From: Massilibacillus massiliensis | GTDB lineage: Bacteria > Bacillota > Negativicutes > FLKF01 | Length of the DNA stretch: 64,000 nt | NCBI RefSeq assembly: GCF_900086705.1 | Contig: NZ_LT575483.1 | Coordinates: forward strand, 941,709-1,005,708 | Direction: 5' to 3' | Part shown: piece by piece, positions 1 to 64,000 of the stretch | Numbering within the stretch: position 1 is the first letter of the stretch | How the letters are laid out: every line of letters starts with the position of its first letter | Translations under genes and position numbers: made by a program | Notes under the pieces: generated by a model | The model's database searches: none | What the model was told of the DNA's origin: nothing | The model's input: only the letters and a program-made list of their open reading frames with translations

Positions 1-280
1 AATCAATTTTGTAAAAATTCACCTTACATATATCATGCAGTAAAGAAGTAATGATAACACTTGCTTCACTGATATCATCCAATTCATACATATGACAAAG
101 TTTACTCATATGATCGTATACATCAAGACTATGTTCCAGCAAACCGCCTTCATACGCACCATGATACTTCGTACTCGCAGGTGCTGTAAAAAAATCTGTT
201 TGGTTTTCTAAATAGTTTATAAAATTTTCTATGCCATCGCGATTCGTAGAACGTAATAAACTCAAAAACTTTTCTTTCAA
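1..280 (-). CDS. HD-domain phosphohydrolase, N-terminal part (runs off the left edge)
   Basis: I translated this frame by hand; about 93 codons are open to the window edge. The start is TTG at 280, preceded on the minus strand by GAGGTGA at 286-292. The protein shows HGAYEGGLLEHSL and then LLHDICK, the spaced His and His-Asp metal ligands of small Firmicutes HD hydrolases. Such proteins are usually predicted to cleave nucleotide or phosphodiester substrates; the substrate here is unknown. The C-terminus is missing. Confidence 0.7.
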   Translation of the reverse strand, partial: MKEKFLSLLRSTNRDGIENFINYLENQTDFFTAPASTKYHGAYEGGLLEHSLDVYDHMSKLCHMYELDDISEASVIITSLLHDICKVNFYKID

Positions 281-420
281 AATCGTCACCTCAATCAAGT
301 TAATAAAAACTTATTATATCATATTTATTTGCAACTTTTATCAAAAATTTTGCAATAAAATATACTATATCCAAATACCTCTTTTTTATTACACCTTGAT
401 GAACACTCGTAAGAAATCAT

Positions 421-471
421 AAAAATCACGTCTGCTTAATTGATACATGAATTAAACAGACGTGATTTTTT
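421..471. terminator. Bidirectional rho-independent terminator
   Basis: Long perfect stem (AAAATCACGTCTG... with its complement) and a short loop, flanked by A and T runs. It lies downstream of the minus-strand symporter gene. Confidence 0.8.
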
Positions 472-499
472 CATGCTTATATTTATTTGCTGGACTTCT

Positions 500-1855
500 C
501 TACATCGCCCTAGTATGAATTTCTGTTATAATCTGGCCATGTCTGTCATCACTTAAATCATACAAAAACTTAATAACTAAAGCCGCACAAAAAATCGTAA
601 CCGCCGGATATAATAACAATAATCCTTTTATCCCTAATAAGGCTGTACCTGACTGCTGTGCATTCGGAATATAGCCAACTAAAGAAAGCCCTATTCCCGA
701 AGCAAAACCCGATAAAGATTGGGCAATTTTACGAGAAAAATTGAAGAATGAAAAAGTAATACCTTCTCGTCTTTCACCTGTTTTCCATTCGCCATAGTCA
801 ATTGCATCAGATACAAATGCCCAAGTAATTCCATTCGGAATACTGATTCCAACGAAAGCAATACTTGCTAAAATTGTAAAAGTAATCAGATCTCCAGGAA
901 TCATAAAATTAATTAAATCTGCAATTGTACTAATTGCAAAACCAATTAAAGCCGTATTCTTTTTACCAAAACGTTTTGCTAGCCTAGGAATCAAAGTAAT
1001 TCCAAGACATGAACAACCAATTGTGATGAAACTAATATAAGGCATAAAACTAATATCGCCAAGATTATATTGACAATAATAAATTAGCATTGCGGATTTT
1101 ATATTGTAAGCAGAAATCGTAAATAAGGTCATAAAAATCAAGATTAGAAGTGGCTTATTGGTATATACAGCCCGTGCCATGGCCTTAAATGAAAATTGTT
1201 TATCCGCACTTATTTTTTTCGCAACCACAACTTCTTTACAATTTTTATAACAAAAATAAAAAGCAATCACTCCGATGCAAGATGTAAGCGCTACTACAGA
1301 TGGCCAAGCAATCTGTGGATTATCAAACTGCTTAATCAATGGAACAACAATAACACTCGTAATAAGCAAAGCGCCTAATGAACCAGCTTGCCGCCAGGAA
1401 GCCAATGAAGCACGATCCAGCGGATTTTGTGTCATTGCGGCACCAAGTGCCCCGTAAGGTACATTCGTGAAAGAATAGCCAACCCCCCACGCCATATAAG
1501 TTAGATAGCCAAAAATAATTTTAGATGTGGTCGACATCTCTGGAGATAAAAACACAAAAATAGATAAAACGCCTAATACAATACTGCTGAGAAACATAAC
1601 TTTTCTGAATTTCCCCTTTTCAGCGTCATCCGGTCTTCCATCAATCACAGCGCCGGCAATAGGATCCATAAAAGCATCAAAAATCTTTGTTATTAAAAAA
1701 ATACTCCCCGCAGCAGCCGCAGGTATCCCAAACACATCTGTATAAAACTTAAGTAAATAAATTTGCCCCATATCAAACATAAAACCATTACCAAAATCCC
1801 CTAGACCATAAGAAAACTTTTCCTTTAACGTCAACCTTTTTTCTTCAGTACACAT
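500..1855 (-). CDS. GPH-family sugar:cation symporter (MelB/UidB-like)
   Basis: Polytopic membrane protein of about 451 residues, the usual length for glycoside-pentoside-hexuronide:cation symporters of the MFS fold. The N-terminal KFSYGLGDFGNG and the following DAFMDPIAGAVIDGR segment (about residues 60-75) match the conserved TM1-2 region with its cation-binding aspartates. About 12 hydrophobic segments are visible. ATG at 1855 has AGGAGG 10 bases upstream; an in-frame TTG three bases earlier (1858) is the alternative. A ROK repressor follows in the same orientation upstream, so sugar-controlled expression is likely. The sugar cannot be read from the sequence. Confidence 0.85.
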   Translation of the reverse strand: MCTEEKRLTLKEKFSYGLGDFGNGFMFDMGQIYLLKFYTDVFGIPAAAAGSIFLITKIFDAFMDPIAGAVIDGRPDDAEKGKFRKVMFLSSIVLGVLSIFVFLSPEMSTTSKIIFGYLTYMAWGVGYSFTNVPYGALGAAMTQNPLDRASLASWRQAGSLGALLITSVIVVPLIKQFDNPQIAWPSVVALTSCIGVIAFYFCYKNCKEVVVAKKISADKQFSFKAMARAVYTNKPLLILIFMTLFTISAYNIKSAMLIYYCQYNLGDISFMPYISFITIGCSCLGITLIPRLAKRFGKKNTALIGFAISTIADLINFMIPGDLITFTILASIAFVGISIPNGITWAFVSDAIDYGEWKTGERREGITFSFFNFSRKIAQSLSGFASGIGLSLVGYIPNAQQSGTALLGIKGLLLLYPAVTIFCAALVIKFLYDLSDDRHGQIITEIHTRAM

Positions 1856-2003
1856 CAAACATTAGCCTCCTGGTTTTTTCTAATATCGATTTTGATTTAA
1901 AAATAAATTCTTGTACTGTTATGATTATTCTGATTATTTTGGTACGATATGCTTCTCCAATTTGGAACATTACACTTCTAAAAATCCCACCTCCAAGCCC
2001 AAT

Positions 2004-2026
2004 TACTTAATTAATTTAATTAACTT
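2004..2026. promoter_or_regulatory. AT-rich dyad upstream of the symporter, possible operator
   Basis: Two TTAATTAA palindromes in tandem lie about 150 bases before the symporter start and just after the ROK gene. ROK repressors bind AT-rich dyads, but no second copy was found near the ROK gene, so this is weak. Confidence 0.2.
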
Positions 2027-2125
2027 ATTTACCTGATAGATTATTCTATAAAAACCTCAAATTTCCTCCTAATAAAAAGAAAAGCTAGATGTATACAATC
2101 TAACTTTTTTGTATTCACCCTAATT

Positions 2126-3373
2126 TTATTGCTCTTTCCCCATAACAGAAATCATTTTAGAGTTCGGCGATCTTAGCAAATTGGTTAACGCCAAGGCACA
2201 CGCACCTATCACACCCGAATTGGCACCTAAATTAGAAATCATGACTTGTGTGGTTTGTCCAATTTCAGGGAAAACATGTGAATTTAAAAAACTACGCAGT
2301 TCTTTAATGAAAAAAGGAGATTTTATTGCCAATTTTCCGCCAAGAAAAACTTTATCCGGATTGCAGATATTGATCATACTTGCTGTTACTACAGCCACAT
2401 GCTGTGCCGTCTCACGTAATAAATTTCTAGCATAGGAATCTTCCAAATCAGCGGCTTCCAAAATGTCATTTATTTTAAGATTTTTATCCGCTTGTATAAA
2501 CTTTCTCTTTAAAATATCACTTTCTGAAATGGTTGAGATCTCAGTTTCTACTCTTCTCAATAATGCAGGAATTCCACAAATCGCTTCCAAACAGCCACGA
2601 TTACCGCAATTACATAATGGTCCATCAGGCATAAGAACCGTATGCCCGATTTGTCCGGCATACCCTTGTGCACCTTGTACAATTACATCATTCATAAGAA
2701 TGCCTGCACTAATCCCCTCACCAAGATTAACATAAATGAGATTTTTGCAATGCACTCCTCCGCCAAACCATTTTTCCCCCAACGCCGCCACTTTAGAATT
2801 TGTATCAATGAAAACCGGAATATGAAATGCTTCTTCAAGGGAATGCTTAAGCGGATATCCATTCCATTTTTCACCAAGGTTCACAGCACGCTTCACTACG
2901 CCAGTATCAGACTGCACAATGGCAGGAAACGCGATTGCGATACTAAGAAAATTCTTTTTCTGATTTTCCTTACTCGCAAAGACTGCCCCTAGCTGTTTTT
3001 TCAAGGCAGCAATCGCGGTATCAGGATCCTTCATATCAATAGAAAATGATTTAATTTCACGGGGAATATTTTCAAAATCAGCCACCGCCAGTGTAATTTC
3101 ATCACTCGTAACCTCTACACCCAATACATAGCCAGCTTTTCCATTAAATTTCAGATGTACGGGACGGCGTCCTCCCTGTGATTCCCCTAGCCCTACTTCT
3201 TTTACAAATCCAATCGCAATAAGATCACGAACAATTCCTGTAACAGCGGCTGCTGTCAATCCAGTATGCTCAGCAATCTGTTGTCTTGAGATGAGTTCAT
3301 TATCTTTGATTACATTAAGAATCGCCATTTGATTCATTCGTTTTATTGTTTTACTATTTCCTGAACTGCGCAT
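2126..3373 (-). CDS. ROK-family transcriptional repressor (NagC/XylR type)
   Basis: 415 residues: an N-terminal MarR-like winged helix (about 15-75, SRQQIAEHTGLTAAAVTGIVRDL) followed by a ROK sugar-kinase-like domain. The zinc motif CNCGNRGCLE (about residues 254-263) and the ROK signature around GQIGHTVLMPDG are intact. In this family the sugar releases DNA binding. ATG at 3373 has AAAGGTGA at good distance. It lies immediately upstream of the GPH symporter on the same strand, so it probably controls that gene. Confidence 0.88.
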   Translation of the reverse strand: MRSSGNSKTIKRMNQMAILNVIKDNELISRQQIAEHTGLTAAAVTGIVRDLIAIGFVKEVGLGESQGGRRPVHLKFNGKAGYVLGVEVTSDEITLAVADFENIPREIKSFSIDMKDPDTAIAALKKQLGAVFASKENQKKNFLSIAIAFPAIVQSDTGVVKRAVNLGEKWNGYPLKHSLEEAFHIPVFIDTNSKVAALGEKWFGGGVHCKNLIYVNLGEGISAGILMNDVIVQGAQGYAGQIGHTVLMPDGPLCNCGNRGCLEAICGIPALLRRVETEISTISESDILKRKFIQADKNLKINDILEAADLEDSYARNLLRETAQHVAVVTASMINICNPDKVFLGGKLAIKSPFFIKELRSFLNSHVFPEIGQTTQVMISNLGANSGVIGACALALTNLLRSPNSKMISVMGKEQ

Positions 3374-3535
3374 ATTTGTTTCACCTTTCCTACTATACTA
3401 AACAATAAATATTAAAAGTTTTGAAACATAGAGTGCAAACCGTTTTTGTTTTATACTATATAATTATATCTTTTATTCGTAAGTTTTAAATAGTAAACTG
3501 GAACAAATCTCTAAAAAAATTTTTCATTGGTTCGT

Positions 3536-3931
3536 TTATTCTTCTGTATCAGCACTGACTTGCTTTTCTGTCAATTCTTCTTCCAAATACCATTCGCCAA
3601 ATTGATGCATCATCTCGAGAATCGGAATAATCTTTTTCCCAACTTCGGTTAACCCATATTCGACTTTAGGCGGAACTACCGGATAAACTTTTCGATAAAT
3701 TAACTTATCTTTTTCCAGTGCTCTTAATTGCATCGTTAACATTTTCTGCGTAACATTGGGTAAATATTGCTTCAACTCACAAAATCTCAATATACCTTGA
3801 CTTAAATGCCATAGAATCAAAATTTTTCTTTTGCCAGATAAAATATTTTGCACCAATACCATCGGGCAAACATTATGCTTATCACAATCCTTGCTACAAA
3901 CAAGCTCTGTAGAATTTTTCAAATAATTCAT
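3536..3931 (-). CDS. HxlR-family winged-helix regulator
   Basis: About 131 residues with the HxlR fold: CPMVLVQNILSGKRKILILWHL, then FCELKQYLPNVTQKMLTMQLRALEKDKLI and EYGLTEVGKKIIPIL. Three cysteines near the N-terminus (CSKDCDKHNVCP) are noteworthy because HxlR members such as HypR and YodB sense thiol or quinone stress through an N-terminal cysteine. It is divergent from doxX and a nitroreductase, the typical setting for an HxlR-controlled detoxification pair. Of the start codons, ATG at 3931 or 3934 fits the AGGAG at 3939-3943; the ATG further upstream overlaps that site. Confidence 0.88.
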   Translation of the reverse strand: MNYLKNSTELVCSKDCDKHNVCPMVLVQNILSGKRKILILWHLSQGILRFCELKQYLPNVTQKMLTMQLRALEKDKLIYRKVYPVVPPKVEYGLTEVGKKIIPILEMMHQFGEWYLEEELTEKQVSADTEE

Positions 3932-4116
3932 CATATTTCTCCTCATCCAATAGTATCTTTTTCTATACTATATAACAAATAAGTGCCTACTTGCCACATA
4001 AATGTGAAAATGATAATCTTTTACTAAATAATAAAAGTTATTATTTTACATAAAACGTATTATACTATATATAATACATAAGATATCTAAATACGAATTT
4101 AGAAAGGAAAGTTTTT

Positions 4117-4566
4117 ATGAATCACATAATTAAAGATCTAAACTTCTTTCTTTATCAGAAAAGAGATTACGCACTTTTGATTTTTCGTATTATTTTAGGC
4201 GGAATGTTTATCTGGCATGGCTATCCTAAAATAACAGGCGGCATTGAAACATGGACGAATCTAGGAAAATCATTAAGCGTTGTGGGAATCACTTTTGCGC
4301 CAGCGATGTTTGGCTTTTTATCTGGATTAAGTGAGTTCGTCGGTGGTATTTGCTTTGTTTTAGGTTTCTTTTACCGCATTGCAAGTTTCTTCCTATTCAG
4401 CAATATGATCGTTGCTTTTGGAACGCAAATGATTGCTGGTAAAGGACTTTTTAAAGCCTCACAATCATTAGAAGATGGTGCAGCTTTTCTCGCCGCAGTT
4501 TTTATCGGTCCTGGAAAATACAGTTTAGATGCAAAATTAGGCTTCCTCAATGATAAGAATCATTGA
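4117..4566 (+). CDS. DoxX-family membrane protein
   Basis: 149 residues with four hydrophobic helices. LIFRIILGGMFIWHGYPKI near the N-terminus is the DoxX signature. DoxX proteins are small inner-membrane proteins linked to redox or thiol stress and quinone-related functions; the biochemical role here is not fixed. Start ATG has AAAGGAAA upstream. The nitroreductase follows 42 bases later on the same strand, and HxlR is divergent, suggesting a regulated two-gene operon. Confidence 0.82.
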   Translation: MNHIIKDLNFFLYQKRDYALLIFRIILGGMFIWHGYPKITGGIETWTNLGKSLSVVGITFAPAMFGFLSGLSEFVGGICFVLGFFYRIASFFLFSNMIVAFGTQMIAGKGLFKASQSLEDGAAFLAAVFIGPGKYSLDAKLGFLNDKNH

Positions 4567-4608
4567 AATAATAATAATAAAAATAAAAAAATACGAAGAG
4601 GTGTATAA

Positions 4609-5208
4609 ATGATGAGAAATTTTGAAGAAGCAGTATTAAATAGACGTACCATTTATCCAATTGATAAAAATGTTACAATTTCACAGGAAACGATTATTCA
4701 AAGCATTGAAACATTAACAGAAAGCGTACCTTCGGCTTTTAATAGCCAAAGTACACGCGTTCTTGTACTTTTCGGTCAGCACCATGATAAAGTATGGAGT
4801 ATCGTCATGGAAACGCTTAGAAAAATCGTTCCGGCTGAGCACTTCGCTGCAACAGAAGCTAAAGTTAATGGCTTTGCCAACGGTTACGGTACAATTTTAT
4901 ATTTTGATGATACTTCCGTAACAAATGGTTTTGCTGAAAAATTTGCAGCCTACAGTGAGAATTTTCCAATCTGGGCAAACCAATCAAATGGAATGCTGCA
5001 ATTTGCAATTTGGACAGCATTAGCTGATCTGGGATTAGGCGTTAATTTACAACATTATAATCCAATCATTGACGATGAAATAAAAGCAACCTTCCAGGTT
5101 CCAGCTACTTGGAAATTAATCGCGCAAATGCCATTTGGCAATCCATTAGAAAAACCGGCACCACTTGATAAAGTTGCGATTAAAGAACGTGTTAAAATTT
5201 TTAGATAA
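4609..5208 (+). CDS. Nitroreductase-family protein (Frm2/YdgI-like)
   Basis: 199 residues. NRRTIYPIDKN at the N-terminus and SVPSAFNSQSTRVLVLFG match the FMN-binding arginine and the Ser/Asn region of the small Frm2-like nitroreductase branch. The family reduces nitroaromatics or quinones with NAD(P)H. ATG at 4609 is followed by a second ATG; AGAGGTG supports either. It forms an operon with doxX and is followed by a strong terminator. Confidence 0.82.
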   Translation: MMRNFEEAVLNRRTIYPIDKNVTISQETIIQSIETLTESVPSAFNSQSTRVLVLFGQHHDKVWSIVMETLRKIVPAEHFAATEAKVNGFANGYGTILYFDDTSVTNGFAEKFAAYSENFPIWANQSNGMLQFAIWTALADLGLGVNLQHYNPIIDDEIKATFQVPATWKLIAQMPFGNPLEKPAPLDKVAIKERVKIFR

Positions 5209-5225
5209 ATTCATTCTGAAGTAAT

Positions 5226-5275
5226 AAATATCCTCACCAATAAAATGAAACCTTATTTTATTGGTGAGGATATTT
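5226..5275. terminator. Terminator after doxX-nitroreductase operon
   Basis: Perfect 21-base arms around an 8-base loop, with a T-rich right flank. It ends the plus-strand operon; the stem is also usable from the other strand. Confidence 0.88.
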
Positions 5276-5347
5276 TATGTATGTTTCGTCCTGCAGTCTC
5301 TTAAAAAGCCCTTGACGTCTGCGTTCTTTTCTTATTTCATTTTCTAT

Positions 5348-5378
5348 GTTTTACGATAAAATGTAATAATCGTAAAAC
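5348..5378. promoter_or_regulatory. Perfect 10-bp inverted repeat upstream of uppP, candidate operator
   Basis: GTTTTACGAT and ATCGTAAAAC are separated by 11 bases in the 335-base gap before uppP. There is no T-run, so it is more like an operator than a terminator. The regulator is unknown. Apart from this and the preceding terminator, nothing else was recognised in 5209-5543. Confidence 0.4.
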
Positions 5379-5543
5379 ACATTGTAAAACCTATCAATAA
5401 ACGAACAGATTCTCTCTACTTTTCTCCTGCGTTTATAGGATCATAAAATATTTCTTTATCTTAAGTTTGTATTGCATATTTATAAAACATGGAGTAGAAT
5501 CTCTTTATATGTCATTTTTGGATATTAAGGAGTTGTTATATTC

Positions 5544-6359
5544 GTGTTAGAAATGTTAAAAGTAATAATTCTCGGGATTGTTGAAGGTATAACAGAATGG
5601 TTGCCAATCAGCAGTACCGGTCATATGATTCTGGTGGATGAATTTATTAAGTTAAGCATCACACCAGCATTTAAAGAAATGTTTCTTGTCGTCATTCAGT
5701 TAGGTGCAATTATGGCTGTTGTTACACTCTACTGGGATAAACTTTGTCCAATTGCCTTTAAACGTGGTATTTACATTAAACAAGAAGTAATTTCATTATG
5801 GATGAAAGTCATTGTAGCAGTCATTCCGGCAGCAGCAATTGGCCTGCCATTTGACGACCTCCTAGATGCACTGTTTTATAATTACCAAACCGTAGCCATT
5901 ACATTAATTATTTATGGAATTTTATTTATCATCTTGGAAAATCGTAATAAAAATATACGCCCGCAAGTAACAAAACTACATAACCTCAGTTTTACAAAAG
6001 CAATCGGAATTGGCTGCTTTCAAGTATTGGCACTGATTCCTGGTACGTCACGCTCTGGAGCAACAATTCTAGGTGCAATGTTGATTGGCTGCTCACGGGA
6101 AGTTGCCGCAGAATTCTCTTTCTTTTTAGCCGTACCGGTTATGTTTGGCGCAAGTTTATTAAAAGTCGTGAAATTTGGTTTTAACTATACGGCAGATGAA
6201 ATACAAATTCTTATTGTCGGCTTACTATCGGCATATATTGTATCCGTTATCACCATTAAATTCTTGATGGCTTACATTAAAACCAGCGATTTCAAAGCTT
6301 TTGGTTACTACCGTATCATACTTGGTATTATCGTTCTTGGATATTTTCTCTTATCATAA
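5544..6359 (+). CDS. uppP: Undecaprenyl-diphosphatase UppP/BacA
   Basis: 271-residue polytopic membrane enzyme that dephosphorylates undecaprenyl diphosphate for recycling in peptidoglycan and polymer synthesis; overproduction gives bacitracin resistance. [15 protein letters not shown] (about residues 13-27) and [12 protein letters not shown] (about 165-176) are the two catalytic motifs. Length is normal. The start is GTG at 5544, since AAGGAG at 5527-5532 is too far from the next ATG at 5553. It appears monocistronic. Confidence 0.95.
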
Positions 6360-6400
6360 GCGATTCTTGATGATCTAAATCTCGAAAAATATCGATAAGA

Positions 6401-6437
6401 AAAAGGAGCTATCGCAACAAATGCGATAGCTCCTTTT
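6401..6437. terminator. Convergent bidirectional terminator
   Basis: 16-base arms (AAAAGGAGCTATCGCA and complement) between uppP and the convergent PTS/aldolase operon, with A- and T-rich ends, so it can serve both. Confidence 0.88.
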
Positions 6438-6484
6438 GTCTTCGTATCTAGCCATTACTAAAAAACAATTTTATGTTCACTTAT

Positions 6485-7351
6485 CTATTTATAATATTTT
6501 ACTTTATCCGCATCGTTAAATAACGCAATCTTTGCATAGATAACCTCTTTCATCGCTGCAATACATGGCGGATAGATCGCATTCGGTTCCCGTATATCGG
6601 AATCTTGCAGTAAAATTTCTCGACATTTTTTATAAAATGCATCCTTAATATCACTTGAAATATTAATTTTAGAGATCCCGAGTCTTACCGCTTCAGAGAT
6701 TTCCTTATCCTCATTCGCTGACCCGCCATGAAGTACGAGTGGGATATCCACAATACCTCTTATTTCTTGCAATAAATCCAATCTTAACTTTGGTTTCATA
6801 TCTTTGGGATAAATCCCATGCGATGTACCAATCGCAATTGCCAAGGTATCGACATCCGTCTTCTCAACAAATTCTTTAACTGCCTCCGGATTGGTATAAA
6901 TGATTTGATCCGCTCCTGCCTCTCCGCCGTTTCCAGTGGTTCCTATTGTTCCTAACTCTGCTTCCACTGATACCCGCACCGGATGCGCCGCTTCAATGAC
7001 CTTTTTCGTGATAGCGATATTTTCTTCAAATGACAATAAAGATGCATCGATCATAACGGATGTAAAACCACAGCGAATCGCCCGCATAATTTGCTCAAAA
7101 CTTCCACCATGATCTAAGTGAATCACGCCAGGTATCTGACTTTTTATGATTTCCTCACGCACACTTGCAATGAAGCTATCTTCCACAAAGGATAATTCGT
7201 CGGGATGAATCGCGATAATAACAGGTGCCTGTTGTTCTTTGCAGGCTTCCATAACGCCTTTTAAGATCATGTTGCTGCTCGTATTAAAAGCAGGTACAGC
7301 AAACTTGTTTTTTTGTGCAACAGTTAGTAACTCTTTCATATTCATTAACAT
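6485..7351 (-). CDS. Class II ketose-bisphosphate aldolase (paralogue 1)
   Basis: 288 residues, zinc-dependent Fba/GatY/KbaY family. Visible zinc and phosphate motifs: HLDHGGSFEQ, SVEAELGTIG, AIGTSHGIYP and VLHGGSAN. It cleaves a ketose (bis)phosphate into DHAP and an aldehyde. ATG at 7351 follows AAGGAGA. It is the last gene of the PTS operon, 17 bases after a second aldolase of the same family. The substrate is unknown; the PTS context suggests a fructose-, tagatose- or other ketose-phosphate. Confidence 0.88.
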   Translation of the reverse strand: MLMNMKELLTVAQKNKFAVPAFNTSSNMILKGVMEACKEQQAPVIIAIHPDELSFVEDSFIASVREEIIKSQIPGVIHLDHGGSFEQIMRAIRCGFTSVMIDASLLSFEENIAITKKVIEAAHPVRVSVEAELGTIGTTGNGGEAGADQIIYTNPEAVKEFVEKTDVDTLAIAIGTSHGIYPKDMKPKLRLDLLQEIRGIVDIPLVLHGGSANEDKEISEAVRLGISKINISSDIKDAFYKKCREILLQDSDIREPNAIYPPCIAAMKEVIYAKIALFNDADKVKYYK

Positions 7352-7368
7352 TTTTTTTAACTCTCCTT

Positions 7369-8220
7369 CTAATTCTTATTTTTAGAGCCGGATAATCTAA
7401 TATAATGTCTTACAATCTCAATACTTTCTTTTTCCACATAATCAACTAAATCGTAATAATTAATATGCGGTTCTTGTTGCAATTTATCTTTCAAAGCATG
7501 CACATTTGCATTCATAAAATCACAACCAACATTGATTTTATTGATACCATGTTGAATTGCTTCTATAATATTTTTTTCACCAGAACCAGAGCCGCCGTGA
7601 AGCACCAACGGCATCTGCGTTAACTTTTTAATTTGGCTCAGCCGTTCAAAATCAAATTCCGGAATCATGTCCCCTGGATAATTCCCATGGGAAGAACCAA
7701 TCGAAATTGCCAAGGCATCAATTCCTGTTGCTTTTGCAAATTTAGCGGCTTCGATTGGATTCGTATACATTGAATCTTTGGTAAAGGAAGCACCTTCCGT
7801 AAGACCAATACAGCCAATTTCTCCTTCCACACTTACCCCTTTGGGATGCGCATAATCGACGATCTCCTTTGTCATCGCAATATTCCCCTCTAAGCCAAAT
7901 CTAGAAGCATCTACCATCACCGAAGAAAAGCCATCATCAATTGCTTTTTTTAAAAATAAAACCTCCTGCCCATGATCAAAATTTAACGCAACCTGAATAT
8001 CGGTTCTGCCAGCTAAAATCTTAACAATCGGTGTAATGATCGCACTATCACAATGATAAAGCAAATGATCTTGAAAAAGATTGATAATAATGGGTGCATG
8101 CTCTGCTTCAGCGGCACGTATTACAGTTCGCACAGTCTCCAAATTAAAACAATTGATCGCCATCACTGCATAATGGTCTATATTGGCTTTATGCAGCATA
8201 TCCCTCATAGAAACGTACAT
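7369..8220 (-). CDS. Class II ketose-bisphosphate aldolase (paralogue 2)
   Basis: 283 residues, same fold as its neighbour but clearly divergent. NFDHGQ, SVEGEIGCIG, SIGSSHGNYPG, VLHGGSGSG and INVGCDF correspond to the zinc, cation and phosphate sites. ATG at 8220 follows AAGGAGA. A tandem pair of class II aldolases could form two specificities or a catalytic pair; KbaYZ- and GatYZ-type systems use an aldolase plus a non-catalytic partner, but here both keep the catalytic residues. Confidence 0.87.
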   Translation of the reverse strand: MYVSMRDMLHKANIDHYAVMAINCFNLETVRTVIRAAEAEHAPIIINLFQDHLLYHCDSAIITPIVKILAGRTDIQVALNFDHGQEVLFLKKAIDDGFSSVMVDASRFGLEGNIAMTKEIVDYAHPKGVSVEGEIGCIGLTEGASFTKDSMYTNPIEAAKFAKATGIDALAISIGSSHGNYPGDMIPEFDFERLSQIKKLTQMPLVLHGGSGSGEKNIIEAIQHGINKINVGCDFMNANVHALKDKLQQEPHINYYDLVDYVEKESIEIVRHYIRLSGSKNKN

Positions 8221-8241
8221 AGAATCGATCTCCTTCCTTGA

Positions 8242-9324
8242 TTATTTAATATGAATGCCTGATAAATCAACCGCCTCTTCCAATTCGTCCTCGTTTTCAA
8301 ATTCTTTTTCCACAGCATCCTTTTTCAAAGCAACAAGTAACAACGCAGTAACGACACTTCCAACACCTAATGCAATTAAGAATCCAATTGGATTTTGCAT
8401 TGCCGGTACAATGAACATGCCACCGGATGGAACGGGTGAACCAACATCAAACAACATGATCAGACTACCACCGACTGCAGCACCAAACGAACAAGAAAAA
8501 ATCACGCGTAGCGGATCAACGGCGGCAATTGGAATGACGCCTTCTGTGATCATACAGATCCCCATCGGAAAGGCAATTTTAATATTGTCCGCTTCACTTT
8601 TGCTGTATCTTGATTTTTTAATAACCCAAGATAAGGCTACACCAAACGGCGGAATCATTGATGCACAAATTTTAACCGCTTCCGGACCGTATACACCATT
8701 CATTAACAATCCGTCGGCAAATAGCGAAGCCACTTTATTTACCGGGCCACCAAAATCAAAGGCCGCCATGGCTCCCATAATTGCTCCGAATACTGCTTTT
8801 GAACCCCCTTGCATATTCACCAGCATATCAGTCAAAGCAAAAGACACTGCTGCAATTGGCCCGCCAATAACAAAAAACATAATAAAACCTACAATAATGG
8901 ATGCTAATAGCGGAAGAATCATCATTGGCATTAATCCCTGTGCCCAAATCGGGACTTTTATCTTACGTTTCAGAAAATTAACGCACCACCCAGATAGATA
9001 ACCACCCAACATTCCACCAAAAAATCCAGCACCCATTGCATTGGCAATCATCCCCATTAATAAACCTGGCGCAATCCCCGGTCGATCGGCAATGGAGTAG
9101 GCAATCGCAGCAGACATAACCGCCGGAATCAAGCCCATACCATATACCCCTAAAGTAACAGCTGCCTCCCACAAAGAATAAGAGCTCTTATAATCAGAAA
9201 TCAGTGCCGGATTTCCGCCAGCGATATTACCAATTGCAATCAACAGCCCGGCTGCTACTACCAAGGGAATCATATAAGATATTCCAGTCATAGCATGCCT
9301 TTTCAATTCCAAACTTTTCAACAT
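8242..9324 (-). CDS. PTS fructose-type permease, EIIC component
   Basis: About 360 residues with 8-10 membrane segments. ISYMIPLVVAAGLLIA near the N-terminus, GPVNKVASLFADGLL and GMCMITEGVIPIAA-like segments place it in the fructose/mannitol EIIC family. ATG at 9324 is preferred because GGAGG lies 8 bases upstream; a longer start at 9339 or 9342 has no site. EIIB and EIIA are encoded separately just upstream, so this is a three-protein transporter rather than a fused FruA. Confidence 0.9.
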   Translation of the reverse strand: MLKSLELKRHAMTGISYMIPLVVAAGLLIAIGNIAGGNPALISDYKSSYSLWEAAVTLGVYGMGLIPAVMSAAIAYSIADRPGIAPGLLMGMIANAMGAGFFGGMLGGYLSGWCVNFLKRKIKVPIWAQGLMPMMILPLLASIIVGFIMFFVIGGPIAAVSFALTDMLVNMQGGSKAVFGAIMGAMAAFDFGGPVNKVASLFADGLLMNGVYGPEAVKICASMIPPFGVALSWVIKKSRYSKSEADNIKIAFPMGICMITEGVIPIAAVDPLRVIFSCSFGAAVGGSLIMLFDVGSPVPSGGMFIVPAMQNPIGFLIALGVGSVVTALLLVALKKDAVEKEFENEDELEEAVDLSGIHIK

Positions 9325-9352
9325 ACTTACAACCTCCATCAAATTTGAATCT

Positions 9353-9664
9353 TTAAATTCCTAAATCCTCTTGAATTTTATTTAAGAGCGCTTTGGGAGA
9401 TTTAATTGCAATATGTGTTGGGATATCTACAATTCTTTTCCCCTGAAAACGTTCTCTGCCGCCAACTTTTATATCTGATGCAATAATGACCACATCTGCC
9501 TCCTCGATATCTTTCGCCGTTAGTTCATCTTCAGTCCCTATCGTCCCCTGCGTTTCAATATGAATTGTATGATTTAATGCTTTTCCGGCTTTTATCAACT
9601 TTTCTTTGGCAATATACGTATGTGCAATCCCCGATGTACAAGCTGCAATACCTACGATTTTCAT
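9353..9664 (-). CDS. PTS fructose-type EIIB component
   Basis: About 103 residues. The phosphorylated cysteine is in IAACTSGIAHTYIA; most EIIB-Fru proteins have CPTGIAHT, so the proline after the cysteine is replaced here while the cysteine and GIAHT remain. EIIB passes phosphate from EIIA to the sugar during transport through EIIC. ATG at 9664 is chosen because GGAGG directly abuts the earlier ATG at 9670. It follows EIIA with a 2-base gap. Confidence 0.88.
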   Translation of the reverse strand: MKIVGIAACTSGIAHTYIAKEKLIKAGKALNHTIHIETQGTIGTEDELTAKDIEEADVVIIASDIKVGGRERFQGKRIVDIPTHIAIKSPKALLNKIQEDLGI

Positions 9665-9666
9665 AC

Positions 9667-10137
9667 TCATCCCTCCAAATTTTCATTCTCTTGACTGAAA
9701 ATAGAAATAATCTCTTGGGGTTTTCTACTCGTTAACAATTTTTCAACAATTTCTTCGTCTGCTAATTTACCGGCGATCTCTCCCAACAACTTTATATGTA
9801 CTGTTGTACTATCCACATCTCTTACTGCAAACAAGATAATGCATCGTACCGGATCATCATCTAAAGACTCCCATGGAATCGGTTGCTTCGTTCTCCCAAT
9901 CGCCAACGAGGTTTTCAATACACTCTTTGATTTACCGTGTGGAATTGCAATTCCACCGCCAATCCCCGTTTTTCCTTCTGCTTCTCTCAAATACACATCT
10001 TTGATAAATCCCTCCTTCGAAGATAAAACCTCAGATTTCACTAACATATCTGCCAATGCCTCTATAGCTTCTTCTTTATTTGCTACATCTAAATCCAAAT
10101 AAATTCGTTGTTCATCAAGAATTTTTGATATATCCAT
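9667..10137 (-). CDS. PTS fructose-type EIIA component
   Basis: About 156 residues, the PTS EIIA type-2 fold. The active-site histidine is in GGGIAIPHGKS. It takes phosphate from HPr and passes it to EIIB. ATG at 10137 has AAGGGAG 8 bases upstream; an earlier ATG at 10161 overlaps the regulator stop codon. It is the first structural gene after the PRD regulator, translationally coupled to it. Confidence 0.88.
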   Translation of the reverse strand: MDISKILDEQRIYLDLDVANKEEAIEALADMLVKSEVLSSKEGFIKDVYLREAEGKTGIGGGIAIPHGKSKSVLKTSLAIGRTKQPIPWESLDDDPVRCIILFAVRDVDSTTVHIKLLGEIAGKLADEEIVEKLLTSRKPQEIISIFSQENENLEG

Positions 10138-10157
10138 TTTGCCGTCTCCCTTCATTT

Positions 10158-11957
10158 TCATCCCATCTCACGGGTTAAAAAGAAATAAATTTCTTTTAAT
10201 ATAGTTTCAGATAACGCTTCATTATTTCTAATAAAAACAATCAAATTTACACGATCTCCGCCTTGCACATGCATTGCAATATGATGATTGCTTTCTGCAC
10301 TTTCCCAATCTTTCTTTTCATAGATACATAACGTTAATGCATCATGCAGTACAATACAGTCCAGGCATTTTGCCTGTGCGATATCTTGCGCAAGCGCCGC
10401 TGCATTTATTGGATTTTCTAGAAACACTGACGGTTTTTCTTCCAATACAAAATTCTGACTTTCTTTCACAAGAGATGCTCGAATTCTCTTCTCGTCTGCT
10501 TTATTAAATAATGCACTCACATAAGCAATTGGCTTACGTAAAGAAACATTAAGCTTAACCGTTGATATGATTAAATCAATATGATCTAGCGCTCTTGTTG
10601 CTTCTAATTGCTTTGCTGAAATAACTTCTACAATATCCCACTCCGGAAAATGATTTTTCACGCGTTTCTCTAACAAATGTGACGTTCCAACGCCTGTAGA
10701 ACAAACAATCATCACGCGTTTTTTACTTATTGCTTCTTCTATAGCTGCCTGAAAATAAACTGCAATATAACTAATTTCATCCTCACGAATCGGCGGCAGC
10801 TTATAGTTCAATCTTATTTTTAATACAACTAATTTTAGTAAAATCATCAATTCAGGAAATTCATCTTTTATTTCATCTAACAATGGATTTTTTATTTCAA
10901 TTTTATATGCAAGACGATTCATCATGGGTTTTAAATGAAGGATCAAATCATGATATAAAGATTGACTAAACGTAAATTTCAGTGAGAAAATTTGAGAACT
11001 TAAACGAATCATTTCCGTAGCTATTTCATGTAAATTCTCATCAATCAGATGTGATCTTTCTGCACCAAAATCCTGTACACTGACGCCACCGGAAGACATC
11101 AAATACCGATAAATATAAAAAACTTCTTCTTGATTAATCTGAATTGCAAAGATCTGCTCTAATCTAGCGGCGATACCTTCGGACACTTTATAAAATAATG
11201 GATCGCAACTTTGCTCTTGCTCTTTTAACTCTGCATAAATTGATTTTCCGTTTTTCGTTCTATGAATTAAGATTAATAGATGGGTGACAAGATTAATATA
11301 ATAAGGTTCCGTTATTTTATAATGTAAATCTACTTCCGCCTCTTCAAGGATTTTCTTTACTTGCTCCACACTATATTTACCAAAGTGATCTTCCAATTCC
11401 AATAAAGTTTCTCTATTGATTCTGAGATGCTCCAACTGAAATGTCGGACTTTTCGAACTAATCAGTATATTTAACATATCAACCATCGCTTTGCGTATCT
11501 CTAACTCAGATCCGACTAATTGTGTTCCCTGTGTATCCTTCTTAAGATATAAATGATACGCTGCAAGTTTTTCTTCAATCACTTTTAAATCATTCACGAT
11601 GGATGTTTTGCTAACAAAATATTTATTCGATAACCATTGAATTGATATTTTATCTCGCATCCCTTCAAGCAAATCAAATAAAATTTTCATCCGTCGATGT
11701 TCTATAGATAAGTCCTGCAAACAAATTGGTTCTTGTAAAAAAATTTCTGCACTTCGTTTCTTTGTTGGTGCAATACGAACCCCTCTTCCAGCTACTTTTT
11801 CCAGTTCCACCCCATATTCTTCCAAGGTATTTAAATCATTCCTCACTGTCTTCGTTGAACACTGTAGGACAGTGGCAAATTTTTTAACAGGTTCAAAATC
11901 CTCTATCTTCAACAAATGCTGCAAAATTTGTTTTTGTCGTTGTTGTAAATCTTTCAT
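10158..11957 (-). CDS. PRD-containing PTS-controlled transcriptional activator (MtlR/LicR/BglG type)
   Basis: 599 residues: helix-turn-helix about 1-65 (FATVLQCSTKTVRNDLNTLEEYGV), a second HTH-like segment about 85-165, two PRD domains about 175-395 (histidines in THLLILIHR and LILHLKPMMNRL), and an EIIB-Gat-like domain with CSTGVGTSHLLEKRV about 405-490. The last 100 residues resemble a weak EIIA domain. PTS phosphorylation of the PRDs sets activity. ATG at 11957 follows GGGAGG. It heads the operon it probably activates and overlaps the EIIA reading region. Confidence 0.9.
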   Translation of the reverse strand: MKDLQQRQKQILQHLLKIEDFEPVKKFATVLQCSTKTVRNDLNTLEEYGVELEKVAGRGVRIAPTKKRSAEIFLQEPICLQDLSIEHRRMKILFDLLEGMRDKISIQWLSNKYFVSKTSIVNDLKVIEEKLAAYHLYLKKDTQGTQLVGSELEIRKAMVDMLNILISSKSPTFQLEHLRINRETLLELEDHFGKYSVEQVKKILEEAEVDLHYKITEPYYINLVTHLLILIHRTKNGKSIYAELKEQEQSCDPLFYKVSEGIAARLEQIFAIQINQEEVFYIYRYLMSSGGVSVQDFGAERSHLIDENLHEIATEMIRLSSQIFSLKFTFSQSLYHDLILHLKPMMNRLAYKIEIKNPLLDEIKDEFPELMILLKLVVLKIRLNYKLPPIREDEISYIAVYFQAAIEEAISKKRVMIVCSTGVGTSHLLEKRVKNHFPEWDIVEVISAKQLEATRALDHIDLIISTVKLNVSLRKPIAYVSALFNKADEKRIRASLVKESQNFVLEEKPSVFLENPINAAALAQDIAQAKCLDCIVLHDALTLCIYEKKDWESAESNHHIAMHVQGGDRVNLIVFIRNNEALSETILKEIYFFLTREMG

Positions 11958-12143
11958 TTGAATTTCCTCCCGTTTTCATTTACAAATTCAGCATACCATG
12001 TTTTGCTGGCTCCAAAAATACCAAAACTTTACCACAATACTAAGCACATTTTAGTATACAAAAGTTTCCACAACCACATATCCACGCTTAGAATACCATC
12101 GATGAAAAACCTTAACACATCGCAAACATTCCTACTCTAATAG

Positions 12144-12178
12144 AAAACTGGCTCTGCTAAAAAGCGGAGCCAGTTTTT
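12144..12178. terminator. Terminator hairpin between the PTS operon and the OPT gene
   Basis: AAAACTGGCTCTGCT pairs with AGCGGAGCCAGTTTT (one G-T pair), with a T-run on the plus side and A-run on the minus side. The rest of 11958-12291 shows no gene; it must hold the PTS operon promoter. Confidence 0.65.
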
Positions 12179-12291
12179 CAATCAAAAGACAGATGCCAAT
12201 ATAAAATTTATATTTTCCTTTCATGCTGCTACAGCACAAAATTAGAGAAGTTTTTACTCTAGTTCATCTCGTTTTCAAAGTACACCCATGA

Positions 12292-14334
12292 TCAATCTTC
12301 TTGAAACTTCGTACCAATCACACGATACACAAGTATTGCAATCATTGCGATAAAAGCTAGCAACCCAAGCCATTCCGCCGTAGCACCAAACTCTTTGCCT
12401 ACGATCGCCAGCGGTGCATCACTGCCACCTCCAGTAACAGAAAAAACAATAATCATCGCAATGATAACACCCATTAAACTTTCCCCAACAATGAGACCTG
12501 AAGCGAAAAGAACACCATGTCGATTGACATTTTCCACAGCCTCATTGACATTTTTGACCTTTTTCCTTGAAGCTTTTTCATGTAAATACCGATGCACAAA
12601 ATAACTCACAACGGCGCCCATGATCAGCGGCATTACCAAAGTAGGCGGCAAATAAATCCCCAAACCTACAGCTAATGGCGGCAAGCAATACTTTGCCGAA
12701 TTCTTCTTTAACAACACATCCGCAATAATAATGATCACCCCAACGCCAATTCCAATCATAATATAATTCCAATCCAAATTATGACTAAAAATTCCTTGTG
12801 CAATCGTCGTCATCAAAGTAGCCTGCGGTGCTGACAAAGCTTGCGCCTCATCCATGCCTACCCGCGGCATCGCGCCGGCAAACCCATACGCTTGATATAA
12901 TAAGTTCAAGACTGGGGCAATCGCAAAAGCTCCGATAATACTGCCCAGCAATAAAGCAACCTGCTGTTTCCATGGCGTTGCACCAACAAGATATCCCGTT
13001 TTCAAATCTTGCATATTATCATTTGAAATCGCAGAGATGCTGACAATTACACTTGTCATAAAAATTGCTAAGGCCGTAACAAATTTGACTCCTGTTTGCG
13101 TGTCAAATACGCTTACAGCCGTTCCGACACCTAATACGACAAGAGAAGACATGATAATTCCTAAGATACCAATTCCCGAAATCGGACTAGCAGACGTTCC
13201 AATTAACCCCGCCATATAGCCACACGCCGCAGCTACAAAAAATCCCATGCAAATTGCGACAATAACACCTGTAAGAACAAACAACCAACTACTTGCCGCT
13301 GGCAGATTTGCATCGACGATGAAAGAATAAAAAGTACCAATCAATCCAATTACAATGACGCCAAAAATCACCGCAGTTGCTTTCGGAGATAAATCCGTAT
13401 CCATACGATGCAGATCTTTCCCAGCTTCCACCCGACGCATTGCCTGAATAGAGATACGCATACCATCCAAGATAGGCTTCATTAGCGTAATCAATGTCCA
13501 TATCGCAGCAATACCAATCGCGCCTGCCCCCATTAACCGCACTTTTTGTGCCCAAACACTTGAAGCAAAAGCACTCGCACTCTGCCCAGCTTCAGGAGTT
13601 AATAGCGAAGTGAGGTACGGAACAAAGACACCCCACGACAATCCAAGTCCTACAAGCATCGCAATCCCGCTGCCAATACCAATCAAATAGCCTGCACCAA
13701 GCAGGGCCGAGGAAAAACCAATCGGCAATTGAGACGTTATTTTCCCAAATGAGAACCAATAGCTAACACCTGACGATAAAATCATAAATCCATTTGAACA
13801 TAAGCTGATAAATGCTGCAACAATTCCACCGGCCATAATGTCTTTAATCCCATTGTTTTCACTTTTAGCACCGCTGCCACTACCTACCTTTAATATTTCA
13901 GCAGCTGCCAACCCCTCCGGATAAGGTAAATCACTGTCAACGATCATTGCACGACGGAGTGGAATTGTAAATAAAACCCCAAGACTACCACCGCATGCAC
14001 AGACCATTAAAGTTTGCCAAAAAGGGAACCCCTGCCAATAGCCAATCATCAGCAAGCCTGGAATAATAAATATAACTGCTGAAAGCGTTCCTGCTGCTGA
14101 TGCCTGCGTTTGTACCATATTATTCTCTAAAACATTAGAATCTTTAAACATCTTTAATATGGCCATAGAAATTACCGCGGCCGGAATCGATGAAGAGAAT
14201 GTAAGCCCCACTTTTAGCCCTAAATAAACATTCGATGCCGTAAAAACAACCGTAATTAACATACCGAGCAACATTCCTCGAAGCGTAAGCTCCGGCAAAT
14301 GAATTTCGTGACTCGTAAAATCAACCTGTTTCAT
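12292..14334 (-). CDS. OPT-family oligopeptide transporter
   Basis: About 680 residues with roughly 14-16 membrane segments. The LPELTLRGMLLGMLITVVFTASNVYLGLKVGLTF-type N-terminus and the NNMVQTQASAAGTLSAVIF and PYPEG segments are characteristic of bacterial OPT/YSL proteins, proton-coupled carriers of small peptides or metal chelates. ATG at 14334 has AAGGAGA 7 bases upstream; a 43-codon upstream extension of the open frame crosses a terminator hairpin and is rejected. The neighbouring M20 peptidase makes a peptide substrate plausible. Confidence 0.88.
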   Translation of the reverse strand: MKQVDFTSHEIHLPELTLRGMLLGMLITVVFTASNVYLGLKVGLTFSSSIPAAVISMAILKMFKDSNVLENNMVQTQASAAGTLSAVIFIIPGLLMIGYWQGFPFWQTLMVCACGGSLGVLFTIPLRRAMIVDSDLPYPEGLAAAEILKVGSGSGAKSENNGIKDIMAGGIVAAFISLCSNGFMILSSGVSYWFSFGKITSQLPIGFSSALLGAGYLIGIGSGIAMLVGLGLSWGVFVPYLTSLLTPEAGQSASAFASSVWAQKVRLMGAGAIGIAAIWTLITLMKPILDGMRISIQAMRRVEAGKDLHRMDTDLSPKATAVIFGVIVIGLIGTFYSFIVDANLPAASSWLFVLTGVIVAICMGFFVAAACGYMAGLIGTSASPISGIGILGIIMSSLVVLGVGTAVSVFDTQTGVKFVTALAIFMTSVIVSISAISNDNMQDLKTGYLVGATPWKQQVALLLGSIIGAFAIAPVLNLLYQAYGFAGAMPRVGMDEAQALSAPQATLMTTIAQGIFSHNLDWNYIMIGIGVGVIIIIADVLLKKNSAKYCLPPLAVGLGIYLPPTLVMPLIMGAVVSYFVHRYLHEKASRKKVKNVNEAVENVNRHGVLFASGLIVGESLMGVIIAMIIVFSVTGGGSDAPLAIVGKEFGATAEWLGLLAFIAMIAILVYRVIGTKFQED

Positions 14335-14430
14335 ATGTACTCTCCTTTTATTTTTTTGTCCCACTACTATACTATTCTGCTGCTCCTTTAAATCATGCCA
14401 CAAACTTAAAGCAAGAATCATCCTTAAACA

Positions 14431-14476
14431 AAATGAAGCCTTATTGTTTAATTTCTCTAACAATAAGGCTTCATTT
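14431..14476. terminator. Terminator or attenuator before the OPT gene
   Basis: 18-base perfect arms (AAATGAAGCCTTATTGTT and complement). It lies 180 bases after the M20 peptidase gene and about 100 before the OPT start, so it ends the upstream operon and could also act as a leader hairpin. Confidence 0.75.
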
Positions 14477-14657
14477 CATTTAACTTTTTCCTACTCTTTT
14501 CCGAGCGGATGATCTATCGTTAGCATTTCCATCTTATAGTATATAGAATATACTGTCAATAGAATCCAGTTTTCACACTTACAATTCTATGGAATGGATG
14601 CTAATTTAAACCTATATTTTTATTTCATCATAGATATTTTTAAGCAATTGAAAATTC

Positions 14658-15803
14658 TTATCCCTTAACTTTTCTCTGTAAAATATGACGAATGATTTCT
14701 TTAGATAATCGATAGCGTGGTTCAATGGAATCAACAACCATATACTCCCGTTCACTATGCGCATTCCCGGCAACCGGACCTACACCATCAATCGTTGGTA
14801 CACCATGCATTGCAGTGAAACTTCCATCCGCACCGCCACCTGTTGAAGTCCAATGAATCGGAACCTGAATACGCTCTGATAATTTGACGATTTCATCACA
14901 TAAGGATAAAGTATCGGCTGTTGGATTCATTGGCGGCCGTGTAACTCCACCAAGTACTTCTATTTTTGCCCCGCCTTTAGTGAAAGGATTTTGCTGCATT
15001 TCTTTCATCTTATTTTCTAAAATCTCTGGGACTTTTTCGTCTGAAAAACGTAGATCCATTAGACCTTCTGCTTCTGCAGCGACCGTGTTAGGGCCAACGC
15101 CGCCGCGAATAACGCCTACATTAATCGAAGTTCCATGCTCTAAATCATTTAATTTATGCAACTCAACAATCCAATTTGCCAATTCATGAATTGCACTGCT
15201 TCCATCTTGCGGATTCACACCGGAATGCGCTGCAACCCCACTTGCTTTTAACGTATATCGACCTACGCCACGGCGCTGATTTACCAAACTGCCATCTTTA
15301 CGCGCAGATTCAATCACAACGCTGTAAGAAGATTTTTTTGCTAGTTTTTCTAACAATGGACGCGAATAAATTGAACTTATTTCCTCATCACTATTCAAAG
15401 ACAAACAAACTGCTGCATGATCCAAATATCCTTCTTCCTGCAAATCTGCTAAGGTATAATACATAGATAAAAGACAAGACTTCATATCGCCGACGCCCGG
15501 ACCATGTGCAATCCCATCTTCATCAATAGAAAATGGACGTTTTTCAGGTGCACCGATTGGCAAAGCCGTATCCATATGTCCTAAACATAAGATATCATAA
15601 TGATCACTGATCTTATTGCAAATTTCAAGGCAAGGCCCCACTTCATCATGCAAGCGATGATACGTTACATGCCATCCAAGTGCTTCAAACTTTTCAGCAA
15701 AGAATGCTGCAATCTTTGCTGTCCCACCTGGACAACGTGTTGCACTATCTGTATTTACTAAATATTCTAATTCTTTCAAGTAAGTTTCTAAACAAAATTT
15801 CAT
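14658..15803 (-). CDS. M20-family metallopeptidase (glutamate carboxypeptidase-like)
   Basis: 381 residues. Zinc ligands are visible in LGHMDTA, GPGVGDMKS, NSDEEIS and the C-terminal GNAHSEREY; an internal dimerisation domain spans about 180-290. Family members hydrolyse N-acyl or C-terminal glutamate-type amide bonds. ATG follows GGGAG. It is 19 bases after the DcuC-type carrier, so uptake and hydrolysis are probably coupled. A second, distant M20 paralogue is at 34402-35556. Confidence 0.85.
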   Translation of the reverse strand: MKFCLETYLKELEYLVNTDSATRCPGGTAKIAAFFAEKFEALGWHVTYHRLHDEVGPCLEICNKISDHYDILCLGHMDTALPIGAPEKRPFSIDEDGIAHGPGVGDMKSCLLSMYYTLADLQEEGYLDHAAVCLSLNSDEEISSIYSRPLLEKLAKKSSYSVVIESARKDGSLVNQRRGVGRYTLKASGVAAHSGVNPQDGSSAIHELANWIVELHKLNDLEHGTSINVGVIRGGVGPNTVAAEAEGLMDLRFSDEKVPEILENKMKEMQQNPFTKGGAKIEVLGGVTRPPMNPTADTLSLCDEIVKLSERIQVPIHWTSTGGGADGSFTAMHGVPTIDGVGPVAGNAHSEREYMVVDSIEPRYRLSKEIIRHILQRKVKG

Positions 15804-15822
15804 ATGACTCCCTCTTCTCTCA

Positions 15823-17187
15823 TTATAATAAGCAGAATGTGCTAATCATCATCACGATAAAAGCACCTGCCATTGGAATCGCTGTACGTTTTACAATATC
15901 CACCGAAGATACCTCTGCAATACCTGCAACCGCAACAATCGCAGCTGTAATTGGTGAAACACTGCGCGCAATTCCAGCCGTAAGCTGCATCGGAAGCAAC
16001 ATCAATACAGGCATAACTTGCATTTTTGCTGCTACAATAGGCGCTAAAGCCGCAAAAGCAAAAAACGGAGCATTTGCAGATCCCATGACAATAGCAGAAA
16101 GCATAATAATCAAAGACATAACAATCGTCATCCCAACAATCCCAAATCCAGCGTCCTGTGCAAGATGAATTAAACCTTCAATTGCACCAATTTTAGTTAA
16201 TCCATATGCAAAGGTTTCGCCTGCAACAATCAACGTAACAACTGTCGCAAATTGTTTGCCCATTCCATCAAAAAACACTTGTATACTCCCAAACACTTTT
16301 TGCATATCTCGCGTACGAACAAACTCAAAGACCATAGATACAGCCATTGAAATCAACATAGCTGTTACCACTGTCATTTTGATCGACGGTATGCACAAAT
16401 CACTAAATACCAAAATTAAAATTAAAGGAATGATCGGCAGACACGCATAGATCATTGGCGGAATTTCCTCACTATCCTCTGCTTTATTTGCCGTCACCGT
16501 TAATGGTTTTATCAAATGACCTTCTCTTTTATCAAAATATTTTTGTACAAAAAAATGTAAAATAGCAACTGTCAAAATAGCCGGAATTGCTACTGGAATT
16601 TGATAATTTGTAAAATATGTCGCAACTTCTAATCCAGCATTTTTCGCTGCCAATACTGAATTCCCTGATGCAGGCCCTAAATCAAGACAAGCGGTTGTTC
16701 CAATTACCGCTGCTGCCGATAATCTGCTGACCCCCAAGCTAATCAAGACAGGGAACATGGTTGCCATCAATAATACACTCAGCCCAGCTGCACTTGGCAA
16801 GAAAAAATGTAGAATCTGTCCAAGAACATAACTTAACGCCAATACCAAATACGGCGACTTAAAATAGCTGAGTGGATGTATTGCTAACCTTACCAATACT
16901 TTACTCGCTCCAATCGCGTCCATATAACGCGCATATCCACCAACAGCCATAATTAATAATCCTAAGGCTGCCGTTCTTGTGCTCATGATATTTTCAATAT
17001 ACTTAAACATATCGAAAATAATAAAACCAGTCGTTTTCTTGGCATCCAACAGCGGATGTCCCATCATGGCAGCAACAGCCATTAAAAATAAACCTCCAAT
17101 CACCAGAACTGTCTGGGCCTTCTTTTTCTTCACAACAAGGTACCCAACAACAACTGTTACAATAAGACCAATGATAATACCTAACAT
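15823..17187 (-). CDS. DcuC-family dicarboxylate/organic-anion carrier
   Basis: About 454 residues and 12-14 membrane segments. MAVGGYARYMDAIGASKVLV, LHFFLPSAAGLSVLLMATMFP and DLGPASGNSVLAA match the DcuC (anaerobic C4-dicarboxylate) family. ATG at 17187 has GGGAG upstream; the open frame extends 14 codons further without a site. The partner M20 peptidase suggests that the substrate may be an acidic peptide or N-acyl amino acid rather than plain succinate, an inference. Confidence 0.85.
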   Translation of the reverse strand: MLGIIIGLIVTVVVGYLVVKKKKAQTVLVIGGLFLMAVAAMMGHPLLDAKKTTGFIIFDMFKYIENIMSTRTAALGLLIMAVGGYARYMDAIGASKVLVRLAIHPLSYFKSPYLVLALSYVLGQILHFFLPSAAGLSVLLMATMFPVLISLGVSRLSAAAVIGTTACLDLGPASGNSVLAAKNAGLEVATYFTNYQIPVAIPAILTVAILHFFVQKYFDKREGHLIKPLTVTANKAEDSEEIPPMIYACLPIIPLILILVFSDLCIPSIKMTVVTAMLISMAVSMVFEFVRTRDMQKVFGSIQVFFDGMGKQFATVVTLIVAGETFAYGLTKIGAIEGLIHLAQDAGFGIVGMTIVMSLIIMLSAIVMGSANAPFFAFAALAPIVAAKMQVMPVLMLLPMQLTAGIARSVSPITAAIVAVAGIAEVSSVDIVKRTAIPMAGAFIVMMISTFCLL

Positions 17188-17415
17188 TTCGCTCTCCCTT
17201 TCCTTCTTTTGTAGATTTTTACCTTTCATTTGTGTGTTTTATTTGCACATTCCGACATTTTCGTCTTCATTTGTAGAAATTCCTTCATTTTTATTTATGT
17301 ATACAATATACAATTAAAAAACAAACTATAAAATTTCTCTACTAGCGTCTATTTATAAAGTTTTTAATGAACCTACCACCACGTAAAAAATTCCTTTATC
17401 GTTATTTTAAAAATC

Positions 17416-17453
17416 AAAAAATGGAGTTTCCGCTTTTATTGCGAAACTCCATT
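17416..17453 (-). terminator. Terminator after the RpiR gene
   Basis: On the minus strand AATGGAGTTTCGC pairs with GCGGAAACTCCATT and is followed by TTTTTT. It separates the RpiR gene from the DcuC/M20 operon. The rest of 17188-17525 contains an AT-rich dyad (TGTATAC region near 17300) but no gene. Confidence 0.8.
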
Positions 17454-17525
17454 CAGACTGTAAACATATACTATCTTTATGTTGGTAACTTAGAAAACAA
17501 CGAAAAAACGCCATTTTTAAATATC

Positions 17526-18398
17526 CTATATTTTTGTATTTAACAAAACCGTATTATTTGTATTTTCCCGCACATTTTCTTGAATTCGTTCTTTATCCTT
17601 GGCAAAAAGCATCATAATAATCCAATTTCCCAATGCCATTGGCACTACTAAAGAGTTAAAGAATGTAATGTTATCCGTTTCTAAGGGTATTACAATATCA
17701 CTATAACTACTAATTGCAGAAAAGTTACTATCCATAATCGTCAACACCGTTGCCTGCTTTTTTTTCGCATAGACGATTGCATCATACGTAGCCTTTGAAT
17801 ATCGAGGAAATGTTGTTGCAATTAATAAATCTGTAGCATCCATACCAATCATTTTCTCTAAGTTATAATTCCCGCCCTCTGACACAGGAATCACGCGAAA
17901 CCCCATACGCCGCAAATGCAATATAAAAAAATCAATCAAGGTAGAACTTGATCCAAGCCCCATCAAGTAAATTGTTCTTGCATGATGAATCGCATGTACA
18001 GCACGCTCTAACAAAAGAATATCTAGCTTTTCCATCAAATGCGTTAAATTTTGCAAATCTTTTGTTCCGATTTTAATCAAAAGCTCTTTTGTCGCTGCAT
18101 ACGCATCCTCTTCTACTGCAAGATCTGGTAATTTCACAACACGTTTATAAGGCGAATCAAAATTTTTAATTTGTTCACGCAAGTAATTCTTAAATTCATA
18201 AAAATTAGCAAAACCTATAGAACGTACAAATCGGCTAATCGTTGCATCACTTACATTTACCTTTTCACCAAATTCTACAGCCGACATCATAGCAACTTCT
18301 TCATAATGTTCTATTAAATATTGACTGATAATTTTTTGACTTTTCGTTAGCAAACCTTCCTGTTCTTTTAGTTTATCTAAAATATTTGACTTTTCCAT
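17526..18398 (-). CDS. RpiR-family regulator (HTH plus SIS domain)
   Basis: 290 residues: N-terminal RpiR helix-turn-helix (about 1-80, VNVSDATISRFVRSIGFANFYEFKNYLRE) and a SIS sugar-isomerase domain (about 120-260, IYLMGLGSSSTLIDFFILHLRRMG). Such proteins sense phosphosugars or related metabolites. It sits directly upstream of, and in the same orientation as, the DcuC/M20 operon, which it may regulate, but has its own terminator. Confidence 0.9.
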   Translation of the reverse strand: MEKSNILDKLKEQEGLLTKSQKIISQYLIEHYEEVAMMSAVEFGEKVNVSDATISRFVRSIGFANFYEFKNYLREQIKNFDSPYKRVVKLPDLAVEEDAYAATKELLIKIGTKDLQNLTHLMEKLDILLLERAVHAIHHARTIYLMGLGSSSTLIDFFILHLRRMGFRVIPVSEGGNYNLEKMIGMDATDLLIATTFPRYSKATYDAIVYAKKKQATVLTIMDSNFSAISSYSDIVIPLETDNITFFNSLVVPMALGNWIIMMLFAKDKERIQENVRENTNNTVLLNTKI

Positions 18399-18596
18399 CT
18401 ATAACTTCAACCTGTTCTTTTACAAATTTTCCTTTATTATACCACAAGTTTACTTAAAAAAATGCGATCAAAATTCATCTTTTCTCGTCACTGGGCGCAA
18501 CAAAATCCAACTGAGCTTACATTATAATTGCATACCGTCAATAAAAAACAACGTCTTTCTAAAACACTGCATTTCAGCTATTAACGGCAAAATATT

Positions 18597-18989
18597 TTAT
18601 TCATGTAGTTCCAATGGTAATCCATCAGGATCTTTAAAAAATGTCATTTTCCTCTGCGTAAATGCATCCATGCGAAGGGGTTCCGTATCAATCCCTTTCG
18701 CATTTAACTCGGCAATAACCGCTTCAATACACTCCACTTTAAAAGCTAAATGCCTAAGACCACATGCCTCTGGAGTGGGTCGTTTCGGCGGATTTTTCAT
18801 ACAGAAGATCTCTAATTCACTCTCACCAAATTTCAAATCCAATTTATAATCTTCACGATCTGGACGATAATTCTCTCGAATAATCTTAAACCCTAATAGT
18901 CCAACATAAAAATGTTTTGATTTCTCATAATCAGATACGATGATTGCAATATGATGCATGTGTTGTAAATTAAGCAGAACAATCCCCAC
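18597..18989 (-). CDS. VOC-family protein (glyoxalase/YaeR-like)
   Basis: 130 residues, single vicinal-oxygen-chelate unit: HHIAIIVSDYEKSKHFYVGLLGFKII, LEIFCMK, LRHLAFKVECIE and FFKDPDGLPLELHE provide the expected His/Glu metal ligands. The exact reaction of the YaeR branch is unknown. The called GTG start at 18989 has AGGGGAAA close upstream; initiation nearer HHIA cannot be excluded. It lies 32 bases after the 5'-nucleotidase gene and probably shares its transcript. Confidence 0.8.
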   Translation of the reverse strand: MGIVLLNLQHMHHIAIIVSDYEKSKHFYVGLLGFKIIRENYRPDREDYKLDLKFGESELEIFCMKNPPKRPTPEACGLRHLAFKVECIEAVIAELNAKGIDTEPLRMDAFTQRKMTFFKDPDGLPLELHE

Positions 18990-19021
18990 TTTCCCCTATG
19001 TCTTGTGAAAGCTTAACATCA

Positions 19022-20554
19022 TTACCCAGCCAAAAGGTCTGTCTGCAGAACAATCAGTCGGTCATCTAAGTTATCACGGATCACTTCGTCACCTGAAAAA
19101 CTGTCTTGCAAGATATCACGCAGTAAAATTCCTTCACTGACAATTTGTTTACCTTTAAATACGGTAAAACCATCTCCGCCTGCCGCAACGAAATCAATGG
19201 TTGCTATCGTATACGCTGTATCAGGATCAATGCGCCTTCCATCCGGTAACAAAATTTGCGTGACTCGGCTGCCTTCGGCCTGACTGCCGTCAAAAGTGAC
19301 TGATACACCAGAAAATTGCAAAAGCCCATATCCATTATTGCCTAATCCGTATTCCAGCAAATCTCTCATTTCTCGTCCTGTAATCGATGTCTTAACGACA
19401 ACATTATCAAAAGGAATAGCTGCATACAAATCGCCCTTTGTGACAAAACCTTTCGCGATTTCATGACGCAAACCGCCACCATTGACTACGGCAAAATCAA
19501 CCTGTTCGTGCTTGCGCATTACGTCAGTGACATATTGTCCAAGCAAAGATTCCGCATAGCGATTATGCCATAAATCCACCGCTGCTTCACCGACCTTTTC
19601 ATTTTTCAAATGACTCACTCTAGTATCAATATACTCTATGTAATTGGCAAACTCCAAATCTGCCTCCACTTTATCCTTATCTATTTGCATGATTTCGGGC
19701 ATAACAGAAACTACTTGCTTTGCTTTTTTATCGTATGTTATTTTTACTTTACTATAAGCAATGCCATTTTTCCCTGCCTGTACAATCGGAATTCCATTGA
19801 CTTTTGTATTTACAAGCTGATGCGTATGCCCGCTGACAATCAGATCAACACCTGTTACCTGTTTTGCCAGTTCAATGATTTCACCGTTTTGAGTTCCATC
19901 TTCTGCCGAAACTGAGCCCATATGCGCCAAAACAACAATCATGTCTGCTCCTTTTGCTTTCAATGCCGGAACAAGTTTATTGACGGTCTGTGCACCATCT
20001 GTAAACGTGATGCCTTCCATAAATTTTGGATTCGCTATGGTTTTGGTCTGCGGCGTCGTCAACCCGATGATTCCTAGCTTTAACCCATTACGACGCACAA
20101 TCGTATACGGTTTCACATGAGATGCAAGCATCCCTTTTTCATCCACCATATTTGCCGCTAGAAATGGAAAAAGTGCCCCCGAATTGCGTTTTTGCAGTGT
20201 TTCTATGCCCCAGTCAAATTCGTGATTGCCAAGCGCCATAGCATCAAATTCCAATGCATTCATTGCAGCAATCACAGGAGCTCCTAACGTGAGATTCGAC
20301 TCCACGCTTCCCTGCATCATATCACCGGCACTTAATAATACCGCTTTACCTTCCGCTTGCTTTTTCTCATTTTTTAGCACTGCCGCCAATTTTGCTAATC
20401 CTGGCACATCGTCATGTTCCATCAAATTCCCATGAAAATCATTAACCGAAAGAATTACAAGCTCCTGTAAATCCGCCGCTCTAACCGAAGGTACCCCTAT
20501 AAACAAAATCATACACATAACAATCGTATGCAATAAAAACTTTTTACACCGCAT
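19022..20554 (-). CDS. Secreted 5'-nucleotidase / 2',3'-cyclic phosphodiesterase family protein
   Basis: About 510 residues. A signal peptide ends near VPSVRAADLQ. The metallophosphoesterase motifs SVNDFHGNL, SAGDMMQGS, GNHEFDWG and VSGHTHQ are intact, followed by the 5'-nucleotidase C-terminal domain (VVNGGGLRHEI, GGDGFTVF). It would dephosphorylate nucleotides outside the membrane for scavenging. ATG ATG at 20557/20554 follows AGGTG; the second fits spacing better. It is 12-16 bases after the MutS-like gene. Confidence 0.92.
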   Translation of the reverse strand: MRCKKFLLHTIVMCMILFIGVPSVRAADLQELVILSVNDFHGNLMEHDDVPGLAKLAAVLKNEKKQAEGKAVLLSAGDMMQGSVESNLTLGAPVIAAMNALEFDAMALGNHEFDWGIETLQKRNSGALFPFLAANMVDEKGMLASHVKPYTIVRRNGLKLGIIGLTTPQTKTIANPKFMEGITFTDGAQTVNKLVPALKAKGADMIVVLAHMGSVSAEDGTQNGEIIELAKQVTGVDLIVSGHTHQLVNTKVNGIPIVQAGKNGIAYSKVKITYDKKAKQVVSVMPEIMQIDKDKVEADLEFANYIEYIDTRVSHLKNEKVGEAAVDLWHNRYAESLLGQYVTDVMRKHEQVDFAVVNGGGLRHEIAKGFVTKGDLYAAIPFDNVVVKTSITGREMRDLLEYGLGNNGYGLLQFSGVSVTFDGSQAEGSRVTQILLPDGRRIDPDTAYTIATIDFVAAGGDGFTVFKGKQIVSEGILLRDILQDSFSGDEVIRDNLDDRLIVLQTDLLAG

Positions 20555-20569
20555 CATTTCACCTGCTTT

Positions 20570-22375
20570 TTATTTCAAATCAATTCCTACCATTTTCATT
20601 AAATACTTCGCATTTGTAGTATTACATCGCCCAGGGCGCATTTTATAATCGAAAAGGATCTTATCGTTTACATAGCTTTCAGTAAAATGATAATTTGTAA
20701 TTTGTAAATGAGGATCATCTGCTAATGCACATAGTTCAAAATCGTGTGTAGAAATAAGTCCCAAAACCCACGACTTATTGAGATTTTTCAAAACCTGCAT
20801 TGCACCCGTGATTCTGTCATTTGAATTTGTTCCCCTAAATATTTCATCGATTAAAAAAATCATTTTACGCCGCTCATCTAAACGATCTATGATCATTTTT
20901 ATCCTCAACAATTCTGCATAGAACGTCGATATTCCGTTGCCTAAATCATCCTGAATTCGCATGGAAGTAAAAATATCCATAATTGAACATTTTAACGCCC
21001 TTCCGCAAATTGGCGCACCAGCATAAGCCAGCACAAGATTGATTCCAACGGTTCGTAACATTGTGGTTTTTCCTGACATATTTGAACCGGTAATGATACA
21101 TATTTCTTGATTCATCTCAATATCATTGCAAACCCGTCGTTCTTCCTGAATTAAAGGATGTCCCAAGGTTTGTCCGGAAAAAGTGATTTCTTTCTCTGTA
21201 AATGATGGATAGTTCCACTGCGGATTCAACCGAGCAATCACGGATAAACTTGAAAGTGCCTCTATATCGCCAATTGTATAAAACCACTGCTCGATTTGAC
21301 TTCCATATTCCTTCTTCCATTTTTCTAAAGCGAAAACACAATGATAATCCCAAAGGAGTAAAAAATTTAAAAGAATATAACTGACAAAATTATAACGCAT
21401 ATCAGCCGCTTCCGTAATATGATCCAATTGTTTCATAACTGCTGAAGCAGAATTTTTATTCAAGATCAACGTCTGTTTTATCGTAAGCAAATTTATATCG
21501 TCAAATTCTGTCTCTTCAATTATACTTATCATTTTTTCATAGGCTTTAATTTGCTTTTTAAATTGCTGCAACATATTTAATATAGAAGAAATTCTAGTAA
21601 ACCCGAGCAATGTAATACATGCTTGGAACAATATGAGCAGTATCGGTACATAAAGAGGAATCGCAACCTGAAAAAAACTCGCTATGATCGACAGCATCGT
21701 GATGCCGGCAACAAACCGAAGTCCTGTTTTTATCCATTTATGCTGAAATAATGTCTTCGAACTGCTTGCATAGTTCAGCAATGCTTCCGGATCATTTTCA
21801 CTGCCCTTTGCCAGCATTCCCTCGCATTGTAATTTCTCAACAAATGTTTTCTTATTTACGAATTCCTGCACCATATTTTGTCGTACAAGGATTTTTTCAA
21901 TATCAGTTTCAGGTTCCTCCAGCACTTTACGCAAAATCCGTCTTCCATAAAACGTATTCGTAATATTCAACCACTGAAACAAAGATTTGGGACCAAAGAT
22001 ATCTAGATCGTTGACAAAAGGATGGTCTGCATTCATAAATTCTTTTCCATCGTCCTTAAACTGCACCCAGCTGCCATCCACTCTAGCTAAGTTTTTTTGA
22101 TTTATAGCAAGAAAGCACTCAATTCGTCTTAACTTCCATAATATAGTTTGATGTTTCTTCACAAAGAAACCAAACGTCAAAAAAGTTAGCAGCAACGTCC
22201 AGGTACTATAAAGAGACTGATCAATTTTCCAGAACCATAAGGTCAGCCCAAGTCCAAACACGATGATCAACAGCCTCACATTACTGATTCTATCTGCTCT
22301 CTTTTTTTGCTTTCTCCCCATTTCCGAATATTTACTTATATCCGCCAATAACTCATCTCTTACCCTAAAACTCAT
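20570..22375 (-). CDS. Membrane-anchored MutS-like ATPase (MutS domain V protein)
   Basis: About 601 residues. The C-terminal third is a MutS/SMC-type ABC ATPase: Walker A TGSNMSGKTTML (about 425), FTSMRIQDDLGNGISTFYAEL, Walker B MIFLIDEIFRGTNSNDR and STHDFELC. Two hydrophobic hairpins (about 35-75 and 225-265) predict membrane anchoring, and the mismatch-binding domain I is absent, so ordinary mismatch repair is unlikely. ATG at 22375 has GAGGAG upstream. It begins 11 bases after the RAYT gene and is followed closely by the nucleotidase. Function unknown. Confidence 0.82.
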   Translation of the reverse strand: MSFRVRDELLADISKYSEMGRKQKKRADRISNVRLLIIVFGLGLTLWFWKIDQSLYSTWTLLLTFLTFGFFVKKHQTILWKLRRIECFLAINQKNLARVDGSWVQFKDDGKEFMNADHPFVNDLDIFGPKSLFQWLNITNTFYGRRILRKVLEEPETDIEKILVRQNMVQEFVNKKTFVEKLQCEGMLAKGSENDPEALLNYASSSKTLFQHKWIKTGLRFVAGITMLSIIASFFQVAIPLYVPILLILFQACITLLGFTRISSILNMLQQFKKQIKAYEKMISIIEETEFDDINLLTIKQTLILNKNSASAVMKQLDHITEAADMRYNFVSYILLNFLLLWDYHCVFALEKWKKEYGSQIEQWFYTIGDIEALSSLSVIARLNPQWNYPSFTEKEITFSGQTLGHPLIQEERRVCNDIEMNQEICIITGSNMSGKTTMLRTVGINLVLAYAGAPICGRALKCSIMDIFTSMRIQDDLGNGISTFYAELLRIKMIIDRLDERRKMIFLIDEIFRGTNSNDRITGAMQVLKNLNKSWVLGLISTHDFELCALADDPHLQITNYHFTESYVNDKILFDYKMRPGRCNTTNAKYLMKMVGIDLK

Positions 22376-22386
22376 ATACACTCCTC

Positions 22387-23160
22387 TCATCGACAAAGGG
22401 ACGGTGGTTCTGTCTTGCTGACTTTTTCAACAATTCCCTTACTCCAGCCAGTCACCCTAGCGATTTGCCGAATAGATAAACCACATTTCTTTATGTTTCT
22501 AATACATGCATTTCGCTCTAAAGTACTTAGCGTTAAAAAATCGCTTCTATTCTTTAAACCGCTGATTTCTTCGATCACTATTTTTGCCTCTTCATCCGTC
22601 ATTTTAAAACGTTCTTCTTTTACGTCTAAAATGGTCTCCTCATCTTGCTGTTGATGCAGACCAATAAAAGTTTCCCGATCTATCATCTCTAAAATGAACG
22701 CTGCATCAATGAAATCATTCACTTGAAAATATGAATGATAACTGCTCCATCGGTACTGGTCAGCCGTTTGACTTAAGCCAGCTTTAACCGGATTGTTGTG
22801 AATGTAGCTCAACACTGCTAGTAAATAGTTATCATCCTCGACTGGCTCACTTCTGAATCGATCTTGAAATAAATGTCCACTTCTTTTATATTTCGAATTG
22901 TAATAGTACACATATCTGGCACCTATTCTCTTGAAGATTTTTTCTAAATTTTCTTCTTCTTCTTTCAACAATATGTGTATATGATTTCCCATCAAGCAAT
23001 ATCCATATAGTTTATAACCGCTTAATACCTTACATTCTTTTAATATATCTAAAAATTTTTGATGATCTTCTTCATCTTCCAATATGGTCTGCTTATCGAT
23101 CCCTCTGATCATTACATGATAGATTCCGCTATCACTTTTCACTCGAGCAATTCTCACCAT
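22387..23160 (-). CDS. REP-associated tyrosine transposase (RAYT, Y1 family)
   Basis: 257 residues. Single-strand HUH endonuclease fold with GNHIHILL as the HUH motif, the expected catalytic tyrosine region in ARYVYYYNSKYKRSGHLFQDRF, and a C-terminal extension ending in an HTH-like segment (SIRQIARVTGWSKGIVEKVS). ATG follows GAGGTG. The last codons read through the left inverted repeat, so the repeat encodes the C-terminus. Intact, so possibly active. Confidence 0.9.
   Translation of the reverse strand: MVRIARVKSDSGIYHVMIRGIDKQTILEDEEDHQKFLDILKECKVLSGYKLYGYCLMGNHIHILLKEEEENLEKIFKRIGARYVYYYNSKYKRSGHLFQDRFRSEPVEDDNYLLAVLSYIHNNPVKAGLSQTADQYRWSSYHSYFQVNDFIDAAFILEMIDRETFIGLHQQQDEETILDVKEERFKMTDEEAKIVIEEISGLKNRSDFLTLSTLERNACIRNIKKCGLSIRQIARVTGWSKGIVEKVSKTEPPSLCR
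22392..22416. repeat. Left inverted repeat of the RAYT element
   Basis: 25-base arm matching the complement of 23205-23229 at 23 of 25 positions. It lies inside the 3' end of the transposase gene. Confidence 0.8.
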
Positions 23161-23204
23161 ATCAACACCTCAGAATTATCATATCACTTTTATTTCCAAT
23201 TCAC

Positions 23205-23229
23205 AAGACACAACCACCGTCCCCTTGTC
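23205..23229. repeat. Right inverted repeat of the RAYT element
   Basis: AAGACACAACCACCGTCCCC followed by TTGTC, lying 44 bases before the transposase start. With the left arm it bounds an 838-base unit. Confidence 0.8.
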
Positions 23230-23234
23230 CACTA

Positions 23235-23549
23235 CTAGCGTTTGTTGCGAAATCTTACATCGATTAAATGCTGTATGGTTAAAATCGGATGATATAGTAG
23301 CATGCGTGGACCTGCATAACGCATAATTTGCGTAATTTCTTTAAATTTATCACCGCGGTAGCAATTGATTCGGCAGCTTCCGCAGGCTGGTTTTTTATCA
23401 CCAAAACGACAATTGGGCAGACGTTTGTTTACTTCTGCCAATAACGCCGTGCATGCTTCACATAGTCCCTCTTTCTGTCCATGTTTATTTTTACAATAGA
23501 TTCGCAGCATTTTCTGTATCGCTATTTGTTCCAACTTGATTTTATTCAC
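23235..23549 (-). CDS. ygbA: YgbA-family (nitrous oxide-stimulated promoter) protein
   Basis: 104 residues. Four to six cysteines in KKPACGSCRINCYRGD plus CKNKHGQKEGLCEAC, and the family ending ITQIMRYAGPRMLLYHPILTIQHLID identify the YgbA_NO family. In enterobacteria this gene belongs to the NsrR nitric-oxide regulon. GTG start at 23549 has GGAGA 7 bases upstream. The hemerythrin gene and the DUF438 operon upstream share the nitrosative-stress theme. Confidence 0.88.
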   Translation of the reverse strand: MNKIKLEQIAIQKMLRIYCKNKHGQKEGLCEACTALLAEVNKRLPNCRFGDKKPACGSCRINCYRGDKFKEITQIMRYAGPRMLLYHPILTIQHLIDVRFRNKR

Positions 23550-23594
23550 AGCACATTCTCCTATACATCTTCTTTTTTATTACATCTTACATTG

Positions 23595-23625
23595 TAAAAA
23601 ACCGCAATCGTATTGCGCACGCGGT
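23595..23625 (-). terminator. Terminator after the hemerythrin gene
   Basis: On the minus strand ACCGC...GCGGT with an inner CGCAA/TTGCG pairing, followed by TTTTTT. It starts right at the hemerythrin stop codon and separates it from ygbA. Confidence 0.7.
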
Positions 23626-23626
23626 C

Positions 23627-24037
23627 TCATTTTTCAATTAAAAGATATAGGTTATGATCTTCACGGTGCATCCTATCCATAATCACACGAAAGATCGTTT
23701 TGCTTTCTGATTTAAAACTGTTTTCATTTTGAAGAATTTTAGAATATGTATTGTATTGCTGAACAAACGTATTTAAAGTATCCGCAAGGCCACCCATTTC
23801 TTCATTGAACTTTTGCGCAGTATTTCGCACGATTTCATTTTGGTTTTTCATTAAATCGGGGTATAAAAATTTATCTTCAGACATTAAATGCACTTTTAAT
23901 TTACCTGATAATGCATTGATATGGAAAGCGATTTCTTTCGCAACATCTTTTACATCCTGTCGTGTAAGTGTTTCAATCTTTTTAACCAATTCTAAGATCT
24001 CACTATGTTGTTTTTTTAACATATCTAGATTACGCAT
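23627..24037 (-). CDS. Hemerythrin-domain protein
   Basis: About 136 residues forming one four-helix bundle. Candidate di-iron ligands are in KQHSEI, AFHINALSGKLKVHLMSEDKFLYP and HREDHNLY. Such proteins bind oxygen or NO, or aid Fe-S repair (Ric/YtfE branch). ATG at 24037 has GGAGGAG 6 bases upstream; a TTG five codons earlier overlaps that site. It is transcribed alone, between ygbA and the cupin operon. Confidence 0.85.
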   Translation of the reverse strand: MRNLDMLKKQHSEILELVKKIETLTRQDVKDVAKEIAFHINALSGKLKVHLMSEDKFLYPDLMKNQNEIVRNTAQKFNEEMGGLADTLNTFVQQYNTYSKILQNENSFKSESKTIFRVIMDRMHREDHNLYLLIEK

Positions 24038-24226
24038 AAATATCTCCTCCAATTTTTAGAAAACAAACTTTGCGAGCAAAGCAAGTTTTGACAAGAGCCC
24101 TTATTATAAAAGAAAAAAACTAGTACACGCCAGGCTGCCAACTAGCACAAGAACTCACATGCGTTCTTTTCACTTTTTGACGGCCTAGCGGTTCTAGCTT
24201 GGTCACACCAACCGAGGATTTAAATT

Positions 24227-24577
24227 TTAAATAGATGGTTTCGGGAACACCACGGTTAATAACATCTTAAACTTTCCATCCGCCAGTACAGCATGCGGAA
24301 CACCTGCTGGCATTACAATGGTTTTTCCTGCATCTACAGAATATTCTTGGCCTCCGATTGTAATGTGAGCGGCTCCTTCTAGAACAGTCAGCATCGCATC
24401 TCCCCCAGAAGTATGAGAACTGATTTCCTCATTTTCATCAAAGGCAAACAACGTCACACTCACTGCTGCATTTTGCACTAATGTACGGCTTACAACCTGC
24501 CCTTGCTGATATTCCACTAAGTTAGAAAGCTCCACTACCTTTTCTGCCTCGATATTTTTTAAATATTTTGTACTCAT
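24227..24577 (-). CDS. Small cupin-domain protein
   Basis: 116 residues, one cupin barrel: SSHTSGGDAMLTVLEGAAHITIGGQ and AGKTIVMPAGVPHAVLAD. Motif 1 lacks the second canonical histidine spacing in part (one His at HTSGG), but motif 2 has the His. Metal binding is likely, the reaction unknown. It is 35 bases after the DUF438 gene and probably the last gene of that operon. The gap 24038-24226 has no further gene. Confidence 0.85.
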   Translation of the reverse strand: MSTKYLKNIEAEKVVELSNLVEYQQGQVVSRTLVQNAAVSVTLFAFDENEEISSHTSGGDAMLTVLEGAAHITIGGQEYSVDAGKTIVMPAGVPHAVLADGKFKMLLTVVFPKPSI

Positions 24578-24611
24578 GATTTATTACCTTCCTCTCTAAA
24601 TTTCTTTCTTA

Positions 24612-25811
24612 TCAATCTGTTGCCAATCGTTTTTCACCCTCGATCATCTGAATCGGTTGGATATTTTGTGTTACTTCTAAAACGCCCAAATACGCACCGG
24701 TTTCATTTCTTACAGCAAAATAACAGATTAAAATATATTTTTCCCCCATATGTATCCAAAAATCCTCTCTATTTTTCCGTCCCGCTTTAAAATCTTCTAT
24801 TAGCTTTTCTACGATATGAACACTCGCCGGAGGATGGCAATTAGATACTTTACGACCAATAATCGCTTTTGTTCTAGGGAAAACACGCTCTGCACCTTGT
24901 GAAAAATATTTAACCGTATCGTCTTTATCCACAAAGGTAATATCAACGGGCAAATTATTTAACATACCTACAAGCTCTTCCATTTTAAGTACGCCTGTCG
25001 GTAATGTAACCCCATTTGCCATAGTTCGTTCTTGTATCGGTAACTGTGGATTCTTTTCTATGGTTGGATTCCATACGGGCACTTCGTCAATTAAACAATG
25101 TCCCAAATCAAAACTCTCATCTGCAATGACTTTCCATTCATCCTGCGTAAAATTCTCCAACAGCATCGGAACAAGTATATTTTCTTCTTTAAAGATCATT
25201 TCAATTACTTTGTCTAAAAGTTCCTTGATCTGCCCTTTCAATGAATCTGCACCGTCCGTTTGAATCTTCGTCTTGATTTCCTTTAACAGATCACGGATTT
25301 CGTCATGTTTCCCCCACATAACTTTAGGCGGTGCCGTTATACCATGCTGTTCCATATAAGGGAAAAATAAATTTTCCTTTTTAACATAGTGACGATCAAT
25401 TTCCGCTAATTTGATCAAACCTTCTTCTAAAATTTTTTCTGCATCTCCATCTGGTATTCGATTGATTTGTACTTGCAATTCCCCCGCGAGTTTTGCAATT
25501 GCTTCATTCTCTCGTTTAAGCGTATGCACCGGATGTCCGGGTATCTGCAAAAAATTATTGTGATGACTTTCTGCGATCAAGCCTTCAAAGGCCGCTGCAT
25601 GGATATCACAAAGGCGCTGCACTTCCGTAACAGGCACACCTTGATCCATTATAGCTTGCTCTGCCCGTGCAATCTCATCAGCGGATACGTTGCCAAATAC
25701 AGCAATAAATTTGGCCTTAATTTCTTCAACATCTTTTCCATCATGCAATTGTGACAGTAATTCTTTTAAAACGTGTTGACGATATTCTCTATTATTAATC
25801 TCGGCACTCAT
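24612..25811 (-). CDS. DUF438 / hemerythrin / PAS sensor-type protein
   Basis: About 399 residues: N-terminal DUF438 (about 1-70, EYRQHVLKELLSQLHDGKDVEEIKAKF), a hemerythrin-like bundle (about 80-230, with HAAAFEG, HPVHTLKREN, HYVKKENLFFPYMEQHG, KEENILVPML) and a PAS domain (about 270-390, LPVDITFVDKDDTVKYFS). Members probably sense or scavenge O2/NO. ATG at 25811 has GGAGG upstream and overlaps the DUF1858 stop codon. The 64-codon N-terminal extension of the open frame covers that upstream gene and is rejected. Confidence 0.88.
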   Translation of the reverse strand: MSAEINNREYRQHVLKELLSQLHDGKDVEEIKAKFIAVFGNVSADEIARAEQAIMDQGVPVTEVQRLCDIHAAAFEGLIAESHHNNFLQIPGHPVHTLKRENEAIAKLAGELQVQINRIPDGDAEKILEEGLIKLAEIDRHYVKKENLFFPYMEQHGITAPPKVMWGKHDEIRDLLKEIKTKIQTDGADSLKGQIKELLDKVIEMIFKEENILVPMLLENFTQDEWKVIADESFDLGHCLIDEVPVWNPTIEKNPQLPIQERTMANGVTLPTGVLKMEELVGMLNNLPVDITFVDKDDTVKYFSQGAERVFPRTKAIIGRKVSNCHPPASVHIVEKLIEDFKAGRKNREDFWIHMGEKYILICYFAVRNETGAYLGVLEVTQNIQPIQMIEGEKRLATD

Positions 25812-26047
25812 TTGTCTCCCTCCTTTACCATATATCCATGCGCAAGAAAAGCTTGTCTCACATCTTCCATCTGTATGCCTTTCATTGCAGCTCCTTTCGG
25901 AATCGTCATAAATCTCCCCACAGTTGACAGCATTCCAGGTTTGGCGATCTCTGAAAAACCAATCTTTTCTAAGATCGAAATAATTTCCGGGTTTGCGCTG
26001 CATAACGTATAAACAGTTTGTTTCAAATCAAGCACTTTCTTCTCCAT
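25808..26047 (-). CDS. DUF1858-domain protein
   Basis: 79 residues; the whole protein is one DUF1858 domain (VYTLCSANPEIISILEKIGFSEIAKPGMLSTVGRFMTIPKGAAMKG). This domain is often fused or adjacent to DUF438 and hybrid-cluster/NO-stress proteins. ATG at 26047 has GGAGGA upstream. It is the first gene of the operon and ends overlapping the DUF438 start (ATGA), so translation is coupled. Confidence 0.85.
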   Translation of the reverse strand: MEKKVLDLKQTVYTLCSANPEIISILEKIGFSEIAKPGMLSTVGRFMTIPKGAAMKGIQMEDVRQAFLAHGYMVKEGDK

Positions 26048-26192
26048 GTTCTTCCTCCTTCTATCACATAATATCCAAGTAACAAATACACGCTTCCCAC
26101 TATAGCAATACAAGTTCCGTAGTTTTTACAGACACTTTAGTAACTGCATTTCAAAACGACTTTCTTTTCATAGATTGCTTTCTGTTATCCTC

Positions 26193-26236
26193 ATTATACT
26201 GCACTTGAGAATCAATCTCTGTGATCTAGAGCACAA
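26193..26236 (-). promoter_or_regulatory. CRP/FNR-family class II promoter of the DUF1858-DUF438-cupin operon
   Basis: The minus strand carries TTGTGCTCTAGATCACAG (26219-26236), matching TTGTGA-N6-TCACAA at 10 of 12 positions. TATAAT (26193-26198) follows with the site centre exactly 29.5 bases before its first T, i.e. at -41.5. There is no good -35 box, as expected for a class II activated promoter. An HcpR/Dnr-like NO sensor is a plausible activator (inference). Confidence 0.65.
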
Positions 26237-26241
26237 AGAAA

Positions 26242-26335
26242 GTATCTTTTCATCCTTCGGAAGTATTTTCCCGGAAAAGGGCGAGTACGCAAATGACAAG
26301 GACACCGCATTTTTAATGCGATGTCCCTTTTATAG
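26242..26335 (+). ncRNA. Structured element with terminator, copy A
   Basis: CATCCTTCGGAA, a short loop, TTTTCCCGGAAAAGG and then a terminator hairpin (GGACACCGCATT / AATGCGATGTCC with CCCTTTT). The same order of blocks occurs on the minus strand at 41602-41695. CCUU/AAGG and GGAA/UUCC pairings are kept in copy A. No coding gene precedes it on this strand. The terminator part (26300-26330) can also end the convergent LysR gene. Confidence 0.4.
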
Positions 26336-26349
26336 CAAACCTTGTTCAC

Positions 26350-27285
26350 CTACAACACTTTAGCTATTTTAATAAACTCCTCCATAGCTTTGGTAATGTA
26401 TTTATTCAATTTATTGTAGAAAAAAACATCGCGAAACGCATACGTGCTGCCAATTTTATAGTACAGCATATTTGCGTAGTTTGTTTTTTGCGCTAGAACA
26501 TCGCTGATAATTGTAATTCCCATGCCGGAGCTAGCTACATTATAAGCAGTCGCCAGTTGATCGAGCTCTAATGCAACTTTAGGTGTTATCCCGCATTCTT
26601 GAAAAATTTTATCCGCACGAATTCGTGTATCATTCCCTGTTCTTAAAAAAATACAGGGTTCTTGTGCAAATAAAGTTAGTGGTACAGGTTTTATTTCTGG
26701 TTTTAAATGTACACCTTTCCGAATATCATGAATTGATAGTTGATATTCACGCGCAAGTCGATTCGAAGAAAATTTTTGCGGTACAGTCAAAATTAAACAT
26801 TCCCGATAAAAAAAATGCTCTTCATAGATGAGTTCATTGCGAGGATTATTATCAAATATAAAATCCAATGTACCCGAAAATAACTCTTCTTCCAACTGAT
26901 TACTATTTGCCTCTATTAAATTTACTTTAACTAGAGGATATTTGTCTGTAAATTTCGTGATGATTTCAGGCAAGATAAAAGAAGCAAATACATTACTTGC
27001 TCCCAGTGAAAGCCGTCCAGTCTTTAATTGATTTAAATGACTAAGATAATTTTCAAATCGATTTTCTATATCCATAATTTTTTCTATAGATTTTACATAT
27101 TCAGTACCGGCATCCGTTAAATGCACAGGATTACTGCTCCTATCAAAAATAGCAAAACCAAGCCGCTTTTCGATTTTTTTAATAGAAGCACTTAACGCAG
27201 GCTGACTAATATAGAGATTTTGTGCGGCTTTAGAAAAACTTTGTTCCTTATATACTTCATAAATATATTCTTTCCCTCTAAACAT
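26350..27285 (-). CDS. LysR-family regulator, divergent from gltS
   Basis: About 311 residues. LysR helix-turn-helix about 1-60 (SFSKAAQNLYISQPALSASIKKIEKRLG) and a periplasmic-binding-like effector domain about 90-300. ATG at 27285 has AAGGTG upstream; the earlier ATG at 27306 falls inside the ATAAC-N6-GTTAT dyad and is unlikely. Divergent position suggests it controls gltS and itself. Confidence 0.88.
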   Translation of the reverse strand: MFRGKEYIYEVYKEQSFSKAAQNLYISQPALSASIKKIEKRLGFAIFDRSSNPVHLTDAGTEYVKSIEKIMDIENRFENYLSHLNQLKTGRLSLGASNVFASFILPEIITKFTDKYPLVKVNLIEANSNQLEEELFSGTLDFIFDNNPRNELIYEEHFFYRECLILTVPQKFSSNRLAREYQLSIHDIRKGVHLKPEIKPVPLTLFAQEPCIFLRTGNDTRIRADKIFQECGITPKVALELDQLATAYNVASSGMGITIISDVLAQKTNYANMLYYKIGSTYAFRDVFFYNKLNKYITKAMEEFIKIAKVL

Positions 27286-27297
27286 GACACACCTTCT

Positions 27298-27315
27298 TAT
27301 AACCATTTAGTTATA
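27298..27315. promoter_or_regulatory. LysR-type box (TATAAC-N6-GTTATA)
   Basis: Perfect 6-bp arms with a 6-base centre, just upstream of the LysR start: the usual T-N11-A dyad geometry. A second perfect palindrome, CTAGTATACTAG (27534-27545), lies near the gltS start. Confidence 0.5.
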
Positions 27316-27582
27316 TCATTTATATTAATATATGTATTTGATTCTATTGTAACGTAAAACTATAATAGTATCAAGGCTGATACAGTTTTGTAAATGTGTA
27401 AACAATAAACTACACGCATAACAAAATTGTTACAGCTAATATTTATGTATTATTTTTGGATTATACTGGTGATAATAAAGGTAGCTTGCTGCTCCTTCAA
27501 AAAAGGCTCCGCAATCTTTCAAGTGTAGATTTCCTAGTATACTAGACCCAGAAATGAAACTAAAATGAAAAGGAGATATACT

Positions 27583-28812
27583 ATGGAATCTAGTATCGTA
27601 AACGGTCTTTTAATTTACAAACTTAACATGATTCAATCTGTTGCCTTAGCTATCGTTATGTACTTTCTTGGGGCATTGATTCGCCGCAAAATTCCAATAT
27701 TAACGCGTCTTAGTATTCCAGCACCCGTCATAGGTGGTCTAATTTTTGCTGGTTTATCCACTTTTCTTCGCACACAGGGAATTGTAGGATTTGATTTAGA
27801 CACTTCGATGCAAACTGCTCTTATGATTATGTTTTTCTGTACAGTCGGTATGGGTGCAAGTGTCACGCTCATAAAAAAAGGCGGAATGCCATTAATTATT
27901 TTCTTTGTATTAGCAATCATACTGGCACTCCTCCAAAATGCGCTTGGTATAGCGCTCGCTAAAGCAACTGGCATAGATCCACTCTTCGGTATCATCAGTG
28001 GTGCTGTAACGTTGATGGGTGGTCTCGGAACCGGCGGTGCTTTTGGTCCTCTTTTTGAAGAGTGGGGCGTGACTGGTGCTACCACCGCTGCAATCGCATG
28101 CGCAACCTTTGGTATGGTCGCAGGTAGTCTGATGGGTGGTCCATTAGGAGAATCGTTAATCAAAAAATATAAGATCTCTACACCTGCACAAACGGGTGTC
28201 ACAGATTTAGCAACCGATCATGTGCATATAGAGGGCGAAGAAGTCAGAACCAATGGAGATGGTTTATTAAAAACATTGGGATTCGTACTCGTTGCAATGG
28301 GTCTAGGCTCCATCTTAAGTTTCTATTTAACGAAAGCAGGTATTACACTGCCAAGTTATATTGGTGCCATGCTCGTCGCAGCTGCATTCCGAAATTTCGG
28401 TGATATCTCAAAGACTTATCAAATCAATGTCGGCGCTCTTGAAATCATTTCAGATATTTCATTGGCTGTATATTTGACAATGGCAATTAACGGGCTTAAA
28501 TTATGGGAACTCATTCATCTGGCAATTCCTTTGCTCATTATCTTAATTGGTCAAATTATTTTAATGGCGTTATTCTGCTGGTTCGTTGTTTTCTTCATCA
28601 TGGGACGCAACTACTTCGCTGCACAAGTATCTGTAGGGATGGTTGGCTTCGGGTTAGGTGCTACACCAAATGCCTTAGTAAATATGGCATCTTTAGGAGA
28701 AAAATACGGGTCCGCACCTAGAGCAATCATGATTGTCTCCTTGGTAGGTGCCTTTCTGATTGACTTTGCCAACGCATTAATTATTACCGGCATGGCATCC
28801 ATGTTCCGGTAA
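27583..28812 (+). CDS. gltS: Sodium/glutamate symporter GltS
   Basis: About 409 residues with 10-12 membrane segments in two inverted repeats. RRKIPILTRLSIPAPVIGGLIFA, TLMGGLGTGGAFGPLFEEWG and GFGLGATPNALVNM are the GltS pore-region glycine-rich motifs. It imports glutamate with sodium. ATG at 27583 has AAGGAGATATACT upstream; the frame opens six codons earlier without a site. A LysR gene is divergent; a strong terminator follows. Confidence 0.92.
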   Translation: MESSIVNGLLIYKLNMIQSVALAIVMYFLGALIRRKIPILTRLSIPAPVIGGLIFAGLSTFLRTQGIVGFDLDTSMQTALMIMFFCTVGMGASVTLIKKGGMPLIIFFVLAIILALLQNALGIALAKATGIDPLFGIISGAVTLMGGLGTGGAFGPLFEEWGVTGATTAAIACATFGMVAGSLMGGPLGESLIKKYKISTPAQTGVTDLATDHVHIEGEEVRTNGDGLLKTLGFVLVAMGLGSILSFYLTKAGITLPSYIGAMLVAAAFRNFGDISKTYQINVGALEIISDISLAVYLTMAINGLKLWELIHLAIPLLIILIGQIILMALFCWFVVFFIMGRNYFAAQVSVGMVGFGLGATPNALVNMASLGEKYGSAPRAIMIVSLVGAFLIDFANALIITGMASMFR

Positions 28813-28823
28813 TAATATAGAGT

Positions 28824-28858
28824 AAAAATGACGTGAAGATGAACTTCACGTCATTTTT
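28824..28858. terminator. Terminator after gltS
   Basis: AAAAATGACGTGAAG and perfect complement around a 5-base loop, followed by a T-run on the plus strand. Confidence 0.88.
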
Positions 28859-28987
28859 ATGTAGCAGCTATACCACTAGTTACATTTCCAAATGATAAGC
28901 ATGTACCTGTTATTTTATGGACATAATAAAAGTCATACTTTTACAAAGCCAAGGATTCTAGCTAATGCTCAAAATAGAGGTGAAACT

Positions 28988-29287
28988 ATGTCGCAAGAAA
29001 ACCGGATCATCTGCCCAGTTTGTAATGGAAGTCATTTTACGTTAAAATATCAAGCCACCTATGAATATTCTTATCAAATCGATGAAAATGCACCCGGAAT
29101 TCATAACACGAAGGAACTGCTTCCTTATATGTACGATAACCGCACGCAGAAAGAATCTAAACAATATCTAGAATGTGAACACTGCAAAACCGTCTATCCA
29201 TGCTATTTTAACTTATGGACAGAAAATGCTACCCTTCCAATGATGCAAGAGGCGATTAGTGCAGCATATGAGACAAAAGAATACTAA
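28988..29287 (+). CDS. Small zinc-ribbon hypothetical protein
   Basis: 99 residues. Two knuckles, CPVC (about 9-12) and CEHC followed by CYFNLW (about 65-75), suggest one structural zinc site. No known function. ATG at 28988 has GAGGTG upstream; the open frame begins 32 codons earlier without a site and with poor composition. Confidence 0.6.
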   Translation: MSQENRIICPVCNGSHFTLKYQATYEYSYQIDENAPGIHNTKELLPYMYDNRTQKESKQYLECEHCKTVYPCYFNLWTENATLPMMQEAISAAYETKEY

Positions 29288-29290
29288 AAA

Positions 29291-29333
29291 AACAGGCTGA
29301 TCAACACGATTTCTCCGTGGCGATCAGCCTGTT
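29291..29333. repeat. 43-bp terminator hairpin, copy 1
   Basis: AACAGGCTGATC ... GATCAGCCTGTT with inner CACG/CGTG. Identical over 43 bases to 30447-30489. On the minus strand it is followed by a run of T and ends the M48 gene; it also follows the zinc-ribbon gene on the plus strand. Confidence 0.85.
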
Positions 29334-29489
29334 GGATTTTGATTACGTATTTCTATTTTATCGAGAAATTTTTATATGGATTCCAATATCATATCCAACT
29401 ATCTTCTTGATCTGAAGCACTCATTTGAGAAATAGCTATACAAGTAAACTTCTCAAATTTGACATTCCCTTAGATCCTGTGTAAATTCA

Positions 29490-30287
29490 TCATGAACTTA
29501 GAGACGAGGCAGATGAAGATGTATTTGAGTCTACAGAATTAGACTCTAGTGTCATTTTCCCTTTAATATGCCTTTGAATATTCTGGATTCGTTTTGGCAA
29601 ATCAGGATGCGTAGACAATAACTCAGAAAGTCTCACCCAAAAACCGCTATTTTTTTGTCTTTGATTTATGTATTCTTGAATGTTAACTTTTTGATACAAT
29701 TGCTTGCCAACTGCCAAAATAAGCAAACCATTTTCCGCACCATTTGGCTGGTAATGCGCCGCAAAACTATCGCAAGTATACTCACAAGCTCTGGAATAAG
29801 ATTGTGATAAGAACGGAATAACCATCGACGGTAATAGAATCGTTCGCCGGCTTACATGTTTTCTTTTGAGATGCGCAAACTCATGACAAATGATAAAAGC
29901 GAGTTCCGCTTCACCTTGTTTGTAAGCCAGTTCGAAAATATCTGAATATAAAACTACAAACGATCTACCTAAAAACTTCGTTGCAAAGGCATTCAACATA
30001 CCATTGGATTGAATAATATAAATATCCGGTGCTGCATCCATCCCCATTTTATTTGCAATTTCTTTGGACAGATGATAAACTTCCGGAAATTGCGTTTCTG
30101 ATATTTTAATCCCATTCCCTCTTAAATTTCCAATAAATAATCCATGTACAATAAAACTTATCATAATACCAATCAATAAATATATGATTCCAACAATAGA
30201 AACTACCATCAAAAGATATAGTACAATACTAATCACCAACGATAATATAAAGTAAAATTTCTCCTTTGAATTTATTAAAGACTCCAT
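29490..30287 (-). CDS. M48-family membrane metalloprotease (HtpX-like)
   Basis: 265 residues. Two N-terminal membrane helices (about 12-52), then the zinc site ICHEFAHLKRKH (about residues 132-143) and a downstream Glu in SRACEYTCDSFAAHY. Family members degrade misfolded or processed membrane proteins. ATG follows GGAGG. The gene stands alone between two identical hairpins. Confidence 0.88.
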   Translation of the reverse strand: MESLINSKEKFYFILSLVISIVLYLLMVVSIVGIIYLLIGIMISFIVHGLFIGNLRGNGIKISETQFPEVYHLSKEIANKMGMDAAPDIYIIQSNGMLNAFATKFLGRSFVVLYSDIFELAYKQGEAELAFIICHEFAHLKRKHVSRRTILLPSMVIPFLSQSYSRACEYTCDSFAAHYQPNGAENGLLILAVGKQLYQKVNIQEYINQRQKNSGFWVRLSELLSTHPDLPKRIQNIQRHIKGKMTLESNSVDSNTSSSASSLSS

Positions 30288-30446
30288 ACCTAATACCTCC
30301 AGTTTAATATTTAAACAATTCCTTTTTTACAAAACAATAGAATTATACCATAATTTGCATTGTTTTGTAAAAAAAGCGAATATTATGCAATATTTTAAGG
30401 CTTTAAATATCATTCTTAAACTCTTGTCTATTATTTTAACAATAAA

Positions 30447-30489
30447 AACAGGCTGATCAACACGATTTCTCCGTGGCGATCAGCCTGTT
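30447..30489. repeat. 43-bp terminator hairpin, copy 2
   Basis: Identical to 29291-29333. T-runs on both sides; on the minus strand it ends the MaoC-BioY-thiolase-ligase operon. Confidence 0.85.
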
Positions 30490-30541
30490 TTTATTGCTTT
30501 TATACTGTACTGTCAATTTGTTCTCCATAAAATTACATGAT

Positions 30542-31897
30542 TTACTTTTCTACGAATGATTTTAATTTTTGCAGATCAAATTTCCCTGAATCATTAAGCG
30601 GTATTGCATCCAAGAAAATAAATTTCTTAGGAATTTCCAATTTCATAAGATTTGCTTTTATCTCGGAACGAATGTAGTCCTTATCTAGATCGGCATCAGA
30701 AACAACAAATGCCGCCATTTCGCTGCCCTTTTTGGCATCATCATAGGCGATCACCGCAACATTATGGATACCCGGTATTTTCTTGATTTCTTCTTCTACC
30801 TTAACGCAGCTTATCTTAAAACCGCCCTTATTAATCATCTGCGTCTGTCTTCCTAAAAAAATCAACTGCTGATCTTCAGAAAAATAACCTTTGTCCTCAA
30901 CTGTGTATGGCATCTCAATTCCCCAGATATGATAGGGTGTATCGACGTAAATGCAGCCATCCTGAATGGATACAGTGACACCGGGAAAAGGTTTACCAAC
31001 ACTCAAGGGATTGTTTAATAACGCTTCATATTCTATATAAGTAATATAATTGAGTTCACTGGCTCCATAATACAAAATGATATTCGCATGGACAAAGATC
31101 TCTTTCAACGACTTTGCAACCTTGGAAAACAATAGCTGTGAACCTGTAAAAATCATAGTCACACTTTTGATCGGCTCATGAATGCACTTCTGAAAGGTCC
31201 TCAATTTTGCCGGCACAAGATAAATCGCTGTTACCTGATATTCTTGTATCGTCTTCAGCCACGTTTTACACTGAAATACATTCGTTACAAGTACCAAGCC
31301 GCCCTCATATAAAACGGAAAGTACCGCATTGAGATTTCCCGTAAAGCTAAAACTGCCATGCAGAAATAGAACAGTTGCAGCATTCAATTGGAAAATTCGA
31401 TTCTGCACAGGGAAAAAATCCGCCCAACTTTCATAGGTACGAAATAGCACTTTAGGAACATCCGTTGATCCCGAACTTAGTACACCGATGCAAATTTCAG
31501 GTGCCACCTGCATTTCTTTATCAATTGAAGTCGTCGATAAAAAAGCATCCTGCACGTTTTGCGTATCAACAATGAAGTCCAATGCGAGTCCTTGGTCAGA
31601 CAATATATAGCGGATCTGATTTTTCAGGACAAGTTTTTTTAACGCAGTCTGCGGCAAATCATAGTGTGAAATAATCGGTACATTCCCCGATTTTAGAACC
31701 GCAAAGAAAGCAACAAGCTGAAATAACAGACAATCTGAGTAAATCAGAATAACGGCATGCCTTGCCGCAATGTTCTCGCCTAAACGCCGCGCTGCAGAAT
31801 ATATCATTTCATAAGAATAGTTTTGCTGATTCACACACAGAAATAGTTTATCTTTATGTTTACGCGCCATGGTTTCTAATAAGGTAAAATAATGCAT
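30542..31897 (-). CDS. AMP-forming acyl-CoA/acid ligase (YhfT-like)
   Basis: 451 residues, ANL adenylating superfamily. GVLSSGSTDVPK is the phosphate-binding loop, ILYYGASEL the A5-type motif, LGRQTQMINKGGFKISCVKVEEE the hinge and A8, and NDSGKFDLQKL the A10 lysine. It activates a carboxylic acid as acyl-AMP, usually passing it to CoA. Its start overlaps the thiolase stop (TAATG). Last gene of a BioY operon, so the acid may be a biotin precursor such as pimelate or a related chain (inference). Confidence 0.85.
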   Translation of the reverse strand: MHYFTLLETMARKHKDKLFLCVNQQNYSYEMIYSAARRLGENIAARHAVILIYSDCLLFQLVAFFAVLKSGNVPIISHYDLPQTALKKLVLKNQIRYILSDQGLALDFIVDTQNVQDAFLSTTSIDKEMQVAPEICIGVLSSGSTDVPKVLFRTYESWADFFPVQNRIFQLNAATVLFLHGSFSFTGNLNAVLSVLYEGGLVLVTNVFQCKTWLKTIQEYQVTAIYLVPAKLRTFQKCIHEPIKSVTMIFTGSQLLFSKVAKSLKEIFVHANIILYYGASELNYITYIEYEALLNNPLSVGKPFPGVTVSIQDGCIYVDTPYHIWGIEMPYTVEDKGYFSEDQQLIFLGRQTQMINKGGFKISCVKVEEEIKKIPGIHNVAVIAYDDAKKGSEMAAFVVSDADLDKDYIRSEIKANLMKLEIPKKFIFLDAIPLNDSGKFDLQKLKSFVEK

Positions 31898-33039
31898 TAC
31901 GCTTTCACCCTTTTCAATAAAATTGCCGAACCTACCCCACCTGCGCCTGCAATTGCCGCTACACCATAAAGTCCCTGTGTATACGCGAGCGCTTTTAATA
32001 AGTGCAAAGCAATAATTGCACCGGATGCACCATACGGATGTCCATATGCCAACGCACCACCAAATATATTATAACAATCAACAAGCTTCGGATATTTACG
32101 TGCAAACAAAACATCAATCACAGCAAAGGCTTCATTGAGCTCAACATTTGCAATATCAGCATAGGTCAATCCAGCAAGCTCCAACAATTTATCCACCGCG
32201 CGCATTGCGCCTGCCGGACTATAGAATGGATTCGTTCCGATGGCACAACTTTGGACGATTTGGGCCATCGGCTGTCTTGCATTCTGGTGTAAAAACGTCT
32301 CGGAACAAAGTATTACAAACGCCGCACCATCATTGGTCAAACAAGAATTTCCTGCTGTAGTCAGTGATCCTGCCCCTAAGAGCGCCGGCAGGCGATCCAG
32401 CAATTTTTGCTGCATCCGTGGCCGGATTCCTTCATCTTTACAACTGCCATACAAAGGAACAATGACGTCGCTGAGTCTAGCATTTTCCCGCGCTGCATTT
32501 GCACGTCGATGACTTTCCAAAGTCCAAAAATCCAATTCCGCTTTCGTCATCTTTTCTCTTTGTGCCACGCGCTCCGCACCATGCAGCATAACAAGTTCGT
32601 TATTTTCTTCAGGCGAGAATTGTGCCACCATATAGCCGGGATTTTCGGCAACATACCGGGCGTCATCTTTTGCATAGATTCTGCATGGCTGCAACGAGCT
32701 GCTCTCAAAACCGCCCGCAATTACTACATCACATTGCCCGCTGCGAATTTTTGCAAAAGCAACATCTATGCTCATTCCAGCCGAAGAACATTGCATATCA
32801 ATCGTAAATGCAGGAACTTCTTCGCTGATGCCTGCTTTCAATGCCATTAAGCGAGTGATGTTTCCACCTGTCCCAACAGCATTGCCGCAAATAATTTGAT
32901 CTATCTTTTCTAACTGATATTTTTCTATCAGCACTTTTACTAAAGATGCGCCTAAATCTTCCGGCAGCACATGCTTAAACATGCCATTTTTTAAACCAAT
33001 ATGACTGCGGAGTCCGCCCAAAATATAAACATTTTCCAT
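31897..33039 (-). CDS. Thiolase (acetyl-CoA C-acetyltransferase family, YhfS-like)
   Basis: About 380 residues. The nucleophilic cysteine is in DMQCSSAGMS, the catalytic His in NELNEAFAVID-type and GGALAYGHPYGASGA motifs. The last catalytic Cys motif is altered: GVAAIAGAGGVGSA replaces the usual CxGxG (here AGAGG). That missing C-terminal cysteine argues against normal thiolysis. ATG at 33039 has AAGGA upstream. Coupled to bioY upstream and the ligase downstream. Confidence 0.83.
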   Translation of the reverse strand: MENVYILGGLRSHIGLKNGMFKHVLPEDLGASLVKVLIEKYQLEKIDQIICGNAVGTGGNITRLMALKAGISEEVPAFTIDMQCSSAGMSIDVAFAKIRSGQCDVVIAGGFESSSLQPCRIYAKDDARYVAENPGYMVAQFSPEENNELVMLHGAERVAQREKMTKAELDFWTLESHRRANAARENARLSDVIVPLYGSCKDEGIRPRMQQKLLDRLPALLGAGSLTTAGNSCLTNDGAAFVILCSETFLHQNARQPMAQIVQSCAIGTNPFYSPAGAMRAVDKLLELAGLTYADIANVELNEAFAVIDVLFARKYPKLVDCYNIFGGALAYGHPYGASGAIIALHLLKALAYTQGLYGVAAIAGAGGVGSAILLKRVKA

Positions 33040-33044
33040 TTGAC

Positions 33045-33578
33045 TCATCCTTTTTCAGTTGAGAAAACTCTATTTAATTTAACACCTAAATACGCAGCAA
33101 TTCCAGATTTGACAAGATCGCCGACAATAAAAGGGAACACTGCAACGATGAGCGTGGAAAAAATATCTAAATCTTGTACAAGGCACATAGATAGCATTCC
33201 ACCAAGATAAATAATAGGCATGCCGATAAAAACATCAACTGCCATATATCGTTTAAAACTATTGGTTTTCCCCTTACATAAACTCATCAACGGCACCGCT
33301 GCGAGATAGCCAAAAATAAAACCGCCCGTCGGGCCAAATAATTTACCCGGGCCGGACACCCCGCCGACAAAAACGGGAACGCCAACGACGCCCAATAATA
33401 TGTACACGGCAAGCGTAATAAAGGCTTGCTTTGGTGATAAAACAAAGGCAATCAGATTTACTACAATTGTCAATGCCGTAAGCATCGCAGCGGTAAACGG
33501 CAAGGGTATTGAAATATACGCAGAAACACTTAATAACGCTACGCATATCGCTATTTTTGTTAAAACTCTCGTATGCAC
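33045..33578 (-). CDS. bioY: Biotin transporter substrate-binding subunit BioY
   Basis: 177 residues, six membrane helices of the ECF S-component type. The conserved BioY region PVFVGGVSGPGKLFGPTGGFIFGYL (here broken into VFVGGVSGPGKLFGPTGG and FIFGYL) is present. BioY binds biotin for uptake with or without the ECF ATPase module, which is not in this window. GTG at 33578 has AGGAG 10 bases upstream. The position in a BirA-like operon confirms biotin control. Confidence 0.93.
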   Translation of the reverse strand: MHTRVLTKIAICVALLSVSAYISIPLPFTAAMLTALTIVVNLIAFVLSPKQAFITLAVYILLGVVGVPVFVGGVSGPGKLFGPTGGFIFGYLAAVPLMSLCKGKTNSFKRYMAVDVFIGMPIIYLGGMLSMCLVQDLDIFSTLIVAVFPFIVGDLVKSGIAAYLGVKLNRVFSTEKG

Positions 33579-33598
33579 TCTACTTCGTCTCCTACTTT

Positions 33599-34135
33599 TT
33601 ATTTTATAATCGCTTGAAATACTTTTGCATTGTCGCTATAGCCAATCATGCCGGTTTCCGTACTTTCAAGATATACAGGATCTTCGGCATAGATCGGCTT
33701 CATAAATTTAATTTCTATCTCGCGAAACGCAGTGAAATATTGAGCGATCGTTTCTAAAATCAATAAACCCTGTACAACCGGTCTTTCCGTCAAATGAATC
33801 GTATTGATATCACCAACCCTTTGAGAAAAGTCATAGATCTCTCGTTTATGAAAAGTCTTCCACGCCACTGCCTTGTCGGGAACACCGCTCTTTTCATCTA
33901 AACTTTGAATTGTGACATGCAGAAAAAGAGTCATGCTCAACTTCGCGATCAATTGCTGCTTCGCATCATATACTGCAGCTGAAAGCACCTGAAAACGACT
34001 CGTCTCCTTTTCAACCGCGACCTGCGGAACCGTTGTCCGATTTTCGGCATACCGCTGATAGTTTACTTTCGCAATATAACTATTATGATATTTTTCATCT
34101 TTCAATTGTGAAAAAGCTTTTGCAAGTTGTATCAT
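33599..34135 (-). CDS. MaoC-like hot-dog dehydratase, first gene of the BioY operon
   Basis: 178 residues. The C-terminal half reads FSQRVGDINTIHLTERPVVQGLLILETIAQY, the MaoC/R-hydratase hydration motif (D, H), followed by IKFMKPIYAEDPVYL. The first 90 residues look like a second, degenerate hot-dog. Probable role: hydration or dehydration of an acyl-CoA/ACP intermediate. ATG 34135 follows AAGGAAG. The B. subtilis yhfU-yhfT-yhfS operon has no such gene, so this is an expanded version. Confidence 0.72.
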   Translation of the reverse strand: MIQLAKAFSQLKDEKYHNSYIAKVNYQRYAENRTTVPQVAVEKETSRFQVLSAAVYDAKQQLIAKLSMTLFLHVTIQSLDEKSGVPDKAVAWKTFHKREIYDFSQRVGDINTIHLTERPVVQGLLILETIAQYFTAFREIEIKFMKPIYAEDPVYLESTETGMIGYSDNAKVFQAIIK

Positions 34136-34163
34136 AGAACTTCCTTTCTCCTACTCAATTTCC

Positions 34164-34218
34164 ATTATATCTATTCAAAAAACATTCGTCAACCAATATG
34201 TATTTATTCAGTTAACGA
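34164..34218 (-). promoter_or_regulatory. Promoter with BirA-like operator for the BioY operon
   Basis: On the minus strand TCGTTAACT, 15 bases, GGTTGACGA (34186-34218) matches the Firmicutes BirA operator TTGTTAACC-N~15-GGTTAACAA at 14 of 18 positions. The right half contains the -35 box TTGACG, followed after 17 bases by TATAAT (34164-34169). Biotin-loaded BirA would block RNA polymerase. Confidence 0.75.
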
Positions 34219-34288
34219 TGAATACATACGCTTACCATCTGCGCAATAATTTAGCCGTTTCCTCTCATCAAATCGGCTTTTAAGCTAC

Positions 34289-34333
34289 AAATCGGCTGAC
34301 GATCACACTTCTCTCATGATCATCAGCCGATTT
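34289..34333. terminator. Terminator after the M20 peptidase operon
   Basis: AAATCGGCTGACGATCA pairs with TGATCATCAGCCGATTT (one mismatch), with T- and A-rich flanks. Confidence 0.8.
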
Positions 34334-34401
34334 TATTTTGCTGTATCAATACAATAAATATCAAGTAAAAGCCAAATCTGTTCCTACGCTTTCACAAATG
34401 G

Positions 34402-35556
34402 TCATGCCAATTTTAACACCGATGCGATCAGTAATTTAGCGCGTTCAAATAAAGAATCTACAATTGCAAATTCTTCTTTGCTGTGATTTCGCCCGCCTTT
34501 GACCCCCATTGCACAAACAGTAGGTGCTCCGCTCAGTACAGTGTAGGCTGAATCCGACGCACCGCCAACCGTTTTCGCATACAGTTTGCCCAAGTGATTC
34601 TCCTGCGCGGTTTCTTGCACCAAAGAAAATAACTTTTCTACGCCTGCCGTTGTTTCCATCGGTTTAAAGCAAACACCTGCTGTAAGTTTCGTCGTCGTTC
34701 CCTGTACATAAGTTCGGCCTGCAATTTCTTGCAACTGACCGCGAAATATAGAAATATCCGTTTCTTTTGTAAAACGTATATCAATCTTTATTTTTGCATA
34801 GTCCGGTGTCGCATTGGAAACCATACCGCCCTCGATCACACCCACATTAAAGGAGATTCCCGTCTGCCGATTCGTAAGCTTTTCTATTTCCAGCAGTTTA
34901 TGCGCAATTTCCACAATCGCACTGCGCCCAGCCTCGGGCTGATTGCCTACATGCGCCGCTACGCCAAAGGTTTCCATGGTAAAATTCGCAACCCCTTTTC
35001 GCCCTATGACAAGGGCATCATCCTCAAAACCGGTTTCACAATTGAAAACCGCGCTTGCACCGGCTGCCTCTTGCACGATCACTGCCGCAGCCTCGGAGTT
35101 TTGATGCCCGTTTTCTTCATCACCGGCTAAGAGAATCTTAATCGGACGATGCGAAAAATCGACGGATTGCAGTGCCCAAGCCGCATATAAAGAAGCAACT
35201 ACACCGCCCTTCATGTCAAGTACACCCGGCCCATATGCCTTTCCTTCCTTTATGGTAAAAGGTCTTTTCTTTGCTTCACCTTGTTTAAACACAGTATCGA
35301 TATGCCCCAAAAATAGAATCGGCGCTTTTTCTCTTTCGGCTCCTATTTCAGCGATCAGCATGTTTCCGGCTTTTGCAAACTCTACAATCCTAACCTCTGC
35401 GCCTAACGCTTCTAAAAATTCTTTGATCTTTGCCTGCAGCAGATCAATCCCTGCTTTGTCACCATTGCCGCTGTCATGATTGACGAAATCGCGCCATAAG
35501 GTTATCATATCTTCTCTATGTTGGTCGATAAAAGCAAAAGCTCGTTCCTTCATCAT
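34402..35556 (-). CDS. M20-family metallopeptidase/deacylase (paralogue 2)
   Basis: 384 residues. LGHIDTVF, GPGVLDMKGG, AGDEENGH and GGRNHSKEEF provide the metal ligands and catalytic glutamate. ATG ATG at 35556 follows GGGAG. It lies downstream of an N-acylamino-acid racemase-like gene, and desuccinylases of this fold act after N-succinylamino acid racemase in D-to-L amino acid conversion. Substrate therefore inferred to be an N-acyl-L-amino acid. Confidence 0.84.
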   Translation of the reverse strand: MMKERAFAFIDQHREDMITLWRDFVNHDSGNGDKAGIDLLQAKIKEFLEALGAEVRIVEFAKAGNMLIAEIGAEREKAPILFLGHIDTVFKQGEAKKRPFTIKEGKAYGPGVLDMKGGVVASLYAAWALQSVDFSHRPIKILLAGDEENGHQNSEAAAVIVQEAAGASAVFNCETGFEDDALVIGRKGVANFTMETFGVAAHVGNQPEAGRSAIVEIAHKLLEIEKLTNRQTGISFNVGVIEGGMVSNATPDYAKIKIDIRFTKETDISIFRGQLQEIAGRTYVQGTTTKLTAGVCFKPMETTAGVEKLFSLVQETAQENHLGKLYAKTVGGASDSAYTVLSGAPTVCAMGVKGGRNHSKEEFAIVDSLFERAKLLIASVLKLA

Positions 35557-35661
35557 CTATCACGCTCCCTTTGTGTCATTTTTATCCAATCGCGCTGAAG
35601 CAAACCGCATGTATACGCAAGACAAAATGCAGACAGCCTCTTCACGCCATCTGCATTATTG

Positions 35662-36774
35662 TCAGCGAACAAATTCTTTTTTCTCTAAAGTGAACCGTTC
35701 TACGACTTCCTCAACAGGCGTAAATCCAAGCCCTGCTTGTTCAGGTACTTTGATCATTGCCTGCTGATCAATCCATACGGATGGCGACATAAAGTCATGT
35801 TCATAATAACGATCGGATGCCGGAACATCGCCCGGGAACTCGTAATTTGGCAATGAAGCGATTGCAATATTATGCGCACGACCAATTCCGGTGTCCAGCA
35901 TGCCGCCGCACCACACCGGAATTCCATTTGCCTGACACAAATCATGTATTTTCTTTGCTTCTGTCAAGCCGCCAACACGTGCCACTTTAATGTTAATCGT
36001 CTTCATACTGCCAAGCTCAATTGCTTTGCGCGCATCTTCTACAGAATGGATACTCTCATCCAAGCAAATCCTTGTATTTAAAGCTTGCTGCAATTTTGCA
36101 TGATCGATGATATCATCGCTTGCCAGCGGCTGTTCAATCATGAGTAGATTGAGCTTATCGATTTCTTTAAAAATCTCAATATCTTCTAAGGTATAAGCGG
36201 AATTGGCATCCGCCATTAACATAATATCGCCAAACTCTCTGCGAACAGCTGATAAATACGCTAGATCTTTGCCCGGCTTAATTTTAACTTTTATACGCCG
36301 ATAGCCCTCATGCATATATTGATCTACCACGCGAAGCAGTGCTTCAGGATTTTTTTGAATGCCCAAGCTGACGCCCGTTTCAATTTTTTCTCTGGTTCCA
36401 CCTAACGCTTTCGCAAGTGAAATGTTTTGTTCCTTCGCATATAAATCCCACAGTGCACAGTCCACAGCAGCTTTCGCCATACGATTACGACGAATCCAGG
36501 CAAACGCAGCTTGCATGTTTTCCGGATGGGAAATTTCATCCGTGCTGAAAAGCGCAGGGATCAAAAAGGTATCAATGATATGCCAAGCCGATTCTGTTGT
36601 TTCTTCACTATACCACGGAGCCGCCAATGCAGAACAATCCCCATACCCAATATGCTCTTTCGTATGCACCTCGATCACCAGAAATCGTTTCGTCTTCATC
36701 GCTGCAAAACTCGTTTCAAACGCTGTTTTTAATGGCATTTCCATCTTACGTAATACAATCTTTTTAATCTTCAT
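35662..36774 (-). CDS. Enolase-superfamily racemase (NSAR/OSBS-like)
   Basis: 370 residues. Catalytic lysines in RIKVKIKPG (KxK) and INIKVARVGG, metal ligands in MADANSAY, IEQPL and CLDESIH. This matches the o-succinylbenzoate synthase / N-succinylamino acid racemase group. No menaquinone genes are nearby, so racemase activity is favoured. ATG follows GAGG. A hairpin (35621-35663) overlaps its stop codon. Confidence 0.85.
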   Translation of the reverse strand: MKIKKIVLRKMEMPLKTAFETSFAAMKTKRFLVIEVHTKEHIGYGDCSALAAPWYSEETTESAWHIIDTFLIPALFSTDEISHPENMQAAFAWIRRNRMAKAAVDCALWDLYAKEQNISLAKALGGTREKIETGVSLGIQKNPEALLRVVDQYMHEGYRRIKVKIKPGKDLAYLSAVRREFGDIMLMADANSAYTLEDIEIFKEIDKLNLLMIEQPLASDDIIDHAKLQQALNTRICLDESIHSVEDARKAIELGSMKTINIKVARVGGLTEAKKIHDLCQANGIPVWCGGMLDTGIGRAHNIAIASLPNYEFPGDVPASDRYYEHDFMSPSVWIDQQAMIKVPEQAGLGFTPVEEVVERFTLEKKEFVR

Positions 36775-36839
36775 GCTATAGCCTCGATATTTTTATTTTA
36801 TTTCGTTTTCATGCAATACCTTATCACGTTACAGTATGA

Positions 36840-37664
36840 TTAAAATACCGGTATAACCGAACCTTTGAAATGCTCTAAAATAAAGTTGTGCACTGCTTCG
36901 CTTTTATATAACTCAACGAATTTTTTTAATTGAGGATTGTCTTTATCCGCTTCTCTTACTGCCAATACGTTTACATAGGCAGATTCTTTCGATTCAACCA
37001 AAATCGCCTCTTTTTTAGGATCGAGTTTCGCATTTACTGCATAATTCATATTCACTGCGGCAAAAGTCATATCGCTCAATGAACGAGGGATCTGCGCCGC
37101 TTCCAGTTCGATAATCTGCAAATTTTTCGGATTTTCCACAATATCGATGATCGATGGGGTAATCCCGGAATTTTCTTTTAGTTTAATTAGGTTTGCCTCT
37201 TGCAGTAACAACAGAGCTCTGCCGCCATTGGTCGTATCATTTGGAATCGCTACTTTATCGCCTTCTTGAATTTCATTCAAAGATTTAATTTTGTGTGAAT
37301 ATAATGCCATCGGTGCAATAATTGTTTTGCCAATATCGGTAATTTTGTAGCCTCTTTCCTTCACTGCATTATCCATAAATGGTTTGTGCTGAAACGCATT
37401 GATATCAATCTCTCCATTATTTAAAGCTTCATTTGGCGTAATATAATCGCTAAATTCAACTACCTTGATTTTTAAGCCCTGTTTTTCCGCTTCTTTCTGG
37501 AAGAAATCCATAATTTCACCGTTAGCGCCCGGCGTAACGCCAACCACAATCTCTTCCTTCTCTTTTGGTGCAGTTGTTTCTTGTTTTTCATTTCCACAAC
37601 CTACAAATGCAACTGCCATCGTAAGTAAAATAAGTGCCGATAAAATAATTTTTCTCGTGTTCAT
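36840..37664 (-). CDS. metQ: MetQ/NlpA-family substrate-binding lipoprotein
   Basis: 274 residues. Signal peptide with lipobox AFVGC (Cys about residue 23), then the NlpA fold (VGVTPGANGEIMDFFQKEAEKQGLKIKVVEFSDY kept here in pieces VGVTPGANGEI and KVVEFSDY; NEALNNGEIDINAFQHKPFMD). Family members bind L- or D-methionine or other amino acids. No MetN ATPase or MetI permease is in the window, so it must use components encoded elsewhere. ATG follows GGGAG. Confidence 0.88.
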   Translation of the reverse strand: MNTRKIILSALILLTMAVAFVGCGNEKQETTAPKEKEEIVVGVTPGANGEIMDFFQKEAEKQGLKIKVVEFSDYITPNEALNNGEIDINAFQHKPFMDNAVKERGYKITDIGKTIIAPMALYSHKIKSLNEIQEGDKVAIPNDTTNGGRALLLLQEANLIKLKENSGITPSIIDIVENPKNLQIIELEAAQIPRSLSDMTFAAVNMNYAVNAKLDPKKEAILVESKESAYVNVLAVREADKDNPQLKKFVELYKSEAVHNFILEHFKGSVIPVF

Positions 37665-37777
37665 CCTATGATCTCCCTCTATAACCTTTATTTCATATAT
37701 ATATTGTATGTTTTATTATCATAAGATTTATTTTGTTTTATGTCAAGCATCTTTTTATGGTTGGACTCATTTTTTTG

Positions 37778-37813
37778 TAAGTTTGTAAACCATTCCGTCT
37801 TTTTGCAAACTTA
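37778..37813. promoter_or_regulatory. Inverted repeat in the metQ / carrier intergenic region
   Basis: TAAGTTTG and CAAACTTA, perfect 8-bp arms 20 bases apart, roughly midway between the divergent genes. Possible operator; no regulator identified. Confidence 0.3.
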
Positions 37814-37921
37814 AAACAAATATTGCACCAGCATTTCTTTACCGCCAGAAGTATAGCACACCGGAATTACTTTTGTTATAATAATGAATACTGCATTTTA
37901 TAGAATACAAGGTGATTGATA

Positions 37922-39163
37922 TTGACACAACTATACGCTGAAATTATCAATGCCGTCCTATTCGGCATTGTGCTGATTGTTTTTACAATAGGAAAAAGTC
38001 CTGTATTTCGAGTTGACCGTGCTGGAGCTGCGATTATCGGTGCAGCTGCCATGATGGGATTTGGCATTTTATCTTTTGATCAGGCAATCAAGGCTATCGA
38101 TCATCGCACGATCGTGATTTTATTCTCCATGATGGTCATTGTTGCGAACCTCAAAACAGCCGGTTTTTTTGAGCAAACCGGACAAATTATTTTACAGAAC
38201 GTCCACTCGCGCAAGGCCTTGCTTGGTACGGTGATTTTTATCAGCGGATTTGTCTCGGCTTTTGCAATTAATGATATTGTCTGCTTACTCTTCACGCCTG
38301 TGGTGTTATTTATTTGCAACAAAGCAGGCTGTCCGCCTATTCCACACTTATTGGGTCTTGCAATGGCGTCCAATGTCGGCAGCGCACTGACTTTTCTAGG
38401 AAATCCGCAAAATATCCTCATCGGCAGTCTATCAAAGCTTTCATTTTTTACGTATTTAAAAACAGCTAGCTTGATTTCTGTTGTAGGTTTAGTACTGATC
38501 TACATCTTAATCTGCCACAAATATAAATCTGAATTAACCGGAACATTGGAGAATTTCACGCAAAATGAGATTTACTTTCATCCGTATTTGACCATAAAAA
38601 CACTCGCAACTTTAGCACTTGTTCTCCTTTTTTATATCGCCGGATTTGACATTGCGATTCTGTCCAGTTTAGGGGCAGCCTTTTTACTGATTACGCGGCG
38701 AGTAAAGCCCAACAAGATTTATACCAGCATTGATTTCAACCTGCTGATTATTTTTATCGGACTCTTTATCATTGTCGGTGGTATTGAAGCCAGCGGTTTG
38801 CTGACAAAGTTGAATACATACCTGCCGGAAGCATTCATGCAGAATCTGAATTTTTTTGCCTTCATTAGCGTTTTTCTATCCAATATCGTCAGCAATGTGC
38901 CTGCCGTTCTGTTACTCCAATATTACATCCAACCGGAGGATGCCTCGCTCAAATGGCAAGCACTCGCCTTGTTTACGACCTTCGCTGGCAACCTTACCAT
39001 TTTTGGTTCCATCGCCAATCTCATCGTTGTTGAAATCGCCAAAAAACACCATGTGCAAATCAATGCGAGAGAATATTTCCGTATCGGATTTCCGCTTACG
39101 CTTCTTTTATCGCTTCTCTGCTTACTCTGGCTTCATCTACTCCAAGCCGCTTCATTTATTTAA
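37922..39163 (+). CDS. ArsB/NhaD-superfamily anion transporter (YbiR-like)
   Basis: About 413 residues, 11-12 membrane segments. DHRTIVILFSMMVIVANLKTAG, FVSAFAINDIVCLLFTPVV and ASNVGSALTFLGNPQNIL match the ion-transporter superfamily motifs (GNPQN). The substrate is unknown. A TTG at 37922 lies 6 bases after AAGGTGA and is preferred to the TTG at 37916. Divergent from metQ. Confidence 0.82.
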   Translation: MTQLYAEIINAVLFGIVLIVFTIGKSPVFRVDRAGAAIIGAAAMMGFGILSFDQAIKAIDHRTIVILFSMMVIVANLKTAGFFEQTGQIILQNVHSRKALLGTVIFISGFVSAFAINDIVCLLFTPVVLFICNKAGCPPIPHLLGLAMASNVGSALTFLGNPQNILIGSLSKLSFFTYLKTASLISVVGLVLIYILICHKYKSELTGTLENFTQNEIYFHPYLTIKTLATLALVLLFYIAGFDIAILSSLGAAFLLITRRVKPNKIYTSIDFNLLIIFIGLFIIVGGIEASGLLTKLNTYLPEAFMQNLNFFAFISVFLSNIVSNVPAVLLLQYYIQPEDASLKWQALALFTTFAGNLTIFGSIANLIVVEIAKKHHVQINAREYFRIGFPLTLLLSLLCLLWLHLLQAASFI

Positions 39164-39181
39164 TTGAAACAATTCACATGT

Positions 39182-39229
39182 AAAAAAAGACTGATCACCA
39201 CAATTCACTTTGTGACAATCAGCCTTTTT
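39182..39229. terminator. Convergent bidirectional terminator
   Basis: AAAAAGACTGAT / ATCAGCCTTTTT with inner CACAA/TTGTG. Sequence resembles the 43-bp hairpins at 29.3 and 30.4 kb. Between two convergent genes. Confidence 0.75.
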
Positions 39230-39243
39230 ATTTTTAAATTTTT

Positions 39244-39552
39244 TTAATTTTCTTTCCCATAACTCCAGTATTTCTTTAAAAAATTAAACTTTTTCGGTTT
39301 AATTCCCTGCGCTAATAGTTCCTTGTCTAATTTTGCATAGGTAATCGCTCTATATTCTTCGAATAAAACATCGTCTACAATTTCTCTGACACAGCCGGCA
39401 GGCGAAAGATGGTAGATTGCAGTTTCTTGCTCTCGTTTTACAAGCAAATATTCCCCGCCATCCAAATCTGCCAGCAATTGAAAGGTTCTATCTTCCGTTT
39501 CAATCTCTGCGGCGATAATCGTATCTTTCGTCGTCCTATAGGTTTTATACAT
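39244..39552 (-). CDS. Small hypothetical protein
   Basis: 102 residues, no signal or membrane segment. Pattern of short beta strands (TFQLLADLDGGEYLLVKREQE, AIYHLSPAGCVREIVDD) ending in a basic tail (KPKKFNFLKKYWSYGKEN). Not recognised. ATG has a modest AGGGA site. Confidence 0.5.
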   Translation of the reverse strand: MYKTYRTTKDTIIAAEIETEDRTFQLLADLDGGEYLLVKREQETAIYHLSPAGCVREIVDDVLFEEYRAITYAKLDKELLAQGIKPKKFNFLKKYWSYGKEN

Positions 39553-39619
39553 TAATAAGTTCCCTATAACTTCGGAAACTATATTTCATTCCATATGAAT
39601 AGAGCCGATTTTTTCCGTT

Positions 39620-39836
39620 GCATGCGGCGAGAATGCCGTCCCGCCACATGCCAGTGTGCATCTTTAGGTCCAGTTTATGACTGCCGTTTACTGATCCCAA
39701 TTTATATTCCCCCATCCTCATTCTGCAGGCGGTTTCTTCTAACTGCTGACACGCAGATAGAAGAAACCAACATGCAGTTTGTTTCAGGGGAAATTAAAAA
39801 AGCGCATGCGAGGGTTTATCCAACCTACACACGCGC
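39620..39836. other. Hairpin-rich block without a convincing gene
   Basis: Three imperfect palindromes: 39620-39651 (GCATG/GGCG arms), 39723-39777 (GGTTTCTTCTA / TAGAAGAAACC with inner CTGC/GCAG and outer CTGCA/TGCAG), and 39802-39836. The last, read on the minus strand, is a good terminator: nine pairs, then GGTT/AACC, followed by TTTTTT. No clear promoter for a minus-strand RNA was found. 39553-39914 has no supported CDS. Confidence 0.45.
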
Positions 39837-39914
39837 TGCTTCGTCTTTTATTGCATGCTGACGTTAAGCTCCTGCCAAAAACTTCAACTCTATCACACGA
39901 AGCGCACTCTTACC

Positions 39915-39943
39915 TTGTTTTCAAGGAAAAAGCACGGTATAAT
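39915..39943 (+). promoter_or_regulatory. Sigma-A promoter of the small RNA
   Basis: TTGTTT (39915-39920), 17 bases, TATAAT (39938-39943). Predicted start 39949-39951 coincides with the 5' arm of the RNA closing stem. Confidence 0.7.
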
Positions 39944-39948
39944 AAATT

Positions 39949-40042
39949 GTCGTCGTAGACAGTTCGCTGTTACGTGTAGGTGCCGATTCACCTGCGCGTG
40001 CCTAAGGGTGCTCCACCACTCTCAGGACACGGCGACTTTTTT
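39949..40042 (+). ncRNA. Probable stand-alone structured small RNA (about 94 nt)
   Basis: GUCGUCGU at the 5' end pairs with ACGGCGAC at 40029-40036, followed by six U, so the closing stem doubles as a terminator. Inside are three hairpins: ACAG-UUCG-CUGU; ACGUGUAGGUG with CACCUGCGCGU; and CCU-AGGGUG with CACUCU-AGG. It has its own promoter. It is not 6S, tmRNA, SRP or RNase P RNA by any motif I know, and lacks tRNA T-loop sequence. Identity unknown. Confidence 0.6.
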
Positions 40043-40193
40043 AATTTCCACCTATTCCTAATTATATTACATTTCCTTGGGATTGCAAGCAAAACTAACC
40101 ATAAAGCTGTTTTTTTATACAAAAAACCAGCTTTAAAAATAAGCTATAAAATGATTAAAATTTACTTATCATTGTTAAAGCTGCAGCTCTATT

Positions 40194-40766
40194 TTACTTG
40201 GTGCTATTTTTTAATAAATCCAAAACTTCATCAATGGTAGGCATGTCAATACTATTCTTTGCGTAATGAACATAACGTACTGTGGAATCGTCTTCTATTA
40301 AAAATAAAGCAGGTAACTGTTGCTCATTGCCTTCATACTTTCCATGTACAAACCCCAATGCCTTAACTTCTTTACGCTTTTCCTCCAACCTCGCAATTTC
40401 TGCGGAAAGCTTAGGCATCCGTTCTTCTTTAGAGCCTGTTGCAGGAACTTCAAGCGTATGATAAATTTCCATAGCTGTATCACAAATAATTGAAAAAGGC
40501 AATTTTGTATCCTTCAAATCGTTGCGCACATTGACCGGTTCACTCTGCATCACAACAAAAATTTGCGTATTTAAATCGAGAAATTCTTGATAGCGCATAG
40601 CGAGCATATGAACATCATAACGACAAGTCGGGCATCCAATATATCGCAGTACCCAAAAAATCGTTCTTTTCTTGTTTTTCAGAACAGACTCTATTGTTTT
40701 TCCGTTTTCATAGGCTGTATTAAATGTAAAATTTGGCATTTTGTCACCAGCAACTAATCTTGCCAT
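40194..40766 (-). CDS. AhpC/TSA-family redoxin
   Basis: 190 residues, thioredoxin-like fold. WVLRYIGCPTCRYDVHML has a CxxC in the peroxiredoxin position; the usual TxxC motif is replaced by GCPTC. Possible thiol peroxidase or disulfide oxidoreductase. ATG follows GGAGG. Transcribed alone. Confidence 0.8.
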   Translation of the reverse strand: MARLVAGDKMPNFTFNTAYENGKTIESVLKNKKRTIFWVLRYIGCPTCRYDVHMLAMRYQEFLDLNTQIFVVMQSEPVNVRNDLKDTKLPFSIICDTAMEIYHTLEVPATGSKEERMPKLSAEIARLEEKRKEVKALGFVHGKYEGNEQQLPALFLIEDDSTVRYVHYAKNSIDMPTIDEVLDLLKNSTK

Positions 40767-40923
40767 ACTATCGCCTCCATAGATTAAAACTATTTTTTAT
40801 CTTGCATCTTTTCAACATATATTCACTATTGAATCGTATAGAAAGTATTCCACTCTTCTTTATCATAAAAGATTCAAGGTAAAAGGTAAAGCACGCTGGA
40901 TATCGCTAACAAAAACAAAACAA

Positions 40924-41042
40924 TTGACAAACATCTCTTTATAAGATAATATAATTGAATAAGCTTTTTTTACTTTACTATATAGGTGCTATTAGGATGA
41001 AGTCACTTGCTTAGTTGTTAGCGAGATGGGTTCATTTTTTTT
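40924..41042 (+). promoter_or_regulatory. Promoter and leader with terminator-like hairpin upstream of the UPF0316-like gene
   Basis: TTGACA (40924-40929), 17 bases, TAATAT (40947-40952). The leader then contains ATGAA...CTTGC / GCGAG...TTCAT (40997-41035) and eight T. A terminator in a leader suggests attenuation or an unidentified riboswitch. The rest of 40767-41089 holds nothing else recognised. Confidence 0.5.
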
Positions 41043-41134
41043 ATACGTGATGAAGAATGCTTAAATATTGAAATGTTGGTGATAAAATAATTAGTATCGT
41101 AATATCCTTAATACCACTATTTTTTATCAAATTA

Positions 41135-41578
41135 GTGGATTGCGCGTTGAATGTTTTCAAAACAATATTTGTATGTAAAGATAAATACTTTTCTGCTGCT
41201 ATATGTGCTTCTCTCAGTGTTGTATTTTTCGTATATGCTTCACAGCAAACTGGTGAATATGTCTATGTAGCGATATTCTTAGCTACGTTTTTGGGTAATT
41301 ATCTTCCGCCTAAAATATTAAATTACTTAGGTAAAGATAAATTATTCGTATATGAAGTAACATCGCAGAATCTCGAATCCGGTAAAGCTTTTGCGGATCA
41401 ATTAAAAGCACATAATCTGCAGCTGAGCACAAATGTATGCTTTAATAGCGAACAAAAAAAAGTAATCGCTTTAAAAGTTTACAGCAACTCGAAAACTACA
41501 AGCAAATTAATCGAAAACAGCATACCTGCTGATTTTAAGTATAACATTATAACGCCGTTATATTCGCGAGGAATATAA
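41135..41578 (+). CDS. UPF0316/DUF5698-DUF2179-like membrane protein
   Basis: 147 residues from GTG 41135. Hydrophobic helices, then AIFLATFLGNYLPPKILNYLG and a soluble C-terminal domain like DUF2179. There is no ribosome binding site at 41135. The frame stays open upstream and encodes a hydrophobic helix expected in the family; GGTGA at 41078-41082 is 7 bases before ATT at 41090, which may be the true (rare) start. Confidence 0.7.
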   Translation: MDCALNVFKTIFVCKDKYFSAAICASLSVVFFVYASQQTGEYVYVAIFLATFLGNYLPPKILNYLGKDKLFVYEVTSQNLESGKAFADQLKAHNLQLSTNVCFNSEQKKVIALKVYSNSKTTSKLIENSIPADFKYNIITPLYSRGI

Positions 41579-41601
41579 CCAAAATACTTCGTGTATTATC
41601 T

Positions 41602-41643
41602 AAAAGAAGGTGTCGCATAAATAAAATGCGGCACCTTCTTTTT
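41602..41643. terminator. Convergent terminator, UPF0316-like gene and yjdM
   Basis: AAGAAGGTGTCGCA pairs with TGCGGCACCTTCTT (one G-T) with T-runs on both sides. Confidence 0.88.
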
Positions 41644-41695
41644 CTGCCTTGGCCTCTCCTGGAAAACTACGTTCCGAAGGATGAAGCAAAGATAT
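41602..41695 (-). ncRNA. Structured element with terminator, copy B (3' UTR of yjdM)
   Basis: Starts just after the yjdM stop on the minus strand: TTCATCCTTCGGAA, loop, TTTTCCAGGAGAGG, spacer, terminator with GCCGCATT...ATGCGAC. The same block order as 26242-26335. The GGAA/UUCC pairing is kept; the CCUU partner becomes GAGG (one wobble). Confidence 0.4.
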
Positions 41696-41697
41696 AA

Positions 41698-42039
41698 TTA
41701 CGCCTTTTTTACGAATTCAGATTTTAGCTGCATTGCACCAAAACCTTCAATCTGGCAGTCAATATTATGATCACCATCTGATACTAAGCGAATTTTTTTC
41801 ACTTTCGTACCAGCTTTTAACGCGGAAGATGCACCTTTTACTTTAAGATCTTTTACAATGATAACAGCATCACCGTCTTGCAAAACATTTCCGTTCGCAT
41901 CTTTTACGATAAATTCATCAACTTGTCCACTTACATCATTTGCACTCCATTCATGTGCACATTCTGGGCAAACAAACAAGCTTCTATCCTCGTAAGTATA
42001 CGCAGAATTACATTTAGGGCAATTTGGCATATCACTCAT
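41698..42039 (-). CDS. yjdM: YjdM/PhnA-family zinc-ribbon protein
   Basis: About 113 residues. N-terminal zinc ribbon [21 protein letters not shown] and the PhnA domain [23 protein letters not shown]. Once named for alkylphosphonate use, its function is not established. ATG at 42039 has GGAG 9 bases upstream; the earlier ATG at 42057 overlaps that site. Confidence 0.9.
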
Positions 42040-42207
42040 GTATCTTTCTCCATTCATTATGATTTGTTCAATATCGTATCATAAGTATCTCATCTTGACA
42101 ACTTTAAGGGGAATTTCTCGCTTTACACTCCGAATAGCACTCTACTGCAATTTTTGATATGATAGAGTTTATGGATGTGCATTATCACGAAGCTATGGAG
42201 GAGAACG

Positions 42208-42828
42208 ATGATGGATTTTGACATTGCCAAATTGATCAAATGCTTTCAGCAAAATAATATTGCCGGTTATTTCGTAAATGACAAAAAAGAATTACGCAAT
42301 TTATTGCTCGATTTCATTAAGGATGGTACCTCGGTTGGCTGTGGGGATTCTGTTACGCTTGAACAATTGGATGTTTTTGATTTTTTAAGAAAGCGAGAAC
42401 TTATCTTTTTAGATAAGTTCGATCCTTCATTGTCACGAGAAGATAAGCAAGCACTCTATCGGAAAAATTTTAGTGTTGATACCTTTATTACAGGAGCAAA
42501 TGCCATAACTGCCGACGGAAAGATTTTCAATATTGATGGCAACGGCAGCCGTGTAGCGCCTATACTTTATGGACCGAAACAAGTAATCATTGTAGTTGGC
42601 ACAAATAAGATCACCCCTGATGTGGATTCTGCGATCAAAAGAGTCAGACAGATCGCGGCTCCTTTAGATGCAAAACGGTTAGGGAAAAATCCCCCCTGCA
42701 CTTTACTCAATCGTTGCACAGATTGTAAACATAAAGAAAGAATTTGCAATGATTTTGTTTTAATAACAGGCCAGTTTGTCAAAGACAGAATAAAAGTAAT
42801 CATCGTTAATCAGGAACTTGGATATTAG
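42208..42828 (+). CDS. LUD-domain protein (LutC/YkgG family)
   Basis: About 206 residues. SVGCGDSVTLEQL, GANAITADGKIFNIDGNGSRVAPILYGPKQVIIVVGTNK (in pieces) match the LUD domain used in lactate utilisation and other redox systems; CTLLNRCTDCKHKERIC adds a cysteine cluster of four. No LutA/LutB nearby. Two adjacent ATG codons (42208, 42211) share GGAGGAG. Its 3' end overlaps the convergent LysR gene by 23 bases. Confidence 0.85.
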   Translation: MMDFDIAKLIKCFQQNNIAGYFVNDKKELRNLLLDFIKDGTSVGCGDSVTLEQLDVFDFLRKRELIFLDKFDPSLSREDKQALYRKNFSVDTFITGANAITADGKIFNIDGNGSRVAPILYGPKQVIIVVGTNKITPDVDSAIKRVRQIAAPLDAKRLGKNPPCTLLNRCTDCKHKERICNDFVLITGQFVKDRIKVIIVNQELGY

Positions 42829-43714
42829 ACCCGTGCATCAATTCTATAAAATTGCGAGCCGCAGTAGAAAGCGGCATATCTCTTTTGATAACCACCCCCA
42901 ATTTCCGCAGTGGTATTTCCTCTTGCAGCTTTAGCTTATACAGAGATTGGCTTTCCAGCTCTTTTTGTACGTATTCTTCCATGACACAAGCTGCCCCCAT
43001 CCCTTTGATCGTAAACGCAACGATCAAATCCAAATTACTTAATTCAATCTGTGGCATCAACTCAATGCCTTGCGAAAAGAAATATTCATCGATATACGCT
43101 CTCGTATTGCCTCCTTTTTGCAGCATAATCAGCGGATAATTTTTTGCAAGTGTATGAACGGAGATCGGTGTATTACATAAAAACTTATAATGTTCTCCAA
43201 CAACAAAACAATCCTGCACGTTTAAGGCACTGATGATTTCAAATTGATCATGATCAAGATGGTCTAGGTTGATAATCCCCAGGTCAATTTTCCCCATATT
43301 GAGCAACCGGGCTATTTCTTTACTGGACTCGTCTTTGACTTGAAGATAAATATCGGGATAACGCTCGTTATATTGACTGATATATTCTAATACAGCATAT
43401 TTGCAAACCGCGCTGCAAACTGCCAATCTCAGTTGTCCGGCCGTCATTTTTTTAAGTTCTGAAAATTTCTGTTCCCCTGTCTGTATCAAACTATACCCCT
43501 GTTCAATATAGCGATATAAGACCTCCCCTTCAGTCGTCAGAGATACCCCTTTTGCATTTCTATAAAATACTTCACCACCCAGCTTTTTTTCAAGCTGTTT
43601 AATGGCTTGACTGACCGCGGGTTGTGATGTGTATAATGCTTTTGCCGCTTTAGAAATGCTGCCCATTTTTGCAGTTGTATAAAAAATTCTATAAAGTTCT
43701 AAATGAATTGACAT
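42806..43714 (-). CDS. LysR-family regulator, divergent from ydcZ-like gene
   Basis: 302 residues. HTH at about 1-60 (SISKAAKALYTSQPAVSQAIKQLEKKLGG), effector domain about 90-295. The ATG has GGAGG 16 bases away, longer than usual. It faces the YdcZ/LOG operon across a 16-bp palindrome. Confidence 0.87.
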   Translation of the reverse strand: MSIHLELYRIFYTTAKMGSISKAAKALYTSQPAVSQAIKQLEKKLGGEVFYRNAKGVSLTTEGEVLYRYIEQGYSLIQTGEQKFSELKKMTAGQLRLAVCSAVCKYAVLEYISQYNERYPDIYLQVKDESSKEIARLLNMGKIDLGIINLDHLDHDQFEIISALNVQDCFVVGEHYKFLCNTPISVHTLAKNYPLIMLQKGGNTRAYIDEYFFSQGIELMPQIELSNLDLIVAFTIKGMGAACVMEEYVQKELESQSLYKLKLQEEIPLRKLGVVIKRDMPLSTAARNFIELMHGSNIQVPD

Positions 43715-43739
43715 ATAATATTTTAATATACCTCCTATA

Positions 43740-43755
43740 TAAAATAGCTATTTTA
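43740..43755. promoter_or_regulatory. Perfect 16-bp palindrome TAAAATAGCTATTTTA
   Basis: Centred in the 113-base gap between the divergent LysR and YdcZ genes, so a candidate operator for LysR autoregulation and operon control. Confidence 0.45.
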
Positions 43756-43827
43756 CTTATATAGTATAACTTATTATAATTTAGGAATCCAGTAAGTGCA
43801 ATATACACACTAAAAGGAGGTACAGAT

Positions 43828-44286
43828 GTGGCATTATTCTATTATTATTCTCTTGCACTGATTGCCGGAATGGCTCTGACATTACAAGTAGGATTCAATG
43901 GACAACTTCGCACGATCGTTGGTGATCCTATTTTTTCTTCTTTTATCAGTTTTCTTGTTGGTACAATTGGTCTGGGATTGCTGTTTTCTTCATTGTTAAG
44001 CGGTACTTATCCACTTGTCGATGGTACGGCGATGTTGAAAGGGATTCGCTGGTGGATGCTGATAGGCGGACTGCTAGGCGCTTTTTACATCTTTGTTACA
44101 ATTTTGGTTTCCCCAAAAATCGGTTTTGCAAATATGTTTAGCTTAGTAATTTGCGGGCAAATTATGCTGTCCGTTCTATTTGATCATTTCGGATTTTTAG
44201 GCAATGAGATTCATCTCCTTACACCACAGAGAATGCTCGGAATCCTATTTCTCATCCTCGGCGTTTATATGATACAAAAATTTTAA
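43828..44286 (+). CDS. DMT-superfamily YdcZ/DUF606 membrane protein
   Basis: 152 residues with 4-5 helices, a half-size DMT transporter; LVSPKIGFANMFSLVICGQIMLSVLFDHFG is the DUF606 hallmark (kept here as region near residues 90-120). Substrate unknown. GTG at 43828 follows AAGGAGG. The LOG gene follows 21 bases later. Confidence 0.85.
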   Translation: MALFYYYSLALIAGMALTLQVGFNGQLRTIVGDPIFSSFISFLVGTIGLGLLFSSLLSGTYPLVDGTAMLKGIRWWMLIGGLLGAFYIFVTILVSPKIGFANMFSLVICGQIMLSVLFDHFGFLGNEIHLLTPQRMLGILFLILGVYMIQKF

Positions 44287-44307
44287 TGATTATTAGGAGG
44301 TTCATGA

Positions 44308-44889
44308 TTGAAAAGAATCTGTGTATACGCAGGGTCTAATCTAGGAAACAGACCTGAATATAAAAATTGTGCAATACAATTGGGTAAAATCTTAGTGCAA
44401 AACAAAATTTCACTCATCTACGGCGGCTCCAAAGTAGGATTAATGGGTGAACTGGCAAACCAAGTACTTGCAAGTAGCGGAGAAGTGATCGGCATAACGC
44501 CTAAAGGTCTTTTTCCAAAAGAAATTATTCATGAAAATCTTACCGAACTTATTGAAGTCAAGGATATGCATGAAAGAAAGCATAAAATGGGCGATTTAGC
44601 CGATGGCTTTATTGCATTGCCCGGCGGAGTTGGAACCTACGAAGAATTATTTGAAATGCTTAGTTGGGCACAACTAAAAATCCATCAAAAACCGATTGGT
44701 ATCCTAAATACAGCTTGCTTTTTTGATCCTTTGATTGATATGATACAGCGAACAATTCAAGAAGGATTTATGCAGCCGGCAAATGTCCAGCTACTGTTGA
44801 TCGATAAAAGTCCCGACCACCTTATTGATCAAATGAAAGCATATACACCACCGGACTTAGGTATCAAATGGCGTGCGTTAGAACGCTAA
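44308..44889 (+). CDS. LOG-family nucleotide phosphoribohydrolase (TIGR00730)
   Basis: 193 residues, Rossmann-like. YGGSKVGLMGELAN and ALPGGVGTYEELFE are the substrate-binding motifs. Family members release a base from nucleoside 5'-monophosphates (cytokinin type in plants, pyrimidine/purine in bacteria). TTG at 44308 has TAGGAGG upstream; the nearby ATG is out of frame. Confidence 0.88.
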   Translation: MKRICVYAGSNLGNRPEYKNCAIQLGKILVQNKISLIYGGSKVGLMGELANQVLASSGEVIGITPKGLFPKEIIHENLTELIEVKDMHERKHKMGDLADGFIALPGGVGTYEELFEMLSWAQLKIHQKPIGILNTACFFDPLIDMIQRTIQEGFMQPANVQLLLIDKSPDHLIDQMKAYTPPDLGIKWRALER

Positions 44890-44914
44890 AAAGCGGGTGA
44901 TTCTCTAGCGTTTT
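44882..44914 (+). terminator. Terminator overlapping the end of the LOG gene
   Basis: AACGCTA pairs with TAGCGTT and is followed by TTTATTTC. Confidence 0.65.
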
Positions 44915-45026
44915 ATTTCATTTCACCCCTTTAATTCTTGGATATACAGCATTTTATCTTTAAACCCTACACGGATTTATTTACATTGCGAATAAAATCG
45001 CATATAATAACCATATACTATATAAA

Positions 45027-45056
45027 CTAAAAACGCCCTGATTCTCCAGGACGTTT
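45027..45056 (-). terminator. Terminator at the end of the small ORF
   Basis: Minus strand AAACGTCCTG / CAGGGCGTTT with TTTTT; it overlaps the last codons. Confidence 0.7.
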
Positions 45057-45155
45057 CGGTTGAGTAGGTTGTTGACTACCTGCTAAATTCATCGCAAGTG
45101 CTGCAATGAATTTAGCAAAAACTACTGGTTTGAACTTGCCAATCTCTAACTGCAC
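45027..45155 (-). CDS. Unannotated 42-residue small protein
   Basis: A GTG start at 45155 lies 5 bases after a full AGGAGGTGAT ribosome binding site. Peptide: charged N-terminus (MQLEIGKFKP), amphipathic middle (VVFAKFIAALAMNLAG), polar basic tail (SQQPTQPKRPGESGRF). The stop codon falls in the terminator T-run. No homologue recognised. The overall plan loosely recalls secreted signalling or AgrD-type peptides, but no processing genes are nearby. The codons of the middle part form a strong hairpin (45081-45116). Confidence 0.55.
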   Translation of the reverse strand: MQLEIGKFKPVVFAKFIAALAMNLAGSQQPTQPKRPGESGRF

Positions 45156-45178
45156 GGTATCACCTCCTATTCAGTTAT

Positions 45179-45204
45179 AAGGACGTAGTTGCTGCTGCGT
45201 CCTT
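45179..45204. other. Hairpin just upstream of the small ORF
   Basis: AAGGACG / CGTCCTT with inner AG/CT, 25 bases before the ribosome binding site on the minus strand; T-rich on the plus side. Confidence 0.5.
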
Positions 45205-45232
45205 TATTATTATATCTTAATATTTCCATTTG

Positions 45233-45262
45233 AGACAGCTGAATTTTCGAGCTGTCTTTTTT
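45233..45262 (+). terminator. Plus-strand terminator upstream of tag
   Basis: AGACAGCT / AGCTGTCT and TTTTTT. It could end read-through from the LOG operon or an RNA antisense to the small ORF. Confidence 0.65.
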
Positions 45263-45384
45263 ATATGAATGAGGTAAATTACATCGACAAAATGAACTTC
45301 ATATTTTATAGTAATAGGAACACACACATTTTTCAAATACACATTCTTTATGTCTGGCTATTAAAATTTGGGAGGATTTGCGAT

Positions 45385-45954
45385 ATGACAAATGAGATTA
45401 TCCGCTGTGATTGGGCATTAAAAAACAAACTGGAAGAAGAATATCATGATACAGTATGGGGTATTCCAGTTCATGATGATAGAACACTGTTTAAATTCCT
45501 AATCTTAGAAAGTAAACAAGCTGGATTAAGCTGGTCAACCATTTTAGCAAAAATGGACACGCTTTGCGCCGCCTTCGATGCCTTTGACCCTGCACGCCTT
45601 ATTCACTATGATGATGAAAAGATCGAGATGCTTTTGCAAAACAGTGGAATCATTAGAAATCGTCAGAAAGTGAACGCCGTAATCACTAATGCCAATGCCT
45701 ACTTTAAACTCTGTGAAGAATTCGGCTCATTCGATCATTACTTGTGGTCTTATGTCAAGCATCGCCCTGTCATCAATGCTTGGACGCGAATAGATGAGGT
45801 CCCTGCGAGTACACCGCTCTCCGATACGATCAGCAAGGATCTGAAAAAACGTGGGTTCAAGTTCGTTGGCACCACTACAATTTACGCATTTATGCAAGCC
45901 ATCGGAATGGTAAATGATCACTTAACTTCTTGTGCCTTTTATCATCGTTCATAA
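45385..45954 (+). CDS. tag: DNA-3-methyladenine glycosylase I
   Basis: About 189 residues. RCDWALKNKLEEEYHDTVWGIPVHDDRTLFKFLILESKQAGLSW (in pieces RCDWA, YHDTVWG, ESKQAGLSW) and KRGFKFVGTTTIYAFMQAIGMVNDH are diagnostic of Tag. It removes 3-methyladenine from alkylated DNA. The zinc ligands Cys (RCDW) and C-terminal HLTSCAFYH are present. ATG at 45385 has GGGAGG upstream; the 40-codon extension is rejected. Confidence 0.95.
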   Translation: MTNEIIRCDWALKNKLEEEYHDTVWGIPVHDDRTLFKFLILESKQAGLSWSTILAKMDTLCAAFDAFDPARLIHYDDEKIEMLLQNSGIIRNRQKVNAVITNANAYFKLCEEFGSFDHYLWSYVKHRPVINAWTRIDEVPASTPLSDTISKDLKKRGFKFVGTTTIYAFMQAIGMVNDHLTSCAFYHRS

Positions 45955-45982
45955 TCTTAAAACGAAGCTAAACTTATAAAAT

Positions 45983-46026
45983 AAAAAGAGAATCATTACG
46001 CAATGAAACGTAATGATTCTCTTTTT
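45983..46026. terminator. Terminator after tag
   Basis: AAAAAGAGAATCATTACG and complement around an 8-base loop; convergent with the nucleotidase gene. Confidence 0.9.
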
Positions 46027-46163
46027 ATTTTATTTAGCATGCAAAAAAATTTTTCATCCAAATCTATTATCAATTTATATAAAAATTCATTTTAATCTCT
46101 ATTCATTCACGAGCCTGATTTTTCTTTACAATCTTACAAACATACTATGCCAACGAACGAATG

Positions 46164-47075
46164 TTATGCCTGTTTATAAGGTACTCTTGCCGAAGGCACG
46201 ATCTTTGATACTGCATCAATATGTATCGGCTGATCATCAAAGAATATATTTGCACCAAAGGCCTTCAGCACTTCACCCTTTTCGATCCCGCCCAGGAAGA
46301 AGACTTCATCAATACGAATATTCCATGCACGTAAGGTTCTGATCACGCGTTCATGTGCAGGTGCAGGTGCATTTCTTGCCGTGACAAGCGCAGTTCGGAT
46401 CGGAGCATCTTTAGGATCGAAGTTTGCTTGCAGATACGAGATCGTTTTCACAAGTTTCGCAAACGGTCCCTCTGGTAAAGGATTTTGTGCATTTACCTTT
46501 TCATGTTCAGCAAATGCTGGCAGTCCCTGACTTTTGTATATACGCTCTGATTCATCAGAAAATAGGACGGCATCACCATCAAAAGCTATTTTTATCTGCT
46601 TTATAGCGTCTGTTTCATCGAACTGCATATCTTTCTGTGTACAAATTAGACCAGCCGCGATGTTCGCATTAATTGCTTTCTGCACATCTTCTTCATTTGC
46701 AGATAAAAATAAATCTGTTTTGAAAGCATCAAGATAAGGCGCTATTGAATTTCCACCAACAAGTGCAGCACGGCTAATATCTAATCCATAATGTTCGATT
46801 GAGTTAAAGATTCGCAGACTTGTATCCGCGCTATTTCTAGACATAATGATGATTTCGGTCAATCTTCTACCTTCAACTAAAGCGTTCAATTTATGCAAAG
46901 CCTTAATAAGCGGGAAACCCGCCCCTGGCTTTAATACATCGTTTTCATGTTCTATTTGATACGCTGAATATGCCTCCAGCCCTTGACCTTCATAAATTTC
47001 ATTTTCTTCTTCCAGGTCAAAAAGAGCCCGTGAAGAAATCCCAATCACAAGCGTATTCGAAAGATCTAAAGCCAT
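46164..47075 (-). CDS. Cytosolic 5'-nucleotidase (PF06189-type)
   Basis: About 303 residues. LVIGISSRALFDLEEEN replaces the usual DxDxT-like start of HAD enzymes, as typical for this family; VGGNSIAPYL, IAFDGDAVLFSDESE and FFLGGIEKGEVLKAFGANIFFDDQ are family motifs. It releases phosphate from nucleotides. ATG at 47075 has AGGAG 9 bases upstream; the ATG at 47084 directly abuts that site. Confidence 0.85.
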   Translation of the reverse strand: MALDLSNTLVIGISSRALFDLEEENEIYEGQGLEAYSAYQIEHENDVLKPGAGFPLIKALHKLNALVEGRRLTEIIIMSRNSADTSLRIFNSIEHYGLDISRAALVGGNSIAPYLDAFKTDLFLSANEEDVQKAINANIAAGLICTQKDMQFDETDAIKQIKIAFDGDAVLFSDESERIYKSQGLPAFAEHEKVNAQNPLPEGPFAKLVKTISYLQANFDPKDAPIRTALVTARNAPAPAHERVIRTLRAWNIRIDEVFFLGGIEKGEVLKAFGANIFFDDQPIHIDAVSKIVPSARVPYKQA

Positions 47076-47456
47076 ATCACTCATCTCCTGCTTTATCTTT
47101 TGTACGATCTAAGAAAAGTATAATGTATTTTCCTCTATTTAACAATCTAAAGCTTAAACCAAAATTGACGCATCATCTACATTTAAATTGGTAATAATTA
47201 ACTAACTTTCCCTTCTCCATATTATATGTAGACATCCATTTTTCACATGCGCTGGCGGTTCTTCCTGTCCTATTGCTTAATTTTACCTTTGAGCAAAATC
47301 ACTGCACCCAGCAGGACTTTTTGCCTTTTATAAGAATAAATTGACTAAATAGCCAAATATAGAATGATAGCATTGCGAAGTTCACTAAATCTCCGCCACT
47401 TCGTTACACATTTTTCCTACCCAAACTACAACAAATTTAGATGGAGGAACACAAAA
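47076..47456. other. Divergent intergenic region between nucleotidase and diguanylate cyclase
   Basis: No CDS supported. A weak plus-strand promoter candidate is TTGACT (47341-47346) with 17-base spacing. GTCCT...AGGAC with inner TTGCT/AGCAA (about 47269-47325) is an imperfect hairpin; it does not match known c-di-GMP riboswitch motifs. Confidence 0.35.
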
Positions 47457-48599
47457 TTGCTGCAAAATACACCTTATACCTTTTCACAAATCAATCACTG
47501 TGATTACTATAATAGCCATTGGAAAAAAGACGTGAAACTGCTCCTTCTTTATATCGGAATGATTTCGGGTATGACAATTTTAGGGTTGTGGCATGACTTC
47601 ATGCTAATATCCCATGAGCAATCTGCAATAAATAAATTTACCAAACTTTGCTTATATAATTTTAAAGGAGCCACCCTTCTGATCTCACTGCTTTTCGCAT
47701 TATGGCTTGTAAACAATCTAAACAAACAAGCACACCCGCATTATGCGAAATATGTTTTCATCTGGGAGCTATGCATTGTTTTCATCGCTATTTTCTCAAA
47801 CCTAAACCGTCCTCAGACGTATTACCTCACCTCAGTTATCGAAATTCCCGTGATTCTTTCCATGTATTTAATCATTCCTCAATATAAACGGATACTCCGC
47901 ATTCTCCCTCCCATCATATTCAGTGTTTCATTAGCCTGCATCTATATGTTTTATAAAACGTCCCCGCAAATTCTTGGATTTAGCACTTTATATATGGGAC
48001 TGTTCTTTGTAAATTTGATCGGAATTTATTATGCAGATACAATGTATGCAAAAGATTATCAACTTTTTCAGCTTTCAAACATTGATGCGCTCACTAGACT
48101 ATACAATCGGCGATATTTTCAAGAAAAATTACAAGAAAACTGGCTATACTGCCTGCAAAATAAAAAGCCGCTTGCAATTTGTTTATTAGACATTGATTAT
48201 TTTAAAAAATTAAATGATACTTATGGGCATCCATACGGTGATGAGGTCTTGAAAAAAGTAGCTGCTGAATTAGTAAAAAAAACTACACTGCCCAATGCTT
48301 TTGTTGCTCGTTATGGCGGTGAGGAAATTATCGTAAGCGCGACTTCATGTACACTAGATGCAGCTAAAAATCTAGCAGAGACACTCCGTTCAAGCATCGA
48401 ATCCTTAAAGCTCTCTCACGAGACCTCTGAGATTTGTTCGTGGGTTACTGTAAGTATTGGCGTCTCATCTATTATTCCTACCGAAAACACCATGCAAGAA
48501 GTCCTGCTCCAGCAAGCGGATTTAGCATTATATAAAGCCAAAGAGCAAGGAAGAAATCAAGTAATGACTTATATATCTCCTTGTCCCAATGGATCATAG
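47457..48599 (+). CDS. Membrane diguanylate cyclase (GGDEF)
   Basis: About 380 residues: five or six membrane helices (about 25-200), then a GGDEF domain (about 220-380) with LTRLYNRRYF, LLDIDYFKKLNDTYGH and active site RYGGEEI. It should make c-di-GMP. No RxxD inhibitory site five residues before GGEE. The start is TTG at 47457 with GGAGG 9 bases upstream; the ATG at 47364 has none. Overlaps the convergent gene by 31 bases. Confidence 0.88.
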   Translation: MLQNTPYTFSQINHCDYYNSHWKKDVKLLLLYIGMISGMTILGLWHDFMLISHEQSAINKFTKLCLYNFKGATLLISLLFALWLVNNLNKQAHPHYAKYVFIWELCIVFIAIFSNLNRPQTYYLTSVIEIPVILSMYLIIPQYKRILRILPPIIFSVSLACIYMFYKTSPQILGFSTLYMGLFFVNLIGIYYADTMYAKDYQLFQLSNIDALTRLYNRRYFQEKLQENWLYCLQNKKPLAICLLDIDYFKKLNDTYGHPYGDEVLKKVAAELVKKTTLPNAFVARYGGEEIIVSATSCTLDAAKNLAETLRSSIESLKLSHETSEICSWVTVSIGVSSIIPTENTMQEVLLQQADLALYKAKEQGRNQVMTYISPCPNGS

Positions 48600-49957
48600 G
48601 TTCTGAAATAATCATAAGGATAACCTTCATACAAATTTACATATTTTAATTGACGTTTATCTTTATTAAGAATTTCCAAATAATTCATCTGTTTTGTTGT
48701 AGGCATAAAAGTAGGCGTAATGGTAATCTCTTTTTCAGTACCATCTTTGTCACGTAAAGTAAACACAACTTGATGTCCCGCAAACTCCGTTTCCATCAAG
48801 GTTTGATAAAAATACATTCCTTCAGTTGCTTTCCCATTTATTGCAACAAGCTGGTCGCCTGCGGATACATCATGCAACTCTTTAAAATCATCTCGATCAA
48901 CGGATGTGATAAAATAAGGCGCTGTACTCCAATTCGCTCTTCCTTCTTGCTCTGTTGAATTATTTTTAGGCGTCATGTCCCATTTCAATCCATAGGAATA
49001 TGTCCCATATAAATCGGTATATACATTTCTTAAATAATACGCCCACATATTTAGTTCATATTGCCCCTGACTATGTAATTTATCCGACGGTTTCATCGAT
49101 TCATAGTTTATAGAATTGAGTCTCGTATAGCTTACACCAGTATACTTATCCGTCACAGTACTGTAATGATATATTTTTTTGAATAAATTTAAACTTACAA
49201 GTGTACCATCTTTTTCTTCTTTTAATTCTGACCATATATAGGGATACATATAGGTCTCATATATATGGTTTGTATCCTCAAATGATCCCGTTGTCCAATC
49301 ATTTGAAAACTTTGCATGATAATAATCGCTATTGCTGAATTTTCCTAAAGGATAATAATTTGCTTGATAAATTAAAGCTGGCGCAATATCTGCTGGCTTT
49401 TTATTCGGAATAAAAATTCTAAATTCTGTCGCTTTATCGACTCTTTTTACATATTCCTTGGCATCATCTATTGCATGCACAGAAGCAATAAATTTTAACG
49501 ACTGTAATGCAGTACGCTTGATATCTTTGTTATCAATTTTTCCATTACTCAAATGCATACGAACAGATGCGGTCTGGACCTTCTGCAACTGCTCTTCCAA
49601 TTCGACTGAAACCTTGTACCATTTTTCCTGCAATCCCGGAGGTAAAGGATCCTTTCTCGCTTCTTCCATGATCGTTAATGGATAACTGGTTCCATCCAAA
49701 ATTAAATCTACATTCATATTTTCACTATTTGCTCGGCTGGTAGCTATGCGCAGAGCACTATATTGTTCCCCATCTGCTTTAAAAATCCGATTAAATTCAA
49801 CGGCAGGATCTTCGCCAATTCTCCCTGCATAAAGAATAACCGTGCCATCATTTTGCACATACTCAAAGACCTCAGGCAAATATTCCTTAGCAAACCCAAT
49901 TTGCAAAATAAAACATAACATTAAACACAAGACTGAGCTCACACATTTTTTTACCAT
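48569..49957 (-). CDS. Secreted protein with C-terminal PDZ-like domain, unknown function
   Basis: 462 residues. Signal peptide (cleavage near QIGFAKEY). Residues about 25-330 are unrecognised, rich in Tyr, Trp and Asn. About 355-430 reads ELHDVSAGDQLVAINGKATEG ... VVFTLRDKDGTEKEITITP, a PDZ-like repeat without a protease. ATG follows AGAGGTG. Exported role, possibly a scaffold or regulator of envelope proteolysis (inference). Confidence 0.65.
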   Translation of the reverse strand: MVKKCVSSVLCLMLCFILQIGFAKEYLPEVFEYVQNDGTVILYAGRIGEDPAVEFNRIFKADGEQYSALRIATSRANSENMNVDLILDGTSYPLTIMEEARKDPLPPGLQEKWYKVSVELEEQLQKVQTASVRMHLSNGKIDNKDIKRTALQSLKFIASVHAIDDAKEYVKRVDKATEFRIFIPNKKPADIAPALIYQANYYPLGKFSNSDYYHAKFSNDWTTGSFEDTNHIYETYMYPYIWSELKEEKDGTLVSLNLFKKIYHYSTVTDKYTGVSYTRLNSINYESMKPSDKLHSQGQYELNMWAYYLRNVYTDLYGTYSYGLKWDMTPKNNSTEQEGRANWSTAPYFITSVDRDDFKELHDVSAGDQLVAINGKATEGMYFYQTLMETEFAGHQVVFTLRDKDGTEKEITITPTFMPTTKQMNYLEILNKDKRQLKYVNLYEGYPYDYFRTYDPLGQGDI

Positions 49958-50045
49958 AACACACCTCTTTCCATATTTTATTATATTTCTCTATCATCAA
50001 AGAAAAACCTACCAGATGAATACATCATTTGCTAGATTTTGACGA

Positions 50046-50087
50046 AAAAGGCATAACTAGCAGATACAAATACTAGTTATGCCTTTT
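50046..50087. terminator. Terminator downstream of fumC
   Basis: AAAAGGCATAACTAG and complement; T-rich on both sides. Confidence 0.88.
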
Positions 50088-50145
50088 CTATGCACATCAA
50101 TGGAATAATTCTATTGATGCTAAATTTTATTTGTCAGCTAAACAA

Positions 50146-51531
50146 TCACTCAGGCTTTATCAGATGATTTACATCCATGTAACGATCATAATCAGCTTCG
50201 TTCACGTACCCGAGTGCTAATGCAGATTCTTTTAATGTGATGCCCTCTTTGGCAGCTTTTTTGGCTATTTCAGCCGATTTATCATAGCCGATTAAAGGAA
50301 CTAACCCGGTAACTAAAATAAGGGATTGATGTAAATGATGGTGTATCGTTTGCAAATTAGGTTCGATGCCAACAGCACAGTTATGATTAAATGAATTTAT
50401 GCTATCACTCAATAATCTTATGCTTTGGATCAGATTATACGCGATAACTGGCATAAATACATTCAATTGGAAATTCCCTTGACTAGCCGCAAAACCGATG
50501 GTTGTATCATTGCCAAAAACCTGGGTGACAACCATCGTGAGTGCCTCTGCTTGCGTTGGATTTACTTTGGACGGCATGATAGAGCTGCCAGGTTCATTCG
50601 CCGGAATCGTGATTTCACCAATTCCACAGCGCGGGCCGCTGGCCAGCCAACGTACATCATTGGCTATCTTCATCAGATCAGCTGCTAGCGCTTTTAGCAA
50701 ACCATGCACAGCAACAAGTTCATCTTTACTGGACAAAGCTTGAAATTTATTCGGCGCCGTTTGAAAGTTTTCCTTTGTTAATTTACTAATTTCAGCTGCA
50801 ACTTTTACAGCAAACTCCGGATGAGTGTTAATGCCGGTACCTACAGCGGTTCCCCCCATGGCTAAATCACGTAAAAACTCGACTCCGGCCAGCAGCATTT
50901 CTTTGTTTCGTTTTAACATCCTTACCCAGCCACTGATTTCTTGTCCCAAAGTTAACGGCGTAGCATCCATGAGATGGGTACGTCCTATTTTTACAACGTC
51001 CATATACGCTGACGACTTTGCTTCTAATGTAGTAATTAAGCCATCAATCGCTGGAAACAAATTCTTTTTGATTAGCGTCAAACCAACAACATGAAGTGAC
51101 GTTGGAAATATATCATTTGAACTTTGCGAACGGTTAACGTGATCGTTCGGATGAATATCGATAGGATTTCCCTCTTCTGCTAGGATTTGCATTGCCCGAT
51201 GGGCAATCACTTCATTCGCGTTCATGTTAAACTGTGTTCCGCTTCCAGTCTGCCACACCGCCAAAGGAAAATGTGCATCCAGTTTGCCAGCTTCTATTTC
51301 ATCACACGCTTTTATAATCGCATCTGCACGAACAGCATCAATTAATTTTAATTCTTTATTCACATGAGCGGCAGCAGATTTTAAAATGGCAAAAATATGT
51401 ACCAATTCTATCGGTATTTTTTCAGTGCCAATTTGAAAATTTTCATAGCTGCGTTGTGTTTGAGCGCCCCATAATTTATCGACCGGTACCTTAATTTCTC
51501 CAATAGAGTCTTTTTCTACGCGATATTCCAA
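50146..51531 (-). CDS. fumC: Class II fumarate hydratase FumC
   Basis: About 461 residues. WQTGSGTQFNMNANEV, HPNDHVNRSQSSNDIFPT and GSSIMPSKVNPTQ are the three substrate-binding regions of the fumarase/aspartase superfamily; the last is the fumarase signature. It hydrates fumarate to malate without Fe-S. TTG at 51531 fits AAGGGGTGG and gives the family N-terminus MEYRVEKDS; GTG at 51540 is inside the site. Confidence 0.95.
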   Translation of the reverse strand: MEYRVEKDSIGEIKVPVDKLWGAQTQRSYENFQIGTEKIPIELVHIFAILKSAAAHVNKELKLIDAVRADAIIKACDEIEAGKLDAHFPLAVWQTGSGTQFNMNANEVIAHRAMQILAEEGNPIDIHPNDHVNRSQSSNDIFPTSLHVVGLTLIKKNLFPAIDGLITTLEAKSSAYMDVVKIGRTHLMDATPLTLGQEISGWVRMLKRNKEMLLAGVEFLRDLAMGGTAVGTGINTHPEFAVKVAAEISKLTKENFQTAPNKFQALSSKDELVAVHGLLKALAADLMKIANDVRWLASGPRCGIGEITIPANEPGSSIMPSKVNPTQAEALTMVVTQVFGNDTTIGFAASQGNFQLNVFMPVIAYNLIQSIRLLSDSINSFNHNCAVGIEPNLQTIHHHLHQSLILVTGLVPLIGYDKSAEIAKKAAKEGITLKESALALGYVNEADYDRYMDVNHLIKPE

Positions 51532-51950
51532 AATAACCACCCCTTAAATAAATTTATTTTTAGATTCATCAGAAACTAAACTTCTTACTAAGTTTACAAA
51601 TTCTCATACAGAAACAAAATTCCTGCTAAATCAATGTAATTTTTTACACCAATAAACAAGCTTTCACGTGTTATTTTGCGAAATTCACTGCTCCGTCGCT
51701 TTGAATCCGCTGAAAAATTATCATACTGGATTGTCTATTAAATTTTACAATTGAAAATTTATGCTTCCAGCTTTTCATCTCATCATCAGTTTCAACAAAA
51801 GCATCTAAATTATACGCTATCAACAATTTTTCCTATACACCCCTCAGATAGCATGCCGCATTTTCTACAAATCCTTTTACAATATCTGTTGCAGAGTCTG
51901 CAAAAAACGTTATGTAATGTACACAATCCCCTTCTTTATATCCTTACAAT

Positions 51951-51995
51951 AAAAAACTCTGAACAACAATCTAATTCCTTAGAAGTTGCCCAGAG
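51951..51995 (-). terminator. Probable terminator of the glucarate operon
   Basis: Minus strand CTCTG-CAAC ... GTTG-CAGAG followed by TTTTTTATTG, about 65 bases after gudD. The rest of 51532-52060 shows no supported gene; an open plus-strand frame at 51751-52029 has no ribosome binding site and poor composition. Confidence 0.55.
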
Positions 51996-52060
51996 CAAAT
52001 TTATATCCTTATTCATAAATATTAGATAGAAAGAATCATGCATTCATCTTTTGGTTTTTA

Positions 52061-53407
52061 TCAACGGACGAGGCAAGGACGCTTCGGATCAAACTTCCAG
52101 CCCGGGATTAAACATTGCATAGCTCTGGCATCATCACGCGCCCCAAGGTTATGTTTCAAATAAAAATCATGTGCCGCTTCAATTCTTGCCATATCGATCT
52201 CAATGCCAAGACCCGGCTGCTCCGTCACTTTGATCTTGCCATTGACAATCGGCATTGGTTCTTTGGTCAGACGTTCCGTGTTTTCCTGCCAAATCCAATG
52301 CGTATCCAGCGCTGTGATATCACCGGGTGCTGCCGCCCCGCACTGTGCAACCATAGCCAGCGATATATCAAAATGATTGTTAGAATGTGCGCCCCACGTC
52401 AGCCCCCATGCATTGCAGAGCTGTGCTACGCGTATCGCTCCCTGCATCGTCCAGAAATGTGGATCCGCCAGTGGGATATCAACCGAATGCAAAACCATCG
52501 AATGTCCCATCTGCCGCCAATCCGTTGCGATCATATTCGTTGCAGTCGGCAGCCCCGTTGCCTTTCTGAATTCCGCCATGATTTCCCGGCCGGAATAACC
52601 ATTTTCCGCACCACAAGGATCTTCCGCATAAGTTAAGACATCGGTTTTGTTCTTACAAAGACGGATAGCCTCCTCCAAAGTCCAGGCACCGTTAGGGTCC
52701 AGCGTTATTCTGGCATCCGGAAAAGCTTTTTTCAAAGCGGTTACCGCTTCAATTTCTTCATCTCCGGATAAAACACCACCTTTTAATTTAAAATTTTTAA
52801 ATCCATAACGTTCATAGGATGCCTGTGCCAGTTCTACAACAGCTTCCGGCGTCAGCGCTTCTTCATGCCGTAGACGCAGCCAAGCATCTTTTTCATGTTC
52901 TTCGCTAAAATACGGCAAATCTGTCTTTTTGCGATCACCAACATAGAAAAGGTAGCCCAAAAATTCTACTTCGTCACGTTGCCGACCGGTACCTAACAAC
53001 TCGGCTGCCGGAACACCGAGATATTTTCCTAATAAATCAAGACAAGCGGCTTCAATCGCGGTAACTGCATGAATCATTGTCCGCAGATCAAAGGTCTGCA
53101 ATCCGCGCCCGCCGTCATCGCGATCCTTAAAGGCTTCCCGAACATCATTTAAGATATGATTATAAATGGCAATTGGACGCCCAACAACCAATTCTCTTGC
53201 ATCTTCCAGTGTCTTGCGAATTTTTTCACCGCCCGGAACCTCTCCAGCTCCGGTATGCCCCGCACTATCCGTCAAGATCACAACATTCCGGGTGAAGAAA
53301 ACACCATGCGCACCACTGAGATTGAGCAACATGCTGTCACGACCAGCAACCGGAATCACTTTCATATCTTTTATCATCGGTGAGCTTTCTTTACGATTGA
53401 TATCCAT
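52061..53407 (-). CDS. gudD: Glucarate dehydratase (canonical paralogue)
   Basis: 448 residues, enolase superfamily. FKLKGG (catalytic Lys), LDPNGAW, AEDPCG and NMIATDW (Mg ligands), [11 protein letters not shown] and HSNNHFD (Asp-His dyad) are intact, as is the loop [16 protein letters not shown]. It dehydrates D-glucarate (and L-idarate) to 5-keto-4-deoxy-D-glucarate. ATG follows AAGGAG. Last gene of the operon. Confidence 0.95.
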
Positions 53408-53437
53408 GATACAACGCTCCTTTTTTGCTTCTATTTT

Positions 53438-54820
53438 TCAGATGGTATGCGTAAATGCTGCTTTTTTTGGATCATACTTCCAGCCGGGAACCAGATATTG
53501 CATCGCCATTGCATCATTTCTGGCACCTTTTCCATATTTCTGATACAATGCATAGGCTTTTTCCACCGCATCCATATCGATTTCAATGCCAAGTCCCGGT
53601 GCCTCCGGTACTTTGACAACGCCGTTTTCCAGCTGCAGCGGGTTCTTCGTCAAATGCTGCGCACCTTCCTGCCATATCCAATGTGTATCAATCGCCGTGA
53701 TTTCACCGGGCGCTGCAGCCGCGGCATGCGTAAACATCGCCAGCGATATATCAAAATGATTGTTAGAATGCGACCCCCAAGTCAGTCCCCATTCATGGCA
53801 GATCTGCGCCACACGGACGGTTCCCTGCATCGTCCAAAAATGTGGATCTGCCAGCGGTATATCCACAGCCTGCAAAGCTATGGTAGGCCCCAGCTGACGC
53901 CAGTCGGTCGCAATCATATTCGTTGCTGTCGGCAAACCCGTTGCCCGCCGAAACTCTGCCATGATTTCACGTCCGGAGTAGCCCGGTTCCGGCCCGCAGG
54001 GATCTTCTGCATAGGCCAAAATATCTGAGCGGCCTTTACACAAGCGGATTGCATCCTCAAGCAGCCAAGCACCATTTGGATCAAGCGTGATTCTGGCGCT
54101 CGGGAAAGCCTTTTTCAGTGCAGCGATAGCTTCAATTTCCGCTTCCCCGCTCATCACACCACCTTTTAATTTAAAATCTTTAAATCCGTATTTTGCCGCA
54201 GCAGCTTGTGCCTGACGAACAATATGTTCCGGTGTCAACGCTTCCTCATGACGAACGCGGTACCATTCATCTTGGCTATCGGCTTCACAAAGATAGGATA
54301 AATCCGTTTTATTTTGATCACCAACATAGAAAAGATACCCCAGCATCCGCACTTCATCTCGATGGCGTCCATCTCCCAAAAGATCCACAACGGGCATCTC
54401 CATATATTTTCCCAAAAGATCAAGCAGCGCCGCTTCAATTGCCGTGATTACATTATCCGTCCGCAGATTGATTTCATGCGGCTGTTTCAGTACAGCTGCC
54501 TCGGATTCGGAAGTTACTTTGTGCACGATATTTTTTGCCTGATTACTACCTTCGCCCAGAACGATTTGACGAATATCACGCAAAATATCACGATAACGTC
54601 CGATTTCTTTCCCCACCACCAGCTCCGTTGATCGTTCCAGTGTCTGACGAATACCTTCACCGCCAGGTACTTCCCCAACACCGGTATGCCCGGCACTGTC
54701 TTTCAAGATAACTAGATTGCGGGTAAATATCGGCGCATGTGCTCCACAAAGATTGAGTAGCATACTATCATGACCTGCTACCGGAATAACATCCATTTTT
54801 GTTACAACTGGCATCGTCAT
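53438..54820 (-). CDS. Glucarate dehydratase-family protein (divergent paralogue)
   Basis: 460 residues, 30 bases upstream of canonical gudD. All catalytic motifs are kept (FKLKGG, DPNGAW, EDPCG, NMIATDW, HSNNHFD), but the [12 protein letters not shown] loop is replaced by a longer segment (about residues 75-110, [17 protein letters not shown]). This part lines the active-site cap, so the substrate range may differ (another aldarate?). GudX-like pairing is known in enterobacteria. ATG follows AGAGGTG. Confidence 0.88.
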
Positions 54821-54844
54821 CCAAAATGCACCTCTTTTTTTATT

Positions 54845-56239
54845 TTAATTTACTTTCTTCAATTCCACCCGGTGGATATCACCAACAAGGAAAAGATAGC
54901 TGAAAGCAGCAATCAAACCATGTACAACCGTAAAGACAAGCGCCCATTCAAAAGACCCTGTTACTGCTACAATATAGCCAATGGCAATTGGCGTCGTAAT
55001 ACTCGACAAATTACCGCACATATTAAACAGTCCGCCAGCCAGACCGGCAATTTCCCGCGGAAAAGTATCCGAACCAACAGCCCAGCCCAGCGCACCAAAC
55101 GCTTTGCCAAAAAAGGAAAGTGCCATAAACAAGATAACAAGCCCAATAGAATCTACATAATTGCAGCCGATCATCGCCATACTGAGCAGCATACCGGCAA
55201 CAATTGGCAGTTTTCTTGCCACTGATAAAGAATACCCCCGATGTAGCAGAAAATCAGAAAATACCCCACCGGCAATCCCGCCGCCAAAACCACAAAGTGC
55301 CGGAATTGCTGCCGCAAACCCTGCATGCAGGATATCCATACCTCTCGCCTGCACAAGATACACCGGAAACCAGCTGATGAAGAAGAACGTTAACGCATTG
55401 ATACAGTACTGTGCCAGATAGATACCAATAAACATACGGTTGGTAAGCAATTGCTTGATCAAAGCTAAATTCGGACCAGTTTTTTTAGCTTCACCGTCTT
55501 TTTTCATATCCATGCTGACAAGGCCGCCGCCTTCTTCGATATAATCGACTTCAGCCTGATTTGCCATCGGATGCTCTTTGGGATCATAGATAAATTTCAG
55601 CCAGAAAAAAAGCATAACAATCCCTGTTGCTCCCATGACGACGAATACATGATGCCAGCCAAAAGAATGTACAATCCACCCCATGAGCGGCGCAAAGATA
55701 ACGGTCGCAAAATACTGCGCAGCATTAAAAATGGATGATGCCGTACCGCGTTCCTGTTTTGGAAACCAAGCGGCTACAATGCGGGCATTCGCCGGAAAAG
55801 ACGGTGCTTCAAAGGTAGCCATAAGATAACGAAAAGCAAATAAAACAGCCGCTGCAGTAACCCCGGTAAAAAATACAGCGCTGCCCTGCAAGGCAACCGA
55901 TAAAGACCAAAAAACAAGACAAAACGCATAAACTCGTTTGGAACCGAATCGATCAAGGAGCCAGCCACCAGGAAGCTGTGCGACAACATACGCCCAGCCA
56001 AACGCAGAAAAGATATATCCCATCTGAATACTACTCAGGCCCAGTTCTTTCTGTATTGCCGAACCGGCAATTGAAAGCGTCGCCCGATCAGCATAATTTA
56101 CAGCTGTCAACATAAAAAGGATGGCGACCACCAGCCAGCGGACATTTGTTTTTTTCCTTGGGTTTGGTCTTGTCATGGCTGCACTCGCAGGAGTCTCTAT
56201 CGATAGGCCTTGCGGAGTCTTCGTTTTTTCTGAAATCAT
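54845..56239 (-). CDS. gudP: Glucarate/galactarate MFS permease
   Basis: About 464 residues, 12 membrane segments, anion:cation symporter subfamily. NVRWLVVAILFMLTAVNYADRATLS and GWAYVVAQLPGGWLLDRFGSKRVY (pieces) are typical of GudP/GarP. ATG at 56239 has GGAGG upstream; the open frame continues 28 codons without a site. Feeds substrate to the adjacent dehydratases. Confidence 0.92.
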   Translation of the reverse strand: MISEKTKTPQGLSIETPASAAMTRPNPRKKTNVRWLVVAILFMLTAVNYADRATLSIAGSAIQKELGLSSIQMGYIFSAFGWAYVVAQLPGGWLLDRFGSKRVYAFCLVFWSLSVALQGSAVFFTGVTAAAVLFAFRYLMATFEAPSFPANARIVAAWFPKQERGTASSIFNAAQYFATVIFAPLMGWIVHSFGWHHVFVVMGATGIVMLFFWLKFIYDPKEHPMANQAEVDYIEEGGGLVSMDMKKDGEAKKTGPNLALIKQLLTNRMFIGIYLAQYCINALTFFFISWFPVYLVQARGMDILHAGFAAAIPALCGFGGGIAGGVFSDFLLHRGYSLSVARKLPIVAGMLLSMAMIGCNYVDSIGLVILFMALSFFGKAFGALGWAVGSDTFPREIAGLAGGLFNMCGNLSSITTPIAIGYIVAVTGSFEWALVFTVVHGLIAAFSYLFLVGDIHRVELKKVN

Positions 56240-56371
56240 ACTTATTTCCTCCAACTCTATTCTAAGTAGATATCTGATAAGTATTGTGTACCTTGTCAAG
56301 GTACGAGTCGCAAATTTCCACAATATTCAACTTTCTGAAATTTCAATTTATTTTAAACATAGAAGCAGGCA

Positions 56372-56402
56372 GAAACGGCAGCTCTGTAAAATCTGCCGTT
56401 TC
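56372..56402. other. Hairpin between garR and gudP
   Basis: GAAACGGCAG / CTGCCGTTTC around an 11-base loop, right after garR. No T-run, so more likely an mRNA-stabilising or processing hairpin than a terminator. Confidence 0.5.
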
Positions 56403-56414
56403 CGGCTCTGCTTA

Positions 56415-57296
56415 CTACTTGACTTCTATATGCGCAAGCTTTTCGTAATATTTTACCACACTACAGTGGTCTTCTTCACCAAGTCCATCTGTCTTGAGTG
56501 CCTGCATAATTTCCATTATACCAGCCGTCATCGGCAAAGCTACACCGACTTCATGAGAAGTATCCAATACATTCTGCAAATCCTTAATATGTAATTTGAC
56601 ACGGAATCCCGGATCAAATTTCCGATCAAGAATCAACGGTGCTTTTGCATCCAGTACCGTACTGCCGGCCAGCCCACCGCGAATCGCCTGATAGACAAGC
56701 ATCGGATCTACGCCGACCTTACTCGCAAGAACAAGAGCCTCACTCATTCCGGCAATATTGACGGCAACGATGATCTGATTGGCAAGTTTTGTGGCATTGC
56801 CGGCGCCGATATCACCCGTGCGGACAACGGAACCTGCCATTGCCTGCAGCACAGCTTTATATTGGTCAAAGATTTGCTGTTTGCCGCCGACCATGACGGA
56901 AATTGTTCCGTCAATTGCTTTGGGTTCACCGCCGCTGACCGGTGCATCCAGCATTTCCATGCCCACTTTTCCGAGTGCTTCGGCAACTTCACGGCTGGCA
57001 AGCGGTGCAATCGAACTCATATCGACGAGGACACTGCCCTTTTTCGCCCCTTCAATCAAGCCATCTTTTCCTAATGCAACTTCTTTCACCTGCGGAGAAT
57101 TTGGCAGCATCGTTATGATGATATCCGCTGCGGCTGCAATTTGTTTCGGCGTTTCCATAACTTCTGCGCCAAGCGCTGCCAATTCTTTTGCTGCTTTTGG
57201 GTTATGATTTGATACGATTACTTCATACCCTGCCTTGATAAGATTCTTACTCATCGGTTTCCCCATAATGCCAAGACCAATAAATCCAATTTTCAT
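56415..57296 (-). CDS. garR: 2-hydroxy-3-oxopropionate (tartronate semialdehyde) reductase
   Basis: About 293 residues, beta-hydroxyacid dehydrogenase family. GFIGLGIMGKPMS (NAD(P) site), DAPVSGGEPKA (substrate) and GNATKLANQ (catalytic Lys) are intact. It reduces tartronate semialdehyde to glycerate. ATG at 57296 has GAGGAGGA upstream, inside the end of the preceding gene. Its presence implies an aldolase that forms tartronate semialdehyde. Confidence 0.93.
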   Translation of the reverse strand: MKIGFIGLGIMGKPMSKNLIKAGYEVIVSNHNPKAAKELAALGAEVMETPKQIAAAADIIITMLPNSPQVKEVALGKDGLIEGAKKGSVLVDMSSIAPLASREVAEALGKVGMEMLDAPVSGGEPKAIDGTISVMVGGKQQIFDQYKAVLQAMAGSVVRTGDIGAGNATKLANQIIVAVNIAGMSEALVLASKVGVDPMLVYQAIRGGLAGSTVLDAKAPLILDRKFDPGFRVKLHIKDLQNVLDTSHEVGVALPMTAGIMEIMQALKTDGLGEEDHCSVVKYYEKLAHIEVK

Positions 57297-57309
57297 GCCA
57301 TCTTCCTCC

Positions 57310-58200
57310 TCAATCCTTAAGCGCGCCAACTTCTTTTAAAATATTGCGTATTTTTTCTTGGTTTTCTTCTGATACATGCTGGATCGGACGAATCGGATGC
57401 CCGACATCAACGCCCAAAATATTCAGGGCATCTTTCGGTACAATCGGGAAACTTCCCAAGTTATAAGTATTTCTAAACAGCGTCAGCCGATATTGTGCAT
57501 CAAGCGCACCAGCCAAATCTCCAGCCATGAATTTATCGTAAATTTCTACCACCAACTTCGGCAGAACATTCGCAGTTCCAGCCACACAGCCTTTACCACC
57601 GTAAACTAGAGTGGATAAAATCAGCGTATCTTTGCCGGCCATGACAGAGAAATCTTTGCCCCGATTTCGGCGGATGTATTCCGCTGTAAGCGACATATCG
57701 CCGCTGGTATCTTTCGCCGCAATAATATTATCAATATCGGCAAGTTTTTCTACAACAGTGGCGGACATATTCACGCCCGTCCGATCCGGATTATTATAGA
57801 TGACATTCGGGATATCTACTGCTTTAGCAATCGCAACAAAATGATCGTACAATTCCTTTTCATTCGGAGATATGAACATCGGTGTCAAAACAGTAATCGC
57901 ATCCGCTTCATAGGATTTCGCCATTTGGGCGAGCCGAATGCATTCTTTGGTCGTAATTGCACTGGCACCGACATAAACAGGAACTCGGCCATTGACTTCT
58001 TCCATCGCTATTTCCACCGCACGTGTTTTATCTTCTATGCTCAAACCATAAAACTCCCCAGTGCTGCCAATGACAAAAATTCCATGCACACCGCCATCGA
58101 TGACATAATTGATCAAGCGACGCAAACCAGCTTCATCCAACCTTTCATTTTTATCTATCGGGGTAATCAGTGGCGGTATAACACCTTTTACTTCTAACAT
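57310..58200 (-). CDS. DapA-family aldolase/dehydratase acting on 5-keto-4-deoxyglucarate
   Basis: 296 residues, DHDPS/NAL superfamily. GSTGEFYGLS, YNNPDRTGVN (catalytic Tyr) and AAKDTSGDMS (Schiff-base Lys) are visible. Either KdgD (dehydratase-decarboxylase giving 2-oxoglutarate semialdehyde) or a retro-aldolase giving pyruvate and tartronate semialdehyde. The adjoining garR and lack of a semialdehyde dehydrogenase favour the aldolase role. ATG follows AAGGAGA. Confidence 0.85.
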   Translation of the reverse strand: MLEVKGVIPPLITPIDKNERLDEAGLRRLINYVIDGGVHGIFVIGSTGEFYGLSIEDKTRAVEIAMEEVNGRVPVYVGASAITTKECIRLAQMAKSYEADAITVLTPMFISPNEKELYDHFVAIAKAVDIPNVIYNNPDRTGVNMSATVVEKLADIDNIIAAKDTSGDMSLTAEYIRRNRGKDFSVMAGKDTLILSTLVYGGKGCVAGTANVLPKLVVEIYDKFMAGDLAGALDAQYRLTLFRNTYNLGSFPIVPKDALNILGVDVGHPIRPIQHVSEENQEKIRNILKEVGALKD

Positions 58201-58236
58201 ACGCGTTCTCTCCTTTTCAACCTTCTATTTTATTTA

Positions 58237-58776
58237 TCAGGTTACCGGTGCCGGATTAAACAGGCACAGATCATTATAGAGCTGCCAATGCTCTGCCCAG
58301 GTTTCTTTTTTACCACTGGCCGAGTCGAGAATAAATGCAAAGATTTCCTGTCCTACATCCTCAATTGAAGCTTCGCCACTGACAATCTGTCCGGCATTCA
58401 CATCAATCAGATCTTTCCAACGCTCCTTCAATTCATCATGCGTCGAAACCTTGATAACCGGGGCCAGCGCCAGCCCGTACGTCGTTCCCCTGCCAGTGCT
58501 AAACACCTGTAAATGCATGCCGGAAGCCAGTTGCTGCGTACCGCAGATAAAAACGTATACTCTTTTTCAAGCGGTGCTGCTTTTGGCTGCTCTCGCGGCC
58601 TCACCCTTTGCAATCGGACACAGGGCAATTTTATGTCCCTGCGGCACATCATCCAGCAAAAGGATATTTTCAACCATGGTCCCTTGCTTCAGGCCGCCTT
58701 CACTGGCGACAACAGCCACATTATCCTGCGGGAAAACCTTAATACAACGAGGTATCACTTGTCGCTCATTTTCCAT
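58237..58776 (-). pseudogene. garD: Galactarate dehydratase (GarD/UxaA family) remnant
   Basis: 58776-58567 encodes the N-terminal SAF domain (DNVAVVASEGGLKQGTMV, VPQGHKIALCPIAKGEA) and 58518-58237 the C-terminal end ([42 protein letters not shown]). Family proteins have about 520 residues, so roughly 330 internal codons are missing and the two parts are in different frames. It is the first gene of the operon after the sigma-54 promoter. Confidence 0.85.
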
Positions 58777-58843
58777 TCATTCACCCGCTCTCCTCAAACT
58801 CCATAGCTTTTATCTTTTTTATTTTTTTGTCTGCCTTTCTTAA

Positions 58844-58861
58844 TTGCATTTTTCATGCCAA
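58844..58861 (-). promoter_or_regulatory. Sigma-54 promoter of the glucarate operon
   Basis: Minus strand TTGGCATGAAAAATGCAA: GG and GC are correctly spaced and only two positions differ from YTGGCACGRNNNTTGCW. Start expected near 58832, before the garD remnant. Confidence 0.75.
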
Positions 58862-58924
58862 CTAGAGCATCCCCTCAAATCAACTGCTTATCGATTACTG
58901 TTTATAAAACAACGCACAACAACA

Positions 58925-58938
58925 ACAACAATTGTTGT
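58925..58938. promoter_or_regulatory. Candidate enhancer site ACAACAATTGTTGT
   Basis: Perfect 14-bp palindrome about 100 bases upstream of the predicted sigma-54 start, the usual place for an enhancer-binding protein, and about 84 bases before the activator gene. Confidence 0.55.
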
Positions 58939-59021
58939 AATTTCCGCATCATCTGTCGTACATTTATAAGATTTATGGTAAAATAAGGATATTAAAAGTT
59001 ACCACAGAAAGGATTGTGCAA

Positions 59022-60977
59022 ATGGCAAAAATTGCATTCATTGCTCCGGATATGAAGTTTTTAGAAGACAGCAAGCAAATCGCGCTCGAACTCAATTGTT
59101 ATAAAGACACCGATTTTTATTCTTCACAATTAAATGACGCTGTGAACCTTGCCCAAACATTAGAAGCTTCGCATTCAGATGTCGATGCGATTATTTCCCG
59201 CTACGGAACTGCTTATCTGCTTTCAAAAGCAAATCTCACTATCCCAATCATCGAAGTCATGATTACCGGGCAGGATCTTGCCCAAGCGATTTATGAAGCA
59301 AAAAAATCCGTCAACCTCGATCACCCCCGCTTCACCTATCTTGCCTTCGGCAATATGGCCAATGACATCATCCGCCTGTCCAAAATCCTCGACATCGATC
59401 TGCATGTCCTTGAACTGAACACCTCCGAAGACATTCGCAAAACCATCGATACCCTCTCCCCGGACAGTACCGATATATTAATGGGCGGTGCAACAGCTGT
59501 CCGCTATGCCGCTTCACGCGGTTTTGTCACCCAGCTTGTACAGTCCGGAGACTGCGCGCTACGCGAAGCCTTTCGCTCGGCAGAAAAAGTCCTGCTCGCC
59601 CGCAGCAGTGAGCGAAAACGTACCGAAGAATTCCGTACCATCATTAACGCAATGCGAGAAGGTATTCTCTGCGTTAATACCGATCGAAAACTCCAATTTG
59701 TCAATCACGCCGCTGAAAGCTTTCTCCAGAAATCGCAAAAAGAACTCTCCGGGAAAAGAATCGATGACTTCATTCATCCGGAGCATATTCTGCACGACTG
59801 CTTTCCCTACATCCATGATTGCCTCGAAAACGGCAAAAAAATTATTGATAAAATCTTAAAAATCGGGCCGTTCTGGATAAATTTCAATTTCCTGCCGATC
59901 ATCGTCAACGAAAAAATTACGGGTGCTGCCATCACAACACAAGATGTCACACAAATTCAGGAAATGGAAATCAAAATCCGCAATGAAGTATTGATGAAAA
60001 AATTTATTGCCCGCTACGTTTTCGATGATATCCGCGGCGGATCACCGGAGATTTCCGAAGCAAAAAGAAAAGCCCGAGAATTTTCCAGCGTCGATGCTAC
60101 TGTGCTCCTTTTTGGGGAATCCGGCACCGGCAAGGAACTTTTCGCTCAAAGCATACATAATGCCAGCCCGCGTGCCAATGGCCCCTTTGTCGCAATAAAC
60201 TGTGCCGCTCTACCAATGAATCTTTTGGAAAGTGAACTGTTCGGCTATGTTGACGGCGCTTTCACCGGTGCTCGGCGCAAAGGCAAACCGGGACTTTTTG
60301 AAATGGCGCACCGGGGAACAATTTTCCTCGATGAAATTTCTGAAATGGCCCCCTACGGGCAAAGCCGTCTGCTGCGCGTTTTACAGGAACGACAAGTCAT
60401 GCGCTTGGGCGACGATAAATATATTCCGATCGATGTTCGCATCATTGCCGCCACCAACAAAAAACTACCAAAACTCGTTGCCGAAGGCGCTTTCCGGCAA
60501 GACCTCTTCTACCGGCTCAAAATCCTGACGGTGACGATCCCGCCCTTGCGCCAGCGAACCGGCGATATCATCTACCTGGCACGCCATTTTCTTCAACACT
60601 ATGCGATCAAGCATCAACGACCGCATAAACTTGAGAAATCCGCAGAAAGCATGCTCCTTTCCTATTCCTGGCCGGGCAATGTCCGTGAACTTCGATATTT
60701 TATTGAACGGCTCATCATCGTTGCCAAAGAATTTTCCATCGCTGCGACCGCCCTTGCCGACTATTGGGAAGATCGCAGTGAGTCGACGGAACCATCCGAG
60801 CAGGTACCGCCTGCAAATGCCGTTATCGCAGAAAACGAACCAGAAAAAATCCAGACCGAGCTCCAGCGCCTACAAGGGAATATCTCGAAAACCGCCGCAG
60901 CTCTCCATATGGATCGGAGCACACTTTACCGGAAACTAAAGCACTACAAAATCGAAGTAAAAAAATCCTATACATAA
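59022..60977 (+). CDS. PrpR-type sigma-54 activator of the glucarate operon
   Basis: About 651 residues: PrpR N-terminal sensor domain (about 1-185, IAPDMKFLEDSK ... ILMGGATAVRYAASRG), PAS (about 200-315), AAA+ domain (about 340-570: Walker A GESGTGKELFAQ, GAFTGA at about residue 415, ARRKGKPGLFEMA, Walker B GTIFLDEIS) and a Fis-type HTH (about 610-650, LQGNISKTAAALHMDRSTLYRKL). GAFTGA contacts sigma-54. ATG at 59022 has AAAGGA 8 bases upstream. Divergent from the operon. Confidence 0.92.
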   Translation: MAKIAFIAPDMKFLEDSKQIALELNCYKDTDFYSSQLNDAVNLAQTLEASHSDVDAIISRYGTAYLLSKANLTIPIIEVMITGQDLAQAIYEAKKSVNLDHPRFTYLAFGNMANDIIRLSKILDIDLHVLELNTSEDIRKTIDTLSPDSTDILMGGATAVRYAASRGFVTQLVQSGDCALREAFRSAEKVLLARSSERKRTEEFRTIINAMREGILCVNTDRKLQFVNHAAESFLQKSQKELSGKRIDDFIHPEHILHDCFPYIHDCLENGKKIIDKILKIGPFWINFNFLPIIVNEKITGAAITTQDVTQIQEMEIKIRNEVLMKKFIARYVFDDIRGGSPEISEAKRKAREFSSVDATVLLFGESGTGKELFAQSIHNASPRANGPFVAINCAALPMNLLESELFGYVDGAFTGARRKGKPGLFEMAHRGTIFLDEISEMAPYGQSRLLRVLQERQVMRLGDDKYIPIDVRIIAATNKKLPKLVAEGAFRQDLFYRLKILTVTIPPLRQRTGDIIYLARHFLQHYAIKHQRPHKLEKSAESMLLSYSWPGNVRELRYFIERLIIVAKEFSIAATALADYWEDRSESTEPSEQVPPANAVIAENEPEKIQTELQRLQGNISKTAAALHMDRSTLYRKLKHYKIEVKKSYT

Positions 60978-61024
60978 AACCAGGTGATGCAAAAGGAAGA
61001 AACTCTTTTGCATCACCTGGTTTT
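60976..61024 (+). terminator. Terminator after the sigma-54 activator
   Basis: 20-base perfect arms starting at the stop codon, 9-base loop, T-run. The rest of 61025-61278 contains nothing recognised. Confidence 0.9.
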
Positions 61025-61278
61025 ATTCTGCTCAGTCCATAGGACTGCCACAGTCACTTTACCTATATTTTATTTCTTGTATTTCATCTACTTATTATTG
61101 AAATCGTCCTCGCTGAAAATCAAAATTTTAGCTTTGGCATTGAAAAACTTCAGTTCAATATTCATATTTCAGCTCTTTTGAAGCAATGCATATTAAAACC
61201 TAACATACAGCGTTATATTTTTTCATTTAAAATGAGAACAAGATTACTGCAGATATTCCATTTCCCATCCGTCTTAAT

Positions 61279-61722
61279 TTATACGAACTTATCTATACTA
61301 TGATTGACCTCCACTTCTGAAAAAACAACGTATGTCTTTGTAATAGCGTATGAGGATACAGCGTTGATAAACTGTTCAATATCGCCTAAAGAAGAAACGG
61401 TCATTTTAACTATGAAACAAACATCCCCAGCAATTCGATAACAGCATTCGCTGTATTTATATTCTTTGATAAAACTTTTAAATTTCTCATATTGCCCATC
61501 TCTCATTGTAATTTCAATAATACACTTGATTACAAAACCTAACTTATTTTTGTTTAAACGTATTGTGTATCCTTCAATGATCTGTTTTTCCTCAAGCCGT
61601 CTTACCCTTTCACTGACAGAAGGCGGTGAAAGATTTACCCGTTTAGATAGCTCTCTGATAGAAATTCGACTATCTTTTTGCAATTCACACAAAATTTGAA
61701 TATCTATTTCATCTATTTTCAT
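61279..61722 (-). CDS. Lrp/AsnC-family regulator
   Basis: 147 residues: HTH about 1-60 (ILCELQKDSRISIRELSKRVNLSPPSVSERVRRLEE, in pieces) and a RAM domain about 65-140 (CYRIAGDVCFIVKMTVSSLGDIEQFI). Amino acids are the usual effectors. ATG follows AAGGAG. Divergent from the CMD-family gene, its likely target. Confidence 0.9.
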   Translation of the reverse strand: MKIDEIDIQILCELQKDSRISIRELSKRVNLSPPSVSERVRRLEEKQIIEGYTIRLNKNKLGFVIKCIIEITMRDGQYEKFKSFIKEYKYSECCYRIAGDVCFIVKMTVSSLGDIEQFINAVSSYAITKTYVVFSEVEVNHSIDKFV

Positions 61723-61857
61723 TTAAAACTCCTTTTATAAAAAAACGTATCAATAAAAATATATTTCATATAATAACTTAACATATAAAATACAATTTCT
61801 ATTTTATATCTGTTATAATTTACTTGTCAATCAATACGTAATTTAAGGAGGAAACTT

Positions 61858-62274
61858 ATGGCTATAATTTCTTTTTCACAGGAAGGTATTACACCATTTC
61901 AACAACTATTAGGGTATAATAAAAATATTTTAGAAAACTGGACGCGTCTGGAAGAATGTATTTTTTCCAGCACTACATTCTCCGCGGAATTAAAAGAAGA
62001 GGTTCGACGTACACTCGCTTTTTATAATGGTTGCGAATACTGCATGGCTAAAGGGAAGCCTTCAAAAAATATACTGGATCCAAAGACACAATTGGCTATT
62101 CATTTTGCAACTCTATCAAACCAGACAGCACATATTGATAACGAAGAACTCATTAAACTTAAAGAAGTGTTCACAGACAACGAAATTTCAGAACTGTTGG
62201 CACTTATATGTTTTATAACCGCTTGCCAACGATTTGGCGCCTTACTGGGATTAGAACCAAGCTGCCAAATTTGA
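61858..62274 (+). CDS. Carboxymuconolactone decarboxylase (AhpD-like) family protein
   Basis: 138 residues, all helical. NGCEYCMAKGKPS carries the CxxC typical of AhpD-type CMD proteins, though the usual following His (CxxCxxxH) is absent (K/G instead). May be a thiol-dependent antioxidant or unrelated enzyme. ATG follows AAGGAGG. Confidence 0.72.
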   Translation: MAIISFSQEGITPFQQLLGYNKNILENWTRLEECIFSSTTFSAELKEEVRRTLAFYNGCEYCMAKGKPSKNILDPKTQLAIHFATLSNQTAHIDNEELIKLKEVFTDNEISELLALICFITACQRFGALLGLEPSCQI

Positions 62275-62299
62275 CACAGATTATAGACAAAAGAACCGT

Positions 62300-62422
62300 C
62301 AGACTGTGTGAAAACTCATTCTAATGTTCAAATAAGATATTTATAAATTAATAATGTGAAATTTACATTAACTTAAAATTTTGAACTTAAATTTGGCGTC
62401 TTTAACGTTTTCATACAGTCTG
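62300..62422. mobile_element. MITE-like element (123 bp)
   Basis: Terminal inverted repeats CAGACTGTGTGAAAAC and GTTTTCATACAGTCTG (15 of 16 match) and a direct duplication CCGT on both outer sides (62296-62299, 62423-62426). No ORF inside; AT-rich. No transposase with such ends is present in the window. Confidence 0.72.
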
Positions 62423-62578
62423 CCGTACTTTCATCCTATGATACATATTGGAAAGACGGTTCCTACCTCCCCTATCAGCGCATCACATTAAACCTATAAA
62501 TGTCTTTCGGTCATTGTTATAACCAGCAAAAAAATCCAGATAGCAAACCTTTAAAATACTTAAAAACTGTATCTACCT

Positions 62579-63571
62579 CTAAATTAGAAATGACCTTCTA
62601 ACCTCACTGGGACTGACATGGTACATTTTTTTGAACGCCAGCGCAAATTTACTGGCACTCTCGTATCCAACAATCACTGCAATATTGCTGATACTTCTGT
62701 CATCATCAGACAACAGTCTAAGCGCATACTTTAACTTCTGCTGCCTGATATAGCCGGCAATCGTAATTCCGTACCATAACTTAAAGCACTGCCGCAGTTT
62801 CGTTGCGCCCATCTCGGCAATAGCAGAAAGTGCTTCCATCGACGGCGGATGCAAAATATCTTTGTCGAGTTCAGCCTTAACTTTCCAAATATACTTTTTA
62901 TTTTGGTAGGTTAAATGCTTTTGATTATGGCTTTTTTGCAAATAGCTTCCCCAAAAATTTGGAACCCGTGTATTGCGCAAGATCAGTCCTATTAGTTCAC
63001 CCATTTTACTTTCATAATACATGAATGGCAGCGGAGCGATCGCATTACGAATTGCATACGTCAACTGTTCAAAAACCATGACAATATCTGGCGTATTATA
63101 TTGGACTGGATCCCAACCGGCAGCTTCGATCAAGGTAAATGGTGATTCCAATGGATGTGCCTGCAAATAACGTTGCAAGCAGTCGTCAAATACTAACATT
63201 CCCGTGTACCGTACAGATTGTGAAGTCCCATAGATCATTTTAAACGGCTTATCCTGGCAGATAAGCAAATGAATTCCCTGCGTCAGCGTACGCGCCTTTT
63301 TCCCTTTCTCAATTACGGTGATCTCTCCGTAAGCCACCGACAATATCCACAATGCGGAATGTTCCATGCTATATTCTCTGATCACCGTTTCCTTTAGGGT
63401 AAAATAAGCATTCGTAAAGAATAAACCCGGCGACGGATGAATATCTACCAGCCAACTATTGCCGTTTTCAGGCGGAAACGAATAAACCACACCATTACCA
63501 AAATTCTTTGTACTGCAGCCGAACTGCTTTGCTAAACCGGCATTGCCCGTCAAATACTCTCCCGTTTGCAC
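62579..63571 (-). CDS. AraC-family regulator
   Basis: 330 residues: N-terminal cupin-like sensor (about 20-150) and a C-terminal double HTH (about 235-330: MEALSAIAEMGATKLRQCFKLWYGITIAGYIRQQKL; SISNIAVIVGYESASKFALAFKKMYHVSPSEVR). GTG at 63571 follows AAGGAGA. A close paralogue lies immediately upstream. Confidence 0.9.
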   Translation of the reverse strand: MQTGEYLTGNAGLAKQFGCSTKNFGNGVVYSFPPENGNSWLVDIHPSPGLFFTNAYFTLKETVIREYSMEHSALWILSVAYGEITVIEKGKKARTLTQGIHLLICQDKPFKMIYGTSQSVRYTGMLVFDDCLQRYLQAHPLESPFTLIEAAGWDPVQYNTPDIVMVFEQLTYAIRNAIAPLPFMYYESKMGELIGLILRNTRVPNFWGSYLQKSHNQKHLTYQNKKYIWKVKAELDKDILHPPSMEALSAIAEMGATKLRQCFKLWYGITIAGYIRQQKLKYALRLLSDDDRSISNIAVIVGYESASKFALAFKKMYHVSPSEVRRSFLI

Positions 63572-63620
63572 AGTCCATCTCCTTTCTCATCTCTTTCACA
63601 ACCGACAGTGTGTTCTGCTA

Positions 63621-64000
63621 TCATATTTGAAACGATTTGCGGACTTCACTGGGCGTAACCTGATAAACTTTTTTAAATGCGGCACTAAACTTACTGGCAC
63701 TCTCATATCCCACGACTGCGGCAATATTACTTATACTCATTTCGTCATGAGACAATAAACGTAAGGCATACTGCAACTTCCCCTGCCGAATATAGTCAGC
63801 AATTGTAATTCCGTACCACTGCCTAAAATAGCGACGCAATCTGCTTTCTCCCATGCCGGCAACTACCGTCAACTGTTCTAACGTAGGCGGCCTCAAAATA
63901 TCCTCGTCCAATACGTTTTTAACCCGCCAGATATATTTTCGGTTTTGATAGGTCATGTGACTTTGATTACGACTTCTTTCCAAATAGGTTTTCCAATAGG
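63621..64000 (-). CDS. AraC-family regulator, C-terminal part (runs off the right edge)
   Basis: The visible 126 codons cover the AraC double HTH and align closely with the end of the previous gene (RSRNQSHMTYQNRKYIW against KSHNQKHLTYQNKKYIW). The frame stays open to the edge (YWKTYLERS), so a TTG at 63983 is not the start. Confidence 0.88.
   Translation of the reverse strand, partial: YWKTYLERSRNQSHMTYQNRKYIWRVKNVLDEDILRPPTLEQLTVVAGMGESRLRRYFRQWYGITIADYIRQGKLQYALRLLSHDEMSISNIAAVVGYESASKFSAAFKKVYQVTPSEVRKSFQI

Follow-up and report, generated by a model that had tools for sequence, protein, structure and literature searches.

A BioY operon of Massilibacillus massiliensis under a predicted BirA operator encodes a putative short acyl-CoA pathway that probably salvages or spares biotin

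A four-gene operon of M. massiliensis encodes a MaoC-like protein, BioY, a YhfS-like thiolase and a YhfT-like ligase behind a near-palindromic BirA-type operator shared with other biotin genes of the genome. The same gene set is common to many anaerobes, some of them unable to make biotin; its catalytic residues are conserved and it occurs independently of bioF and bioB. The role of the operon is probably to salvage or spare biotin rather than to supply a pimelate precursor, and vitamer salvage is the most likely function of the module. Our full explanation, to which we assign a probability of about 40%, is that the operon is repressed by BirA, responds to biotin starvation and carries out acyl-CoA chemistry on an imported vitamer.

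The four genes are close-set on the minus strand (34135-30542) of the window, i.e., the whole 64,000-nucleotide stretch of DNA analyzed, with intergenic gaps of 20, -4 and -1 bases (MaoC-like/BioY, BioY/thiolase and thiolase/ligase, respectively) and a terminator-type hairpin on each flank. The BioY-YhfS-YhfT module was defined as bioY, thiolase and AMP ligase genes side by side in one operon; this arrangement is present here and also in relatives. Pfam calls for BioY, thiolase and AMP-binding domains were all well over their cut-offs, and gene calls, Pfam, profile matches and a structure model together confirm the four-gene BioY operon proposed by the first-pass annotation. An Rfam search of the window gave no match at the gathering score and hence no riboswitch explanation for control of the operon.

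Table 1. Coordinates of operon features within the window.
Feature	Position	Strand	Details
Terminator-type hairpin 3' of ligase	30440-30496	minus	25-nt arms, U-rich 3' side; -37.6 kcal/mol, z -11.7
YhfT-like AMP-forming acyl-CoA ligase (predicted)	30542-31897	minus	451 aa; P-loop, K149, K439
YhfS-like thiolase-fold condensing or cleaving enzyme (predicted)	31897-33048	minus	383 aa; C87, N305, H337, A367
BioY	33045-33578	minus	177 aa, GTG start; Pfam PF02632 match
MaoC-like protein	33599-34135	minus	178 aa; D109, N111, H114; profile match and structure model
Sigma-70-type promoter TTGACG-N17-TATAAT	34164-34192	minus	11/12; predicted from position
Predicted BirA operator TCGTTAACT-N15-GGTTGACGA (minus-strand sense), near-palindromic	34186-34218		14/18 match
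Terminator-type hairpin between upstream M20-peptidase gene and operon	34289-34333		-27.8 kcal/mol, z -8.2

Candidate operators were scored against TTGTTAACC-N-GGTTAACAA (maximum 18) and defined by inverted arms TTGTTAACY and RGTTRACAA with a spacer of 13-16 bp. The site at 34186-34218 scored 14/18 with a 15-bp spacer, and the -35 box of the predicted promoter sits within its right arm; the earlier observation of an operator match overlapping a promoter holds. A score of 14/18 is by itself not rare, with three such places in the 64-kb window. The conserved core GTYAAC-N14-18-GTTRAC occurs once in the window, and the core GTTAAC-N14-18-GTTRAC was found at three places in the 4.0-Mb genome, all upstream of biotin genes: this operon, a second bioY (bioY2) and bioDA. 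The tandem bioB pair is also preceded by a 14/18 site. Among 109 related thiolase loci, 53 carry a site of at least 14/18 upstream, compared to 0.9% in shuffles (null approximately 1%) and a single locus of the 109 in a within-gene control; the related loci come from Negativicutes, Clostridia (including C. difficile) and a spirochaete, and the sites extend from Negativicutes to C. difficile and Lachnospiraceae. The genome encodes a 338-aa group II BirA with HTH_11 and BPL domains, and in S. aureus the yhfS-yhfT promoter is a demonstrated target of BirA binding and repression (PMC6391492). The restriction of the core to biotin genes, the HTH-bearing BirA and the 53 related loci support control of the operon by BirA, which we infer to bind at this operator.

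The product of the second gene scored 107 bits against Pfam PF02632 (cut-off 25), matched PDB 4dve and kept the GD..K segment of that biotin-binding BioY. It is the predicted substrate-binding subunit of an ECF biotin transporter. When the genome's two BioY proteins were compared, no clear difference in specificity emerged. From the kept GD..K segment, the operon BioY may be a simple biotin importer, which counts against the vitamer-salvage reading.

For the first gene, the Pfam model MaoC_dehydratas gave 16 bits against a gathering score of 27, i.e., a MaoC call below threshold when taken alone. The MaoC-like identity proposed in the first-pass annotation was instead supported by a profile search of PDB (3ir3, E 3e-6; 1iq6, E 4e-6) and by a structure model (pLDDT 93) that matched HtdX with Z 17.1 and 2.1 A over 165 residues. 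The motif D-x-N-x-[IL]-H was kept in 76 of 77 MaoC-like sequences, and is, like the predicted hot-dog fold, a feature of MaoC/hydratase-2 dehydratases. The protein is predicted to be a miniature double hot-dog (3R)-hydroxyacyl thioester dehydratase. Searching genome contigs with the MaoC-like protein as sole query returned no match; since this search was empty and the MaoC alignment was too variable, the thiolase alignment was used to find relatives. The MaoC gene is missing from the C. difficile loci and placed elsewhere in Propionispira. Kinship with yhfUTS, also suggested earlier, was upheld, but the description of the operon as yhfUTS with a new first gene was not, as the MaoC member belongs to a widespread, reshuffled four-gene set.

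The thiolase has the nucleophilic Cys (C87), the Asn of the NEAFA motif (N305) and the His (H337) of canonical thiolases. The second Cys, within CxGGGxG, is replaced by A367, in agreement with the earlier claim that the C-terminal catalytic Cys is absent. Cys87 was present in all 103 thiolase-family sequences, and Asn305 and His337 each in 102 of them; position 367 was Ala in 100, Pro in two and Cys in one, a neighboring canonical paralogue, with Gly in a second thiolase subfamily. Because Cys-His-Asn and about 50 further columns are invariant, we rejected the idea of a dead thiolase. The enzyme is the only thiolase-family match in the genome and hence does not belong to a general set for beta-oxidation; with no acyl-CoA or hydroxyacyl-CoA dehydrogenase linked to it, degradative fatty-acid oxidation is unlikely. 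In NCBIfam searches, the thiolase matched the general model TIGR01930 best, followed by PRK06690, which we take to be the YhfS model, at 245.8 bits (equivalog cut-off 498). The top model for the ligase was PRK07638, presumably that of YhfT, at 151.3 bits, again below the equivalog cut-off (518); its P-loop, K149 and C-terminal K439 are conserved. Overall, the proposed link to biotin and the putative short acyl-CoA pathway are supported. Cys-His-Asn is also the catalytic set of FabH and BioZ (PMC7645780).

The first-pass annotation had also suggested synthesis of a pimeloyl-type precursor. According to this model, the ligase, condensing enzyme and dehydratase would lengthen a C5 acid in the manner of BioZ, yielding a pimeloyl thioester that BioF could use. 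The chemistry fits, with BioZ providing a precedent in its use of glutaryl-CoA and malonyl-ACP (PMC7645780), and the bioF gene of Propionispira is located about 10 kb away from the module, a BirA-type site separating the two. However, bioF was not detected in this genome (best score 24.9 bits, cut-off 426), such that pimeloyl-CoA would have no known use here. Across 380 genomes of the class, 132 with the module, there was no association with bioF (odds ratio 1.06, P = 0.82): bioF accompanied the module in 52 genomes and was absent from 80, and 21 of the 132 lacked both bioB and bioF, with completeness of 90% or more in ten of these. These findings do not support the suggestion, and we consider it unlikely.

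A related proposal is that the module stands in for BioW and BioF, converting pimelate to KAPA or a later intermediate that feeds BioA, BioD and BioB. The genome does have bioB (two copies), bioD, bioA and bioY without bioF, and pimelate supports growth of C. autoethanogenum carrying bioYDA with no known BioW or BioF (PMC6505512), indicating that unknown steps exist. Against this, the operon encodes no amino-transfer or PLP enzyme and the 21 module genomes mentioned above are missing bioB together with bioF, making this proposal the least probable that we considered. Retention of the module in genomes without bioF and without bioB instead fits uptake or salvage.

In the preferred explanation, vitamer salvage, the operon would be a self-contained unit that low biotin de-represses through BirA, and biotin or a related vitamer would enter via BioY. 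The ligase would activate a carboxylic acid to its acyl-CoA, the likeliest target being the vitamer's side-chain carboxyl. The thiolase-fold enzyme, with its KAS III-type Cys-His-Asn and no proton-abstracting Cys, would couple this acyl group and a two-carbon unit; the MaoC-like protein would dehydrate the resulting 3-hydroxyacyl intermediate, and general fatty-acid reductases would perform both reductions. These activities, their direction and the substrate are inferred from the features above. Animals produce bisnorbiotin from biotin by beta-oxidation, and the reaction is possibly a two-carbon extension of such a shortened vitamer. In the most specific form, dedicated chain repair, bisnorbiotin or a similar vitamer would be imported and its side chain rebuilt to biotin by one KAS-like extension round; we regard this form as doubtful. 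Counting against vitamer salvage, neither reductases nor a thioesterase are encoded in the operon, the MaoC gene is missing or displaced in the C. difficile and Propionispira loci noted above, and any step using a malonyl donor would in turn depend on a biotin enzyme. Our literature search found no paper in which bisnorbiotin was tested as a growth factor for bacteria in this context and none joining the BirA regulon, MaoC and biotin.

Biotin-sparing lipid or acyl-CoA metabolism is a less likely but still plausible alternative, in which outside fatty or other acids would be activated and acyl chains lengthened or reshaped as acetyl-CoA carboxylase slows under biotin shortage, with BioY in the operon only through the common BirA response. 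The regulon logic and the independence from biotin synthesis fit it equally, YhfT carries a fatty acid ligase annotation, and in some Selenomonas-type and Lachnospiraceae-type loci BioY either is not next to the enzymes or lies on the opposite strand. In most related loci, however, BioY adjoins the enzymes, and a thiolase that lacks its second Cys is, by thiolase mechanism, ill suited to acetyl-CoA condensation. No recurring extra pathway gene was found beside the related operons.

Regulation of yhfS/yhfT by BirA is known, and pimelate synthesis is the usual guess at their role. The distribution of the module argues against this guess and toward a function useful to organisms that do not make biotin. 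Their function would also bear on the sharing and reuse of vitamin B7 in gut and rumen communities, where the module is common; if chain repair is true, gut and rumen anaerobes that do not make biotin could recycle the spent vitamin.

Bacillus and Staphylococcus are already known to have the core bioY-yhfS-yhfT unit under BirA control, whereas the MaoC partner, the conserved loss of Cys and the independence from biotin synthesis look new. The operon resembles bioY and yhfS-yhfT (yhfUTS) of B. subtilis and S. aureus in combining BioY, thiolase and ligase under a BirA operator. It differs in its MaoC-like first gene, in a thiolase and ligase far under the NCBIfam equivalog cut-offs (246 vs 498 and 151 vs 518) and in that the present module also occurs in organisms without bioF or bioB. 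BioZ, the KAS III-like enzyme of alpha-proteobacterial biotin synthesis, is likewise a biotin-linked condensing enzyme with Cys-His-Asn; in contrast, the operon enzyme belongs to the thiolase rather than the FabH family, shows no tie to bioF and is encoded in an operon without ring-forming genes. The MaoC-like protein shares a full-length double hot-dog fold (as for HtdX above) and the D-x-N-x-[IL]-H segment with HtdX and human MFE-2 hydratase 2, but is shorter (178 aa compared to about 230-330) and has only a very short stretch separating the catalytic His from the helix that follows, its spacing H-x4-P-x2-[PQ]-G-x4-E resembling FabZ. By gene order, the operon can also be likened to staphylococcal vraA-vraB-vraC, which has a similar arrangement of ligase, thiolase and small protein (PMC10620731).

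The four genes of the operon look like a single transcription unit, since the gaps between them are small (20, -4 and -1 bases) and predicted hairpins flank the set. The identities of BioY, the thiolase and the ligase were upheld by Pfam search.

Features of the four-gene operon and its flanking hairpins (window coordinates)
Feature	Position	Strand	Remark
MaoC-like protein, 178 aa	33599-34135	minus	first gene
BioY	33045-33578	minus	Pfam match
Thiolase-family protein	31897-33048	minus	Pfam match
AMP-forming ligase	30542-31897	minus	Pfam match
Hairpin with U-rich end, 3' of ligase	30440-30496		-37.6 kcal/mol, z -11.7
Hairpin dividing operon from gene upstream	34289-34333		z -8.2

The first-pass annotation had described the first gene as MaoC-like, and profile matches in the PDB and an AlphaFold2 model agree with this; the single protein scores below the Pfam MaoC cut-off (16 bits vs 27). 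Weak MaoC matches were returned by 10 of 24 family members in Pfam, and a PDB search with the family profile gave HTD2 (E 3e-6) and PhaJ-type enzymes (E 4e-6). Over its whole chain the model (pLDDT 93) matches HtdX, a double hot-dog dehydratase from Mycobacterium tuberculosis (Z 17.1, 2.1 A, 165 residues), with itaconyl-CoA hydratase and MFE-2 hydratase 2 next in rank; this predicts a double hot-dog of miniature size. In the family alignment D109 and N111 never vary and H114 hardly does; the spacing that follows the histidine, H-x4-P-x2-[PQ]-G-x4-E, resembles that of FabZ. Staphylococcal VraC and VraP, reported as a complex and encoded next to a ligase and a thiolase (VraA, VraB; PMC10620731), could be two halves of a similar hot-dog dehydratase.

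The thiolase does lack the C-terminal catalytic cysteine, as first proposed. Cys87 is present in 103/103 aligned sequences, with Asn305 and His337 nearly invariant, and the second cysteine position holds Ala in 100, Pro in two and Cys in one, a neighboring canonical thiolase picked up by the search. In a second subfamily, which likewise occurs with BioY, ligase and BirA sites, this position is Gly. Judged from the alignment, the replacement is a conserved change rather than decay. FabH and BioZ, which both catalyze decarboxylative condensation (PMC7645780), use a Cys-His-Asn triad as well, and by analogy the operon thiolase may work in the same way. It was the sole match to the thiolase profile in its own genome. 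Both thiolase and ligase score far under the NCBIfam equivalog cut-offs of their nearest named families and are therefore distant relatives, not strict members.

The proposed BirA-like operator overlapping a predicted promoter was also confirmed in the sequence: TCGTTAACT-N15-GGTTGACGA, upstream of the first gene, matches the arms TTGTTAACC/GGTTAACAA at 14/18 positions, and its right arm contains the -35 box of a promoter scoring 11/12. A 14/18 score is not rare by itself (three places in the 64-kb window); the core GTYAAC-N14-18-GTTRAC occurs there once. Across the 4.0-Mb genome, GTTAAC-N14-18-GTTGAC occurs at two places, the operon and the other bioY, and GTTAAC-N14-18-GTTAAC at one, upstream of bioD-bioA, compared with 11 and 26 matches for the reversed control patterns, counting both strands. 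The genome's own BirA (338 aa, HTH domain) is predicted to bind the operator of the operon; Staphylococcus aureus BirA binds and represses its yhfS-yhfT promoter (PMC6391492). Sites of at least 14/18 lie near the first gene in 53 of 109 related loci (a count that includes some organisms twice), vs 0.9% in shuffled sequence and 1/109 inside the thiolase gene.

Further sites accompany other biotin genes. In the M. massiliensis genome, tandem bioB genes (L011:8201-10194; C6 near 2684251), 49% identical, have a 14/18 site before the pair, and several related genomes also carry two or three bioB genes. The second BioY (L012:7416-8006; C6:1077460), 24% identical to the operon BioY, has its own BirA site, and in its GD..K segment Q stands where the operon BioY keeps K. 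Propionispira has a second BirA-type site, the perfect palindrome TTGTAAACC-N13-GGTTTACAA, between the module and bioF (L172:15510-15540, L173:15541-15571).

Relatives of the MaoC-like protein occur in 128 of 380 Negativicutes genomes (31 of 102 genera). The thiolase family (E 1e-110 or better) is found in 157 of the 380, and in 132 of these its score reaches the 460 bits set as the limit for the core family. Gene order varies (MaoC-BioY-thiolase-ligase; BioY-ligase-MaoC-thiolase in Anaerovibrio), some loci have no BioY and others no MaoC, and no recurring extra pathway gene was found among the neighbors of related loci. The best 80 of 306 thiolase relatives across named genomes include Propionispira, Clostridioides difficile (BioY-thiolase-ligase, MaoC missing), Clostridium, Lachnospiraceae, Veillonella, Selenomonas, Mitsuokella, Acidaminococcus and one spirochaete. 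Solitary MaoC-like relatives (60% and 40% identical) lie away from BioY, thiolase and ligase (L050:7421-7957, L051:7023-7574, L052:7111-7665); in Propionispira (L051, L052) those three genes are elsewhere in the genome.

The suggestion that the operon makes a pimeloyl-type precursor found no support. M. massiliensis carries bioD and bioA as well as bioB in two copies; bioF was not found in its genome (best profile score 24.9 bits vs a cut-off of 426), and a missed copy is unlikely because the assembly is rated 98% complete. Rodionov and colleagues class organisms with an incomplete pathway of this type as biotin auxotrophs that can use KAPA, DAPA or dethiobiotin (PMC6593275). Class-wide, the module is independent of bioF, which is present in 52 and absent from 80 of the 132 core-module genomes (odds ratio 1.06, P = 0.82, phylogeny ignored and some genomes draft). 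Moreover, 26 of the 132 have no bioB and 21 neither bioB nor bioF; completeness is 90% or higher for ten of the 21. Anaerovibrio sp. JC8 (G106) belongs to this group, as does genome G285, where a BirA site of 15/18 accompanies the module (L062). Retention in such genomes calls for a function useful to cells unable to make biotin. Clostridium autoethanogenum, which carries bioYDA, can grow on pimelate although it has no known BioW or BioF (PMC6505512), so the module may have another role. Two observations adjoin these counts. In genome G027, which lacks bioB and bioF, thiolase and ligase appear split into several frames (L073:6019-8409), and the module may be decaying. In many Selenomonas-type genomes, BioF matches lie in open frames of ~630-760 aa (mostly in family f20), nearly twice the usual length, which suggests a fusion with another biotin enzyme.

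Of the short acyl-CoA pathway tied to biotin that was first proposed, two readings are left: the set either salvages a vitamer by acyl-CoA chemistry on its side chain or shifts acyl metabolism so as to spare biotin. BioY belongs to the operon in most loci, which speaks against the shift and favors salvage. Salvage is also favored by the enzyme set, since one round of chain extension requires these three enzymes in addition to the common fatty-acid reductases. For salvage, ligase, thiolase and MaoC-like protein, with those reductases, would extend the side chain of a vitamer by one round. In people the main shortened form of biotin is bisnorbiotin, which makes up 13-23% of the biotin compounds in urine (PMC9106636) and would be a candidate natural substrate.

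The analysis adds the MaoC-like partner, the distribution of module and operator across the class and beyond, the conserved loss of the second thiolase cysteine, and the finding that the module occurs independently of bioF and bioB. In Bacillus and Staphylococcus, a bioY-yhfS-yhfT core controlled by BirA was already known; the operon shares this core and its probable regulator, but adds the MaoC-like protein.
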